DNA of 35,824 nt from NCBI RefSeq assembly GCF_900101505.1, contig NZ_FMZI01000025.1, positions 1-35,824 on the forward strand, written 5' to 3'. How positions within the stretch are numbered: the first letter of the stretch is position 1; every line of letters starts with the position of its first letter. Origin of the DNA: Antarctobacter albus. GTDB lineage: Bacteria; Pseudomonadota; Alphaproteobacteria; Rhodobacterales; Rhodobacteraceae. The position numbers and the translations under genes are program-made. Below, one piece after another: positions 1-35,824 of the stretch. The notes below the pieces were generated by a model. That model made no database searches and was not told the origin of the DNA. It saw only the letters and a program-made list of their open reading frames with translations.

Positions 1-384
1 AACGAGATCCAGGTCGCCGCGCTGAAGAACCACAAGTGGACCAACATCAAGGAACAGGTGGACATGATCGAGCTGCCCAACGGGCACCGCATCATCCTGC
101 TGTCCGAGGGCCGTCTGCTGAACCTCGGCAACGCCACGGGTCACCCGTCCTTCGTGATGTCGGCCTCCTTCACCAACCAGGTTCTGGCGCAGATCGAACT
201 CTACAAGAACGGCGACCAGTACGAGAACAAGGTCTACATCCTGCCCAAGCACCTGGACGAAAAGGTCGCCCGGCTGCACCTGGAGCGGATCGGCGTCAAG
301 CTGAGCGAACTGTCCAAGGAGCAGGCCGACTACATCGGCGTGGCGCCCGAAGGCCCGTTCAAGCCCGAGCACTACCGGTACTGA
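1..384 (+). CDS. ahcY: S-adenosylhomocysteinase, C-terminal part (5' end outside window)
   Basis: The frame is open from base 1 to the TGA at 382-384 and encodes the last 127 residues of adenosylhomocysteinase, which reversibly splits S-adenosylhomocysteine to homocysteine and adenosine in the methyl cycle. Family landmarks are the [13 protein letters not shown] stretch at the left edge, the [18 protein letters not shown] segment (residues about 37-54 of the visible part) of the C-terminal NAD-binding region, and the usual ending KPEHYRY. The N-terminal substrate and NAD domains lie upstream of the window. The adenosine kinase gene begins 11 nt downstream, so the two products would remove homocysteine precursor and adenosine in sequence. 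The identification is very secure; only the start is missing. Confidence 0.97.
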
Positions 385-395
385 GGGAGGTCGTG

Positions 396-1388
396 ATGAG
401 CAAAGGCGCACCGCATATCGTGGGCCTGGGCAATGCCTTGGTCGATGTCGTCGCCGCCGTGCCGCCCGAGGTGGTCAGCCGCCACGGTCTGACGCCGGGC
501 GGGATGCATCTGGTCGAGGCCGAGTCAGCACACGCCCTGTTCAAGGAGGTCGGACCGGGTGTCCGCCAATCCGGCGGCTCGGTCGCCAATTCCATCGCCC
601 ATCTGGCCGAAACGCCGGTGCGGGGGACTTACATCGGCAAGGTTGCAGACGATGATCTTGGCAAGACCTTCCTCGAGGAGATGTTGGGCCTCGGGCTGGC
701 TGCGCCGGTCGCAGTTGCGCGGAACGACGATCACGGGACCGGGCGCTGCGTGGTACTTGTCACCCCCGACGGTGAACGGACGATGAGCACCTACCTGGGC
801 GCAGCGACCACGTTGATGCCCTTCGAGGCACGCGCGGCGCTGCCGGAGGATTTCGATATTCTCTTCATCGAGGGTTATATCTGGGACGCGCCACATGGCG
901 CGGCGGTGATCGAAACGCTGTGCCAGGCGGCCAAGGCTGCCGGGGCCACCGTAGCGCTGACGCCCTCGGATGCAGGGTGTGTGGAGAGAAACATCGGTGT
1001 GATGCGCAACACGGTCTCGCGCCATGTCGATGTCCTGATCGGCAACCATGTCGAAATCGGCACGCTGGCTGGCCGCGACGGCGCCGAGGCGGCGCTGGAC
1101 TGGGCCATGTCCAAGGTATCCGTCGCCGCGGTTACCGAGCATGAGAAGGGTTCCTGGGTGGCCGATGCGGATGGTCGCCACCATTTGCCCGCGGCACCCG
1201 TCGGGCAGGTGGTCGATTCCACCGGTGCGGGCGACGCCTATGCCAGCGGCTTTCTGGCCGGACTGGCCCAGGGGCAGCCCGTGGACCGCGCCGGTAGCAT
1301 GGGCGCGCGGCAGGCGGCCAGTGTGCTGGGCCATTATGGCGCGCGCGACGGTGCCGCCGCCCGTGCCATCGCCCTTCCGGCGGCCTGA
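396..1388 (+). CDS. PfkB-family sugar kinase, probable adenosine kinase
   Basis: A 330-residue ribokinase/PfkB-fold kinase. The ATG at 396 is preceded by GGGAGG at 385-390. The N-terminus reads GLGNALVDVVA, a common PfkB opening. A glycine-rich QSGGSVANS segment follows at about residues 50-58, and the C-terminal PfkB signature DSTGAGDAYASG carries the presumed catalytic base Asp280. The family phosphorylates the sugar hydroxyl of a nucleoside or sugar with ATP. The position directly behind ahcY makes adenosine to AMP the most likely reaction, draining a product that would otherwise push the ahcY reaction backwards. Substrate choice is inferred from context; other PfkB kinases (ribokinase, fructokinase) look similar in these motifs. 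The pair is probably one transcript, ending at the hairpin at 1406-1428. Confidence 0.88.
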   Translation: MSKGAPHIVGLGNALVDVVAAVPPEVVSRHGLTPGGMHLVEAESAHALFKEVGPGVRQSGGSVANSIAHLAETPVRGTYIGKVADDDLGKTFLEEMLGLGLAAPVAVARNDDHGTGRCVVLVTPDGERTMSTYLGAATTLMPFEARAALPEDFDILFIEGYIWDAPHGAAVIETLCQAAKAAGATVALTPSDAGCVERNIGVMRNTVSRHVDVLIGNHVEIGTLAGRDGAEAALDWAMSKVSVAAVTEHEKGSWVADADGRHHLPAAPVGQVVDSTGAGDAYASGFLAGLAQGQPVDRAGSMGARQAASVLGHYGARDGAAARAIALPAA

Positions 1389-1405
1389 ATCGAACACAAA
1401 AACGA

Positions 1406-1428
1406 CCGGAGCGGTCCCGCCGCTCCGG
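1406..1428 (+). terminator. Hairpin behind the adenosine kinase gene
   Basis: A perfect 9-bp stem (CCGGAGCGG, 1406-1414, with CCGCTCCGG, 1420-1428) closes a 5-nt loop 18 nt after the kinase stop. There is no T-run after it, so it is a probable but not classical intrinsic terminator. Confidence 0.55.
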
Positions 1429-1596
1429 CCCCCGGCGCAACGACCTCGGAGCGAAAACAGCTTTGTGACCGCGCAGTTCCTTGGCGTCTGTTCCTTCGCC
1501 GAGGCTCTTTCCTCTTGTTTTCCCGAACTTATTGCCTCGCTGCATAGATGAATCACCCGAGGGTGCAAACCAATCCGGCTCGCCAGGCCGTCCACA

Positions 1597-1623
1597 TTGA
1601 TGGGGCTTTATTGATGGGGCTTT
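1597..1623. repeat. Short tandem duplication
   Basis: TTGATGGGGCTTT occurs at 1597-1609 and again at 1611-1623, one base apart. It lies in the 1389-1811 stretch, where I see no gene, only this repeat and the two terminator hairpins at its ends. It is probably a slippage or insertion scar. Confidence 0.5.
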
Positions 1624-1767
1624 CGCCGCGCCACGGGCGCGTGATGCCAGCGTTTCGAGATTTCCGAGGGCAGCTTATCACGACAACCCTAGCCAAAAAG
1701 CCTTTTGCGTTCGTGCGTGAAGGCAAGGGCAAAGCAATGCCCCCGAAAGACCGCAACCGGCCGCGTT

Positions 1768-1792
1768 GCGGGCGGCGAAGAACGCCGCCCGC
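1768..1792 (-). terminator. Hairpin behind phage remnant genes
   Basis: A perfect 10-bp stem (GCGGGCGGCG at 1768-1777 with CGCCGCCCGC at 1783-1792) has a 5-nt loop. It lies 19 nt past the last stop (1812) of the minus-strand phage remnant, the position expected for a terminator of that unit. No U-tract follows. Confidence 0.5.
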
Positions 1793-1811
1793 TGCAATTC
1801 TCCGACTGGTC

Positions 1812-2117
1812 TCAGGGCAGGAAAGACAGTCCAAGGCCAAGTGCCGCACCGGTGATCACGAGGAGAATGAGACAGTAGCCCATGATGTCCTTGGCAAGAG
1901 AGCCCGGCAATTGCCAGCGCTCAAAACGGCTGGATCAGGTTGGTCCAGAGGCAGAGATCGCCGCTACGCTGGCGCCCATCCTGGCGAACGTCACGCCAGC
2001 CGACTTCGCATCGCCGCCGAACCTGTTCAGCCTGTTTGACCCCCGTGCAAGCTCGCGCTGCAAGGGGCCAATGTCCGCCGAAACTTCAACCGCAATATCA
2101 CCGACGGTCGTTGCCAT
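1812..2117 (-). pseudogene. Remnant of a phage tail tape-measure-like gene with internal stop
   Basis: Reading starts at an ATG (2115-2117) with a near-ideal site, AAGGAGG then 6 nt. The first 60 residues (start MATTVGDIAVEVSADIGPLQ, then a charged segment RELARGSNRLNRF) resemble the extreme N-terminus of phage tail tape-measure proteins. A TGA at 1935-1937 stops it. The same frame then stays open for 40 more codons that end in a clear hydrophobic segment (DIMGYCLILLVITGAALGLG) and a TGA at 1812-1814. A tape-measure protein is normally several hundred residues or more, so the middle has been deleted or this is a fused relic. The family call rests on a short segment and is tentative; the in-frame stop is read directly from the sequence. 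Confidence 0.45.
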
Positions 2118-2307
2118 TGGTGACCTCCTTTTCGAGTTGCTCAAGAACCTTTGCCGCCAGCCGGGTGATTTCGTTGCCAGTGGCAATCAGACCCAGCATT
2201 GACACTGCCGGATCTGTTCCGAAACGTCGGCAATCGGCCAACGTGCCGTCCACGGCGGTTTGCGCTGCGACCGAACAGGCAGTCGAAATGAACTCATTGC
2301 TTTTCAT
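2098..2307 (-). CDS. Small phage-associated protein of unknown function
   Basis: A 69-residue protein starting MKSNEFISTACSVAAQTAVD at ATG 2305-2307. Its end overlaps the start of the tape-measure-like remnant by 20 nt, and its own start overlaps the end of an upstream open frame by 14 nt. Such tight packing is typical of phage structural operons, where a small tail-assembly-type gene often precedes the tape-measure gene. I do not recognise a named family. The C-terminal half (ITRLAAKVLEQLEKEV) looks helical. It may still be intact although its neighbours are broken. Confidence 0.45.
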   Translation of the reverse strand: MKSNEFISTACSVAAQTAVDGTLADCRRFGTDPAVSMLGLIATGNEITRLAAKVLEQLEKEVTNGNDRR

Positions 2308-2413
2308 GGTCGTCTCGCCTTTTCCGAATAAAGGTCAGTTTTATTTCCCCACCTCGCATTTGGACGTACGACCCCCACTCGCTCCTGCTCCCATCAATGC
2401 CAAGGATGATCCT
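2294..2413 (-). pseudogene. 3' end of an unidentified phage-type gene
   Basis: An open frame ends at 2294, overlapping the start of the 69-residue gene. Its last 39 or so residues (from RIILGIDGSRSEWGSYVQ) look protein-like, while the part further upstream looks like random GC-rich translation. I read it as the surviving 3' tail of a deleted phage gene. A free-standing 21-residue peptide starting at the internal ATG is possible but less likely. The left limit of the real coding part is approximate. Confidence 0.25.
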
Positions 2414-2804
2414 TGAGCCTTGGGACAGGTCCGACGCTTCCTGGCTCCGTAGACGCGCGCTGCCCCGTATCGGGGGGGCGGTCGCCTGCCTCGCTTGGCC
2501 TGTGGCGGTGGGTTTGTTGGCGCGCTTGTGGTGATGCCAGTCGGAACCGCTTGCCACCGGGCCGAATGAGAGCCCCGGCGCGTCATTCCCTCTGCTGTCG
2601 CGCAGAGGTCAGAAGCGCGGATGGAGCGGCTCCCTTGGCGTGAGGTGCCCCGTGTTCCGGGTGTGCTCGTTGCCACGGGGCCAAGTGATGCCAGCCAATG
2701 CCGGAGCCATCCGACAGCGGCACGACAGGTCATCACCCGATGGCGGGGCATTCCTCCTCTTCATTGCCATGCGCGAACAACTCGGCAACGAGACGGCGCA
2801 TCAT

Positions 2805-2862
2805 GGACAGTTGTTTCCGGGAAGGGCGCCAGTTGCGGCGCCCGGATTGCCGGAAACTGTCC
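2805..2862. repeat. Nested inverted repeat in gene-poor DNA
   Basis: Outer arms GGACAG-(TTG)-TTTCCGG (2805-2820) and CCGGAAA-CTGTCC (2850-2862) pair over 13 bp with a 3-nt bulge. Inside them GGGCGCC (2824-2830) and GGCGCCC (2837-2843) form a second perfect 7-bp hairpin. The whole can fold as one long hairpin or cruciform. The surrounding 2414-3076 stretch shows no gene I can support, so this is the only structured element in about 650 bp. Confidence 0.55.
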
Positions 2863-3076
2863 CGCGTCTTGAATGCATTCGATCCCGGCAGCGCTTGCAC
2901 GCGCTCCGGGGTTTCCTTTGCTTCGGAGCGGTTTACTTGCCCCGAAAATTTCAATTGCTTTTCAATGAGGGGCGCGCGGGCCGGTTTCGCGTCGATCCCC
3001 TTGTTTCCCTGAGATTTAAGGCGTCCTACAGGGATCGCCACAGGGATCACGCGTGAACCCGGCCCGTTGCCCTGGC

Positions 3077-3382
3077 TCAGCCGGCGTAGTCCTCGCCCGA
3101 GACCTTTTCCATCCATGTGACCGGCGTGCCGTCGATGCTTTCCTGCATGGCGATATGCGACATGGCGTTTTCCGGCCCGGCGCCGTGCCAATGGCGCTCT
3201 TCGGCGGGAAAGAGGACCACATCGCCTGTGGTGACTTCCTCGACCGGGCCGCCTTCGCGCTGCACGCGGCCGCGGCCGAAGGTGATGATGATGGTCTGGC
3301 CTGCGGGGGGGGTATGCCATGCGGTGCGGGCGCGAGGTTCAAAGGTCACATGCGCGCCGCCGGTGCGTCCCGGGGCGTGCAA
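3077..3382 (-). pseudogene. Cupin-domain protein, probably 5'-truncated
   Basis: About 101 residues of a small RmlC-like cupin. Visible blocks are [47 protein letters not shown] and the ending [12 protein letters not shown]. They match the family of about 130-residue cupins annotated as carboxymuconolactone-decarboxylase-associated or quercetinase-like. The only usable start in frame is a TTG at 3380-3382; an in-frame TGA lies just upstream, so the usual N-terminal 20-30 residues are missing. The first metal motif, normally His-Thr-His-Pro, reads His-Thr-Pro-Pro here, removing one metal ligand. A short functional TTG-started protein is possible, but loss of both the N-terminus and a ligand favours decay. 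It follows three exported-protein genes on the same strand. Confidence 0.6.
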
Positions 3383-3419
3383 CCTTGTCCTGCATCATGC
3401 GGGACATGAACCTTGTGCA

Positions 3420-3653
3420 TCATTCGAATTGGCCCGATGCCGCGGCGCTGCCGAAGGTGCAGCCGGTCACGGTCTGGCCGGTCCGAAGGCAATGAATGTC
3501 GCGCCCGGCACTGTCTTCGCAGACGACGGTCCGGGCATAAACCCGGGGACTGCCGCCTGACAGGCGACAGTCCTTCGAGAAATCCGTGATGCTGTAGGCC
3601 GGGCCGTTCACGGGCCAGAGGGTCAGGGCGGCGACGGCGAGATGGGTCAGCAT
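3420..3653 (-). CDS. Small exported Cys-containing protein
   Basis: A 77-residue protein starting at ATG 3651-3653 behind AAAGGAAAGGA. The first 21 residues (MLTHLAVAALTLWPVNGPAYS) form a likely Sec signal peptide. The mature part carries four Cys (in KDCRL, VVCED, IHCLR and TGCTF), which could form two disulfides in the periplasm. I do not recognise the family. It is the third gene of a minus-strand row (gaps of 36, 42 and 37 nt) that starts with the two-repeat protein at 4430. This suggests co-transcription and a shared extracytoplasmic role. Confidence 0.6.
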   Translation of the reverse strand: MLTHLAVAALTLWPVNGPAYSITDFSKDCRLSGGSPRVYARTVVCEDSAGRDIHCLRTGQTVTGCTFGSAAASGQFE

Positions 3654-3695
3654 GATGTGGGTCCTTTCCTTTCAGGTCCGGAAGCGGGGTCGCGC

Positions 3696-3854
3696 TCAAA
3701 AGCGCACGGCCTCGCACAGGACGTCGGCGAAGTTCAGGCCGGCGCAATTGGCGGCAAGCATCGCCGGTTCGGCGTGGGCGGGGGCCAGGGCGGCCAGTCC
3801 GCAGGCAAGCGTCGCGGCAAAGGCGAGGGGCAGGTGAGAGATCAGGTGTGTCAT
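3696..3854 (-). CDS. Very small exported protein, 52 residues
   Basis: The ATG at 3852-3854 follows GAGGA. Residues 1-28 form a good signal peptide with a hydrophobic core (LAFAATLACGLAALAPAHA) and an Ala-x-Ala cleavage site. The remaining peptide of about 25 residues holds two Cys (in NCAGL and VLCEA) and ends AVRF. I know no family for it. The short secreted tail, tight spacing and two Cys suggest a partner or paralogue-like relation to the 77-residue neighbour. This is inference, and a gene this short needs confirmation. Confidence 0.5.
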   Translation of the reverse strand: MTHLISHLPLAFAATLACGLAALAPAHAEPAMLAANCAGLNFADVLCEAVRF

Positions 3855-3890
3855 GACAGTGTCCTCGAAAGCGGGGGCCGTGCCTGCCAC

Positions 3891-4430
3891 CTAGCGGTGG
3901 CAGGTCCAGGAATAGGGATCGTTGCGGTTGCCGTAGGAGGCTTTGGGCAGCCCGTGCTGTTCGCGGCAGGCGGTCGAGACCGAGATCCCCCAGCGGTTGT
4001 GCTGACCAGAGGCGCAGACCCAGTCCAGGGCGGTCTTGCCCACCAGCTTGGCACGGGCGCTTTGACCGAAGTGCTTCTTGCAGTAGCGCGTCAGGTCGAC
4101 ACCGGGGGCCTTCGGGCGCGGCTTGTAGCAGTACCAGGAATAGGGATCGCCGGCCGAGGTATAGCGGGATTTCGGAAGGCCGTGCTGGTCCTGGCAGGCG
4201 CGGTTCACCGAGATGCCCCAGGTCTGCGTCGGCGACTTGTAGCACTTCCACGCCAGCGCCGAATATGACGTCAACCGGGCATCGGCGCGGTGGTACTTCT
4301 GGCAGTATTCCTGCAGGTCGGGGCGCTTGGCCTGGACGTTCAGGGGGCTGGCATCGGCCACGGTGACGATGCCGCTTTCCAGCGAGGCGATGGTCATCAC
4401 GAGGGTAAGTGCCTTTTTGACGGTATTCAT
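3891..4430 (-). CDS. Exported protein with two tandem four-Cys domains
   Basis: A 179-residue protein with an N-terminal signal peptide (cleavage probably after about residue 27, ADA-SP). The mature part is two copies of one domain, residues about 39-101 and 112-177. Each has the pattern YC...AL.W.C...WGISV..AC..QHGLPK..Y...DPYSW.C. The eight Cys are at 43, 63, 79, 101 and 117, 139, 155, 177, so the spacing is nearly the same in both copies. Similar DPYSW-C domains occur in secreted bacterial proteins of unknown function, which is as far as I can take it. It is the first gene of a four-gene minus-strand row and diverges from the ToxR-like regulator at 4687. The region between carries a phased repeat array, so control by that regulator is plausible. 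Confidence 0.75.
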   Translation of the reverse strand: MNTVKKALTLVMTIASLESGIVTVADASPLNVQAKRPDLQEYCQKYHRADARLTSYSALAWKCYKSPTQTWGISVNRACQDQHGLPKSRYTSAGDPYSWYCYKPRPKAPGVDLTRYCKKHFGQSARAKLVGKTALDWVCASGQHNRWGISVSTACREQHGLPKASYGNRNDPYSWTCHR

Positions 4431-4550
4431 TGTTCGTAATCCTTTGATCGTGCTCCGGCGCCGTGTTCCGATATGTGCAAGGGGCTGGCGTCGTTGCGTT
4501 TCGGTGAAATCGTTTTGCGGGTCCGGCCGCTAAAATGTCCTGACGGCCCC

Positions 4551-4620
4551 GGCGAAAAGACCCGAAACCACCCGAAATCCCCTGAAATCCGGCAAAAATG
4601 ACCTGAATCCCGGATGAAAC
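4551..4620. promoter_or_regulatory. 10-bp phased GAAA repeat array, candidate operator
   Basis: Consecutive 10-bp blocks carry the core GAAA in the same register: GGCGAAAAGA (4551), CCCGAAACCA (4561), CCCGAAATCC (4571), CCTGAAATCC (4581) and, weaker, GGCAAAAATG (4591). Two further related blocks follow at 4601 and 4611 with a 1-2 bp shift. Winged-helix regulators of the OmpR/ToxR type bind head-to-tail repeats with 10-11 bp spacing, and such a regulator is encoded 66 bp to the right. A-tracts in helical phase would also bend the DNA. Site function is inferred. Confidence 0.55.
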
Positions 4621-4686
4621 CGTGTAACCTGAGCCGACTGGGCCATGATGTGCCGCCCTCGAACTTGCTGCGGAGAACCGGCGCCG

Positions 4687-6351
4687 ATGACTGCGCAAGA
4701 GGTCATTTACTTCGACGAACGGAGCCGGACCGTGCGGCTTGGGGATGGCGAACCTGTGGCGATCCGGGCCAAGAGCTTTGCCGCCTTCATGACCCTGTCC
4801 CGGGCCTACCCCGGGCAAGTGTCCAAGGACGTGCTGATCGAAGAGGTCTGGGGTGGGGCGGCGGTGTCGGATGACAGCATCACGCAGGCGATCTCGACCA
4901 TTCGCCGCGCCCTGGGGGACAAGGATCATGCGCTGCTGCAGACGAACCCCGGAACGGGCTATTGCCTCATGGTTCCGGCTTTGCCCGAAGGGGCTGTGTC
5001 TGCCGCGCCGGAGGATGCGGGCGCGGCGCGCCCGTCCCGGCGACCGCCGCCTTGGGCGATCGCGGGCGTTCTGGCGCTGGTGCTGGCGGTCGGCGCGGGG
5101 ACTTTCACGCTGTTCGGGCGCGCTTCCGGACCTGCCCCCTCGATACAGCCTCAGGGTGAGGGCCCGGCTGTGGCCGTTCTGGGCTTTGACGTGCTCGGCG
5201 ACGCGCCGGACCTGCAGACGTTTTCCCGCGGTCTGCAAAGCGACATCATCGTGGCGCTGAGCGAGCTCGACACCGTGTCCGTGCTGGCGCCCTCTGTTCT
5301 GGACACAGGGCCAGACCCGGGGCAGGCGCCGCTGCGGGCCTATGCCTCGCACGGGGCACGGTTTGTCGTGGGTGGGACCGTTCAGCAGTCCGGGGCCGGG
5401 CTGCGCATTTCCGGCCATCTCATCGACACGAGCACCAGCCAGATCGTCTGGGTGCGGCGCTGGGACGGCCAAAGGAAAGACCTGCAGACCCTGCAGGACG
5501 ACGTGGTTGCCGCACTCGCCAATGAGCTGGCAAACCCCTGGAGCGGCCAGATTACCGGGCTGGGCACGGGCCTTGTCGGCGTCCCACCCGAGGACGCCAG
5601 CCCCGAGGCGCATATCCAGTTGGGTGGACAGCGGTTCACCGCCTTTAACGGTCCGGCCTTCACCGAGGCCGAGCGCCACTTTCGCGCCGCGCTTGAAATC
5701 GAGCCTGGCAATGCCGAGGCCTGGGCCGGACTGTCCTTCGTGCTGGGCGCGATGATCCCGCTGGTCAGGGGAGACGAGGCAAAGGCCCTGCGCGATGCGC
5801 GCGCCAACAGTGGCCGCCAAGCCTATCATCTAGGCGAGGGATCGGGCCGGAGCCTTCTGGCGGGAAGCTGGACGGCGGCTTTGCGCGGCAACCGGACCGA
5901 GACGCTGCGCCGGCTTCGTGAGGCAGCGGACAAGCTGGCAAGCGATGCCGACGGGCTGGCCCTGGCCTCGATCCAGGGCGCTTTGACCACCGAGGACTAC
6001 GCCGAAGCCGCCCGATGGGGCGTACGCGCGTTGGAGATGAAGGGGGATGCGGCGCCGGACTGGTACAATCTTGGTCCTGCTTTCGCGGCAGTATTCCAGG
6101 GCGATACCGAGGCCGCGCGGAACTTCCTGCACCGGGCGCCGCCGGGCTATCCCCCGGTACTTGCCCTGCTGTCCGGCCTGGAGGCAGGTCGCGGGCAACC
6201 GGACCGGGCGGTTGAGACCGCCGCGCGGCTGCGCATGCTGCACAATGACTTTACCGTCGAGGGCTATCTGGAGGCCGAGCTTTTCTACCCGGAAAGCAAG
6301 CGCGAAACGCTGCGCGCGCTGCTGTCTGCCTCCGGTGTCCGGATGCGTTGA
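4687..6351 (+). CDS. ToxR/CadC-like membrane-anchored transcriptional regulator with TPR-like C-terminus
   Basis: A 554-residue protein. I chose ATG 4687 (MTAQEVIYFD) over one 42 nt upstream because GGAGA lies 9 nt before it and the domain begins directly. Residues about 5-95 are a Trans_reg_C winged helix (KDVLIEEVW, then DDSITQAISTIRRALGD, then TNPGTGYCL). Residues 123-144 form one membrane helix. Next comes a TolB-N/adenylate-cyclase-associated type domain (AVLGFDVLGD, GLQSDIIVALSEL, then FVVGGTVQQSG and LRISGHLID), followed by helical TPR-like repeats (AERHFRAALEIEPGNAEAWA). This design binds DNA from the membrane and senses something on the outer side or through the TPRs. The divergent exported-protein genes and the phased repeats between them are the obvious targets. 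Confidence 0.85.
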   Translation: MTAQEVIYFDERSRTVRLGDGEPVAIRAKSFAAFMTLSRAYPGQVSKDVLIEEVWGGAAVSDDSITQAISTIRRALGDKDHALLQTNPGTGYCLMVPALPEGAVSAAPEDAGAARPSRRPPPWAIAGVLALVLAVGAGTFTLFGRASGPAPSIQPQGEGPAVAVLGFDVLGDAPDLQTFSRGLQSDIIVALSELDTVSVLAPSVLDTGPDPGQAPLRAYASHGARFVVGGTVQQSGAGLRISGHLIDTSTSQIVWVRRWDGQRKDLQTLQDDVVAALANELANPWSGQITGLGTGLVGVPPEDASPEAHIQLGGQRFTAFNGPAFTEAERHFRAALEIEPGNAEAWAGLSFVLGAMIPLVRGDEAKALRDARANSGRQAYHLGEGSGRSLLAGSWTAALRGNRTETLRRLREAADKLASDADGLALASIQGALTTEDYAEAARWGVRALEMKGDAAPDWYNLGPAFAAVFQGDTEAARNFLHRAPPGYPPVLALLSGLEAGRGQPDRAVETAARLRMLHNDFTVEGYLEAELFYPESKRETLRALLSASGVRMR

Positions 6352-6512
6352 GGTTCCGGTTCGGCATTCGTGATGGTGCGGCTGTGGATTTCAGGGCGGA
6401 CGCGTGGTTGAGTGTGGCCGGCAGTCGGATCGGTTCAACTGCGGTTCAGACATCTGCCCTACGATGGAGAGAACCCCGCGCTGTCGGAGGCGCGGAGGTA
6501 TCCACCCAACAC

Positions 6513-6531
6513 GGCCGGAATTCCCCCGGCC
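6513..6531 (+). promoter_or_regulatory. Hairpin in leader of exported protein gene
   Basis: GGCCGG (6513-6518) and CCGGCC (6526-6531) can pair around a 7-nt loop, 25 nt before the ATG at 6557. It could act as a terminator of the regulator gene or as leader structure. Evidence is weak. Confidence 0.3.
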
Positions 6532-6556
6532 CAACAGACGAGTCGAGACTTTTCCA

Positions 6557-7108
6557 ATGAGCTTCAGAAAGTTTTTCCCAGCGGCCCTCCTGCTTTGCAT
6601 CGCCCAGCCCACCCTGGCCTACGAATGGTCCCATTCCGTCCCGAATGTCTATGGCAAGGGCGACTGCGAGCTGACCCTGGTGGATGCGGATGCCGACGTC
6701 TTTTTCAAGATTGTCTACGATGCCAAGTCGCAATCCCGGCGTCCCACGGACGACCACGAGATCCGCATTACCCTGATGGCGCCGAAAACCGCTTTTCACG
6801 ACAGCGCGGTTTCCGAACCCAGCGGCGCGCTGAGCCACGGCGATGCGCGCGCGACCTGGGCCGAAACGCTGGACTACGCGGCAGCGCATCGTTTCGTGAC
6901 CTGGATCTACAACGAAATCTACGTACGTCAGGCGGGTGACGGTCGCCGGTTCATGTCCCATGTTTCGGACTACGTCTTTCCCTTGCCCGGTTTCGATGGC
7001 CCCTTCGAGGAATTCGCCGCCTGTGCCCGCATGCACCGCGAGGGGATGCCCAAGGCCCCGGTCATCGCACCCGCAAAACCAGGCGAACCTGGCTACGACG
7101 GGTACTGA
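6557..7108 (+). CDS. Exported protein of unknown function
   Basis: A 183-residue protein whose N-terminus MSFRKFFPAALLLCIAQPTLA is a clear signal peptide. The mature part begins YEWSHSVPNVYGKGDCELTL and contains two Cys (KGDCEL and AACAR) that could form a disulfide. The tail is proline-rich (PVIAPAKPGEPGYDGY). I do not recognise a family. The ATG at 6557 was chosen because the signal peptide starts there; the ribosome site is poor. It stands alone between the ToxR-like regulator and a hairpin at 7131-7151, so it is probably monocistronic. Confidence 0.7.
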   Translation: MSFRKFFPAALLLCIAQPTLAYEWSHSVPNVYGKGDCELTLVDADADVFFKIVYDAKSQSRRPTDDHEIRITLMAPKTAFHDSAVSEPSGALSHGDARATWAETLDYAAAHRFVTWIYNEIYVRQAGDGRRFMSHVSDYVFPLPGFDGPFEEFAACARMHREGMPKAPVIAPAKPGEPGYDGY

Positions 7109-7130
7109 TAGGCACAGGTGCGGCGGACCG

Positions 7131-7151
7131 CTCGGTCTTGCACAGACCGAG
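7131..7151 (+). terminator. Hairpin terminator
   Basis: A perfect 8-bp stem (CTCGGTCT 7131-7138, AGACCGAG 7144-7151) with a 5-nt loop lies 22 nt after the stop of the exported protein gene. No T-run. Confidence 0.55.
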
Positions 7152-7321
7152 GGGGCCGCCTTGCCTTTCGGAGGCGTTTTCCGGCGCCTAGTTCGGCCCA
7201 ATTGAACACCCGAAAATGTCCTGCCCTGCGCTGTTTCGGCGCCCTTCCAAAGATTGATCCCTCGCGCACCGTTTTCTACCTTTGCGGCACCAAGGGCAGG
7301 ACGCCTGCAAGGAGGCGTGGC

Positions 7322-8071
7322 ATGCGCGCGAAACAAAAAGCCTTTGCCTACGGTGGTTTGCCAGAGTGCCGGTCGTGCCCGGTACGTTCCGTGGGCGTAT
7401 GTGCCGGTGCGGGCGCGACGGATCTGCCTTCTCTTGCGCGCGGCAAGACCTATCGCAGTTTCGCGCCCGGAGACCGGATCGCGCTGGCCGGATCGGAACT
7501 GGTCGAGGTGGCGACCATGTTGAGCGGGCTTGCCACGATGAGCCGGACACAGGAACGCGGCACCCGGCAGATCGTCTGTCTCTTGCAGCCGGGCGACCTG
7601 ATAGGCCAGCCCTGGCGCAACAAGGTGACATTCGATGTCGAGGCGCTGACCCATGTCGAGACCTGCGCCTTTCGGGCCGACGTCTTCGAGGATCTGCTGG
7701 AGCAGGTCCCGGGGATGCGGGCCAGCATGATGGAAAAGGCGCTGGACGACCTGGACGCCGCGCGGCGCTGGCTGGGGGTTCTGGGCCACAGGACCGCGCG
7801 GCAGAAACTGGCCAGCCTGCTGGTCCTGCTTGCCATGCGCCAGGCCGCGCAGCCGCCGGACAACGGCTGTGTCGTCGACATGATGCTGAGCCGGGAACAG
7901 GTGGCCGACCTCTTGTCCATGACCTTCGAGACCGTGTCGCGGCAGATTGCGGGGCTGGTCCGCGATGATTTGATCCGTCCGCTGACCCGGCGTGTCTTCG
8001 AGATTCCGGACCTGCGTGCGCTGATGATGGCCTCAGGCGACGATGCGGATGGGGGACCCTACCAGGCCTGA
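7322..8071 (+). CDS. FnrL-like oxygen-responsive transcriptional regulator (Crp/Fnr family)
   Basis: A 249-residue protein whose ATG follows AAGGAGG. The N-terminus has Cys16-x2-Cys19-x7-Cys27, the ligand spacing of Rhodobacter FnrL, and Cys115 (in HVETCAFRADVF) sits where FNR has its fourth ligand. An oxygen-labile [4Fe-4S] cluster is therefore expected. A cNMP-type beta-roll, a long dimer helix (LDDLDAARRWLGVLG) and a C-terminal helix-turn-helix follow. The recognition helix contains ETVSRQ, the E..SR pattern of FNR that reads TTGAT-N4-ATCAA. The end GDDADGG is also FnrL-like. The usual fnrL neighbours (hemN, cco genes) are absent, and an ABC importer follows, so this may be a paralogue with a local job. 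Its start lies after a 213-nt gap holding a terminator. Confidence 0.88.
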   Translation: MRAKQKAFAYGGLPECRSCPVRSVGVCAGAGATDLPSLARGKTYRSFAPGDRIALAGSELVEVATMLSGLATMSRTQERGTRQIVCLLQPGDLIGQPWRNKVTFDVEALTHVETCAFRADVFEDLLEQVPGMRASMMEKALDDLDAARRWLGVLGHRTARQKLASLLVLLAMRQAAQPPDNGCVVDMMLSREQVADLLSMTFETVSRQIAGLVRDDLIRPLTRRVFEIPDLRALMMASGDDADGGPYQA

Positions 8072-8095
8072 TCCGCCTGCTGCACGGATATGAAG

Positions 8096-8109
8096 GTTGC
8101 ACAAGCAAC
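8096..8109. promoter_or_regulatory. Palindrome GTTGC-N4-GCAAC upstream of ABC operon
   Basis: GTTGCACAAGCAAC is a perfect inverted repeat with a 4-nt spacer, 131 bp before the substrate-binding protein ATG. The half-site and N4 spacing resemble Crp/Fnr-type sites (TTG...CAA), and the regulator gene ends just before it. It is a candidate operator only. Confidence 0.4.
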
Positions 8110-8239
8110 GGGCAGACTGCACAGTTTCCCCCAATAAAGAGGCAGTTGCCTGTTTCGTCGGCATGGCGCGCGCCAGTTGCGTTCCTCTTGCCCGCGGGCT
8201 GCAGCAGTCTCGCGTCCGGTTGCCAACAGGGAGAGACCA

Positions 8240-9247
8240 ATGATCAAACAGACCTTCGCGGCCCTTGCCGCGACCGTCGCGCTGTCCGGTGCGGCACTTG
8301 CGGAGACCGCCGTGCCCTTTGCGCTGGACTGGAAGTTCGAGGGCCCTGCGGCGCCCTACTTCGTCGCCATCGACGATGGCTATTTCGGCGAACAGGACCT
8401 CTCGGTCGAAATCTCCGCAGGTCAGGGCTCGCTCGACGCGATCCCGAAGGTGGCGACAGGTGCCTTTCCGGTGGGCTTTGCCGACATCAACTCGCTGATC
8501 AAGTTCCTTGACCAGAACCCGGGCGCGCCGGTGACGGCGGTCATGATGATCTACGACAAGCCGCCCTTTGCCGTGGTGGGCCGCAAATCGCTGGGCGTCG
8601 AGGCGCCGAAGGATCTCGAAGGCAAGGTGTTGGGCGCGCCGCCGCCGGATGGCGCCTGGGCGCAGTTCCCGGCCTTCGCCTCGGCAAACGATCTGGACAT
8701 GTCCAAGATCACCGTCGAGCCGGTGGGCTTTCCCACGCGTGAGCCGATGCTGGCCGAAGGCAACGTGGCCGCGATCACCGGCTTTTCCTTCTCGTCCTAC
8801 CTGAACCTCGTGCGCCTTGGCGTGCCGGAGGACGACATCTCGACCATCCTGATGGCTGATCACGGCTTGCAGCTCTATGGCAACGCGATCATCGTCAACA
8901 CGGACTACGCCGCCGAGAACCCCGAGATCATCACCGGCTTCCTGACTGCCATCGCGGCAGGCTGGAAAGACGCCATCGCCGATCCGGCGGGCGCCATCGA
9001 AAGCCTGATGACGCGCAACCCTGCCGCCGACGCGGACCTGGAACAGCGCCGCCTGCAACTGTCGATCGACGCCAACGTGCTGACCGATTACGCCGAAACC
9101 AACGGCATGGGCGGCATCGACCCGGCCCGCCTGGACGTGGCGTTGGAGCAGTTGGCCGAGACCTACGAGTTCCAGAACGCGCCCGACGCATCACTCTATT
9201 TCACCGACGCCTACCTGCCGGATGCCGCGGCACGGATGCTGAAGTGA
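8240..9247 (+). CDS. ABC transporter substrate-binding protein, NitT/TauT (NMT1/THI5-like) type
   Basis: A 335-residue periplasmic binding protein with a signal peptide (MIKQTFAALAATVALSGAALA). The mature start VPFALDWKFEGPAAPYFVAI, followed by DDGYFGEQDL, is characteristic of the NMT1/SsuA-like group: a D-W or similar motif, then the 'fully active ligand approaching' region. These proteins deliver thiamine precursors, sulfonates, nitrate, riboflavin-like molecules or aromatic acids to an inner-membrane permease. The ligand cannot be named from sequence. The RBS GGGAGAG precedes ATG 8240. It leads a three-gene operon, and a strong hairpin right behind it (9261-9287) should make it more abundant than the ATPase and permease. 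Confidence 0.88.
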   Translation: MIKQTFAALAATVALSGAALAETAVPFALDWKFEGPAAPYFVAIDDGYFGEQDLSVEISAGQGSLDAIPKVATGAFPVGFADINSLIKFLDQNPGAPVTAVMMIYDKPPFAVVGRKSLGVEAPKDLEGKVLGAPPPDGAWAQFPAFASANDLDMSKITVEPVGFPTREPMLAEGNVAAITGFSFSSYLNLVRLGVPEDDISTILMADHGLQLYGNAIIVNTDYAAENPEIITGFLTAIAAGWKDAIADPAGAIESLMTRNPAADADLEQRRLQLSIDANVLTDYAETNGMGGIDPARLDVALEQLAETYEFQNAPDASLYFTDAYLPDAAARMLK

Positions 9248-9260
9248 TCGACTGACCCGG

Positions 9261-9287
9261 CCCGCGGCGCAGCCTCTGCGCCGCGGG
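9261..9287 (+). terminator. Intercistronic hairpin, likely partial terminator/3' stabiliser
   Basis: A perfect 12-bp stem (CCCGCGGCGCAG 9261-9272 with CTGCGCCGCGGG 9276-9287) closes a 3-nt loop and is followed by TTT. It sits between the binding-protein stop and the ATPase ribosome site. This is a common arrangement that raises binding-protein mRNA over the rest of the operon. Confidence 0.75.
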
Positions 9288-9309
9288 TTTCTTGTGCAAG
9301 GAGCGCCGC

Positions 9310-10107
9310 GTGTCGCAACCGCTGATCGAGATCAAGGGCGTCAGGCACGCCTACAAGACCCAGGCCGGGCCGCTGCCGGTGCTGGACGGGCTGGAACTGA
9401 GCGTGCCCGAAGGCGGCTTTGTCGCCGTTGTCGGCCCGTCGGGATGTGGCAAGTCCACCCTGACCCGGCTGGTCGCCGGCCTGATGAAGCCCGACGAGGG
9501 TGAGGTCTGGTTGCATGGGGAGCGGGTCAAGGGGCCGCGTTCGACCGTGGGCATGGCCTTTCAGAACCCGGTCCTGCTGGAATGGCGGACGATTCTGCAG
9601 AACGTCATGCTGCCGCTGGAAATTGTCTCGACGAAGATGAACAAACGCGAGCAGGAAGACCGCGCGCGGCACCTGCTGGCGCTGGTGGGCCTTGAAGGGT
9701 TCGAGGACAAGCGGCCCAGCGAGCTGTCGGGGGGCATGCGTCAGCGCGCGTCCCTGTGCCGGGCCATCGTGCACAAGCCAGAGGTGCTTATCCTCGACGA
9801 GCCCTTTGGCGCGCTCGATGCCTTCACGCGCGAAGACCTCTGGCAGACCATGCACAAGGTCAAGGCCGAGGAACCCTTTACTGGCGTGCTCATCACCCAC
9901 GACCTGCGCGAGTCGATCTTTCTGGCCGACCAGGTGGTGGTGCTGTCCGGCCGTCCGGCGCGGACGCAATATGTCATGGACGTGCATCTGACCGGCGATC
10001 GCGACATCGAACATCTTTACACCCCCGAAAGCGCCGAGGCGTTGAACGTGCTGCGGCACCAGATCCAGATCGCCCAGGGGCGATCCCCGGCGGAGGCGGT
10101 GCAATGA
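9310..10107 (+). CDS. ABC transporter ATP-binding protein (NitT/TauT type)
   Basis: A 265-residue ATPase. I chose GTG 9310 (MSQPLIEIKGV) because AAGGAG lies 6 nt before it; an in-frame TTG 18 nt upstream has no such site. Motifs in order are Walker A GPSGCGKST, Q-loop AFQNPVLLEW, signature LSGGMRQR, Walker B VLILDEPFGALD and H-loop LITHDLRES. All catalytic residues are present. It hydrolyses ATP at the inner membrane to drive import with the permease encoded next; the stop and the permease start overlap (ATGA at 10104-10107), implying translational coupling. Confidence 0.95.
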   Translation: MSQPLIEIKGVRHAYKTQAGPLPVLDGLELSVPEGGFVAVVGPSGCGKSTLTRLVAGLMKPDEGEVWLHGERVKGPRSTVGMAFQNPVLLEWRTILQNVMLPLEIVSTKMNKREQEDRARHLLALVGLEGFEDKRPSELSGGMRQRASLCRAIVHKPEVLILDEPFGALDAFTREDLWQTMHKVKAEEPFTGVLITHDLRESIFLADQVVVLSGRPARTQYVMDVHLTGDRDIEHLYTPESAEALNVLRHQIQIAQGRSPAEAVQ

Positions 10108-10865
10108 GCCTGCAAAAGATCCTTGTCCCCATCGCCGCGATGATTGTCTTTGGCCTGTTGTGGGAACTGCTGGTCTGGGCCAACGGCTGGCCCAACTATG
10201 TCATGGCCTCGCCCTCGGACCTGCCACCGGCCTATGCGAAATACTGGAACCTGTTCCTGGTGATGGGCTGGCAGACGCTGTGGCGGACGGTGGTCGGGCT
10301 GGTGGTCGCGATCATCTTTGGCGTGCTCGTGGGCATGGTCATGGGGTTCTCGCGCGTGATGCGCGATGCGCTGTATCCCCTGCTGGTCGGGTTCAACGCG
10401 GTTCCAAAGGCAACGGTGGTGCCCATCGTCGCGCTGCTTTTCGTGGGCGCGCATGACTTCAACACGGTGCTGATCGCCTTCATGATCTCGTTCTTTCCGA
10501 TTGCCGTCTCGGTCTCGATCGGGCTGTCGACGCTGGAGCCGGAATACCGCGACATCCTGCGCTCGCTGGGCGCCTCGCAGACCACGATCTTCTGGAAGAT
10601 TGCCCTGCCCAAGACCCTGCCGGAGTTCTTTGGGGCTCTGAAGGTGGCGGTGACGCTGGCCTTCATCGGCACCAACCTGATGGAGATCGTCTCGCCCCAC
10701 GGGCGCGGGCTGGGCGCGCTCTTCGACAGTGGCAAGACCAACTCGGATTACCCGCTGATGTTCGCGGTGCTCATCGCGCTCGCGCTGATGGGGATCCTGC
10801 TCTACTACGTCGTGGTCGCGCTGGAGAAGGTCTTTGCCGGCTGGGCGGAGCGGACGCCCGGGTGA
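10104..10865 (+). CDS. ABC transporter permease (NitT/TauT type)
   Basis: A 253-residue inner-membrane protein with about six hydrophobic segments, of BPD_transp_1 type. The EAA loop that docks on the ATPase is visible as YRDILRSLGASQTTIFWK followed by LPKTLP. It overlaps the ATPase stop by 4 nt and probably forms a homodimer in the transporter. The operon converges on the sulfatase operon, with a GC-rich hairpin region (10890-10919) between the two stops. Confidence 0.93.
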   Translation: MSLQKILVPIAAMIVFGLLWELLVWANGWPNYVMASPSDLPPAYAKYWNLFLVMGWQTLWRTVVGLVVAIIFGVLVGMVMGFSRVMRDALYPLLVGFNAVPKATVVPIVALLFVGAHDFNTVLIAFMISFFPIAVSVSIGLSTLEPEYRDILRSLGASQTTIFWKIALPKTLPEFFGALKVAVTLAFIGTNLMEIVSPHGRGLGALFDSGKTNSDYPLMFAVLIALALMGILLYYVVVALEKVFAGWAERTPG

Positions 10866-10889
10866 TCGACAGGTCGGCGGGACGGCACA

Positions 10890-10919
10890 CCGGCAAAAAT
10901 GCCGGGCGCCGGGCCCGGC
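10890..10919. terminator. Terminator region between convergent operons
   Basis: CCGGC (10890-10894) and GCCGG (10901-10905) pair around an A-rich loop. Directly beside it GCCGGGCCCGGC (10908-10919) is a 12-bp perfect palindrome. The location between two convergent stops fits a bidirectional terminator, although T-runs are lacking. Confidence 0.45.
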
Positions 10920-10922
10920 GGC

Positions 10923-12440
10923 TCAACCGGGACCGACCGCCTGACGGTTGGGCGTGATGTCGTCGGGACGACTGTGCAGCATCGCCGTCAACTCGTCCTG
11001 CACACCCGCATGGGCAGGTCGATCAAAGAGGTTGTGCAACTCGTAAGGGTCCTGCGCGAGGTCGTACATCTCGCCCGCACCGCTTTGCAGGTCCATCGTC
11101 AGTTTCGCGGTCCGGGTGCGTACCGTGCGCAGTGACAGCGGCACGCCCACGCGGTTTGCCAAAAGCTCCCATTCCATCATGGCATAGGGGCGCGGTGCGC
11201 CCTGCAGGACCGGGATCAGGGACTGCCCGTGCTGGGGCAGGGCAGGCGGGACCTCGGTCACCTCGTGGAAGGTGGCGGCAAGATCGAGGGTCGAGACCGG
11301 TTCGTCACAGGTCTGTCCCGCCGGAACGCCCGGACCGCGCATCAGGAATGGCACGCGCAGCAATCCTTCATAGGGCATCGGGCCTTTCAGGATCAGCCCG
11401 TGATCGCCCAGCCAGTCGCCGTGGTCCGAGGTGTAGACGACCAGCGTGTTCCCATCTGCTCCGATCTCGGCCAGGGCGCTCAACAGGCGGCCGACCTGCG
11501 CGTCGATGAAGGAGATCTGCCCGTAGGTGTTGGCGATGATCTGGCGCAGTTGCTGATCCGACTGGGGGGCGATCCGGGAATACTCCGACCGTACGCGGAC
11601 CTCGTCGGCATCCCCCTTTGGCTTGTTCTCCAGGGCCGCGCGGTGCCACCAGGGGCGGTTGTCCAGATCGCGGGTGCGGTGCGGGGGCAGGTCGACATCT
11701 TCCGGGGAGTGCAGGCGGGACCAGGGTTCGGGGCAGTCGAACGGGTGGTGCGGATCGACGAAACTGACCCATGCGCAGAAGGGCCTGTCCGGGTCGCGCC
11801 CGTGGCGCAGCCAGTCGATGGCGCGATCCGCGGTCCAGGGGGTGTAATGCCAGTTGACCGGCAGTTGCGAATGCCAGGTCTGCGCGGCACCGGGGCGTGG
11901 CCCGGCCTGGTATAGCGCGGCGCGCTCTGCGCCCCGACCGTCCGCGTAGAAGAAGTGTTCGTAATGCAGCCCGCGCGGCGGTTCCTGCGGCGGGTGGTTC
12001 GACGGCCCGCTCAGCATCATCTCGACATGGTCGAACCCCATGTAGGGGCCGAACCAGTCCGGGCCGTAATCGACCGAGGACAGCACACATTCCGGGCGCC
12101 CGGTCGGCTGGCGGGCATCGTAGCTGGAGAAATGCGCCTTGCCGAAAAGTGCCGTGTCATAGCCTGCGCGTGCCAGTGTCCCGGCGAAGCCCGCCGTGCC
12201 GATGGCTTCGTCCAGGTCGATCCCGTTGTCGTGGACGCCGTGGGTCCGGCACAGCTGGCCGGTCAGGATCGAGGCTCGGGCGGGCTGACAGACCGGCGCG
12301 GGGCAGATGGCCGAAGTAAAGCGCGTGCCCTCTTCTGCCAGTTGATCCAGGTTGGGAGTGCGGACGCGCCGACCCGCGACGCCCAGGCAGTCGGCGCGAT
12401 GTTGGTCGGCGGTGATCAAGAGGATGTTGGGGCGGGTCAT
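10923..12440 (-). CDS. Sulfatase, cytoplasmic, formylglycine type
   Basis: A 505-residue alkaline-phosphatase-superfamily sulfatase. It begins MTRPNILLITADQHR with no signal peptide, so it should act in the cytoplasm. The sulfatase signature is Cys51-Gln-Pro-Ala-Arg55 followed by ASILTGQ; Cys51 would be converted to formylglycine, the nucleophile that cleaves the sulfate ester. Metal-binding segments are TADQ (Asp12) and YTSDHGDWLGDHG. The C-terminal YDLAQDPYELHNL is typical of choline-sulfatase and arylsulfatase relatives. Its ATG overlaps the tctA stop by one base (TGATG), making it the last gene of the five-gene unit 17073-10923. The substrate is unknown. No formylglycine-generating enzyme is encoded in the window. 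Confidence 0.9.
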   Translation of the reverse strand: MTRPNILLITADQHRADCLGVAGRRVRTPNLDQLAEEGTRFTSAICPAPVCQPARASILTGQLCRTHGVHDNGIDLDEAIGTAGFAGTLARAGYDTALFGKAHFSSYDARQPTGRPECVLSSVDYGPDWFGPYMGFDHVEMMLSGPSNHPPQEPPRGLHYEHFFYADGRGAERAALYQAGPRPGAAQTWHSQLPVNWHYTPWTADRAIDWLRHGRDPDRPFCAWVSFVDPHHPFDCPEPWSRLHSPEDVDLPPHRTRDLDNRPWWHRAALENKPKGDADEVRVRSEYSRIAPQSDQQLRQIIANTYGQISFIDAQVGRLLSALAEIGADGNTLVVYTSDHGDWLGDHGLILKGPMPYEGLLRVPFLMRGPGVPAGQTCDEPVSTLDLAATFHEVTEVPPALPQHGQSLIPVLQGAPRPYAMMEWELLANRVGVPLSLRTVRTRTAKLTMDLQSGAGEMYDLAQDPYELHNLFDRPAHAGVQDELTAMLHSRPDDITPNRQAVGPG

Positions 12441-14017
12441 CAAGAGCCCTCCGAGGCCGGCTTGCGGAGGAAGAAGAGAATGACCAGCAGGCCCAGTAAC
12501 AGGAAGACGACCGAAAGCGGGCTCTTGAACAGGAACAGCGGGTCGCCTCCGGACGCGGCAAAGGCCTGCCGCACCGTCTGTTCGAGGTTGCCGGCAAGGA
12601 TGAAGGCGATCACGAAGGGCAGAACCGGCACCGCCAGCTTGCGCATGCCCCAGCCCAGGAGGGCAAAGCCCATCGCGAAGTAGAGCGCGGTGAAATCGGT
12701 TTCCTGGACGTAGATCGCGGTCAGGGTCAGCAGCAGGACGATCGGCATCAGCACGGGTTTCGGGATGCGGGCCATGACGCCCGTGGCGCGCATGATATGC
12801 CCCCCCACGATCCAGTTCAGCACGTTGGCCAGCATCATCGTGGTGAAGAGGCCGAAGGCGATGACCAGTTCCGGGTTCACCTCGGCGGTGGAAAAGCGAA
12901 AGACCGAGGGGCCGGGATTGAAACCGCCGATGCTTTCGGCGGCAAGGATCAGGAAGACCGCACCGACATTGCCCGGGATGCCCAGCGACAGCACCGGGAT
13001 CAGGTTGGCGCCCGAAACGGAACTGTTTGCGGCCTCGGTGGCGGCGACGCCTTCGGGGGTGCCCTTGCCGAACGGCACCGGCCCCTTGTGCATCTTCTGT
13101 CCGGTGGCGTAGCCCAGCGTCGCCGCCAGGGTCGATCCGATGCCGGGCAGCGCGCCGATGCCGGTTCCGATCAGTGCCGAGACCGAGATGAAGGGCATCA
13201 GCCGCCGCCGTTCCCCCCATGTCAGGCGGTTGTCGCCGGATTGCGGAGCCTCCCCGGCAGGGCGGTCATCGCGGCGGTTGCGCCACATCTGTTCGAAGGA
13301 ATACAGCACTTCGCCCAGGATCAGCACGCCGAGCACGGCGGTGATCAGGGGAAAGCCGGTCGACAGCGTGTCGGTGCCCAGAGACAGCCGCGAATAGACG
13401 TCCTCGCCAGTGCCCACCGAGGCGATGAAAAGGCCCAGGAAGGCGGCGATCAGGCCTTTCATGGGGGAGGCGCCGACGACTGCCGCGACAAAGGCGAGGC
13501 TGAGCAGGATCAGTGCCGCCTTTTCGCCGAAGCCAAGATAGGCCTCGACCACGATGGCCAGGAAGGGCGCACAGGTGAACAGCACGAGGTCCGAGAAGGT
13601 GTCGCCGGTGACCGAGGCGAAATGCGCCGTGCGCAGCGCCTTGCCCGCCTGGCCATTTCGGGCCATCGGGTGGCCGTCCAGCGTGGTCAGCATGGCGTCC
13701 GGGGTGCCCGGCGTGTTGAAGAGGATCGCGGGAACGGCGCCGCCCACGGTGGCGCCCTTCATCACGCCCACGAGAAATCCCAGGACCGGCAGCAAGGCAT
13801 CCGGCGTGAAGCCAAAGACCGACAGAAGGATCGGCAGCGATACCGCCATGAGGAAGGGGCCGGCCAGACCGGGTGTCGCGCCGCCGATGATGCCCAGAAG
13901 AAACCCGGCGGCGGTCATCAGGACGGTTATGGGAACGCCGATCCCAAGGATCTCGAAGGCGGCGGGCCCGGCAAAGACAGCCAGCACACCGGCCCAGACA
14001 TATTCGAAGACACCCAT
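12440..14017 (-). CDS. tctA: Tripartite tricarboxylate transporter, large permease subunit TctA
   Basis: A 525-residue very hydrophobic protein of the TctA family. It shows the family pattern GIIGGATPGLAGP near residue 45, GATVGGAVPAILFNTPGTPDA, and the repeat-like second copy with ALPGIGSTLAA and SVSGANLIPVLSLGIPGN. TTT systems use a periplasmic binding protein (TctC) and an ion gradient to import carboxylates or related anions. Its start overlaps the tctB stop and its stop overlaps the sulfatase start, both as TGATG. The operon partners suggest the imported ligand is a sulfate ester rather than citrate; this is inference. Confidence 0.93.
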   Translation of the reverse strand: MGVFEYVWAGVLAVFAGPAAFEILGIGVPITVLMTAAGFLLGIIGGATPGLAGPFLMAVSLPILLSVFGFTPDALLPVLGFLVGVMKGATVGGAVPAILFNTPGTPDAMLTTLDGHPMARNGQAGKALRTAHFASVTGDTFSDLVLFTCAPFLAIVVEAYLGFGEKAALILLSLAFVAAVVGASPMKGLIAAFLGLFIASVGTGEDVYSRLSLGTDTLSTGFPLITAVLGVLILGEVLYSFEQMWRNRRDDRPAGEAPQSGDNRLTWGERRRLMPFISVSALIGTGIGALPGIGSTLAATLGYATGQKMHKGPVPFGKGTPEGVAATEAANSSVSGANLIPVLSLGIPGNVGAVFLILAAESIGGFNPGPSVFRFSTAEVNPELVIAFGLFTTMMLANVLNWIVGGHIMRATGVMARIPKPVLMPIVLLLTLTAIYVQETDFTALYFAMGFALLGWGMRKLAVPVLPFVIAFILAGNLEQTVRQAFAASGGDPLFLFKSPLSVVFLLLGLLVILFFLRKPASEGS

Positions 14018-14595
14018 CAGAAATCCCCGTTCGGCGGCAGCAAAAGCGTGTCAAAGGGGAGATCGAAAACCGCGATCAGCGCAGCCACGGCCAGTACGGC
14101 GATCAGCAGGCGACCGGCCCGCATCCGCCCTTCGAGCAGCGAGATCAGCCCGAAGACCAGCAGCGTGCCGCCAAAGGAGAAGCCAAGGTATTTCCACGGG
14201 GCGGTGCCGCGCATCAGGCGATAGGTCGCGGGGGGATCGGTCTCTGGCCCGAACAGTGCCAGTGCCAGCGGCCCGGACCAGAACATCACCAGCCCGGACA
14301 GGGCCATCAGCGCGAAGACGGACAACAGGAAAAGGGCGGCATGGCGATCGAAAGCCGGGCCACCCCGATCTGATGTCCCGCGATCGAGCAAAGTGATCGC
14401 GACATGGACGGCAGCACAGAGCGCAATCCCCAGCGCTGCAAGCATGGGCAGCAGGGCGTCGCCGATATAGGTCTGGCGGCGGAACTCGTAGATCGGGGGT
14501 GTCTCGCTGTCGAGTGGCACCCAGACAGCGCCCGCCAGAAGGCCAAGCAGCAAGAGCACCGCTCCGAGGATCAGCTCTGTCTTTCGGTCCGGCAT
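14017..14595 (-). CDS. tctB: Tripartite tricarboxylate transporter, small membrane subunit TctB
   Basis: A 192-residue membrane protein with about four hydrophobic segments (first LILGAVLLLLGLLAGAVW). The position between tctC and tctA, the size, and the ending LPFDTLLLPPNGDF identify it as TctB. Sequence conservation in this family is low, so the order of genes carries much of the weight. It is translationally coupled to tctA through a one-base overlap. Confidence 0.88.
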   Translation of the reverse strand: MPDRKTELILGAVLLLLGLLAGAVWVPLDSETPPIYEFRRQTYIGDALLPMLAALGIALCAAVHVAITLLDRGTSDRGGPAFDRHAALFLLSVFALMALSGLVMFWSGPLALALFGPETDPPATYRLMRGTAPWKYLGFSFGGTLLVFGLISLLEGRMRAGRLLIAVLAVAALIAVFDLPFDTLLLPPNGDF

Positions 14596-14613
14596 GGCGG
14601 TCTCCGACAGGTG

Positions 14614-14643
14614 CGGCCCGGACCTCGATGGATGCCCGGGCCG
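14614..14643 (-). terminator. Intercistronic hairpin between tctC and tctB
   Basis: CGGCCCGG (14614-14621) pairs with CCGGGCCG (14636-14643) around a 14-nt loop, in the 55-nt gap behind the binding-protein gene. As in the ABC operon, it may let the binding protein be made in excess. Confidence 0.45.
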
Positions 14644-14650
14644 GGTGCGG

Positions 14651-15607
14651 TCATTCGGCGGATTCGGTCAGCAGCTCGGCATTGGCGTCGAAACTTTTCT
14701 GCATGTAGGCATCCAGCTCGGCGCCCTGGATCACCTCGGGGCCGGAAAACACCTTGCGGGTAAAGGCATTCAGCTTGCCGTCGGGATCGTTCAGCACCTC
14801 TGCGATCCGGGCCTGCCAGGTTTCGCGCACTTCGGCGGGCAGGCCGTCCGGCGCCATCACCAGGAACTTGACGCCAAAGGTGTAGGGCATGTCGTAGACG
14901 CTGAGCAGCGGCGCATCGGGCGAGACGTTCAGCGGCATGGCCTCGGCAGAGGCCAGGTTGACCACGTCTCCGGCCCTGACCGATGCGGTCTGCGCGCCCG
15001 CCGACCAGCCGATGTCGACGTCATCCGCGATCACCGCGTTCAGGCTGGCCTTGCCGCCGCCGGTCATCACGGTGGTGAACTGGATGCCGTTGCGCTTGGC
15101 CAGCACATAGGTCGCATCGGCGAGTTTCTGGCTCATGGCGCCAACGGTGATCGTCTCGCCGGATTTTGCGGCGGCGATCACGTCCGACAGGGTGCTCCAA
15201 CCGCGATCGGACTTGGCGATGATGCCCATCTGGGTGCCGGTGATGGTGGACAGGAAGGTGAAGTCGGACAGGGTGTAGGCCGGGCTGCGCATGGTCTGCG
15301 GCGCGTATGCCGTGGCCTCGGTCACGGAAATCCCGATGGACAGCCCGTCCGCCGGTTCATCCTTGAGCGCAACGGCCATCGTGACACCGCCCTTGCCGGT
15401 GACGTTTTCGGGAATGATCTCCCAGCCGTGGCGGGTGTTCAGCTCTTCGGCCAGCAGCCGCCCCAGCGTATCGGCGCCGCCCCCGGCTGAAAAGGCGATC
15501 ATCATCTTGACCGGGCCTTGCGGCTCCCAGTCCTGTGCCGCGGCGGGCAGGGCGCCCAGCATCAGCGCGGCGCCGGCAAGCGCGGTCCCCAATCGTGCGA
15601 AAGTCAT
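14651..15607 (-). CDS. tctC: Tripartite tricarboxylate transporter substrate-binding protein TctC
   Basis: A 318-residue periplasmic binding protein with a signal peptide (MTFARLGTALAGAALMLGALPAAA cut before QDW). GAGGAGGAG precedes the ATG. Family landmarks are MMIAFSAGGGADTLGRLLAEE, which is the phosphate/anion-binding-like first loop, and GVTMAVALKDEPADG. It delivers the ligand to TctAB. It sits 35 nt behind the second sulfatase gene, in the same unit. The ligand is unknown, and genome neighbourhood favours a sulfated compound. Confidence 0.92.
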   Translation of the reverse strand: MTFARLGTALAGAALMLGALPAAAQDWEPQGPVKMMIAFSAGGGADTLGRLLAEELNTRHGWEIIPENVTGKGGVTMAVALKDEPADGLSIGISVTEATAYAPQTMRSPAYTLSDFTFLSTITGTQMGIIAKSDRGWSTLSDVIAAAKSGETITVGAMSQKLADATYVLAKRNGIQFTTVMTGGGKASLNAVIADDVDIGWSAGAQTASVRAGDVVNLASAEAMPLNVSPDAPLLSVYDMPYTFGVKFLVMAPDGLPAEVRETWQARIAEVLNDPDGKLNAFTRKVFSGPEVIQGAELDAYMQKSFDANAELLTESAE

Positions 15608-15642
15608 CCGGTTCTCCTCCTCAACCGTTCTCTCCTTGCAGG

Positions 15643-17073
15643 TCAGCCTTCGGGCACCGGTGTGGCGCCCGAGGGGCCTGTTTCATAGGCGGCGCGGGGG
15701 CCGCCGAACCGGGCCACAAGCCGGTCCTGGTCGGCCTTGGCGCGGGCATCCACCCCCGCGGGATCGCAGAGATCCGACAGGATGTGTCGCAAAGACCTTT
15801 CGACAAGCTCAACATCCGGGTGGCCTGACAGATTTCGGGTCTGTAGCGGGTCACTTTGCAGATCGAACAACTCCGCCGGGTAGCCGATGTAGTGATGATA
15901 GCACCACCGGCTATTGGCCAACATGAACCCGGCCGAGGGCGACATGACCGCGTGGTATTCGGACAGAACGACGCGGTCTGGGTCAGGTGCGGCGGCCGCG
16001 ATGTCTTGCAGGGGGCGCCCGGTCCAGTCCGGATCGGGCGACAGGCCCAGCGCGGCGGTGATCGTCGGCGCGATGTCCAGCAGGCTGACGGCGGTCGTGA
16101 CACGCCGGTCCGGCGCAAAGCCCGGGCCCGCCGCGATCAGCGGAACCTGCGTGGATTCCCGGTACAGCGTGGACTTGCCCCACCGCCCGCGCATTCCCAG
16201 TTGCTCGCCGTGGTCCGAGGAATAGATGACCAGCGTGTCGTCGGAGAGGCCGGCCGCCTCCAGCGCGTCCAGTACGCGCCCGATCTGGGCATCGACAAAG
16301 GTGCAGAGCGCGAAATAGGCAGCGATGGCCTCGCGCCGGCGATCATCATTGCCAAGCTGTGCGTCCGAATCCTCGATCCCGTTCATGCGCGCGACCCAGG
16401 GATGCGTCGGAAATCCGTTGGCCGGGCGGACCGGCGGTAGGGGCATGTCCTTGGCCGGGTACAGGTCAAGGTAGTCCTGCGGCACGATCAGCGGGAAATG
16501 CGGCGCGACAAAGCTGACGAAAGCCGCCCAGGGGGACTCGTCCCGCGCCCGTTCGGACAGGAAACCCTCTGCCGCCTCTGCCACGTTCATGTCGTAGCGG
16601 TTGTATTTCGACAGGCCTGCGCCGATCCCGCCCAGCATCTCACCGCCGTGGGGGTGGTCGGGCAGGGGGTTGCGGACCGATCCCCAGACCTGCCCGATCC
16701 CTTGCTGGATGTGCATGGGCAGGATCTGCCGGTCAAAGCCGGTCGGATCGCTGTCGTTGCGGTAATGCAGCTTGCCGATGCTGGTCACGGGCACCCCGGC
16801 GGCCTGCAGGCGATGTCCCCAGGAGGGCACGCGCCCGTCGTAGGCGGTCGCGTTGTCCCAGTAGCCGGTCCGGTGCACCGGCTGTCCGGTGGCCAGTGCG
16901 GCGCGTGCCGGCACGCAGATCGGGCTGGGCGTATAGGCGTTTTCGAACAGGGTGCCACGCTCGGCCAGCCGGTCGAGATTCGGTGTCTGCACCACGTCGT
17001 GTCCCAGGCAGGACAGGGCCAAGGCCTGGTGTTCATCCGCCATCAGGAACAGGACGTTCGGCGTCTTGCGCAT
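15643..17073 (-). CDS. Sulfatase, cytoplasmic, formylglycine type (first gene of operon)
   Basis: A 476-residue sulfatase starting MRKTPNVLFLMADEHQ behind GAGGGAGGGA, with no signal peptide. The active-site signature is Cys53-Val-Pro-Ala-Arg57, followed by AALATGQ. Metal-ligand motifs are MADEH (Asp13) and YSSDHGEQLGMRG. The C-terminal YPAELFDLQSDPLQTRNL is common to this group. It is only distantly similar to the sulfatase at 10923-12440 outside the motifs, so two different ester bonds or two substrates may be served. It leads the operon sulfatase-tctC-tctB-tctA-sulfatase and diverges from marR with palindromes in between. Confidence 0.9.
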   Translation of the reverse strand: MRKTPNVLFLMADEHQALALSCLGHDVVQTPNLDRLAERGTLFENAYTPSPICVPARAALATGQPVHRTGYWDNATAYDGRVPSWGHRLQAAGVPVTSIGKLHYRNDSDPTGFDRQILPMHIQQGIGQVWGSVRNPLPDHPHGGEMLGGIGAGLSKYNRYDMNVAEAAEGFLSERARDESPWAAFVSFVAPHFPLIVPQDYLDLYPAKDMPLPPVRPANGFPTHPWVARMNGIEDSDAQLGNDDRRREAIAAYFALCTFVDAQIGRVLDALEAAGLSDDTLVIYSSDHGEQLGMRGRWGKSTLYRESTQVPLIAAGPGFAPDRRVTTAVSLLDIAPTITAALGLSPDPDWTGRPLQDIAAAAPDPDRVVLSEYHAVMSPSAGFMLANSRWCYHHYIGYPAELFDLQSDPLQTRNLSGHPDVELVERSLRHILSDLCDPAGVDARAKADQDRLVARFGGPRAAYETGPSGATPVPEG

Positions 17074-17113
17074 CTGTTGTCCCTCCCTCTGTCTTGGCAC
17101 CGTGGTTGTCTTG

Positions 17114-17127
17114 CTCGAATGATCGAG
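17114..17127. promoter_or_regulatory. Palindrome CTCGA-N4-TCGAG in divergent promoter
   Basis: CTCGAATGATCGAG is a perfect 5-bp inverted repeat with a 4-nt spacer, 41 bp before the sulfatase ATG. It is a possible regulator site in the divergent sulfatase/marR promoter region. Confidence 0.4.
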
Positions 17128-17150
17128 TAATATGGCAATTACATGAATAA

Positions 17151-17166
17151 TGTTGTTTACACAACA
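17151..17166. promoter_or_regulatory. Candidate MarR operator TGTTGT-N4-ACAACA
   Basis: A perfect 16-bp palindrome (TGTTGTTTACACAACA) lies 19 bp before the marR start in an AT-rich stretch unlike the surrounding GC-rich DNA. MarR proteins bind palindromes of this length in their own divergent promoters, so autoregulation and control of the sulfatase operon are likely. Confidence 0.6.
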
Positions 17167-17185
17167 AATATAAGAGATATGCACC

Positions 17186-17653
17186 ATGCGGCTTACATCG
17201 GCGGATCTCGAAGACCAGTTGCGCAAGGTCAGGGACCTTGAAGGGCGCCTGACCTTTCAGCTTGCGGTCCTGTCCCGGGCGCTGGACCATCAAGGCGCGG
17301 ACCTGCTGCGCGATCAGCCGATCAACCTGACGGCCTACAGGATCCTCAACATCGTCGACACCTGGGGAACGATCTCGATCTCCGAGCTCAGCCGGACCTG
17401 CGGTATCGACCGGGGTCAGATCAGCCGGACGGCGGATGCTCTGGCAGGGCAGGGGCTGGTCCGCTTCCAGGATGACAGCGACAACCGCCGCAAGAAGCTG
17501 GTCGCGCTGACCGACGCGGGGTTGGCCAAGCTTGACGAGGTGCGCCCGCGCTTCCTGACCCGGAACCGACATCTTGAAGAGGCGCTGGGCCCCGAGGCGC
17601 TGGACGGTCTTCGGCTTGGATTGAAGCGCCTGTCGGAAGTGATGGAGGATTGA
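17186..17653 (+). CDS. MarR-family transcriptional regulator
   Basis: A 155-residue winged-helix regulator. The fold is readable as an N-terminal dimer helix (RLTFQLAVLSRALD), then helix-turn-helix ISISELSRTCGIDRGQISRT with the recognition helix at the end. The wing VRFQDDSDNRRKKLVALTDAG has the DxRxK-type tip (Asp-Asn-Arg-Arg) typical of MarR. It is divergent from the sulfatase/tct operon with two palindromes in the 112-bp gap, so it probably represses that operon until a ligand (the substrate or a breakdown product) binds. The kinase-like gene follows after 51 nt, perhaps on the same transcript. No strong ribosome site is visible before ATG 17186. Confidence 0.9.
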   Translation: MRLTSADLEDQLRKVRDLEGRLTFQLAVLSRALDHQGADLLRDQPINLTAYRILNIVDTWGTISISELSRTCGIDRGQISRTADALAGQGLVRFQDDSDNRRKKLVALTDAGLAKLDEVRPRFLTRNRHLEEALGPEALDGLRLGLKRLSEVMED

Positions 17654-17704
17654 AGCAGGCTTTCGGGCTTTTGCGCGCCGCGGCGCTGTGCCAATGATCC
17701 GCGC

Positions 17705-18592
17705 ATGTCACATCCTGCGCCCCCCTACCTGATCGCCGTGGACGGAGGCGGCTCTGGCTGCCGTGCGGTGGTGGCCAGTTACGAGGGGCGTATCCTGGGA
17801 GAGGGACGCGCCGGGCCGGCCAATGCGACCAGCGATCTTGTCCAGAGCATTGCCAACACGCGTGTCGCGATCGGCGCCGCGCTGGGTTCCGCCGGGCTGG
17901 AGGCGGAGGGCCGGGAACGTTTCGTGGCGCACCTGGGCCTTGCGGGCGCCCTGACTTCAGAGGTGACGTCGCGGATCAACCGGGAATGCGGCCTGCCCCA
18001 TGCGACCGTGGGCGATGACCTGGAAACGGCACTGGCCGGCGCCCTGGGGTCTGGTGACGGCATCCTGGTTTCGGTCGGGACGGGATCGGTCATGGCGGGG
18101 CACCGCAGCGGTGAAACCTCGCGGATCGGCGGCTGGGGCCTGCAGGTGTCGGACCAGGCGTCGGGGGCCTGGTTGGGGCGCGGGCTCATGGAACGGGTTC
18201 TGCTATGCCACGACGGGCTTGAAGCGCATTCGGACCTTACCGCCTCCGTTTTGGCGGAATTCGGCGGGGCGCTGGAAATCGTGGCCTTTGCCACGGGCGC
18301 GACCCCGGGCGAATACGCGACATGGGCGCCGCGTGTCGTCGCCGCCGCGGATACCGATGCGCAGGCAGTGGCATTGATGACCGCAGGGGCGGCATACCTC
18401 GGGCGTGGCATTGGCGTGCTGGATCCTTCGGGGCGGGCGCCGGTTTGCCTGACCGGCGGGCTTGGGCCGGCGTACGGGCCGTATCTTCCCGATCTGCAAG
18501 GGCGCATCGTTCAGCCCCAAGGCACGGCATTGGACGGTGCCTTGCGCCTCGCGCGGGCATTCGCTGAACGTCGGACACGACCCAGCACCTAG
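17705..18592 (+). CDS. BadF/BadG/BcrA-type ATPase, N-acetylglucosamine-kinase-like
   Basis: A 295-residue protein of the ASKHA sugar-kinase fold. The phosphate-1 motif is VDGGGSGCRAVV near residue 12, the phosphate-2 region is SVGTGSVMAG, and the adenosine motif is CLTGGLG. The middle GGWGLQVSDQASGAWLG is the pattern seen in GlcNAc and glucosamine kinases of this family. It would phosphorylate an amino sugar or similar hydroxyl compound with ATP in the cytoplasm. Next to marR and two sulfatases, a sulfated amino sugar is an attractive but unproven substrate for the pathway. Other BadF-family ATPases (enzyme activators) share the motifs but usually carry Cys ligands for a cluster, which I do not see. 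Confidence 0.78.
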   Translation: MSHPAPPYLIAVDGGGSGCRAVVASYEGRILGEGRAGPANATSDLVQSIANTRVAIGAALGSAGLEAEGRERFVAHLGLAGALTSEVTSRINRECGLPHATVGDDLETALAGALGSGDGILVSVGTGSVMAGHRSGETSRIGGWGLQVSDQASGAWLGRGLMERVLLCHDGLEAHSDLTASVLAEFGGALEIVAFATGATPGEYATWAPRVVAAADTDAQAVALMTAGAAYLGRGIGVLDPSGRAPVCLTGGLGPAYGPYLPDLQGRIVQPQGTALDGALRLARAFAERRTRPST

Positions 18593-18938
18593 CGTTCTGG
18601 TTGTGTTGGGTGTCGATCACGCGCTGCCGGAATCCGGCCTCGCATCCTAGCTGTATTCGCCCAGGGGTTGTTCCTGTTTGTCTGCTCGTGAGCCGCGGCA
18701 CAGCGGGCGTCATTGACGGTGGGGACACGCGTGACGGTTCCGAGACCAGCAAAACGCGGCAGGATGGGTGGCCAAAGCCACGGCGGTGCATGGCTGCCCC
18801 CAGAGCGGAACACAAGCACGCGATCCCAGGGCGAAAAGGGCTGACCAAGCGGCGCGAACTCCGCATGAGGCGTCGAGTGGATGTCAAGTGCTGTCGCGTT
18901 GACGCCCGGGAAACACGGGGAATGTGACAGATTCTTGT

Positions 18939-18959
18939 CCACTTTGCTGGTCAAAGTGG
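18939..18959. promoter_or_regulatory. Perfect hairpin upstream of small membrane protein gene
   Basis: CCACTTTG (18939-18946) and CAAAGTGG (18952-18959) form an 8-bp perfect inverted repeat with a 5-nt centre, 51 bp before the ATG at 19010. It may be an operator or a terminator. The rest of the 417-bp gap (18593-19009) shows no gene. Confidence 0.4.
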
Positions 18960-19009
18960 CAAAATGGGTTACAAACACTATTCTTTGCTCGGTTTGGGAG
19001 GTTGGTTTC

Positions 19010-19177
19010 ATGGTCAAGGAAATTCGTATTTTCCGCTGCAGCTGCAATCATCAACTCCGCTATGGTGTGAGTTCGTGCAGCTATTGTTTTCGACCAACCC
19101 CGATCTGGAACCGCTGGTGGCTGCCACTTGTTCTGGTTGCGGTGATTGGCGCCGGGATCTGGTTGAACCAGCTCTGA
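19010..19177 (+). CDS. Small zinc-ribbon-like single-pass membrane protein
   Basis: A 55-residue protein starting MVKEIRIFRCSCNHQLRYG behind GGGAGG (18997-19002). Four Cys in a C-x-C ... C-x2-C arrangement (RCSCNH and SSCSYC) suggest a zinc ribbon. The C-terminal part, WWLPLVLVAVIGAGIWL, is one membrane helix. The good ribosome site and the clean two-part architecture argue for a real gene despite its size. Its role is unknown. The lytic transglycosylase gene begins 92 nt downstream on the same strand. Confidence 0.6.
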   Translation: MVKEIRIFRCSCNHQLRYGVSSCSYCFRPTPIWNRWWLPLVLVAVIGAGIWLNQL

Positions 19178-19269
19178 CCCGTGCTCGGCGGGATCCTGCC
19201 TGACACGCGGTTGCAGTTGGCCCGGGTGCCGGTCTAGCTTGCGCGCAACAATAGGGCAGGAGACAGGAC

Positions 19270-20517
19270 ATGCGCCTTTCCAGACGGGGTTTTGCACTGG
19301 GGGCTTCGGCGATCTGGCTGGGGGGATGCTTGCCGGGTGGCGGGCTGCCAGAGGTGGCGCGACCCGACCCGGCGCTGGAACCGGGGCTGCGCCCGCAGCC
19401 CAATCCCGCCTACGATAGCTGGATCGCAGAGTTCCGGGCGCGCGCCCGGGACAGGGGGATCACGGAAACGACTTTGGACCGCGCGTTTCGCGGACAGGGC
19501 TTTCTGCCGGGCGTGATCGAACGTGACCGCAACCAGACCGAATTCAGCCGCACGCTGGAGGACTACCTGGCCATCGTCGCGCCAGAGGACAAGATCCGGT
19601 TTGGTCGGGGCGAGTTTGCCAGGCAGCGCGCTGCGCTGCAGAGGGTCGAGGCAGAGTACGGCGTTCCGGCCAAGGTCATGGCCTCGATCTGGGGGGTCGA
19701 AAGCTACTTTGGCACCAAGCGCGGCAAGATCCCGGTGATCTCGGCCACTTCGACACTGGCCTGGGAGGGGCGGCGCGGGCGGTTCTTCGAGTCGAACCTG
19801 ATGGATGCCCTGCGAATCGTTCAGACCGGCGACGCCCGGCCAGAGCAGCTGGTGGGCAGTTGGGCGGGCGCAATGGGGCACACGCAACTGATCCCGAACG
19901 CCTACCAGGAGCATTCGGTCGATTTCGACGGTGATGGTAAACGCGACATATGGTCGGACAATCCGATTGACGCCTTTGCCACCACGGCGCGGTTCCTGGC
20001 CCGCGCGGGATGGCGCAGGGGACAGCCCTGGGGCATCGAGGTCCGCCTGCCGCAGGGCTATTCCGGGCCTCTGGGGCGCAAGAACCGGGCGGCGGTTTCG
20101 CGCTTTCGCGAGTTGGGCGTGCGCCCGGCCCGGGGCGGTTCTTTGCCCGATCACGGTACTGCCGCGGTGCTGGCGCCGATGGGCGCGGGAAAGCCTGCCT
20201 TTCTCGTATTCCACAACTTCAACATGATCCTGCGCTACAACCCATCCGAGAACTACGGGCTGGCCGTCGGCTATCTTGCGGATCGGCTGGACGGGGCGGG
20301 GCCGCTGGTGGGCGACTTTGGCCGCGACAAGCACGGGCTGACGCTGGAGGATCGCAAGGCATTGCAACGCGGGCTGACGCGCGCCGGTTTCGACGCGGGC
20401 ACCCCGGACGGGGTCATCGGCAAGAAGACCGAGGCGGCGATCACAGCCTACCAGCAGTCAAGGGGCCTGGCCGTGACCGGAGAGCCGTCGCGCGCCTTGC
20501 TGCAAGTGCTGGGCTGA
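19270..20517 (+). CDS. Lytic murein transglycosylase B-type lipoprotein with peptidoglycan-binding domain
   Basis: A 415-residue protein. The N-terminus RRGFALGASAIWLGGC ends in a lipobox (LGGC, lipidated Cys20), so it should be anchored in a membrane. Residues about 50-340 form an SLT_2/MltB domain: the catalytic acid is Glu144 in WGVESYFGTKRG, and the typical WAGAMGHTQLIPNAY segment follows. The C-terminal 60 residues are a PG_binding_1 domain (LQRGLTRAGFDAGTPDGVIG, AITAYQQSRGL). It cleaves glycan strands in the periplasm, giving 1,6-anhydroMurNAc ends. An RBS-like GGAGA precedes the ATG. The gene converges on the RTX gene, with a strong terminator between. Confidence 0.93.
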   Translation: MRLSRRGFALGASAIWLGGCLPGGGLPEVARPDPALEPGLRPQPNPAYDSWIAEFRARARDRGITETTLDRAFRGQGFLPGVIERDRNQTEFSRTLEDYLAIVAPEDKIRFGRGEFARQRAALQRVEAEYGVPAKVMASIWGVESYFGTKRGKIPVISATSTLAWEGRRGRFFESNLMDALRIVQTGDARPEQLVGSWAGAMGHTQLIPNAYQEHSVDFDGDGKRDIWSDNPIDAFATTARFLARAGWRRGQPWGIEVRLPQGYSGPLGRKNRAAVSRFRELGVRPARGGSLPDHGTAAVLAPMGAGKPAFLVFHNFNMILRYNPSENYGLAVGYLADRLDGAGPLVGDFGRDKHGLTLEDRKALQRGLTRAGFDAGTPDGVIGKKTEAAITAYQQSRGLAVTGEPSRALLQVLG

Positions 20518-20525
20518 AAAAAACG

Positions 20526-20547
20526 GGCGGCCCCGGCAGGGGCCGCC
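20526..20547 (-). terminator. Strong intrinsic terminator of the RTX gene
   Basis: GGCGGCCCC (20526-20534) pairs perfectly with GGGGCCGCC (20539-20547). On the minus strand the stem is followed within 2-3 nt by seven T (the A-run at 20517-20523), so it is a classical terminator for the RTX gene. It may also stop plus-strand transcripts. Confidence 0.88.
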
Positions 20548-20553
20548 GGACAG

Positions 20554-23500
20554 TCACGCCGCGAGCAGCAGGCGTGCCTGTTCCGCCTTGAGCGCGGCCC
20601 GCGCGGCGGTATAGGCGCCCCGTCCGGGCGCATTCGACAGTTCCGGGAACAGTGCCAGCAGTTCCGCGCGCGGCCCTGCGTCCAGACCGGCAAGCGACAG
20701 GTCGCCGGGCTGAAAGCTCTCGGTCCAGGCGCCGTCGGACATGACCAGTTCATGCGCGTCGAACATGAAATGCACATAGGTCACGCCCTCGACCGGACAG
20801 ACCCGCGTGATACCGGGGCGGCCGACCAGGTGGCTGGCGGCCACCAGCACCTCGTCCTCGCCGAACAGAAGTTCGATCGCGGCGCCGGCCATCACCACCC
20901 GGTGCTGCGGGGACACCAGCATGTCGCGTTCCGGCACACCTCGTCCCAGCGCCCCTGCCTCGATCCGGACCGGGCGCAGGTCCGGTGTCGCCGCCAGGTC
21001 TGCGGCGCCGATCGTCTTGGCCCCTGCCCAGAGTACGCGCTTGTAGCCGTTGTCGCGGGTCAACACACGGACACCGGGGGTAATGTCGGCCACGTCGACC
21101 TCGCCCTTGTTGGTCTTGATCAGGGTGCCGGGCGTGAAACAGGGCGTGTAATTGACGTTCTCGATTTCTGAGAAGGTCAGGGTGGACCCGTCCAGCCATT
21201 CGACCTTGCCGGATTCCGCACCGGTCATGGTGATCTTGGCCGGGCCGGTGATGTTGAGCGTGTCGCCTGCGGTCTCTCCGCTTTCGCCGCCGGTCACGGT
21301 GAGATGGGCGCCGTTCATGTCATCCGCGCTGGCGTTGAAGACATCATCCCCACCGTCGCCGGAGGCGAAATCGCCCGACCCAAGGGTGAACGTGTCGGCG
21401 CCATCGCCGCCGGTCAGGCTGTCGGCGCCCACACCGCCAATGAGGGTGTCGGCCCCGGTGCCGCCATCCAGCGTGTCGTTCCCGCTGCCGCCAATCAGGC
21501 TGTCGTCACCGCCATCGGCAAAAACGGTCATCCCCGTGCTGTCCAGGGTTCCGTCGACGGTATCGTCTCCACCACCAAGGGTCAGCGCCTCGATTTCCGA
21601 GAATTCGGCGCTGTCGGTGCCATCGCTGATGGTGCCGGCCTCGTCGCCCGAATAGGTCACGGTGACCGCGCCGGGCAGGGCCGAGGCATCCAGCGTATCC
21701 TCGTCGTTGCCTGTGGTGACGGTCTCTCCGCCGGAAATCGTGTCGGCGCCAAAGCCGTCCTGCAGGACTATCCGGTCTTCGTCGGCGCCACCGGACAAGA
21801 GATCGTCGCCGGCGCCGCCCAAAAGGACATCTGCGCCATCGCCGCCTTCCAGCGTGTCGGCCCCGGCGCCGCCGTCCAGGGTATCCTTGCCCGCGCCGCC
21901 CAGAACACTGTCGTCGCCCAGGCCCGCCTGCACGATGTCGTCGCCGCCGTAGGCAAGGACGGTGTCGTCCTGCGAGCCGCCGATGCCGTCGCCATTGTCG
22001 ATGAAATCGCCGTCGGGGTCGCCCGAATAGCCGGCGTCGATGGTTTCGCCCAGGGCAGTACCCTCGACGATAAAGTCGCCGGTGAACAGCGGGATGCCCA
22101 TCGCGGCCAGTTGTTCGGGGCTTTGCAGCTCGGCGACGGGAACACCGACCAGCGTGATGCTTTCGCCGTTGGGGAAGGTCAGGATCGCATGGCCCGAACC
22201 GTCGCCCACGGTGTCGGTCACGGTCACGTCCTCCGTCGAGACGGGGTTCCCGGACAGGTCCGTCAACGCGCTGACGTCCAGCAGGTCATTGCCCGCGTAG
22301 GCGCCGCCGCCCAAGTCGGTCGGGGTCTCGAAACTGGACAGGACATCGTCGCCCGACCCGTCCGCCAGCACAACCACGTCGGTTTCACCGTCGCCGGCGC
22401 CGACGTCGATGGTGTCATCGCCCGCCCCGCCGTCGACAGTGTCGGCGCCGGACGAGGTCAGCAGGCTGTCGTTGCCATCGCCGCCGGACACGCTGTCATT
22501 GTCGAACCCGGAAAAGATGGCGTCGTCGCCGCCGCCGGCCAGGATCGTGTCGTCACCGTAGTTGCCGATGATGTGCTCGGCACCGCCCGAGCCGATCACG
22601 CTGTCGTTGCCGGTGCCCATCTGGAAACGTTCGATCTCGGCGAACTGGGTCGTGCTGATGCCGTCAGTAAGCGTGCCGGCCTCTTCGCCGGTGAAGGTGA
22701 CAGTGATGTCGTCCGAAATGGCCGAGAAGTTGATCCGGTCGCCTTCGGTCTCTCCGGTTTCGCCGCCGATGATGCTGTCGTTGTCCAGCGAGGCGTCGAG
22801 GAAGATCTCATCATCTCCGGCCTCGCCGTAGACGGTGTCGTCACCGGCGCCCGCGTCGATCGTATCGTCGCCAGCCCCCGCGAGGACAACGTCGTCATCG
22901 TCCCCGGTGGCGTTGTCGGCATTGTCGATCCGGTCGCCTTCGGGGTCGCCGGTGTAGACGTCGTTTATCAGGTCATCGCCGATGCCGCCTGAGACGACGT
23001 AATCAGGGGGCACGGGGGGAATGCCCATCGCGATCAGTTGTTCCGGGGAAGAGACGGCCGAGGCGCTGACGCCCACGAGGATCAGTTTTTCGCCGTTGGG
23101 AAAGAACAGGATCGCGTCCCCGGAACCGTCGCCGATGGTATCGGTCACGGTCACGTCCGCCACGTTGACTGGATCGCCACCCGCATCGGTCATCCCCGAC
23201 ACGTCCAGCATGTCATTGCCCGCGTAGGCGCCACCGCCCAGGTCCGTCGGCGCGGCAAAGCCCGTCACGATGTCTTCGCCAGAGCTGTTGCCAAGCACCA
23301 GCCTATCCTTGCCGGAGCCCAAGACGATGGTTTCGATGTCGTTGAAGTTCAGCGTGTCGGCCCCGTCGGTGACGGTGCCGATCTCGGGGTTCACATGGGT
23401 CAGGTCGACGGTCAGGTCGTCGGTGACGGCCGACAGATCCAGCACGTCGCCGTCGGTTTCATCCACGCCCTCGGCGTCCACGGTGTCGTTGCCGAACCCG

Positions 23501-25581
23501 TTTTCGATGTGAAAGGTGTCGTCACCCCAACCGCCCCAGAGATAGTCGTCCCCGGCACCGCCATAAAGCGCGTCGTTGCCGAAAGAGCCGCGCATCCAGT
23601 CGTTGCCGTCGCCACCATAAAGTGTGTCGTCGCCTTCGTTGCCCTCGACCGTGTCGTCTCCCTCGCCGCCGGACACATAATCGTCCCCGGTCTCGCCATA
23701 GATCGAGTCGCTGCCCGCGCCCCCGGAAATAGAGTCGCCGCCTTCGTTGCCATAGAGGCTGTCGTCGCCGGCGCCCCCCGTGATCGTGTCTGCACCATCG
23801 CCGCCGCGCAGCGTGTCATTGTCGGTGCCGCCGTCGATCACGTCGTCGGCCTGCGTGCCGACGATGGAGTCGTTCCCGGCGCCGCCATCGACCGTGATGC
23901 CCGCGTTGGCCGGGCCATACTGGGCAAAGAAATCGTCATCCTGATCAGTCAGTGTCAGGCGTTCGATTTCGGCAAAGCTTAGCGTATCGGTGCTGTCCGT
24001 CGCGGTCCCGGCTTCGTCGCCGGTCATGGTCACGTCGATGCCGACGCTCATGTCCGAGAAATCCAGCGTGTCAAAATCGGTGCCGGTGCTGACGGCCTCG
24101 CCACCGCGGATCACGTCGGCACCAAACCCATCGGTCACGACGATCACGTCGGCGTCGGCGCCGCCATCGATCGAATCCGCATCTGCCCCGCCGTGCAGCG
24201 TGTCCTGGCCAGTGCCACCGGTCAGAGTGTCCTTGCCCGCCATGCCATAGACCAGGTCATCGCCCGCGCCGGCGTCGATCAGGTCATCCTGTGTTTCCGG
24301 GGTGGCGGAAACGACGGTCGGCGCGTCGGTGAAACCCGTGGTCGTGAAGGCATAGTTTGTCCCGGCGCCGCGAGAGGTCACGACAAAGACCAGTTCCTGT
24401 TGTTCGGAATAGCTGAACTGGGCCCAGTGACTTTGGTCCACGTTGTCGGAACTGGTGCTGTCGGATTGCGCGCCCAGTTCCTCGCCGTCGTCGGTGGCAG
24501 TCAGGTTGGTGCTGGCAGAGGAGAGGCCCAGGCTTTCCACGTCTGCCGTCTGCGCGGTCACGCTTTCGGCGGTGGTGTCGATGTCCTGGAAGGTGAACGT
24601 GCCGGTGATCTTGATCGGCTCACCGGTGGCCTGGTCATAGAACTCGAACCCCAGGGTAACGCCGGTGCCTGCCTCGGCGGCGGCATCGCGGTTGATGTAG
24701 ACCGAGTTGTCGTTGAACTCGATCTGGATGTTTGGATCGTCCGCGTCCAGAATCGTCAACCGGGCCTGAACGACGATGCCTTCATCCGTGACACCGATGT
24801 TGTCGTAGACGGCATACATGCCCACGACGCCGGTGCCGGCGTCGCCGGTTTCGCTGATCGCGGTGAAATCGAAAGAGGACAGGGTGCCCGCGCTGGCACC
24901 CACGTCGCTGCCGTCACCATAGATCACGTCGTCGCCATCGCCCGCGCTGATGGTGTCCTGGCCGGACCCGCCGGTGATCACGTCTGCGCCCGCGCCGGTG
25001 GTGATGCTGTCGGCACCGGTCCCGCCGTCGATGGTGTTGTCGCCGCCCAGGGCGTCGATCACGTCGTCGCCCGTGCCGCCATGCAGCACGTCCGATCCCG
25101 TGTCCGAGCCAAGCGTGTCATTGCCGTCGCCGCCGATCAGCGTGTTGTTGCCGCCGGTGGCACTTGCGATGTCCGCGCCGTCACCCAGGTTGACGAAATC
25201 ATCGCCGTCGATCCCGCTGACCGTGTCGTTGCCATCCAGCGAAAAGACAGTGTCGGTGCCGCCACCAAGGTCGATGTTCTCGCCGCGGTCGCTGCCGGCA
25301 TAGGAATCTGACCCCTCGGGTAGGATCATGTTGGTGAAGGATTCGAACTGCGTGCCTCCACCGAGCCGCGCGTCCGGAAAGCCGCTGTGCCAGATGTCGC
25401 CGACGGTATAGGTGGTCGAGCCGTTGGAAATCTGCAGTTCGCCGACCCCGGCGTTGTAGGACACCGAGTAGTTCGAGCCCAAGTTCGAGAAATCCAGCGT
25501 GTGGCCCGCACTGCTCTGGTAGACGTTGCCCCAGAAGAAGGGTGAATTCCAGTTCGAAGCCGTAACAATGTACGTCGCCAT
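20554..25581 (-). CDS. Giant RTX (hemolysin-type Ca-binding repeat) protein with C-terminal Hint domain
   Basis: A 1675-residue acidic protein. Residues 1-95 are a non-repeat head (MATYIVTASNWNSPFFWGN). Most of the rest is glycine/aspartate nonapeptide repeats (GGxGxDxUx) in many blocks, such as GGDGNDTLGSD and GGAGDDSLYGNEGGD. Such repeats fold as Ca-loaded beta-rolls once outside the cell, as in type I secretion substrates. Non-RTX beta-rich spacers are interspersed. From Cys1481 (CFTPGTLIKTNKGEVDVADI) to about 1615 lies a Hint_2 (hedgehog/intein-like) domain with SPQHRVV, which may self-cleave. No Sec signal is present. A roughly 370-bp internal duplication is visible. The ATG follows AAGGA. 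Likely role: surface or matrix protein; no ABC/HlyD exporter genes are in the window. Confidence 0.92.
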   Translation of the reverse strand: MATYIVTASNWNSPFFWGNVYQSSAGHTLDFSNLGSNYSVSYNAGVGELQISNGSTTYTVGDIWHSGFPDARLGGGTQFESFTNMILPEGSDSYAGSDRGENIDLGGGTDTVFSLDGNDTVSGIDGDDFVNLGDGADIASATGGNNTLIGGDGNDTLGSDTGSDVLHGGTGDDVIDALGGDNTIDGGTGADSITTGAGADVITGGSGQDTISAGDGDDVIYGDGSDVGASAGTLSSFDFTAISETGDAGTGVVGMYAVYDNIGVTDEGIVVQARLTILDADDPNIQIEFNDNSVYINRDAAAEAGTGVTLGFEFYDQATGEPIKITGTFTFQDIDTTAESVTAQTADVESLGLSSASTNLTATDDGEELGAQSDSTSSDNVDQSHWAQFSYSEQQELVFVVTSRGAGTNYAFTTTGFTDAPTVVSATPETQDDLIDAGAGDDLVYGMAGKDTLTGGTGQDTLHGGADADSIDGGADADVIVVTDGFGADVIRGGEAVSTGTDFDTLDFSDMSVGIDVTMTGDEAGTATDSTDTLSFAEIERLTLTDQDDDFFAQYGPANAGITVDGGAGNDSIVGTQADDVIDGGTDNDTLRGGDGADTITGGAGDDSLYGNEGGDSISGGAGSDSIYGETGDDYVSGGEGDDTVEGNEGDDTLYGGDGNDWMRGSFGNDALYGGAGDDYLWGGWGDDTFHIENGFGNDTVDAEGVDETDGDVLDLSAVTDDLTVDLTHVNPEIGTVTDGADTLNFNDIETIVLGSGKDRLVLGNSSGEDIVTGFAAPTDLGGGAYAGNDMLDVSGMTDAGGDPVNVADVTVTDTIGDGSGDAILFFPNGEKLILVGVSASAVSSPEQLIAMGIPPVPPDYVVSGGIGDDLINDVYTGDPEGDRIDNADNATGDDDDVVLAGAGDDTIDAGAGDDTVYGEAGDDEIFLDASLDNDSIIGGETGETEGDRINFSAISDDITVTFTGEEAGTLTDGISTTQFAEIERFQMGTGNDSVIGSGGAEHIIGNYGDDTILAGGGDDAIFSGFDNDSVSGGDGNDSLLTSSGADTVDGGAGDDTIDVGAGDGETDVVVLADGSGDDVLSSFETPTDLGGGAYAGNDLLDVSALTDLSGNPVSTEDVTVTDTVGDGSGHAILTFPNGESITLVGVPVAELQSPEQLAAMGIPLFTGDFIVEGTALGETIDAGYSGDPDGDFIDNGDGIGGSQDDTVLAYGGDDIVQAGLGDDSVLGGAGKDTLDGGAGADTLEGGDGADVLLGGAGDDLLSGGADEDRIVLQDGFGADTISGGETVTTGNDEDTLDASALPGAVTVTYSGDEAGTISDGTDSAEFSEIEALTLGGGDDTVDGTLDSTGMTVFADGGDDSLIGGSGNDTLDGGTGADTLIGGVGADSLTGGDGADTFTLGSGDFASGDGGDDVFNASADDMNGAHLTVTGGESGETAGDTLNITGPAKITMTGAESGKVEWLDGSTLTFSEIENVNYTPCFTPGTLIKTNKGEVDVADITPGVRVLTRDNGYKRVLWAGAKTIGAADLAATPDLRPVRIEAGALGRGVPERDMLVSPQHRVVMAGAAIELLFGEDEVLVAASHLVGRPGITRVCPVEGVTYVHFMFDAHELVMSDGAWTESFQPGDLSLAGLDAGPRAELLALFPELSNAPGRGAYTAARAALKAEQARLLLAA
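21955..22325 (-). repeat. Internal duplication in RTX gene, copy 2
   Basis: Encodes TDLGGGAYAGNDLLDVSALT ... DVTVTDTVGDGSG ... FPNGESITLVGV ... SPEQLAAMGIP ... GDPDGDFIDN. It matches copy 1 at about 22885-23255 in the same order. Limits are approximate. Confidence 0.75.
22885..23255 (-). repeat. Internal duplication in RTX gene, copy 1
   Basis: Encodes TDLGGGAYAGNDMLDVSGMT ... DVTVTDTIGDGSG ... FPNGEKLILVGV ... SPEQLIAMGIP ... GDPEGDRIDN, the partner of copy 2. The two differ by many substitutions, so the duplication is not recent. Confidence 0.75.
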
Positions 25582-25646
25582 GCCAGCGATCCTTGCCTTT
25601 ACCGAATGGGTCCCTTCAAATGGCCCCGTTCCGCGGAAAATTGTCG

Positions 25647-25657
25647 GCGCTTAGCGC
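25647..25657. promoter_or_regulatory. Short palindrome upstream of RTX gene
   Basis: GCGCTTAGCGC is an 11-bp palindrome 65 bp before the RTX ATG. Apart from this and the hairpin at 25855-25872, I see nothing in the 25582-25890 gap. Confidence 0.25.
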
Positions 25658-25854
25658 TTGACATCAAAGACCGCAGGAATGTGGCCGGAGTGGGCCGGAA
25701 CAAGGGAATTGATGCCCCGTTTGATAGACGGCGTGGGGTTAAGATCGCCTTTCGGCCTTGATCCGGCCGCAATTGTTCGGCGAGCAGGGGGGGAATTCGT
25801 TGCAAGCCGTCGGGATTGTCTCTGGCGGGAAAACGCTCAGTCAGGCTTTTGACG

Positions 25855-25872
25855 ACAGCCCGGGGCGGCTGT
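25855..25872 (-). terminator. Hairpin behind the SARP-like gene
   Basis: ACAGCC (25855-25860) pairs with GGCTGT (25867-25872) 18 nt past the stop of the minus-strand regulator gene. The stem is short and there is no U-run, so termination is only probable. Confidence 0.4.
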
Positions 25873-25890
25873 GAGGGGGATCGACGCGTG

Positions 25891-27501
25891 TCACAGCAGC
25901 GCGCGGATCGGTTCCAGCAGGCCCTTGTTGCGCAGCGTGCGCACCGGGTAGCTGTCGTCGTTCACCAGCCTGTCCAGCGAGAACCCCGGCTCGATCTTGG
26001 CCAGTTTCTCTGCCACGGCCTGGGCCTTGTCCAACTGACCCTCCAGCGCATAAAGCGCCAGCAGGTGACGGTGGCCGGGCCGGGACAAGGGGGCAGAGCG
26101 CACCGCTGCCTCGCCGGCCTCGATCGCCTCCTGCGGGCGGTTGCAGGCAATGGCCACGATACAGTGGCCGGTGTCCCAATAGTGTTTGAACGGCGACGTC
26201 CGCGCGATCCGGCAGGCCCGTTCCGAGGCGGTGAATCCGCCTTCCATGTCGCCCGACAGGATCAGCGCCTCGGACAGGGATTTCCAGGCAAAGGCGTTGG
26301 CCGGGTTCCGTTCGACCGCGTTCTGCGCAAGGTCCAGTACACCGGCGGTATCGCCCAGTGCGGTGCCGCGGACCTTGGAGATGATCGCATGGACCAGCAC
26401 GTTGTCCGGGCTCAGCTCCATCGCGCGGTAATGCAGGTCGACGGCCTCTTCGAGGAGGCCCTCCTGGTCGTCTTCGGCCAGTTCCATCATCTGGGTCAGC
26501 CGGATCATGCTGGCCCAGGCCAGGTAAATTCCGTTTTCATCGCGGCGAAAGGCCTGGTCCATCAGCCCGTAGGCCTCGCGCAGGGCGTCTTTCTCGAAGG
26601 AAAACATCCGGTAGAGCCCAAGGCGGGACAGTGCCGTCGCCCGCGTTTCGGGGCGGTCCTTTTCCAGCACATGCGGCAGCTTGCCGATGATCTGGTCGGC
26701 GGCCTCGAAGACGGTGCGCGAGACGTCGATTTCCGCGCTCAGGATGTCCTCGAGCCGATCCAGTTGTTGCAGCTTGGAATAGAGGATGCGCGCGCTTGGC
26801 TGATGCGTGGCCTTGATGAACAGCGCGTGTCCGCCGTCGCCATTTTCCATCAACTGGGTGCTGACGGACACGTCGCTGACCGGGGCGCCCTCGGGCAGGG
26901 GCATGTCCGAATCCGATTGTCGCCATGCGCGGACCTGCTCGGCGATGTTCTCGCCGATCTGGTTGGCCAGGACCTCGCCCAGCATCCTCTCTCGTCCCGG
27001 CGCCTCCGTGCTGGCGCGACAGTTGATCAGGATACCGCGGCTGTCGGTCGGGCTGGCCGAGGCCAGTTTCGACAAGAGCGCGGCTCGTTCCTGGCGCAAC
27101 CAGTCCTCGAACTCGGGGTCGCGCACGTCGATGCCCTGCAACAGCTCGACGCGGTCATCCTCGGGCACCACCTCTTCGTGCAGGTCGACGGTGACGGCGC
27201 GCCGGTCCAGCGTGACCGAAGACCTGTCCGCCCGGATCAAATCGGCCGCCGGGCCAAGTGCATTGCGCAACTTGGACAGGGCCTGACGCAGGTTGGCGCT
27301 GGCCTGTTCGGGGCCGAAAGTCGACCACAGCTTGTCTTCCAGCCAGCGGCGCGGGCGGGTCATATCGGGGCTGAGCGCCAGCATCGCCAGCAGCGCCTGG
27401 TTCTTGGCCCCCTTGATGGGCAGCGCAGCGCCGTCCGCATCCCGGACCAGGAAAGGCCCGAGCACGGTGATGGTGATCCTCTGGGATGCAGGCCCTGCCA
27501 T
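25891..27501 (-). CDS. SARP/BTAD-like transcriptional regulator with TPR-like C-terminus
   Basis: A 536-residue protein. I chose ATG 27499-27501 (MAGPASQRITITVLGPF) because AGGAG lies 6 nt upstream; an in-frame GTG 33 nt further up lacks such a site. Residues about 8-100 are an OmpR-like winged helix of the SARP type: ITVLGPFLVRDADG, then LEDKLWSTFGPEQASANLRQ, ALSKLRNALG and RSSVTLDR. The rest is mostly helical and includes TPR-like units (YRAMELSPDNVLVHAIIS, NAVERNPANAFAWKSLSEAL). The middle part (ILINCRASTE..., VSVSTQLME) may be a ligand or nucleotide-sensing segment. The ATG lies about 150 bp from the divergent PAP2/haloperoxidase gene, so control of that gene is a fair guess. Confidence 0.8.
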   Translation of the reverse strand: MAGPASQRITITVLGPFLVRDADGAALPIKGAKNQALLAMLALSPDMTRPRRWLEDKLWSTFGPEQASANLRQALSKLRNALGPAADLIRADRSSVTLDRRAVTVDLHEEVVPEDDRVELLQGIDVRDPEFEDWLRQERAALLSKLASASPTDSRGILINCRASTEAPGRERMLGEVLANQIGENIAEQVRAWRQSDSDMPLPEGAPVSDVSVSTQLMENGDGGHALFIKATHQPSARILYSKLQQLDRLEDILSAEIDVSRTVFEAADQIIGKLPHVLEKDRPETRATALSRLGLYRMFSFEKDALREAYGLMDQAFRRDENGIYLAWASMIRLTQMMELAEDDQEGLLEEAVDLHYRAMELSPDNVLVHAIISKVRGTALGDTAGVLDLAQNAVERNPANAFAWKSLSEALILSGDMEGGFTASERACRIARTSPFKHYWDTGHCIVAIACNRPQEAIEAGEAAVRSAPLSRPGHRHLLALYALEGQLDKAQAVAEKLAKIEPGFSLDRLVNDDSYPVRTLRNKGLLEPIRALL

Positions 27502-27654
27502 GCGCTCTCCTCGCAACTTGCGAAAATCTAGCACCGCCGTGACAGCGCGGCAACGGACGTGAAATTTCCGTTAACGATTGCCCCTATTGGCAGTTAGGCT
27601 TTGACCTGTGGCAGGCAGTGCCAAAAACTCCGCCCAAAATTTCATGAGGATGTC

Positions 27655-28761
27655 ATGCCCGTTTCCGGTCTCTACAATTCGCAGAACTCGCAGAATTCCC
27701 AAAACAGTCAGAATTCGCAAAATTCCCAGAACTCGCAGAATTCGCAGAACAGCCAGGCGGCGGAAAACTCGCAGGCGGGGCCGGACAACACCTTTGCCAG
27801 TGCCGCCCTGGGCCAGGCGCGGGACGGAACCGTGGGCTACTGGGACGGCACGGCGGACCGTGTCCCGAAACAGGACGGCCGCAGCGGCTGGGACGCGCTC
27901 ACCGCGATGGCGACGGGACCCCGGCGTGCCGTGATGGATGCCTGCCTGCAAGGGCTGTTCAAGGTCACGCTGGAGCCCGTGGCCAAGAGCAAGCCTGCGA
28001 CGGGCACGGTGGCGCTGGGGGATGACCCGCTGGTCACGCTCGAAGCGCCGACCAGCACGTTCCTCGCGGACAAGCAGCTGCATTACCTGCGGACCTACGC
28101 CGACCTGCGCGGGGATCGCCTGAACGAGATCATCATGCAGACCGGCGATATCCAGAGCTTTTTCGGCCTCGTCGGTTACATGGCGCCGGACGCCACCAAG
28201 TGGACGCTGGCGCTGAACCAGGCAATGTTGCGGCTTTGCACCGTGATCGAGATGCCCTTCAAACACGGGTTCGACGTGGCCCGCCCCATCGCCATGTCCC
28301 GCAAGGTACAGCCGCTGATCCAGACGCCGGGGCATGGTTCGTGGCCCTCGGGCCATGCGACAGAGGCCTTTGCCTGCGCCACGCTGCTGTCTCGGCTGTT
28401 CCTGAACGCGCCGGTCGATCCGGTCGAGCAGATCAAGGCGGGCAGTGAGTTGTACCGCCACGCCGAACGGATCGCGATGAACCGAACGGTCGCGGGCGTG
28501 CATTTCCCCACCGACAGCATGGCCGGGGCGGTGCTGGGCGTGACCGTCGCCGAGGCGCTGATCAACCTGCTGGAAGGAACGCCGCAGACCCGGACGCGCG
28601 TGTTCCACGGCGCGGGCTACGACGGGGACTTTACCCTGGCGCGCATGGCCGAGGCATTGGACAACGGGCAAGAAATCGCCTCGGGCACCTTGTCCCTGCC
28701 GACGGGGCTGGTGCCCGGATGGCTGGCCAAGATGTGGGACGAGGCCAAGGACGAGTGGTGA
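27655..28761 (+). CDS. PAP2/vanadium-dependent haloperoxidase-like enzyme with (NSQ) repeat N-terminus
   Basis: A 368-residue protein; ATG 27655 follows GAGGAT. Residues 8-34 are nine Asn-Ser-Gln units, with one more at 38-40. The catalytic triad of motifs shared by acid phosphatases and vanadium haloperoxidases is complete: Lys203-x6-Arg210-Pro211 (KHGFDVARP), Pro-Ser232-Gly-His234 (PSGHATEAF) and Arg277-x5-His283-x3-Asp287 (RTVAGVHFPTD), the last with Asn instead of the usual Ser before Arg. His283 would bind phosphate or vanadate. The segment KVQPLIQTPGHGSWPSGH is typical of bacterial haloperoxidase-like PAP2 proteins. There is no signal peptide and there are no membrane helices, unlike classic PAP2 lipid phosphatases. 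Whether it is a phosphatase or peroxidase cannot be settled here. It converges on the subtilase gene, 7 nt apart. Confidence 0.85.
   Translation: MPVSGLYNSQNSQNSQNSQNSQNSQNSQNSQNSQAAENSQAGPDNTFASAALGQARDGTVGYWDGTADRVPKQDGRSGWDALTAMATGPRRAVMDACLQGLFKVTLEPVAKSKPATGTVALGDDPLVTLEAPTSTFLADKQLHYLRTYADLRGDRLNEIIMQTGDIQSFFGLVGYMAPDATKWTLALNQAMLRLCTVIEMPFKHGFDVARPIAMSRKVQPLIQTPGHGSWPSGHATEAFACATLLSRLFLNAPVDPVEQIKAGSELYRHAERIAMNRTVAGVHFPTDSMAGAVLGVTVAEALINLLEGTPQTRTRVFHGAGYDGDFTLARMAEALDNGQEIASGTLSLPTGLVPGWLAKMWDEAKDEW
27676..27756 (+). repeat. 9-bp tandem repeat encoding (Asn-Ser-Gln)9
   Basis: Nine consecutive 9-bp units (consensus AATTCGCAG) encode NSQ without a break. Units differ only at synonymous positions (AAT/AAC; TCG/TCC/AGT/AGC; CAG/CAA), suggesting selection on the peptide. 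Two further codon triplets on, a tenth NSQ occurs. Confidence 0.95.
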
Positions 28762-28768
28762 CCGGCGT

Positions 28769-30802
28769 CTAGCTGGCGGGCAGGGCGTCCGGCAATTCCA
28801 CTACCGCCTCACCCAGCCGCGAGTCCCGCGTGCCGGTCGGCACCAGGCAGGCCGGATCGATGTCCTCCAGCCGGGTCGACGTCGGGTTCTGGGCATTGGC
28901 GACGATCCGGGTCGACGACAGGGCCAGGGCGCGCGTCAGGCGGCCCGCTGCGGCGCTGGTCCCCGCCAGCCGCCGCGTGCTGCCGCTCAGCGTTCCGGAT
29001 GCCCGGATACCCGCCGAAAACGGCCCGGTGCCAATTCTGGCGGCGACACTGGGTCCGGGCTGGGACCACGATGCGCCCTCGCCGCTGTAGGGCGCGGGGC
29101 GATAGTTCCCGACCTCTGACGAGGCTGTCCAGGCCGATGCCTGTGCGGCGCCTACGCTGAACACCTGCCGGCAGTCCGCCGCGACATAGGCATTGTGACA
29201 CCCCTCATCGCTGATCGGACCGGCGCCGGGGGCGACATAGCCCGCGCGGCTTTCGTCCCAATCGTAGGCGGCGGGATGGTCGAGGTAGCTTTGCCGTCCG
29301 CGCACTTCCGACCCGCGGATAGCATCGTCGCGCTGGACCTGCACCAGCACCTCGCCCGAGCCTTGCAGCGAAACGATCCAGGCCCCGGCGGGGGCCTCCG
29401 GCTCTCCGGCCTTCTGGCCGCGCGTGGGGGCCAGGGCCAGAACGTAATATGCCTGTTGTTCGGTCTGCTTGTCGCGTTTGCGCGCGGGCACATGATAGAC
29501 GCGGGCCAGCGCTGCGCCGTCCTCCCGTTCGAGCGACCGGATCTCGCCCGGCTGCAGCTGGGCCAGACCCGAGGTCGTGCCATCGGGGGCGGTCAGCCCC
29601 AGCTGCAGGTCGGCAGACGCACCGTTCCGACAATGGATCTCGATGAAGCTGGCGGTTTCGTCATCGGGCTGCACACGCCAGTCAAGTTGCGCGGGGACCT
29701 CGGTGGGGGTGAGCCGCGCGACCTGGCTGCTGCGATAGCTGTTGCCAAAGGCCCAGACCAGCCGAACCGGCTGGCCGGTGACCTCTTCCCAGGTTTGCGC
29801 CTCGCGGGCCATCTGGTGTTCGACGAAATGCGTGCCGTCCTTGGGACCTGCCAACACGCCCAGCGAGACGTTCACGATGACGGGCGCCGTGGCGTCCACC
29901 CTGGCGGCCTGCCGCAGGATCCAGCGCAGACCCATGACCAGGTAGCTTTCGACCCAGGTGCCAGAGGTGTCGTCGATGCTTTCGGGGGGCAATTGAACGC
30001 CCAACAGAGGCCAGTCGCGCGCCGGGTCATCGGCATTCTCGGGATCGGCCCCGGCGGCCAGGTCAAGGACATGGGTGCCGTGGGTGGTGGCAAACCCGGT
30101 CTCGTCGCGGGTCCTGTCGGGGTAGATCGCGGCGTTCAGCGCGGCGTAGGTTGTGCTTTCGTCGCCGCGCGCCAGCAGGTCGTCGATTTCCGCAGTGTCC
30201 AGGATACGCCCCGCCAGCGTGCCTTTGGGGGTCCGGGCTTGTTGTTCCAGCGCCTGCAGCCAGAGGGCGTGAAACCGCGTGCGCCTTGGGGCGGTGCCCC
30301 GGCAGAAACGCGCATTGAGAAAGCCGATGCCGTCGTCGATGATTGCGACGATCGGCGCGCCCGGTGTGGGTGAGGGCGGCACCGCCCCGGCGGGTTCCGG
30401 CGGCATCGGATCGTTCGCCAGCTGAACCGGGCAGCCCGAGTCGATCACCTCGAACAGGTCGTCATGCAGGCTGTCCGCCGTGCCGATGCGCCGGTACAGC
30501 ATGTAGCTGTCCGGCAGGTTCGGGTGCGCCTGCGGATCGTCGATGCGCGCAACAAGCGCCGCAAGTTCGGTATCGTCCATCCGCAGGGGCGAGTCCTGCT
30601 GCCCCACGAGATCGCGCAGACGGCGGCGCGCGGCCTGCATGTCATCGGTCGAGTGCAGATGCACAAAAAGCGGCGCGTAATCGGGCCCGCGGTCCGGGGG
30701 CATCGGCGGTAGCATGTCGCGGCGCAGCCCGATGAGGCGTGACCAGTCAAGACAGGCATCGCGAAACGCGTGCTCTCTGGCATCCGTCCAGCTGTATCCC
30801 AT
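28769..30802 (-). CDS. Subtilisin-like (S8) serine peptidase without signal peptide
   Basis: A 677-residue S8-family peptidase. I prefer ATG 30800-30802 (MGYSWTDAREHAF), which follows AGGGGGA; a GTG 57 nt upstream is also in frame. The catalytic residues are Asp156 (VAIIDDGIG), His241 (THGTHVLDLAAG) and Ser616 (LAGTSAAAG). The oxyanion Asn lies in WAFGNS. The distance from His to Ser (375 residues) is much longer than in subtilisin because of a large beta-rich insert (QLDWRVQPDD..., YYVLALAPTRG..., WIVSLQGSGEVLVQV). Residues 1-140 form an unrecognised N-terminal domain. No secretion signal or obvious prodomain is visible, so it may act inside the cell. It lies between the two haloperoxidase-like genes, on the opposite strand. 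Confidence 0.87.
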   Translation of the reverse strand: MGYSWTDAREHAFRDACLDWSRLIGLRRDMLPPMPPDRGPDYAPLFVHLHSTDDMQAARRRLRDLVGQQDSPLRMDDTELAALVARIDDPQAHPNLPDSYMLYRRIGTADSLHDDLFEVIDSGCPVQLANDPMPPEPAGAVPPSPTPGAPIVAIIDDGIGFLNARFCRGTAPRRTRFHALWLQALEQQARTPKGTLAGRILDTAEIDDLLARGDESTTYAALNAAIYPDRTRDETGFATTHGTHVLDLAAGADPENADDPARDWPLLGVQLPPESIDDTSGTWVESYLVMGLRWILRQAARVDATAPVIVNVSLGVLAGPKDGTHFVEHQMAREAQTWEEVTGQPVRLVWAFGNSYRSSQVARLTPTEVPAQLDWRVQPDDETASFIEIHCRNGASADLQLGLTAPDGTTSGLAQLQPGEIRSLEREDGAALARVYHVPARKRDKQTEQQAYYVLALAPTRGQKAGEPEAPAGAWIVSLQGSGEVLVQVQRDDAIRGSEVRGRQSYLDHPAAYDWDESRAGYVAPGAGPISDEGCHNAYVAADCRQVFSVGAAQASAWTASSEVGNYRPAPYSGEGASWSQPGPSVAARIGTGPFSAGIRASGTLSGSTRRLAGTSAAAGRLTRALALSSTRIVANAQNPTSTRLEDIDPACLVPTGTRDSRLGEAVVELPDALPAS

Positions 30803-30954
30803 GTCGATCCCCCTGATCCTGCACGCGAAATCCGCCGGGTCAGCAAAGGTCTTTTTCACTCACCGGTCAAGGAAGTGGGATCGGTGCCTGTCGGGTTTGC
30901 GCAGAATTCACGCCAACCGGATAAGCACGCCGCGAGTTTTCAGCGGGTTTTCAT

Positions 30955-30967
30955 GCGTGTTTCACGC
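30955..30967. promoter_or_regulatory. Inverted repeat in divergent promoter region
   Basis: GCGTG-TTT-CACGC is a perfect 5-bp inverted repeat between the divergent subtilase (30802) and bromoperoxidase-like (31072) genes. It is a possible operator; evidence is weak. Confidence 0.3.
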
Positions 30968-31071
30968 GCGAATTGCGCAGCATTTGCGATCCGTTCACGG
31001 GGGCATGTGCATGGTCGGGTTAACGTACGGTCAAGTCGTGCAACAGTATGCTTCGGGCTGGGGGAAAGACC

Positions 31072-32556
31072 ATGAAACGCAACGGGACCGCGACAAGGTT
31101 CGGTGTGATCGACGGGGACGGTCGGGGCAGGTCGCTTCGGGACCGGATCGCGATGCCTGTGCCGCCCGACCTGTCGGCGCCGGAGCTGGCCGCCGACATG
31201 GCGGAGCTCTTTGCCCTGGGGCTGGTTCAGGATCTACGCGCCGAGGCGCTGCAGGACCCGCATTGCGCCGTCAGGATCGACGGGGCCACCCGGTTCACGA
31301 TGCATGAACTGCTCTGCGAGTTGCGCAATCTCAGCTGGTTCGATGCGCGCGTGCCGCTTGCCGGGACAGGACCGGACAGATCGCCGGACGTGCAACCGGG
31401 CCAGATGGGGGCCAGCCAGCGCCGGGCCCTTCGCTGCAACGCGGATTTCCAGCTGACGCTGGAAACCCTCTTGCGGGGCGGTGTTGTCTTGCGCGGTGGC
31501 GGTCCGGTTCTTTCGGCATTCTGGGACAGTGACCAAATGGAGCCGCATCCCAAGCGCGAGCCCGGTGTCTGGCCGACCGAAGAGGCGGCGATGTCGGAAT
31601 GGATCGGCTGGTGTGCCGAGCACAGCCAGGCCGGTCTGCGCCTGCCCTGGGCGGCGGTGCGCCCGCAGCAGGACCCCAGCCTGGGGGATCGCGCCGAGAC
31701 GCTGCACCGAACGCCGCCCGCGCGTCCCTTTCACAACGCCACGCTGGTTGCGTTGGCACGGGGGACGAACATGGCACCGGGTCTGCCCGGCACGTGGACC
31801 GGGTCGCGCCTCTTTGCGCTGATGGCAGAGGGCGAGGCGCTTGCCAGCCGGTTTGCCCGTGCCCAGGTCTCGGAAAAGGGCCGGATGCCGCGCCCGGCGG
31901 TCACGGCGGCGCGGATGACCGTCTGGTTGGGCAGCGAAGAGGGCGTCTCTGCCCCGGAAAGCGATACCCATCGTGCGGCGGCAGAGGAACTCGTGAGTGC
32001 CGCCCCCAACCTGGTTCACTGGGTCAGCCGGGCGAACCGCGCGCGGCGCGGGCCGCAGCGGTTCGAGGCGTCGCTCTTCCTGCCCTTGGCCGGCCCCGAG
32101 CGTCAGCATTTGACACCCTCCGACCTGGGCGCCCATGCGGTTGTCGCGGGCGTTCTGGCTACGCTGGTCAAGGCCGTCTTCGACACGTCGCGGCGGACCC
32201 AGTTGCAGGCAGTGGGGCAGGGCGGCCCCGTGCTGGCGCTGGAGGATCAAACCGACCGTCTGGCGGCGAATATCGGGCTGATGCGGTGCGTCACCGGCGG
32301 ATATTTCCCGGCCGAGAACATCCAGGATCTGCGCCTGGGGCAGGCCATTGCCCTGCACCTGCTGCGCGACCGCTTGGAACAGGACAACCGCAGTGCGCAG
32401 ATGGGCCTTCGCGATTTCGACGGCCAAAGCCTGCAACTGGTTTCGCATCCGCGCCGGTTCGGACGAGGGTATGCCGAATTGCGCCGCGATGCCGAGCCGA
32501 TTGCCTGGCCGCAGGAGGCGGGCCACCCGGCGGCACATTTGACGGCGGTCAGCTAG
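31072..32556 (+). CDS. Divergent vanadium-bromoperoxidase-like protein lacking the vanadate-binding His
   Basis: A 494-residue protein; ATG 31072 follows GGGGGAAAG. No signal peptide. From about residue 350 it aligns by eye with the C-terminal part of algal vanadium bromoperoxidases. DLGAHAVVAGVLATLVKAVF corresponds to PSGHATQNGAFATVLKAL, which places His355 at the acid-base His. LEDQTDRLAANIGLMRCVTG and then IQDLRLGQAIALHLLRDRL match the FEGEINKLAVNVAFGRQMLG and IQGLLLGETITVRTLHQEL stretches. Arg405 is kept, but the ligand His six residues later is Tyr411. The Ser and Gly of PSGH are also replaced. The enzyme may therefore be inactive, or use another cofactor or chemistry. The N-terminal half is not recognisable to me. 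Alignment is from memory of the family, not from a search. Confidence 0.6.
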   Translation: MKRNGTATRFGVIDGDGRGRSLRDRIAMPVPPDLSAPELAADMAELFALGLVQDLRAEALQDPHCAVRIDGATRFTMHELLCELRNLSWFDARVPLAGTGPDRSPDVQPGQMGASQRRALRCNADFQLTLETLLRGGVVLRGGGPVLSAFWDSDQMEPHPKREPGVWPTEEAAMSEWIGWCAEHSQAGLRLPWAAVRPQQDPSLGDRAETLHRTPPARPFHNATLVALARGTNMAPGLPGTWTGSRLFALMAEGEALASRFARAQVSEKGRMPRPAVTAARMTVWLGSEEGVSAPESDTHRAAAEELVSAAPNLVHWVSRANRARRGPQRFEASLFLPLAGPERQHLTPSDLGAHAVVAGVLATLVKAVFDTSRRTQLQAVGQGGPVLALEDQTDRLAANIGLMRCVTGGYFPAENIQDLRLGQAIALHLLRDRLEQDNRSAQMGLRDFDGQSLQLVSHPRRFGRGYAELRRDAEPIAWPQEAGHPAAHLTAVS

Positions 32557-32565
32557 GGGCGCCGG

Positions 32566-33264
32566 TCAGCGCCGGGCAAGCGCTCTGCCCGGCATGCTGC
32601 CCGAGATTTCGAGGATCAGCTTGCGCTTGACCGCTTCGGCAAAACTCTCGCGGCTTTCGGCGGTGACGACAAAAGCGCCTGGCCCGCCGATGATACGTTC
32701 GGAATACAGCGCCTCGAGTCCGCCATGCGCGCGGCCCGGATCGCCCGGGCGCAGGATCGGCAGGGCGTTGATCGTGACACCCGCGGCCAGCACCCTTTCG
32801 CGGGCCTCGGCAATTGGCGGGCCGGAGTAGGAATTTACGCTGTCGCCGGAAAAGTCGATCACCCGTCGCCAGCCGTCGAATTCATTGCTGTCCATCAGGC
32901 GCAGCGCCTCGTCCAGCGCGGCGCCGATCGCGTTGCGCCCGTAGGCCTGGCGTGGCTTGCCCATCAACTCTGCGGCGAATCCCGCGGCGCTCTCTGGCCC
33001 GTCGATCAGCGTCCAGTCGGCAACGACGGCCTGGTTCGCGGCCCATTCCACGTAGGTCACGGCGATATGTCCGTAAGCGGTGTTCGCGATGGCGGTCAGC
33101 ACCTCGGGGTCGGTGATCGCCTCTGCGTAACCCTGTCGCTGAAACTGGATTTCCCGCTGGTCGATGCTGCCCGAGGCATCCGCCAGCAGCACCAGTTCAA
33201 GGTCCGTGTCCTGGGCCTGTGCCACCCCGGCCCAGACCAGCATCATCACCAGGATCATCCGCAT
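32566..33264 (-). CDS. DUF1194 / von Willebrand factor A-like exported protein
   Basis: A 232-residue protein with a signal peptide (MRMILVMMLVWAGVAQA); GGAGGG precedes ATG 33262-33264. The mature start LELVLLADASGSID carries the DxSxS metal (MIDAS) motif of VWA folds. Further DUF1194 landmarks are VEWAANQAVVADWTLI, GRNAIGAALDEAL, and VIDFSGDSVNS. The family is common in alphaproteobacteria and has no established function; VWA domains usually bind proteins through a metal ion. It converges on the bromoperoxidase-like gene (9 nt between stops) and diverges from the cytochrome c gene. Confidence 0.9.
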   Translation of the reverse strand: MRMILVMMLVWAGVAQAQDTDLELVLLADASGSIDQREIQFQRQGYAEAITDPEVLTAIANTAYGHIAVTYVEWAANQAVVADWTLIDGPESAAGFAAELMGKPRQAYGRNAIGAALDEALRLMDSNEFDGWRRVIDFSGDSVNSYSGPPIAEARERVLAAGVTINALPILRPGDPGRAHGGLEALYSERIIGGPGAFVVTAESRESFAEAVKRKLILEISGSMPGRALARR

Positions 33265-33386
33265 CGCTACCCTCCGTTTGGCATCCAGATAGGGCGGGGC
33301 AACGCCTTGCCCATATTGACCAGCGTCATGTTCCTGCCTGTCGCGCTGTGGCACAGTCGCGGCATTGCTGACCAGGAGGATACGCC

Positions 33387-33791
33387 ATGATCGCCCGCCT
33401 TGCCCTGCTGAGCCTGATGGCCGCGCCCGCCTTCGCCCAGGACGCCGACATCGGACGCGCGCATTTCTACACCCATTGCGCCACCTGCCACGGGTTGGAA
33501 GGCAAGGGGGACGGGCCGATGGCCGGTGTCCTGACGATCCCACCCACCAACCTGACCGAACTTACGATCCAGAACGGAGGCGTCTTTCCCCTGGCGCGGG
33601 TCGTCCAGCGGATCGACGGACGTGATCCGCTGGTGGCGCATGGCTCACCGATGCCGGTCTTCGGCGATTTCTTCGAACGGTCATTCGACGTTCCGATGAA
33701 GACACAGGCGGGTCAGCCGATCCTGACATCTCAGCCGGTGGTGGATCTGGTCGCCTACCTGTTGGAACTGCAACGGATCGAGCAGGACTAG
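33387..33791 (+). CDS. Small periplasmic c-type cytochrome
   Basis: A 134-residue protein with a signal peptide (MIARLALLSLMAAPAFA). Haem attachment is Cys31-Ala-Thr-Cys34-His35 (HCATCHG), and the likely sixth ligand is Met in HGSPMPVFGD. This is a single-haem class I fold of the cytochrome_CBB3/cytochrome C type that carries electrons in the periplasm. AGGAGG precedes the ATG. Its partner oxidoreductase is not in the window. The stop codon overlaps that of the convergent lipoprotein gene (CTAG at 33788-33791 serves both). Confidence 0.92.
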   Translation: MIARLALLSLMAAPAFAQDADIGRAHFYTHCATCHGLEGKGDGPMAGVLTIPPTNLTELTIQNGGVFPLARVVQRIDGRDPLVAHGSPMPVFGDFFERSFDVPMKTQAGQPILTSQPVVDLVAYLLELQRIEQD

Positions 33792-34483
33792 CCGCCGGTC
33801 CTGCGGCAGATGCCCGTCGTCTGCGCCCCTTTCCAGGGCAGAATCACGGTGGGCCGGTCAATCGCCGCGTCCAGCCGGTCTACGGGCATGTATTTCCCGA
33901 TCATTCCCCGCAGCCGTGCGGTGCGGGGCGCGTTCGGGTCCAGCAGGCGGCAACAGACGTATTCCTCGACGATGCTGCCCTGCTGTTCATAGCCGAAGGA
34001 CAGGAAATCGCGCGTTGCCTCGGTGTCGAAAAGATAAGGGTCATTCGAGGCACTGTGTTCCTGCGCCGCCTTGAGCGGGTGGTAGCCGGTCAGCTTGCGG
34101 TTCTGCCACTGCCAGACATGGGTCGCCTCATGGGCAAAGAGCATCGCATCGAACAGATCGATCCGGTCTGGGTAGCCGGCCAGGAAGTCTTCCCTGTACA
34201 CGTCATCCCGCAGCAGCACCTTGTTGAACAGCACGGTGGCCGCCGGTGATACCGTCACCGTGCGGGTCTTGGTGATCGGGGGCCAGATGCGTTCCTGGCA
34301 GGTGGTGCGAGGGCGAACGGGGATGTCATAGGTCACGGCGCCCGCAGGGTTGCCATCGATCAAGCGGATTCGTTTCGGGTCGATGTCGTCGCCGTGAAAG
34401 GCCCGCAGAAAAGCGGTTTCGTTCGGCGTGGCCGAGCGGCCGCAGGCTGTCAGGATCAAAAGGGCAAAGAGGGCAATGCGCAT
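33788..34483 (-). CDS. Putative lipoprotein with HExxH zinc-metallopeptidase-like motif
   Basis: A 231-residue protein. The N-terminus MRIALFALLILTACG is a lipoprotein signal with lipidated Cys14. His118-Glu-Ala-Thr-His122 in LFAHEATHVWQWQN is an HExxH motif, the zinc site of many peptidases. Similar 'AHEAtHVwQ' proteins in alphaproteobacteria are annotated as DUF4157-like or hypothetical vgr-related proteins. No catalytic third ligand can be assigned with confidence. Four further Cys are in CGRS, TTCQER, VCCRLL and GICRR. It is convergent with the cytochrome c gene. Confidence 0.75.
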   Translation of the reverse strand: MRIALFALLILTACGRSATPNETAFLRAFHGDDIDPKRIRLIDGNPAGAVTYDIPVRPRTTCQERIWPPITKTRTVTVSPAATVLFNKVLLRDDVYREDFLAGYPDRIDLFDAMLFAHEATHVWQWQNRKLTGYHPLKAAQEHSASNDPYLFDTEATRDFLSFGYEQQGSIVEEYVCCRLLDPNAPRTARLRGMIGKYMPVDRLDAAIDRPTVILPWKGAQTTGICRRTGG

Positions 34484-34656
34484 GATGTGAGATTGGCCGG
34501 GGGCGGGTCGCTTGGCAAGCAGCAATGGCCTGCCCTGGGCCTGTCGGGCTTCGGTCGTGTCGACGTAATCGGCGGCAGCGGCAAATGACCGTCCGTCAGG
34601 ATGGGGAGGTGTCCCGAACAGGGCGTGGTGGAATCCAGGGTCCGCAGTGTTCGTGA

Positions 34657-34680
34657 CGGGTGCGTGGGGACACGCACCCG
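34657..34680 (-). terminator. Hairpin behind the small Lys-rich protein gene
   Basis: A perfect 10-bp stem (CGGGTGCGTG 34657-34666 with CACGCACCCG 34671-34680) with loop GGGA starts 16 nt past the stop of the minus-strand gene. No U-run. Confidence 0.55.
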
Positions 34681-34696
34681 ATGGGTTTCGCGCCGG

Positions 34697-34870
34697 TCAG
34701 TGTGCGCGCGCGGCCTTGCCGCCGGATTTGCCGCTGGGCCCGCCGCTCACAGCCTTGCCGCCGATCACCGGGTCCTTGCCGGCGTTGCTGTTCGAGGTGG
34801 CCAGCACCTTGATCTTTTCCTTCTTGGGTTTCTTCGCTTCGCGGTTGCCGCGGTTCTTTTCCTTGGACAT
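34697..34870 (-). CDS. Small basic protein of unknown function
   Basis: A 57-residue, Lys- and Gly-rich protein starting MSKEKNRGNREAKKPKKEK at an ATG preceded by AGAGG. It ends in a glycine-rich tail (GGKAVSGGPSGKSGGKAARAH). Short proteins with the same MxKEKxRxNxEAKKPKK opening occur widely in proteobacteria without known function. It looks disordered and could bind nucleic acid; this is a guess from composition. Confidence 0.6.
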   Translation of the reverse strand: MSKEKNRGNREAKKPKKEKIKVLATSNSNAGKDPVIGGKAVSGGPSGKSGGKAARAH

Positions 34871-35085
34871 TGGAGTACCTCTTTCGACACCGCGCGGCGG
34901 AATGCCGGGCGGGTGGACGCTCAGAGGGGGCAGGGTTGCCTGACACATGTCAGGGCGATGTCACCGATGAGGCATCTTGCAGGATGCAATTAATGATGTG
35001 TGCGGGCGCGGGCGACATGCAAGGGGTTGGATGGGTGAGGGGGAAATATAGTTGGCGAAGGCTGAGTGGTTTGCCCACACGGGTT

Positions 35086-35103
35086 GGCGGGGTGAACCCC
35101 GCC
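35086..35103. repeat. Perfect hairpin in gene-poor DNA
   Basis: GGCGGGG (35086-35092) pairs with CCCCGCC (35097-35103) around TGAA. It might terminate the broken doc gene. Otherwise the 34871-35212 stretch shows no gene; its GC content is visibly lower than that of the rest of the window. Confidence 0.4.
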
Positions 35104-35212
35104 CTAAAGCGGGCTGGTAGGTAAGGCGGACTACGGGGTCGATCCCGATATTACTGGGGGAAATCCACCCTGGGACCAGTCACTTCAACGATCGTGCATT
35201 CAGATGTTGGTT

Positions 35213-35479
35213 TCACCTTGAGCGGACTAGCCGAGCTCTTATTCACTGCGCCAATTGGCTTTCACTCATGTCGCCAGGGACGACATTGACCACCAAATCG
35301 TCGATGGCATCGTCCTCTTGAAGCTCCAAGCTGCAGCCACTGCACTCGACAAGCAAATCGGTGAGTAGCCAAGCTGTTCGCTTGTTCGCATCGACGAAAC
35401 CGTGCGACGTGGCGACGCCATGCAATAAAGCTGCCGCCTTCTTGTGAATTGGTCGATGATAGTCATGATAGGGGCGCCC
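35213..35479 (-). pseudogene. Doc/Fic-family toxin gene, truncated by an IS and carrying a premature stop
   Basis: The reading frame from the IS junction encodes GRPYHDYHRPIHKKAAALLHG, followed by VATSHGFVDANKRTAWLLTD. This contains the Fic/Doc active-site motif H-x-F-x-D-x-N-K-R (normally HxFxDGNKR, here Ala for Gly). Doc proteins of type II toxin-antitoxin systems phosphorylate or AMPylate target proteins. The roughly 50 N-terminal residues are missing because an IS5-family element starts at about 35480. At the other end a TGA at 35243-35245 follows QLAQ; beyond it the frame continues IRARLVRSR to a second TGA at 35213-35215. The first TGA thus probably replaced a Trp codon. No antitoxin gene is visible. 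Confidence 0.7.
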
Positions 35480-35824
35480 TAGGCTCAGGACTCGTTCTCC
35501 CTCAAAGCCAGAAGATGACGGTCGCGGCGAGAGCTATCGCCGAGAAGAAGGTCTGCGGGCATCGGTCGTAGCGTGTCGCAACGCGCCGCCAGTCCTTGAG
35601 CCTGCCGAACATGATCTCGATGCGATTACGGCGTTTGTATCGCCGTTTGTCATACTTTACCGGCGTCTTCCGTTTCTTCCGGCCCGGGATGCAGGGGCGT
35701 ATCTTCTTGTCCTGCAAAGCTTCTCTGAACCAGTCGGCATCGTAGCCACGGTCTCCGAGAAGCCATTTCACGTTGGGCAGCCCGCTGACGAGCGCACGCG
35801 CCCCGACGTAATCGCTGACGGGAC
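35480..35824 (-). mobile_element. IS5-family (IS427-type) insertion sequence, right part
   Basis: The element holds the transposase 3' half and runs off the window. The inner end is placed at the CTAG at 35479-35482 because doc coding ends there, and GGCTCAGGACTCG looks like a terminal repeat. IS5-group elements often insert at CTAG or TNA. The exact boundary and the other end cannot be checked here. Confidence 0.65.
35502..35824 (-). CDS. IS5-family transposase, C-terminal part (5' end outside window)
   Basis: At least 107 residues of a DDE transposase. They include LGDRGYDADWFREAL with the second catalytic Asp, the basic KKRKTPVKYDKRRYKRR segment, and RIEIMFGRLKDWRRVATRYD with the catalytic Glu. 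It ends ALAATVIFWL, the standard C-terminus of IS427-group enzymes. In this group the protein is often made from two overlapping frames, of which only the second is in view. The frame is open to the window edge. Confidence 0.93.
   Translation of the reverse strand, partial: PVSDYVGARALVSGLPNVKWLLGDRGYDADWFREALQDKKIRPCIPGRKKRKTPVKYDKRRYKRRNRIEIMFGRLKDWRRVATRYDRCPQTFFSAIALAATVIFWL

Follow-up and report, generated by a model that had tools for sequence, protein, structure and literature searches.

The gene at positions 31072 to 32556 (forward strand) of the window, by which we mean the whole 35,824-nucleotide stretch of Antarctobacter albus DNA analysed here, encodes a true homologue of vanadium bromoperoxidases (VBPOs) in which much of the catalytic site has been lost. 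The gene is under purifying selection, its neighbourhood is conserved, and related gene cassettes carry an intact VBPO. We interpret these patterns to indicate a maintained family of pseudoenzymes rather than a gene in decay, and we hold with moderate confidence that the VBPO-like protein is a regulatory or structural subunit of its cassette. A preliminary description, made from the letters alone, had proposed a pseudoenzyme, a scaffold or a new activity; the first two remain in accord with the site loss, with a catalytic set that is incomplete in all 25 proteins of this type and with the selection on the gene.

The open reading frame (ORF) is uninterrupted and gives a protein of 494 amino acids, with an in-frame ATG at 31048 as an alternative start. 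The protein contains HAVVAGVLATLVKA and IQDLRLGQAI, together with R405, Y411 and LGAH at residues 352–355. Searched against the PDB with phmmer, it matched nine sequences, all of them VBPOs (best E 1.9e-13), and no others up to E 10. A profile of 14 proteins of the same type (window-type proteins hereafter) matched ten PDB sequences, again all VBPOs (best E 1.1e-37), and aligned with a separate profile, built from six intact VBPOs, at a probability of 100% (E 6.1e-46, 406 columns). The phmmer and profile matches argue that the resemblance is not due to chance, and homology extends over the catalytic domain. The aligned bromoperoxidase motifs, the R405-x5-Y411 pair and the LGAH of the preliminary description are thus real, and the profile search that it recommended recovers the VBPO family and no Pfam PAP2 domain. 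More generally, the protein matched no Pfam, NCBIfam or PADLOC model. On the strength of homology, we expect the vanadium bromoperoxidase fold to be retained.

Likeness to the VBPOs 5lpc/8q21, 1qhb/1up8 and 1qi9 (in part presumed to come from A. marina, Corallina and Ascophyllum, respectively) runs over most of the length and includes the two Arg, His355 in the SGH position and the core motifs. The window protein differs from them in the replacement of the Lys, helper His, Gly and axial His and in a C-terminal tail of its own, and it leaves about 160 N-terminal residues of 5lpc unmatched. The tail is an extension that ends WPQ...HLTAVS. A terminus of LT(A/Q)(V/I) plus one residue occurs in 20 of the 25 window-type proteins and was not seen in intact VBPOs; this conserved tail looks like a docking tail. 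Relatives are found in Mameliella genomes (91, 91 and 73% identity), Antarctobacter heliothermus (75%) and Maliponia aquimaris (64%).

The window-type set comprises 22 genomes from the family search and three Mameliella genomes. Catalytic positions were assigned by alignment to the A. marina VBPO 5lpc, with the Lys428 and His513 numbering taken from the available part of PMC11871015, a source that in the same part describes an axial vanadate-binding His in all known VHPOs. In this alignment V266 falls at the active-site Lys, R274 at the first Arg, T348 at His513 (the helper His), G353-A354-H355 on the (S/A)-G-H motif, R405 at the second Arg and Y411 at the axial His. R274 and R405, which we take to be the two oxyanion-binding Arg of an active VBPO, are therefore present, as is H355; the axial His, the active-site Lys, the helper His and the Gly are replaced by Y411, V266, T348 and A354. 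The preliminary description was right that the metal ligand is replaced, and what it saw was one part of a wider loss that includes the Lys, the His513 equivalent and the Gly. With these four residues gone, vanadate halogenation would not be expected from this protein.

Across the 25 window-type proteins the axial position holds Tyr in ten, Phe in six, His in five, Ala in two, Cys in one and Trp in one. The active-site Lys is missing from every one of them, including the five that keep the axial His, and Arg274 and Arg405 are each present in 24. The helper His is found in 9/25, the Gly in 2/25 and the acid-base His in 18/25. The preliminary description had raised Tyr411 as a meaningful replacement and called for homologues; with six residue types across 25 proteins, and Phe in the sister species Mameliella sediminis (L033), a new conserved Tyr ligand was rejected. 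The full catalytic set occurs in none of the 25, compared with 9 of 13 proteins in a comparison group of VBPOs. Incomplete members of the latter group are L059, from which Lys and Gly are missing, L069, where the acid-base His is lost, and the short or divergent L063 and L070. The L059 gene (7652–9631) is a 674-residue VBPO frame near a TPR regulator, with Lys changed to Thr, Gly to Ala and the His residues kept; it is possibly a half-way stage in active-site loss.

As a control we considered the 134 alignment columns that are invariant in the nine intact VBPOs, for which mean retention in the window-type proteins is 0.39. Among these columns the Lys lies at the bottom (0.00) and the two Arg near the top (0.96), and the axial His (0.20) and helper His (0.36) fall in the middle of the distribution. 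This mid-distribution placing indicates that constraint on both His was lost rather than specially reversed. Apart from the Lys (and the Gly), the lost catalytic positions are no more eroded than many other columns that are invariant in intact enzymes. The window-type proteins also have conserved residues of their own, namely D351, E415, P413, D395 and L314. Of these, Asp351 and Glu415 reach a conservation of 0.96; intact VBPOs carry Tyr/Phe and Asp, respectively, at the two positions.

Values of dN/dS for the VBPO-like gene, from six pairs, are 0.092, 0.097, 0.131, 0.149, 0.205 and 0.244, similar to those of its neighbours. Internal stops are absent from 23 of the 25 window-type copies. The two exceptions are the Antarctobacter heliothermus copy (L034/L036), which has an early TGA, and the copy in G020 (L011/L045), in which a TAG near the 3' end removes the conserved tail; both loci have the remaining cassette genes. 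A search for the VBPO-like protein in family genomes gave matches in 32 of 394 (E<=1e-3, with its own genome, intact VBPOs and weak matches counted), and a class-wide search with a mixed profile gave 5 of 385, its own genome included. No match was found in the plasmid records searched. These counts refer to a sample of genomes, and genes in the fetched loci were called by an ORF heuristic.

In a tree of 34 rows, a branch with support of 100/100 and a length of 1.57 parts 22 window-type rows from 12 other VBPO rows. The tree omits L031, L032, L034, L063 and L070, is unrooted, includes four long rows and has a bootstrap that had not settled. For these reasons we base the probable direction of change, loss rather than gain, on the sharing of the intact form with algae and cyanobacteria.

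The VBPO-like gene is divergent from a gene for an S8 (subtilase) protease of 696 residues (28769–30859, reverse strand), in which Asp, His, Asn and Ser are present and a crude scan found no obvious signal peptide. Beyond this lies a PAP2-superfamily enzyme (27655–28761, forward strand; 27655 is the probable start of an ORF that opens at 27601) with complete K-x6-R, H(S-5), PSGH and R-x5-H. Divergent from it is a probable winged-helix and TPR regulator of 547 residues (25891–27534, reverse strand), whose Trans_reg_C, TPR and AfsR matches all fall below curated cut-offs; its Phaeobacter counterpart is named 'winged helix-turn-helix' by NCBI. The labels SARP-like, RRNPP and Tat-like, as applied to these systems, are tentative and reflect at most weak profile matches or a crude motif scan. 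None of the four cassette proteins matched PADLOC anti-phage defence models at E<=0.01, and an anti-phage defence reading was set aside on that ground. Beside the cassette, at 20554–25581 (reverse strand), we observed a gene for a 1675-residue RTX repeat protein with a Hint domain, and similar genes lie in 12 other compared loci.

The PAP2 phosphatase motif set (K-x6-RP, PSGH and (S)R-x5-H-x3-D) is intact in the neighbour at 27655–28761, which belongs with the PAP2 phosphatases and small VHPOs, and broken in the VBPO-like protein. PAP2 enzymes have their nucleophile His at the position corresponding to the lost axial His. A direct phosphatase role for the VBPO-like protein was rejected on the loss of that position and the missing Pfam PAP2 match. 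The preliminary description had placed a second, intact family member next to the gene. That neighbour is indeed intact and conserved; it is, however, a member of a different PAP2-superfamily branch, is separated by the S8 gene and is not an algal-type VBPO.

The regulator, PAP2 and S8 genes (the trio) lie on the same stretch as the VBPO-like gene in 17 of 25 loci, and in an 18th if a contig break is allowed (G067, where the S8 gene adjoins and the regulator and PAP2 genes sit at the end of another contig). Of the seven other loci, two have the regulator alone nearby (L040, L049) and five have no trio gene. Trio genes occur elsewhere in the genome in G190, G053, G127 and G082 (in G082, the S8 gene by profile only). 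Among the 22 window-type genomes, PAP2 and S8 were not found at E<=1e-10 in G086, G262 and G330, the last of which also lacks the TPR regulator. The VBPO-like gene can thus persist without the trio, which weakens its link to the PAP2 and S8 partners. A 245-residue ORF (33788–34525, reverse strand) is a conserved chromosomal neighbour, present near the VBPO-like gene in 20 compared loci; it occurs also at four loci without the trio nearby (L043, L046, L048, L054), and it was not found near the gene in L053, L055 and L060. Further along the window, at 35246–35771 (reverse strand), short ORFs look, by eye, like remnants of a Fic-type gene and of an insertion-sequence transposase.

Site loss is confined to the VBPO-like member, since the eight catalytic positions are complete in its PAP2 partner, both at the 17 loci and in the G067 piece. 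Among 57 cassette PAP2 ORFs, none lacks the Lys, either Arg, the acid-base His or the axial-type His, and 47 have all eight positions (32/32 in an earlier set). In the ten exceptions PSGH is replaced by PAGH, PSAH, PAAH or PSNH, once with Tyr for the helper His as well. No incomplete PAP2 adjoins a window-type gene; the PAGH form of L057 adjoins an intact VBPO. The S8 proteins show Asp, His, Asn and Ser in 35/37, and the remaining two are fused proteins that are misaligned and show DTA, HGTA and GTSAA.

Five cassettes combine the trio with an intact VBPO (L056, L057, L061, L087 and L103/L165). Intact VBPOs also occur with the trio absent from the flanks (L058, L062, L064, L065), and L067 and L068 have too little flank to judge. 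In L056 (2988–5765) and L061 (11753–14446), PAP2 and S8 are joined in one ORF, of 926 and 898 residues, with a Tat-like start; these ORFs adjoin a trypsin-like gene, a TPR regulator and an intact VBPO. Joint function of PAP2 and S8 is well supported by these fusions. A live-VBPO locus and a dead-VBPO locus occur together in three genomes (G053, G067, G345). A C-terminal WW-x-R extension is found in four of the five trio-linked intact VBPOs (not in L165) and is absent from L058, L062, L064 and L065; it appears also in the short VBPO ORF L063, whose flanks have no trio, and in L059, which has only the TPR regulator nearby. From these arrangements, the dead member has probably taken the live enzyme's slot in the cassette.

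We suggest that a single ancestral loss removed the active-site Lys of the window-type VBPO, and that the axial His, helper His and Gly then drifted by lineage as the two oxyanion-holding Arg stayed. The protein would have been kept as a non-catalytic part, in the position filled by an active VBPO in sister cassettes, with the PAP2/haloperoxidase-type enzyme, the S8 protease and the winged-helix/TPR regulator as the working pieces. It would act by binding a cassette partner, and its Arg pocket may either still take a phosphate-like anion or be closed by the newly conserved Asp351 and Glu415. The loss of catalysis, the retained core motifs and Arg, the new conserved residues and the seat of a live enzyme together fit a pseudoenzyme kept for binding.

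Alternatively, the window-type gene could be decaying and on its way out. This would account for the number of catalytic residues lost, the in-frame stops in 2/25 copies and the patchy distribution among family genomes. Counter to this, frames are open in 23/25 copies and in the window, dN/dS of 0.09–0.24 shows none of the relaxed selection expected of a pseudogene, the proteins share conserved residues and a C-terminal tail of their own, and the gene keeps a fixed chromosomal place with the same 245-residue neighbour in 20 loci. Decay is thus largely refuted for the window-type family, and we find it hardly credible. The case that the preliminary description saw as fatal to its reading, a private mutation in a decaying gene, is contradicted by the same dN/dS values and by the fact that none of the 25 proteins has a complete site.

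It is also conceivable, though in our judgement unlikely, that the protein has acquired a new enzyme activity, with the pocket and the two Arg serving other chemistry without vanadate, as in NapH3 and MarH2. Non-halogenase VHPO homologues are known, and in the available part of PMC12871659 it is the catalytic Lys and Ser that distinguish them; NapH3 catalyses an alpha-hydroxy ketone rearrangement according to the available part of PMC8407142. Like those homologues, the VBPO-like protein lacks both residues (V266, G353), and because Ala stands at the Ser position in intact VBPOs too, only the Lys is telling. A new site might be built from Arg274, Arg405 and His355 (the last kept in 18/25) with the newly conserved Asp351, Glu415, Pro413 and Asp395. 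However, positions 348, 353–355 and 411 vary between close relatives (Tyr or Phe at 411 within Mameliella), unlike a fixed site, and no biosynthetic enzyme turned up when Pfam was run on six proteins of the window and ten from relatives' loci, a minority of the neighbours. NapH3 and MarH2 are likewise non-halogenating members of the VHPO superfamily, but in the available parts of both sources the comparison is with selective chloroperoxidases of the NapH1 type and their roles lie in meroterpenoid pathways, whereas the PDB matches of the window-type are bromoperoxidases only. The non-halogenase homologues named there lie on the chloroperoxidase side and the window-type, by its PDB matches, on the bromoperoxidase side. 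A store or sensor of vanadate or phosphate, holding the oxyanion by the two Arg and the backbone with no axial His bond and reporting to the regulator, seems quite improbable. Both Arg persist in 24/25, and a chloroperoxidase mutant, H496A, is listed with a VO4-containing structure in the available part of the review PMC8407142, so that vanadate may still enter the pocket of a protein that has lost just its axial His. Against such a store or sensor, the active-site Lys is lost in 25/25 and the sequence offers no link between the gene and the regulation of phosphate or vanadate. We continue to favour a non-catalytic subunit.

The PAP2 partner has an unusual feature of its own. Positions 27676 to 27756 (forward strand) encode, at its N-terminus, a tandem array of nine identical Asn-Ser-Gln tripeptides, whose adjacent units have 7 codon pairs that are the same, 17 synonymous and 0 nonsynonymous. 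Arrays of a unit of 2–6 residues (score of at least 6) occur in all 61 cassette PAP2 ORFs (57 after removal of four duplicate places). They lie N-terminal of the PAP2 domain, with a median of 9.3 copies and 44 distinct units up to rotation; the weak cases are L079 (3.3 copies) and L086. Units shared across genera include GNQ, GHE and NR. A TPR regulator lies in the fetched stretch of 56/57 array-bearing ORFs (five below 150 bits and of a more distant type), and an S8 ORF in 47/57, two fusions not counted. Over all arrays, adjacent units give 1049 synonymous, 433 same and 9 nonsynonymous codon pairs, a ratio biased by a scoring that penalises amino-acid mismatches. Recent slippage alone is an unlikely origin, as adjacent units mostly differ at synonymous sites.

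Among other proteins of at least 150 residues in the array loci, 1/549 reaches a score of 12, compared with 30/32 of the called PAP2 proteins. A class-wide profile search, which matched 10 of 337 genomes, added 11 PAP2 places linked to a TPR gene; seven are outside the family, and all 11 have arrays. No array was found in a PAP2 protein without a TPR gene nearby (L118), and no control ORF from genomes without the TPR regulator (27 PAP2 loci, 23 ORFs scored, 15 with PSGH) reaches a score of 8; the array thus distinguishes the cassette PAP2 from these 23 ORFs. We rejected the notion that the NSQ repeat is a genome-wide tag, since a DNA pattern of three NSQ units matches this array alone in the window's genome. 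The array pattern speaks for selection on which short peptide is repeated, and its identity within proteins and diversity between genera suggest a recognition or signal element.

RRNPP-type TPR regulators work with peptide signals. The cassette shares a similar logic, with a DNA-binding and TPR regulator near a protease and a repeated short peptide; the likeness is one of gene arrangement, and the cassette differs in that the repeat is part of an enzyme. We offer as a speculation, and a doubtful one, that the dead VBPO is an optional fourth part, an adaptor, of a recognition or signalling system in which the S8 protease cuts or gates and the TPR regulator reads a lineage-specific peptide 'password'. 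If this is true, the regulator, the repeat-bearing PAP2, the S8 protease and a live or dead VBPO would constitute an undescribed alphaproteobacterial system. In the literature covered (titles and abstract openings, with most subscription journals outside the scope), we found no account of PAP2 repeat arrays, of this cassette or of VBPO families that lack the metal site. The window-type family, conserved and on the bromoperoxidase side, has lost the metal site and retains its cassette place; together with the cassettes that have the live enzyme it forms a natural before-and-after pair, and allows us to ask what the haloperoxidase fold does without its metal.

The trio is also present on plasmids of Phaeobacter inhibens, in which the array pattern could be tested directly. 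Relatives of the PAP2 protein occur in 21 Phaeobacter plasmid records (for example NZ_CP010708 and NZ_CP081234), and some of the plasmids are typed as conjugative. Of seven Phaeobacter records opened, six have a winged helix protein, a PAP2 phosphatase and an S8 peptidase together by NCBI annotation; the seventh (M647) has a shorter regulator and no S8 gene named. A single unit, Asn-Ser-Phe, is common to eight plasmid records, seven from Phaeobacter and one from Parasedimentitalea; it is repeated six times in P. inhibens P66 and five times in P. piscinae P13. This indicates that the unit is stable within a genus as copy number moves, and that it mostly changes between genera. At seven further loci (L094–L100), a PAP2 gene lies beside a TPR regulator with no S8 gene in the stretch. 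Most of these arrays are NR or SR dipeptides, L095 and L099 have tetrapeptide arrays, and five of the PAP2 proteins have PSNH in place of PSGH; these loci are perhaps a second kind of repeat-PAP2 system.
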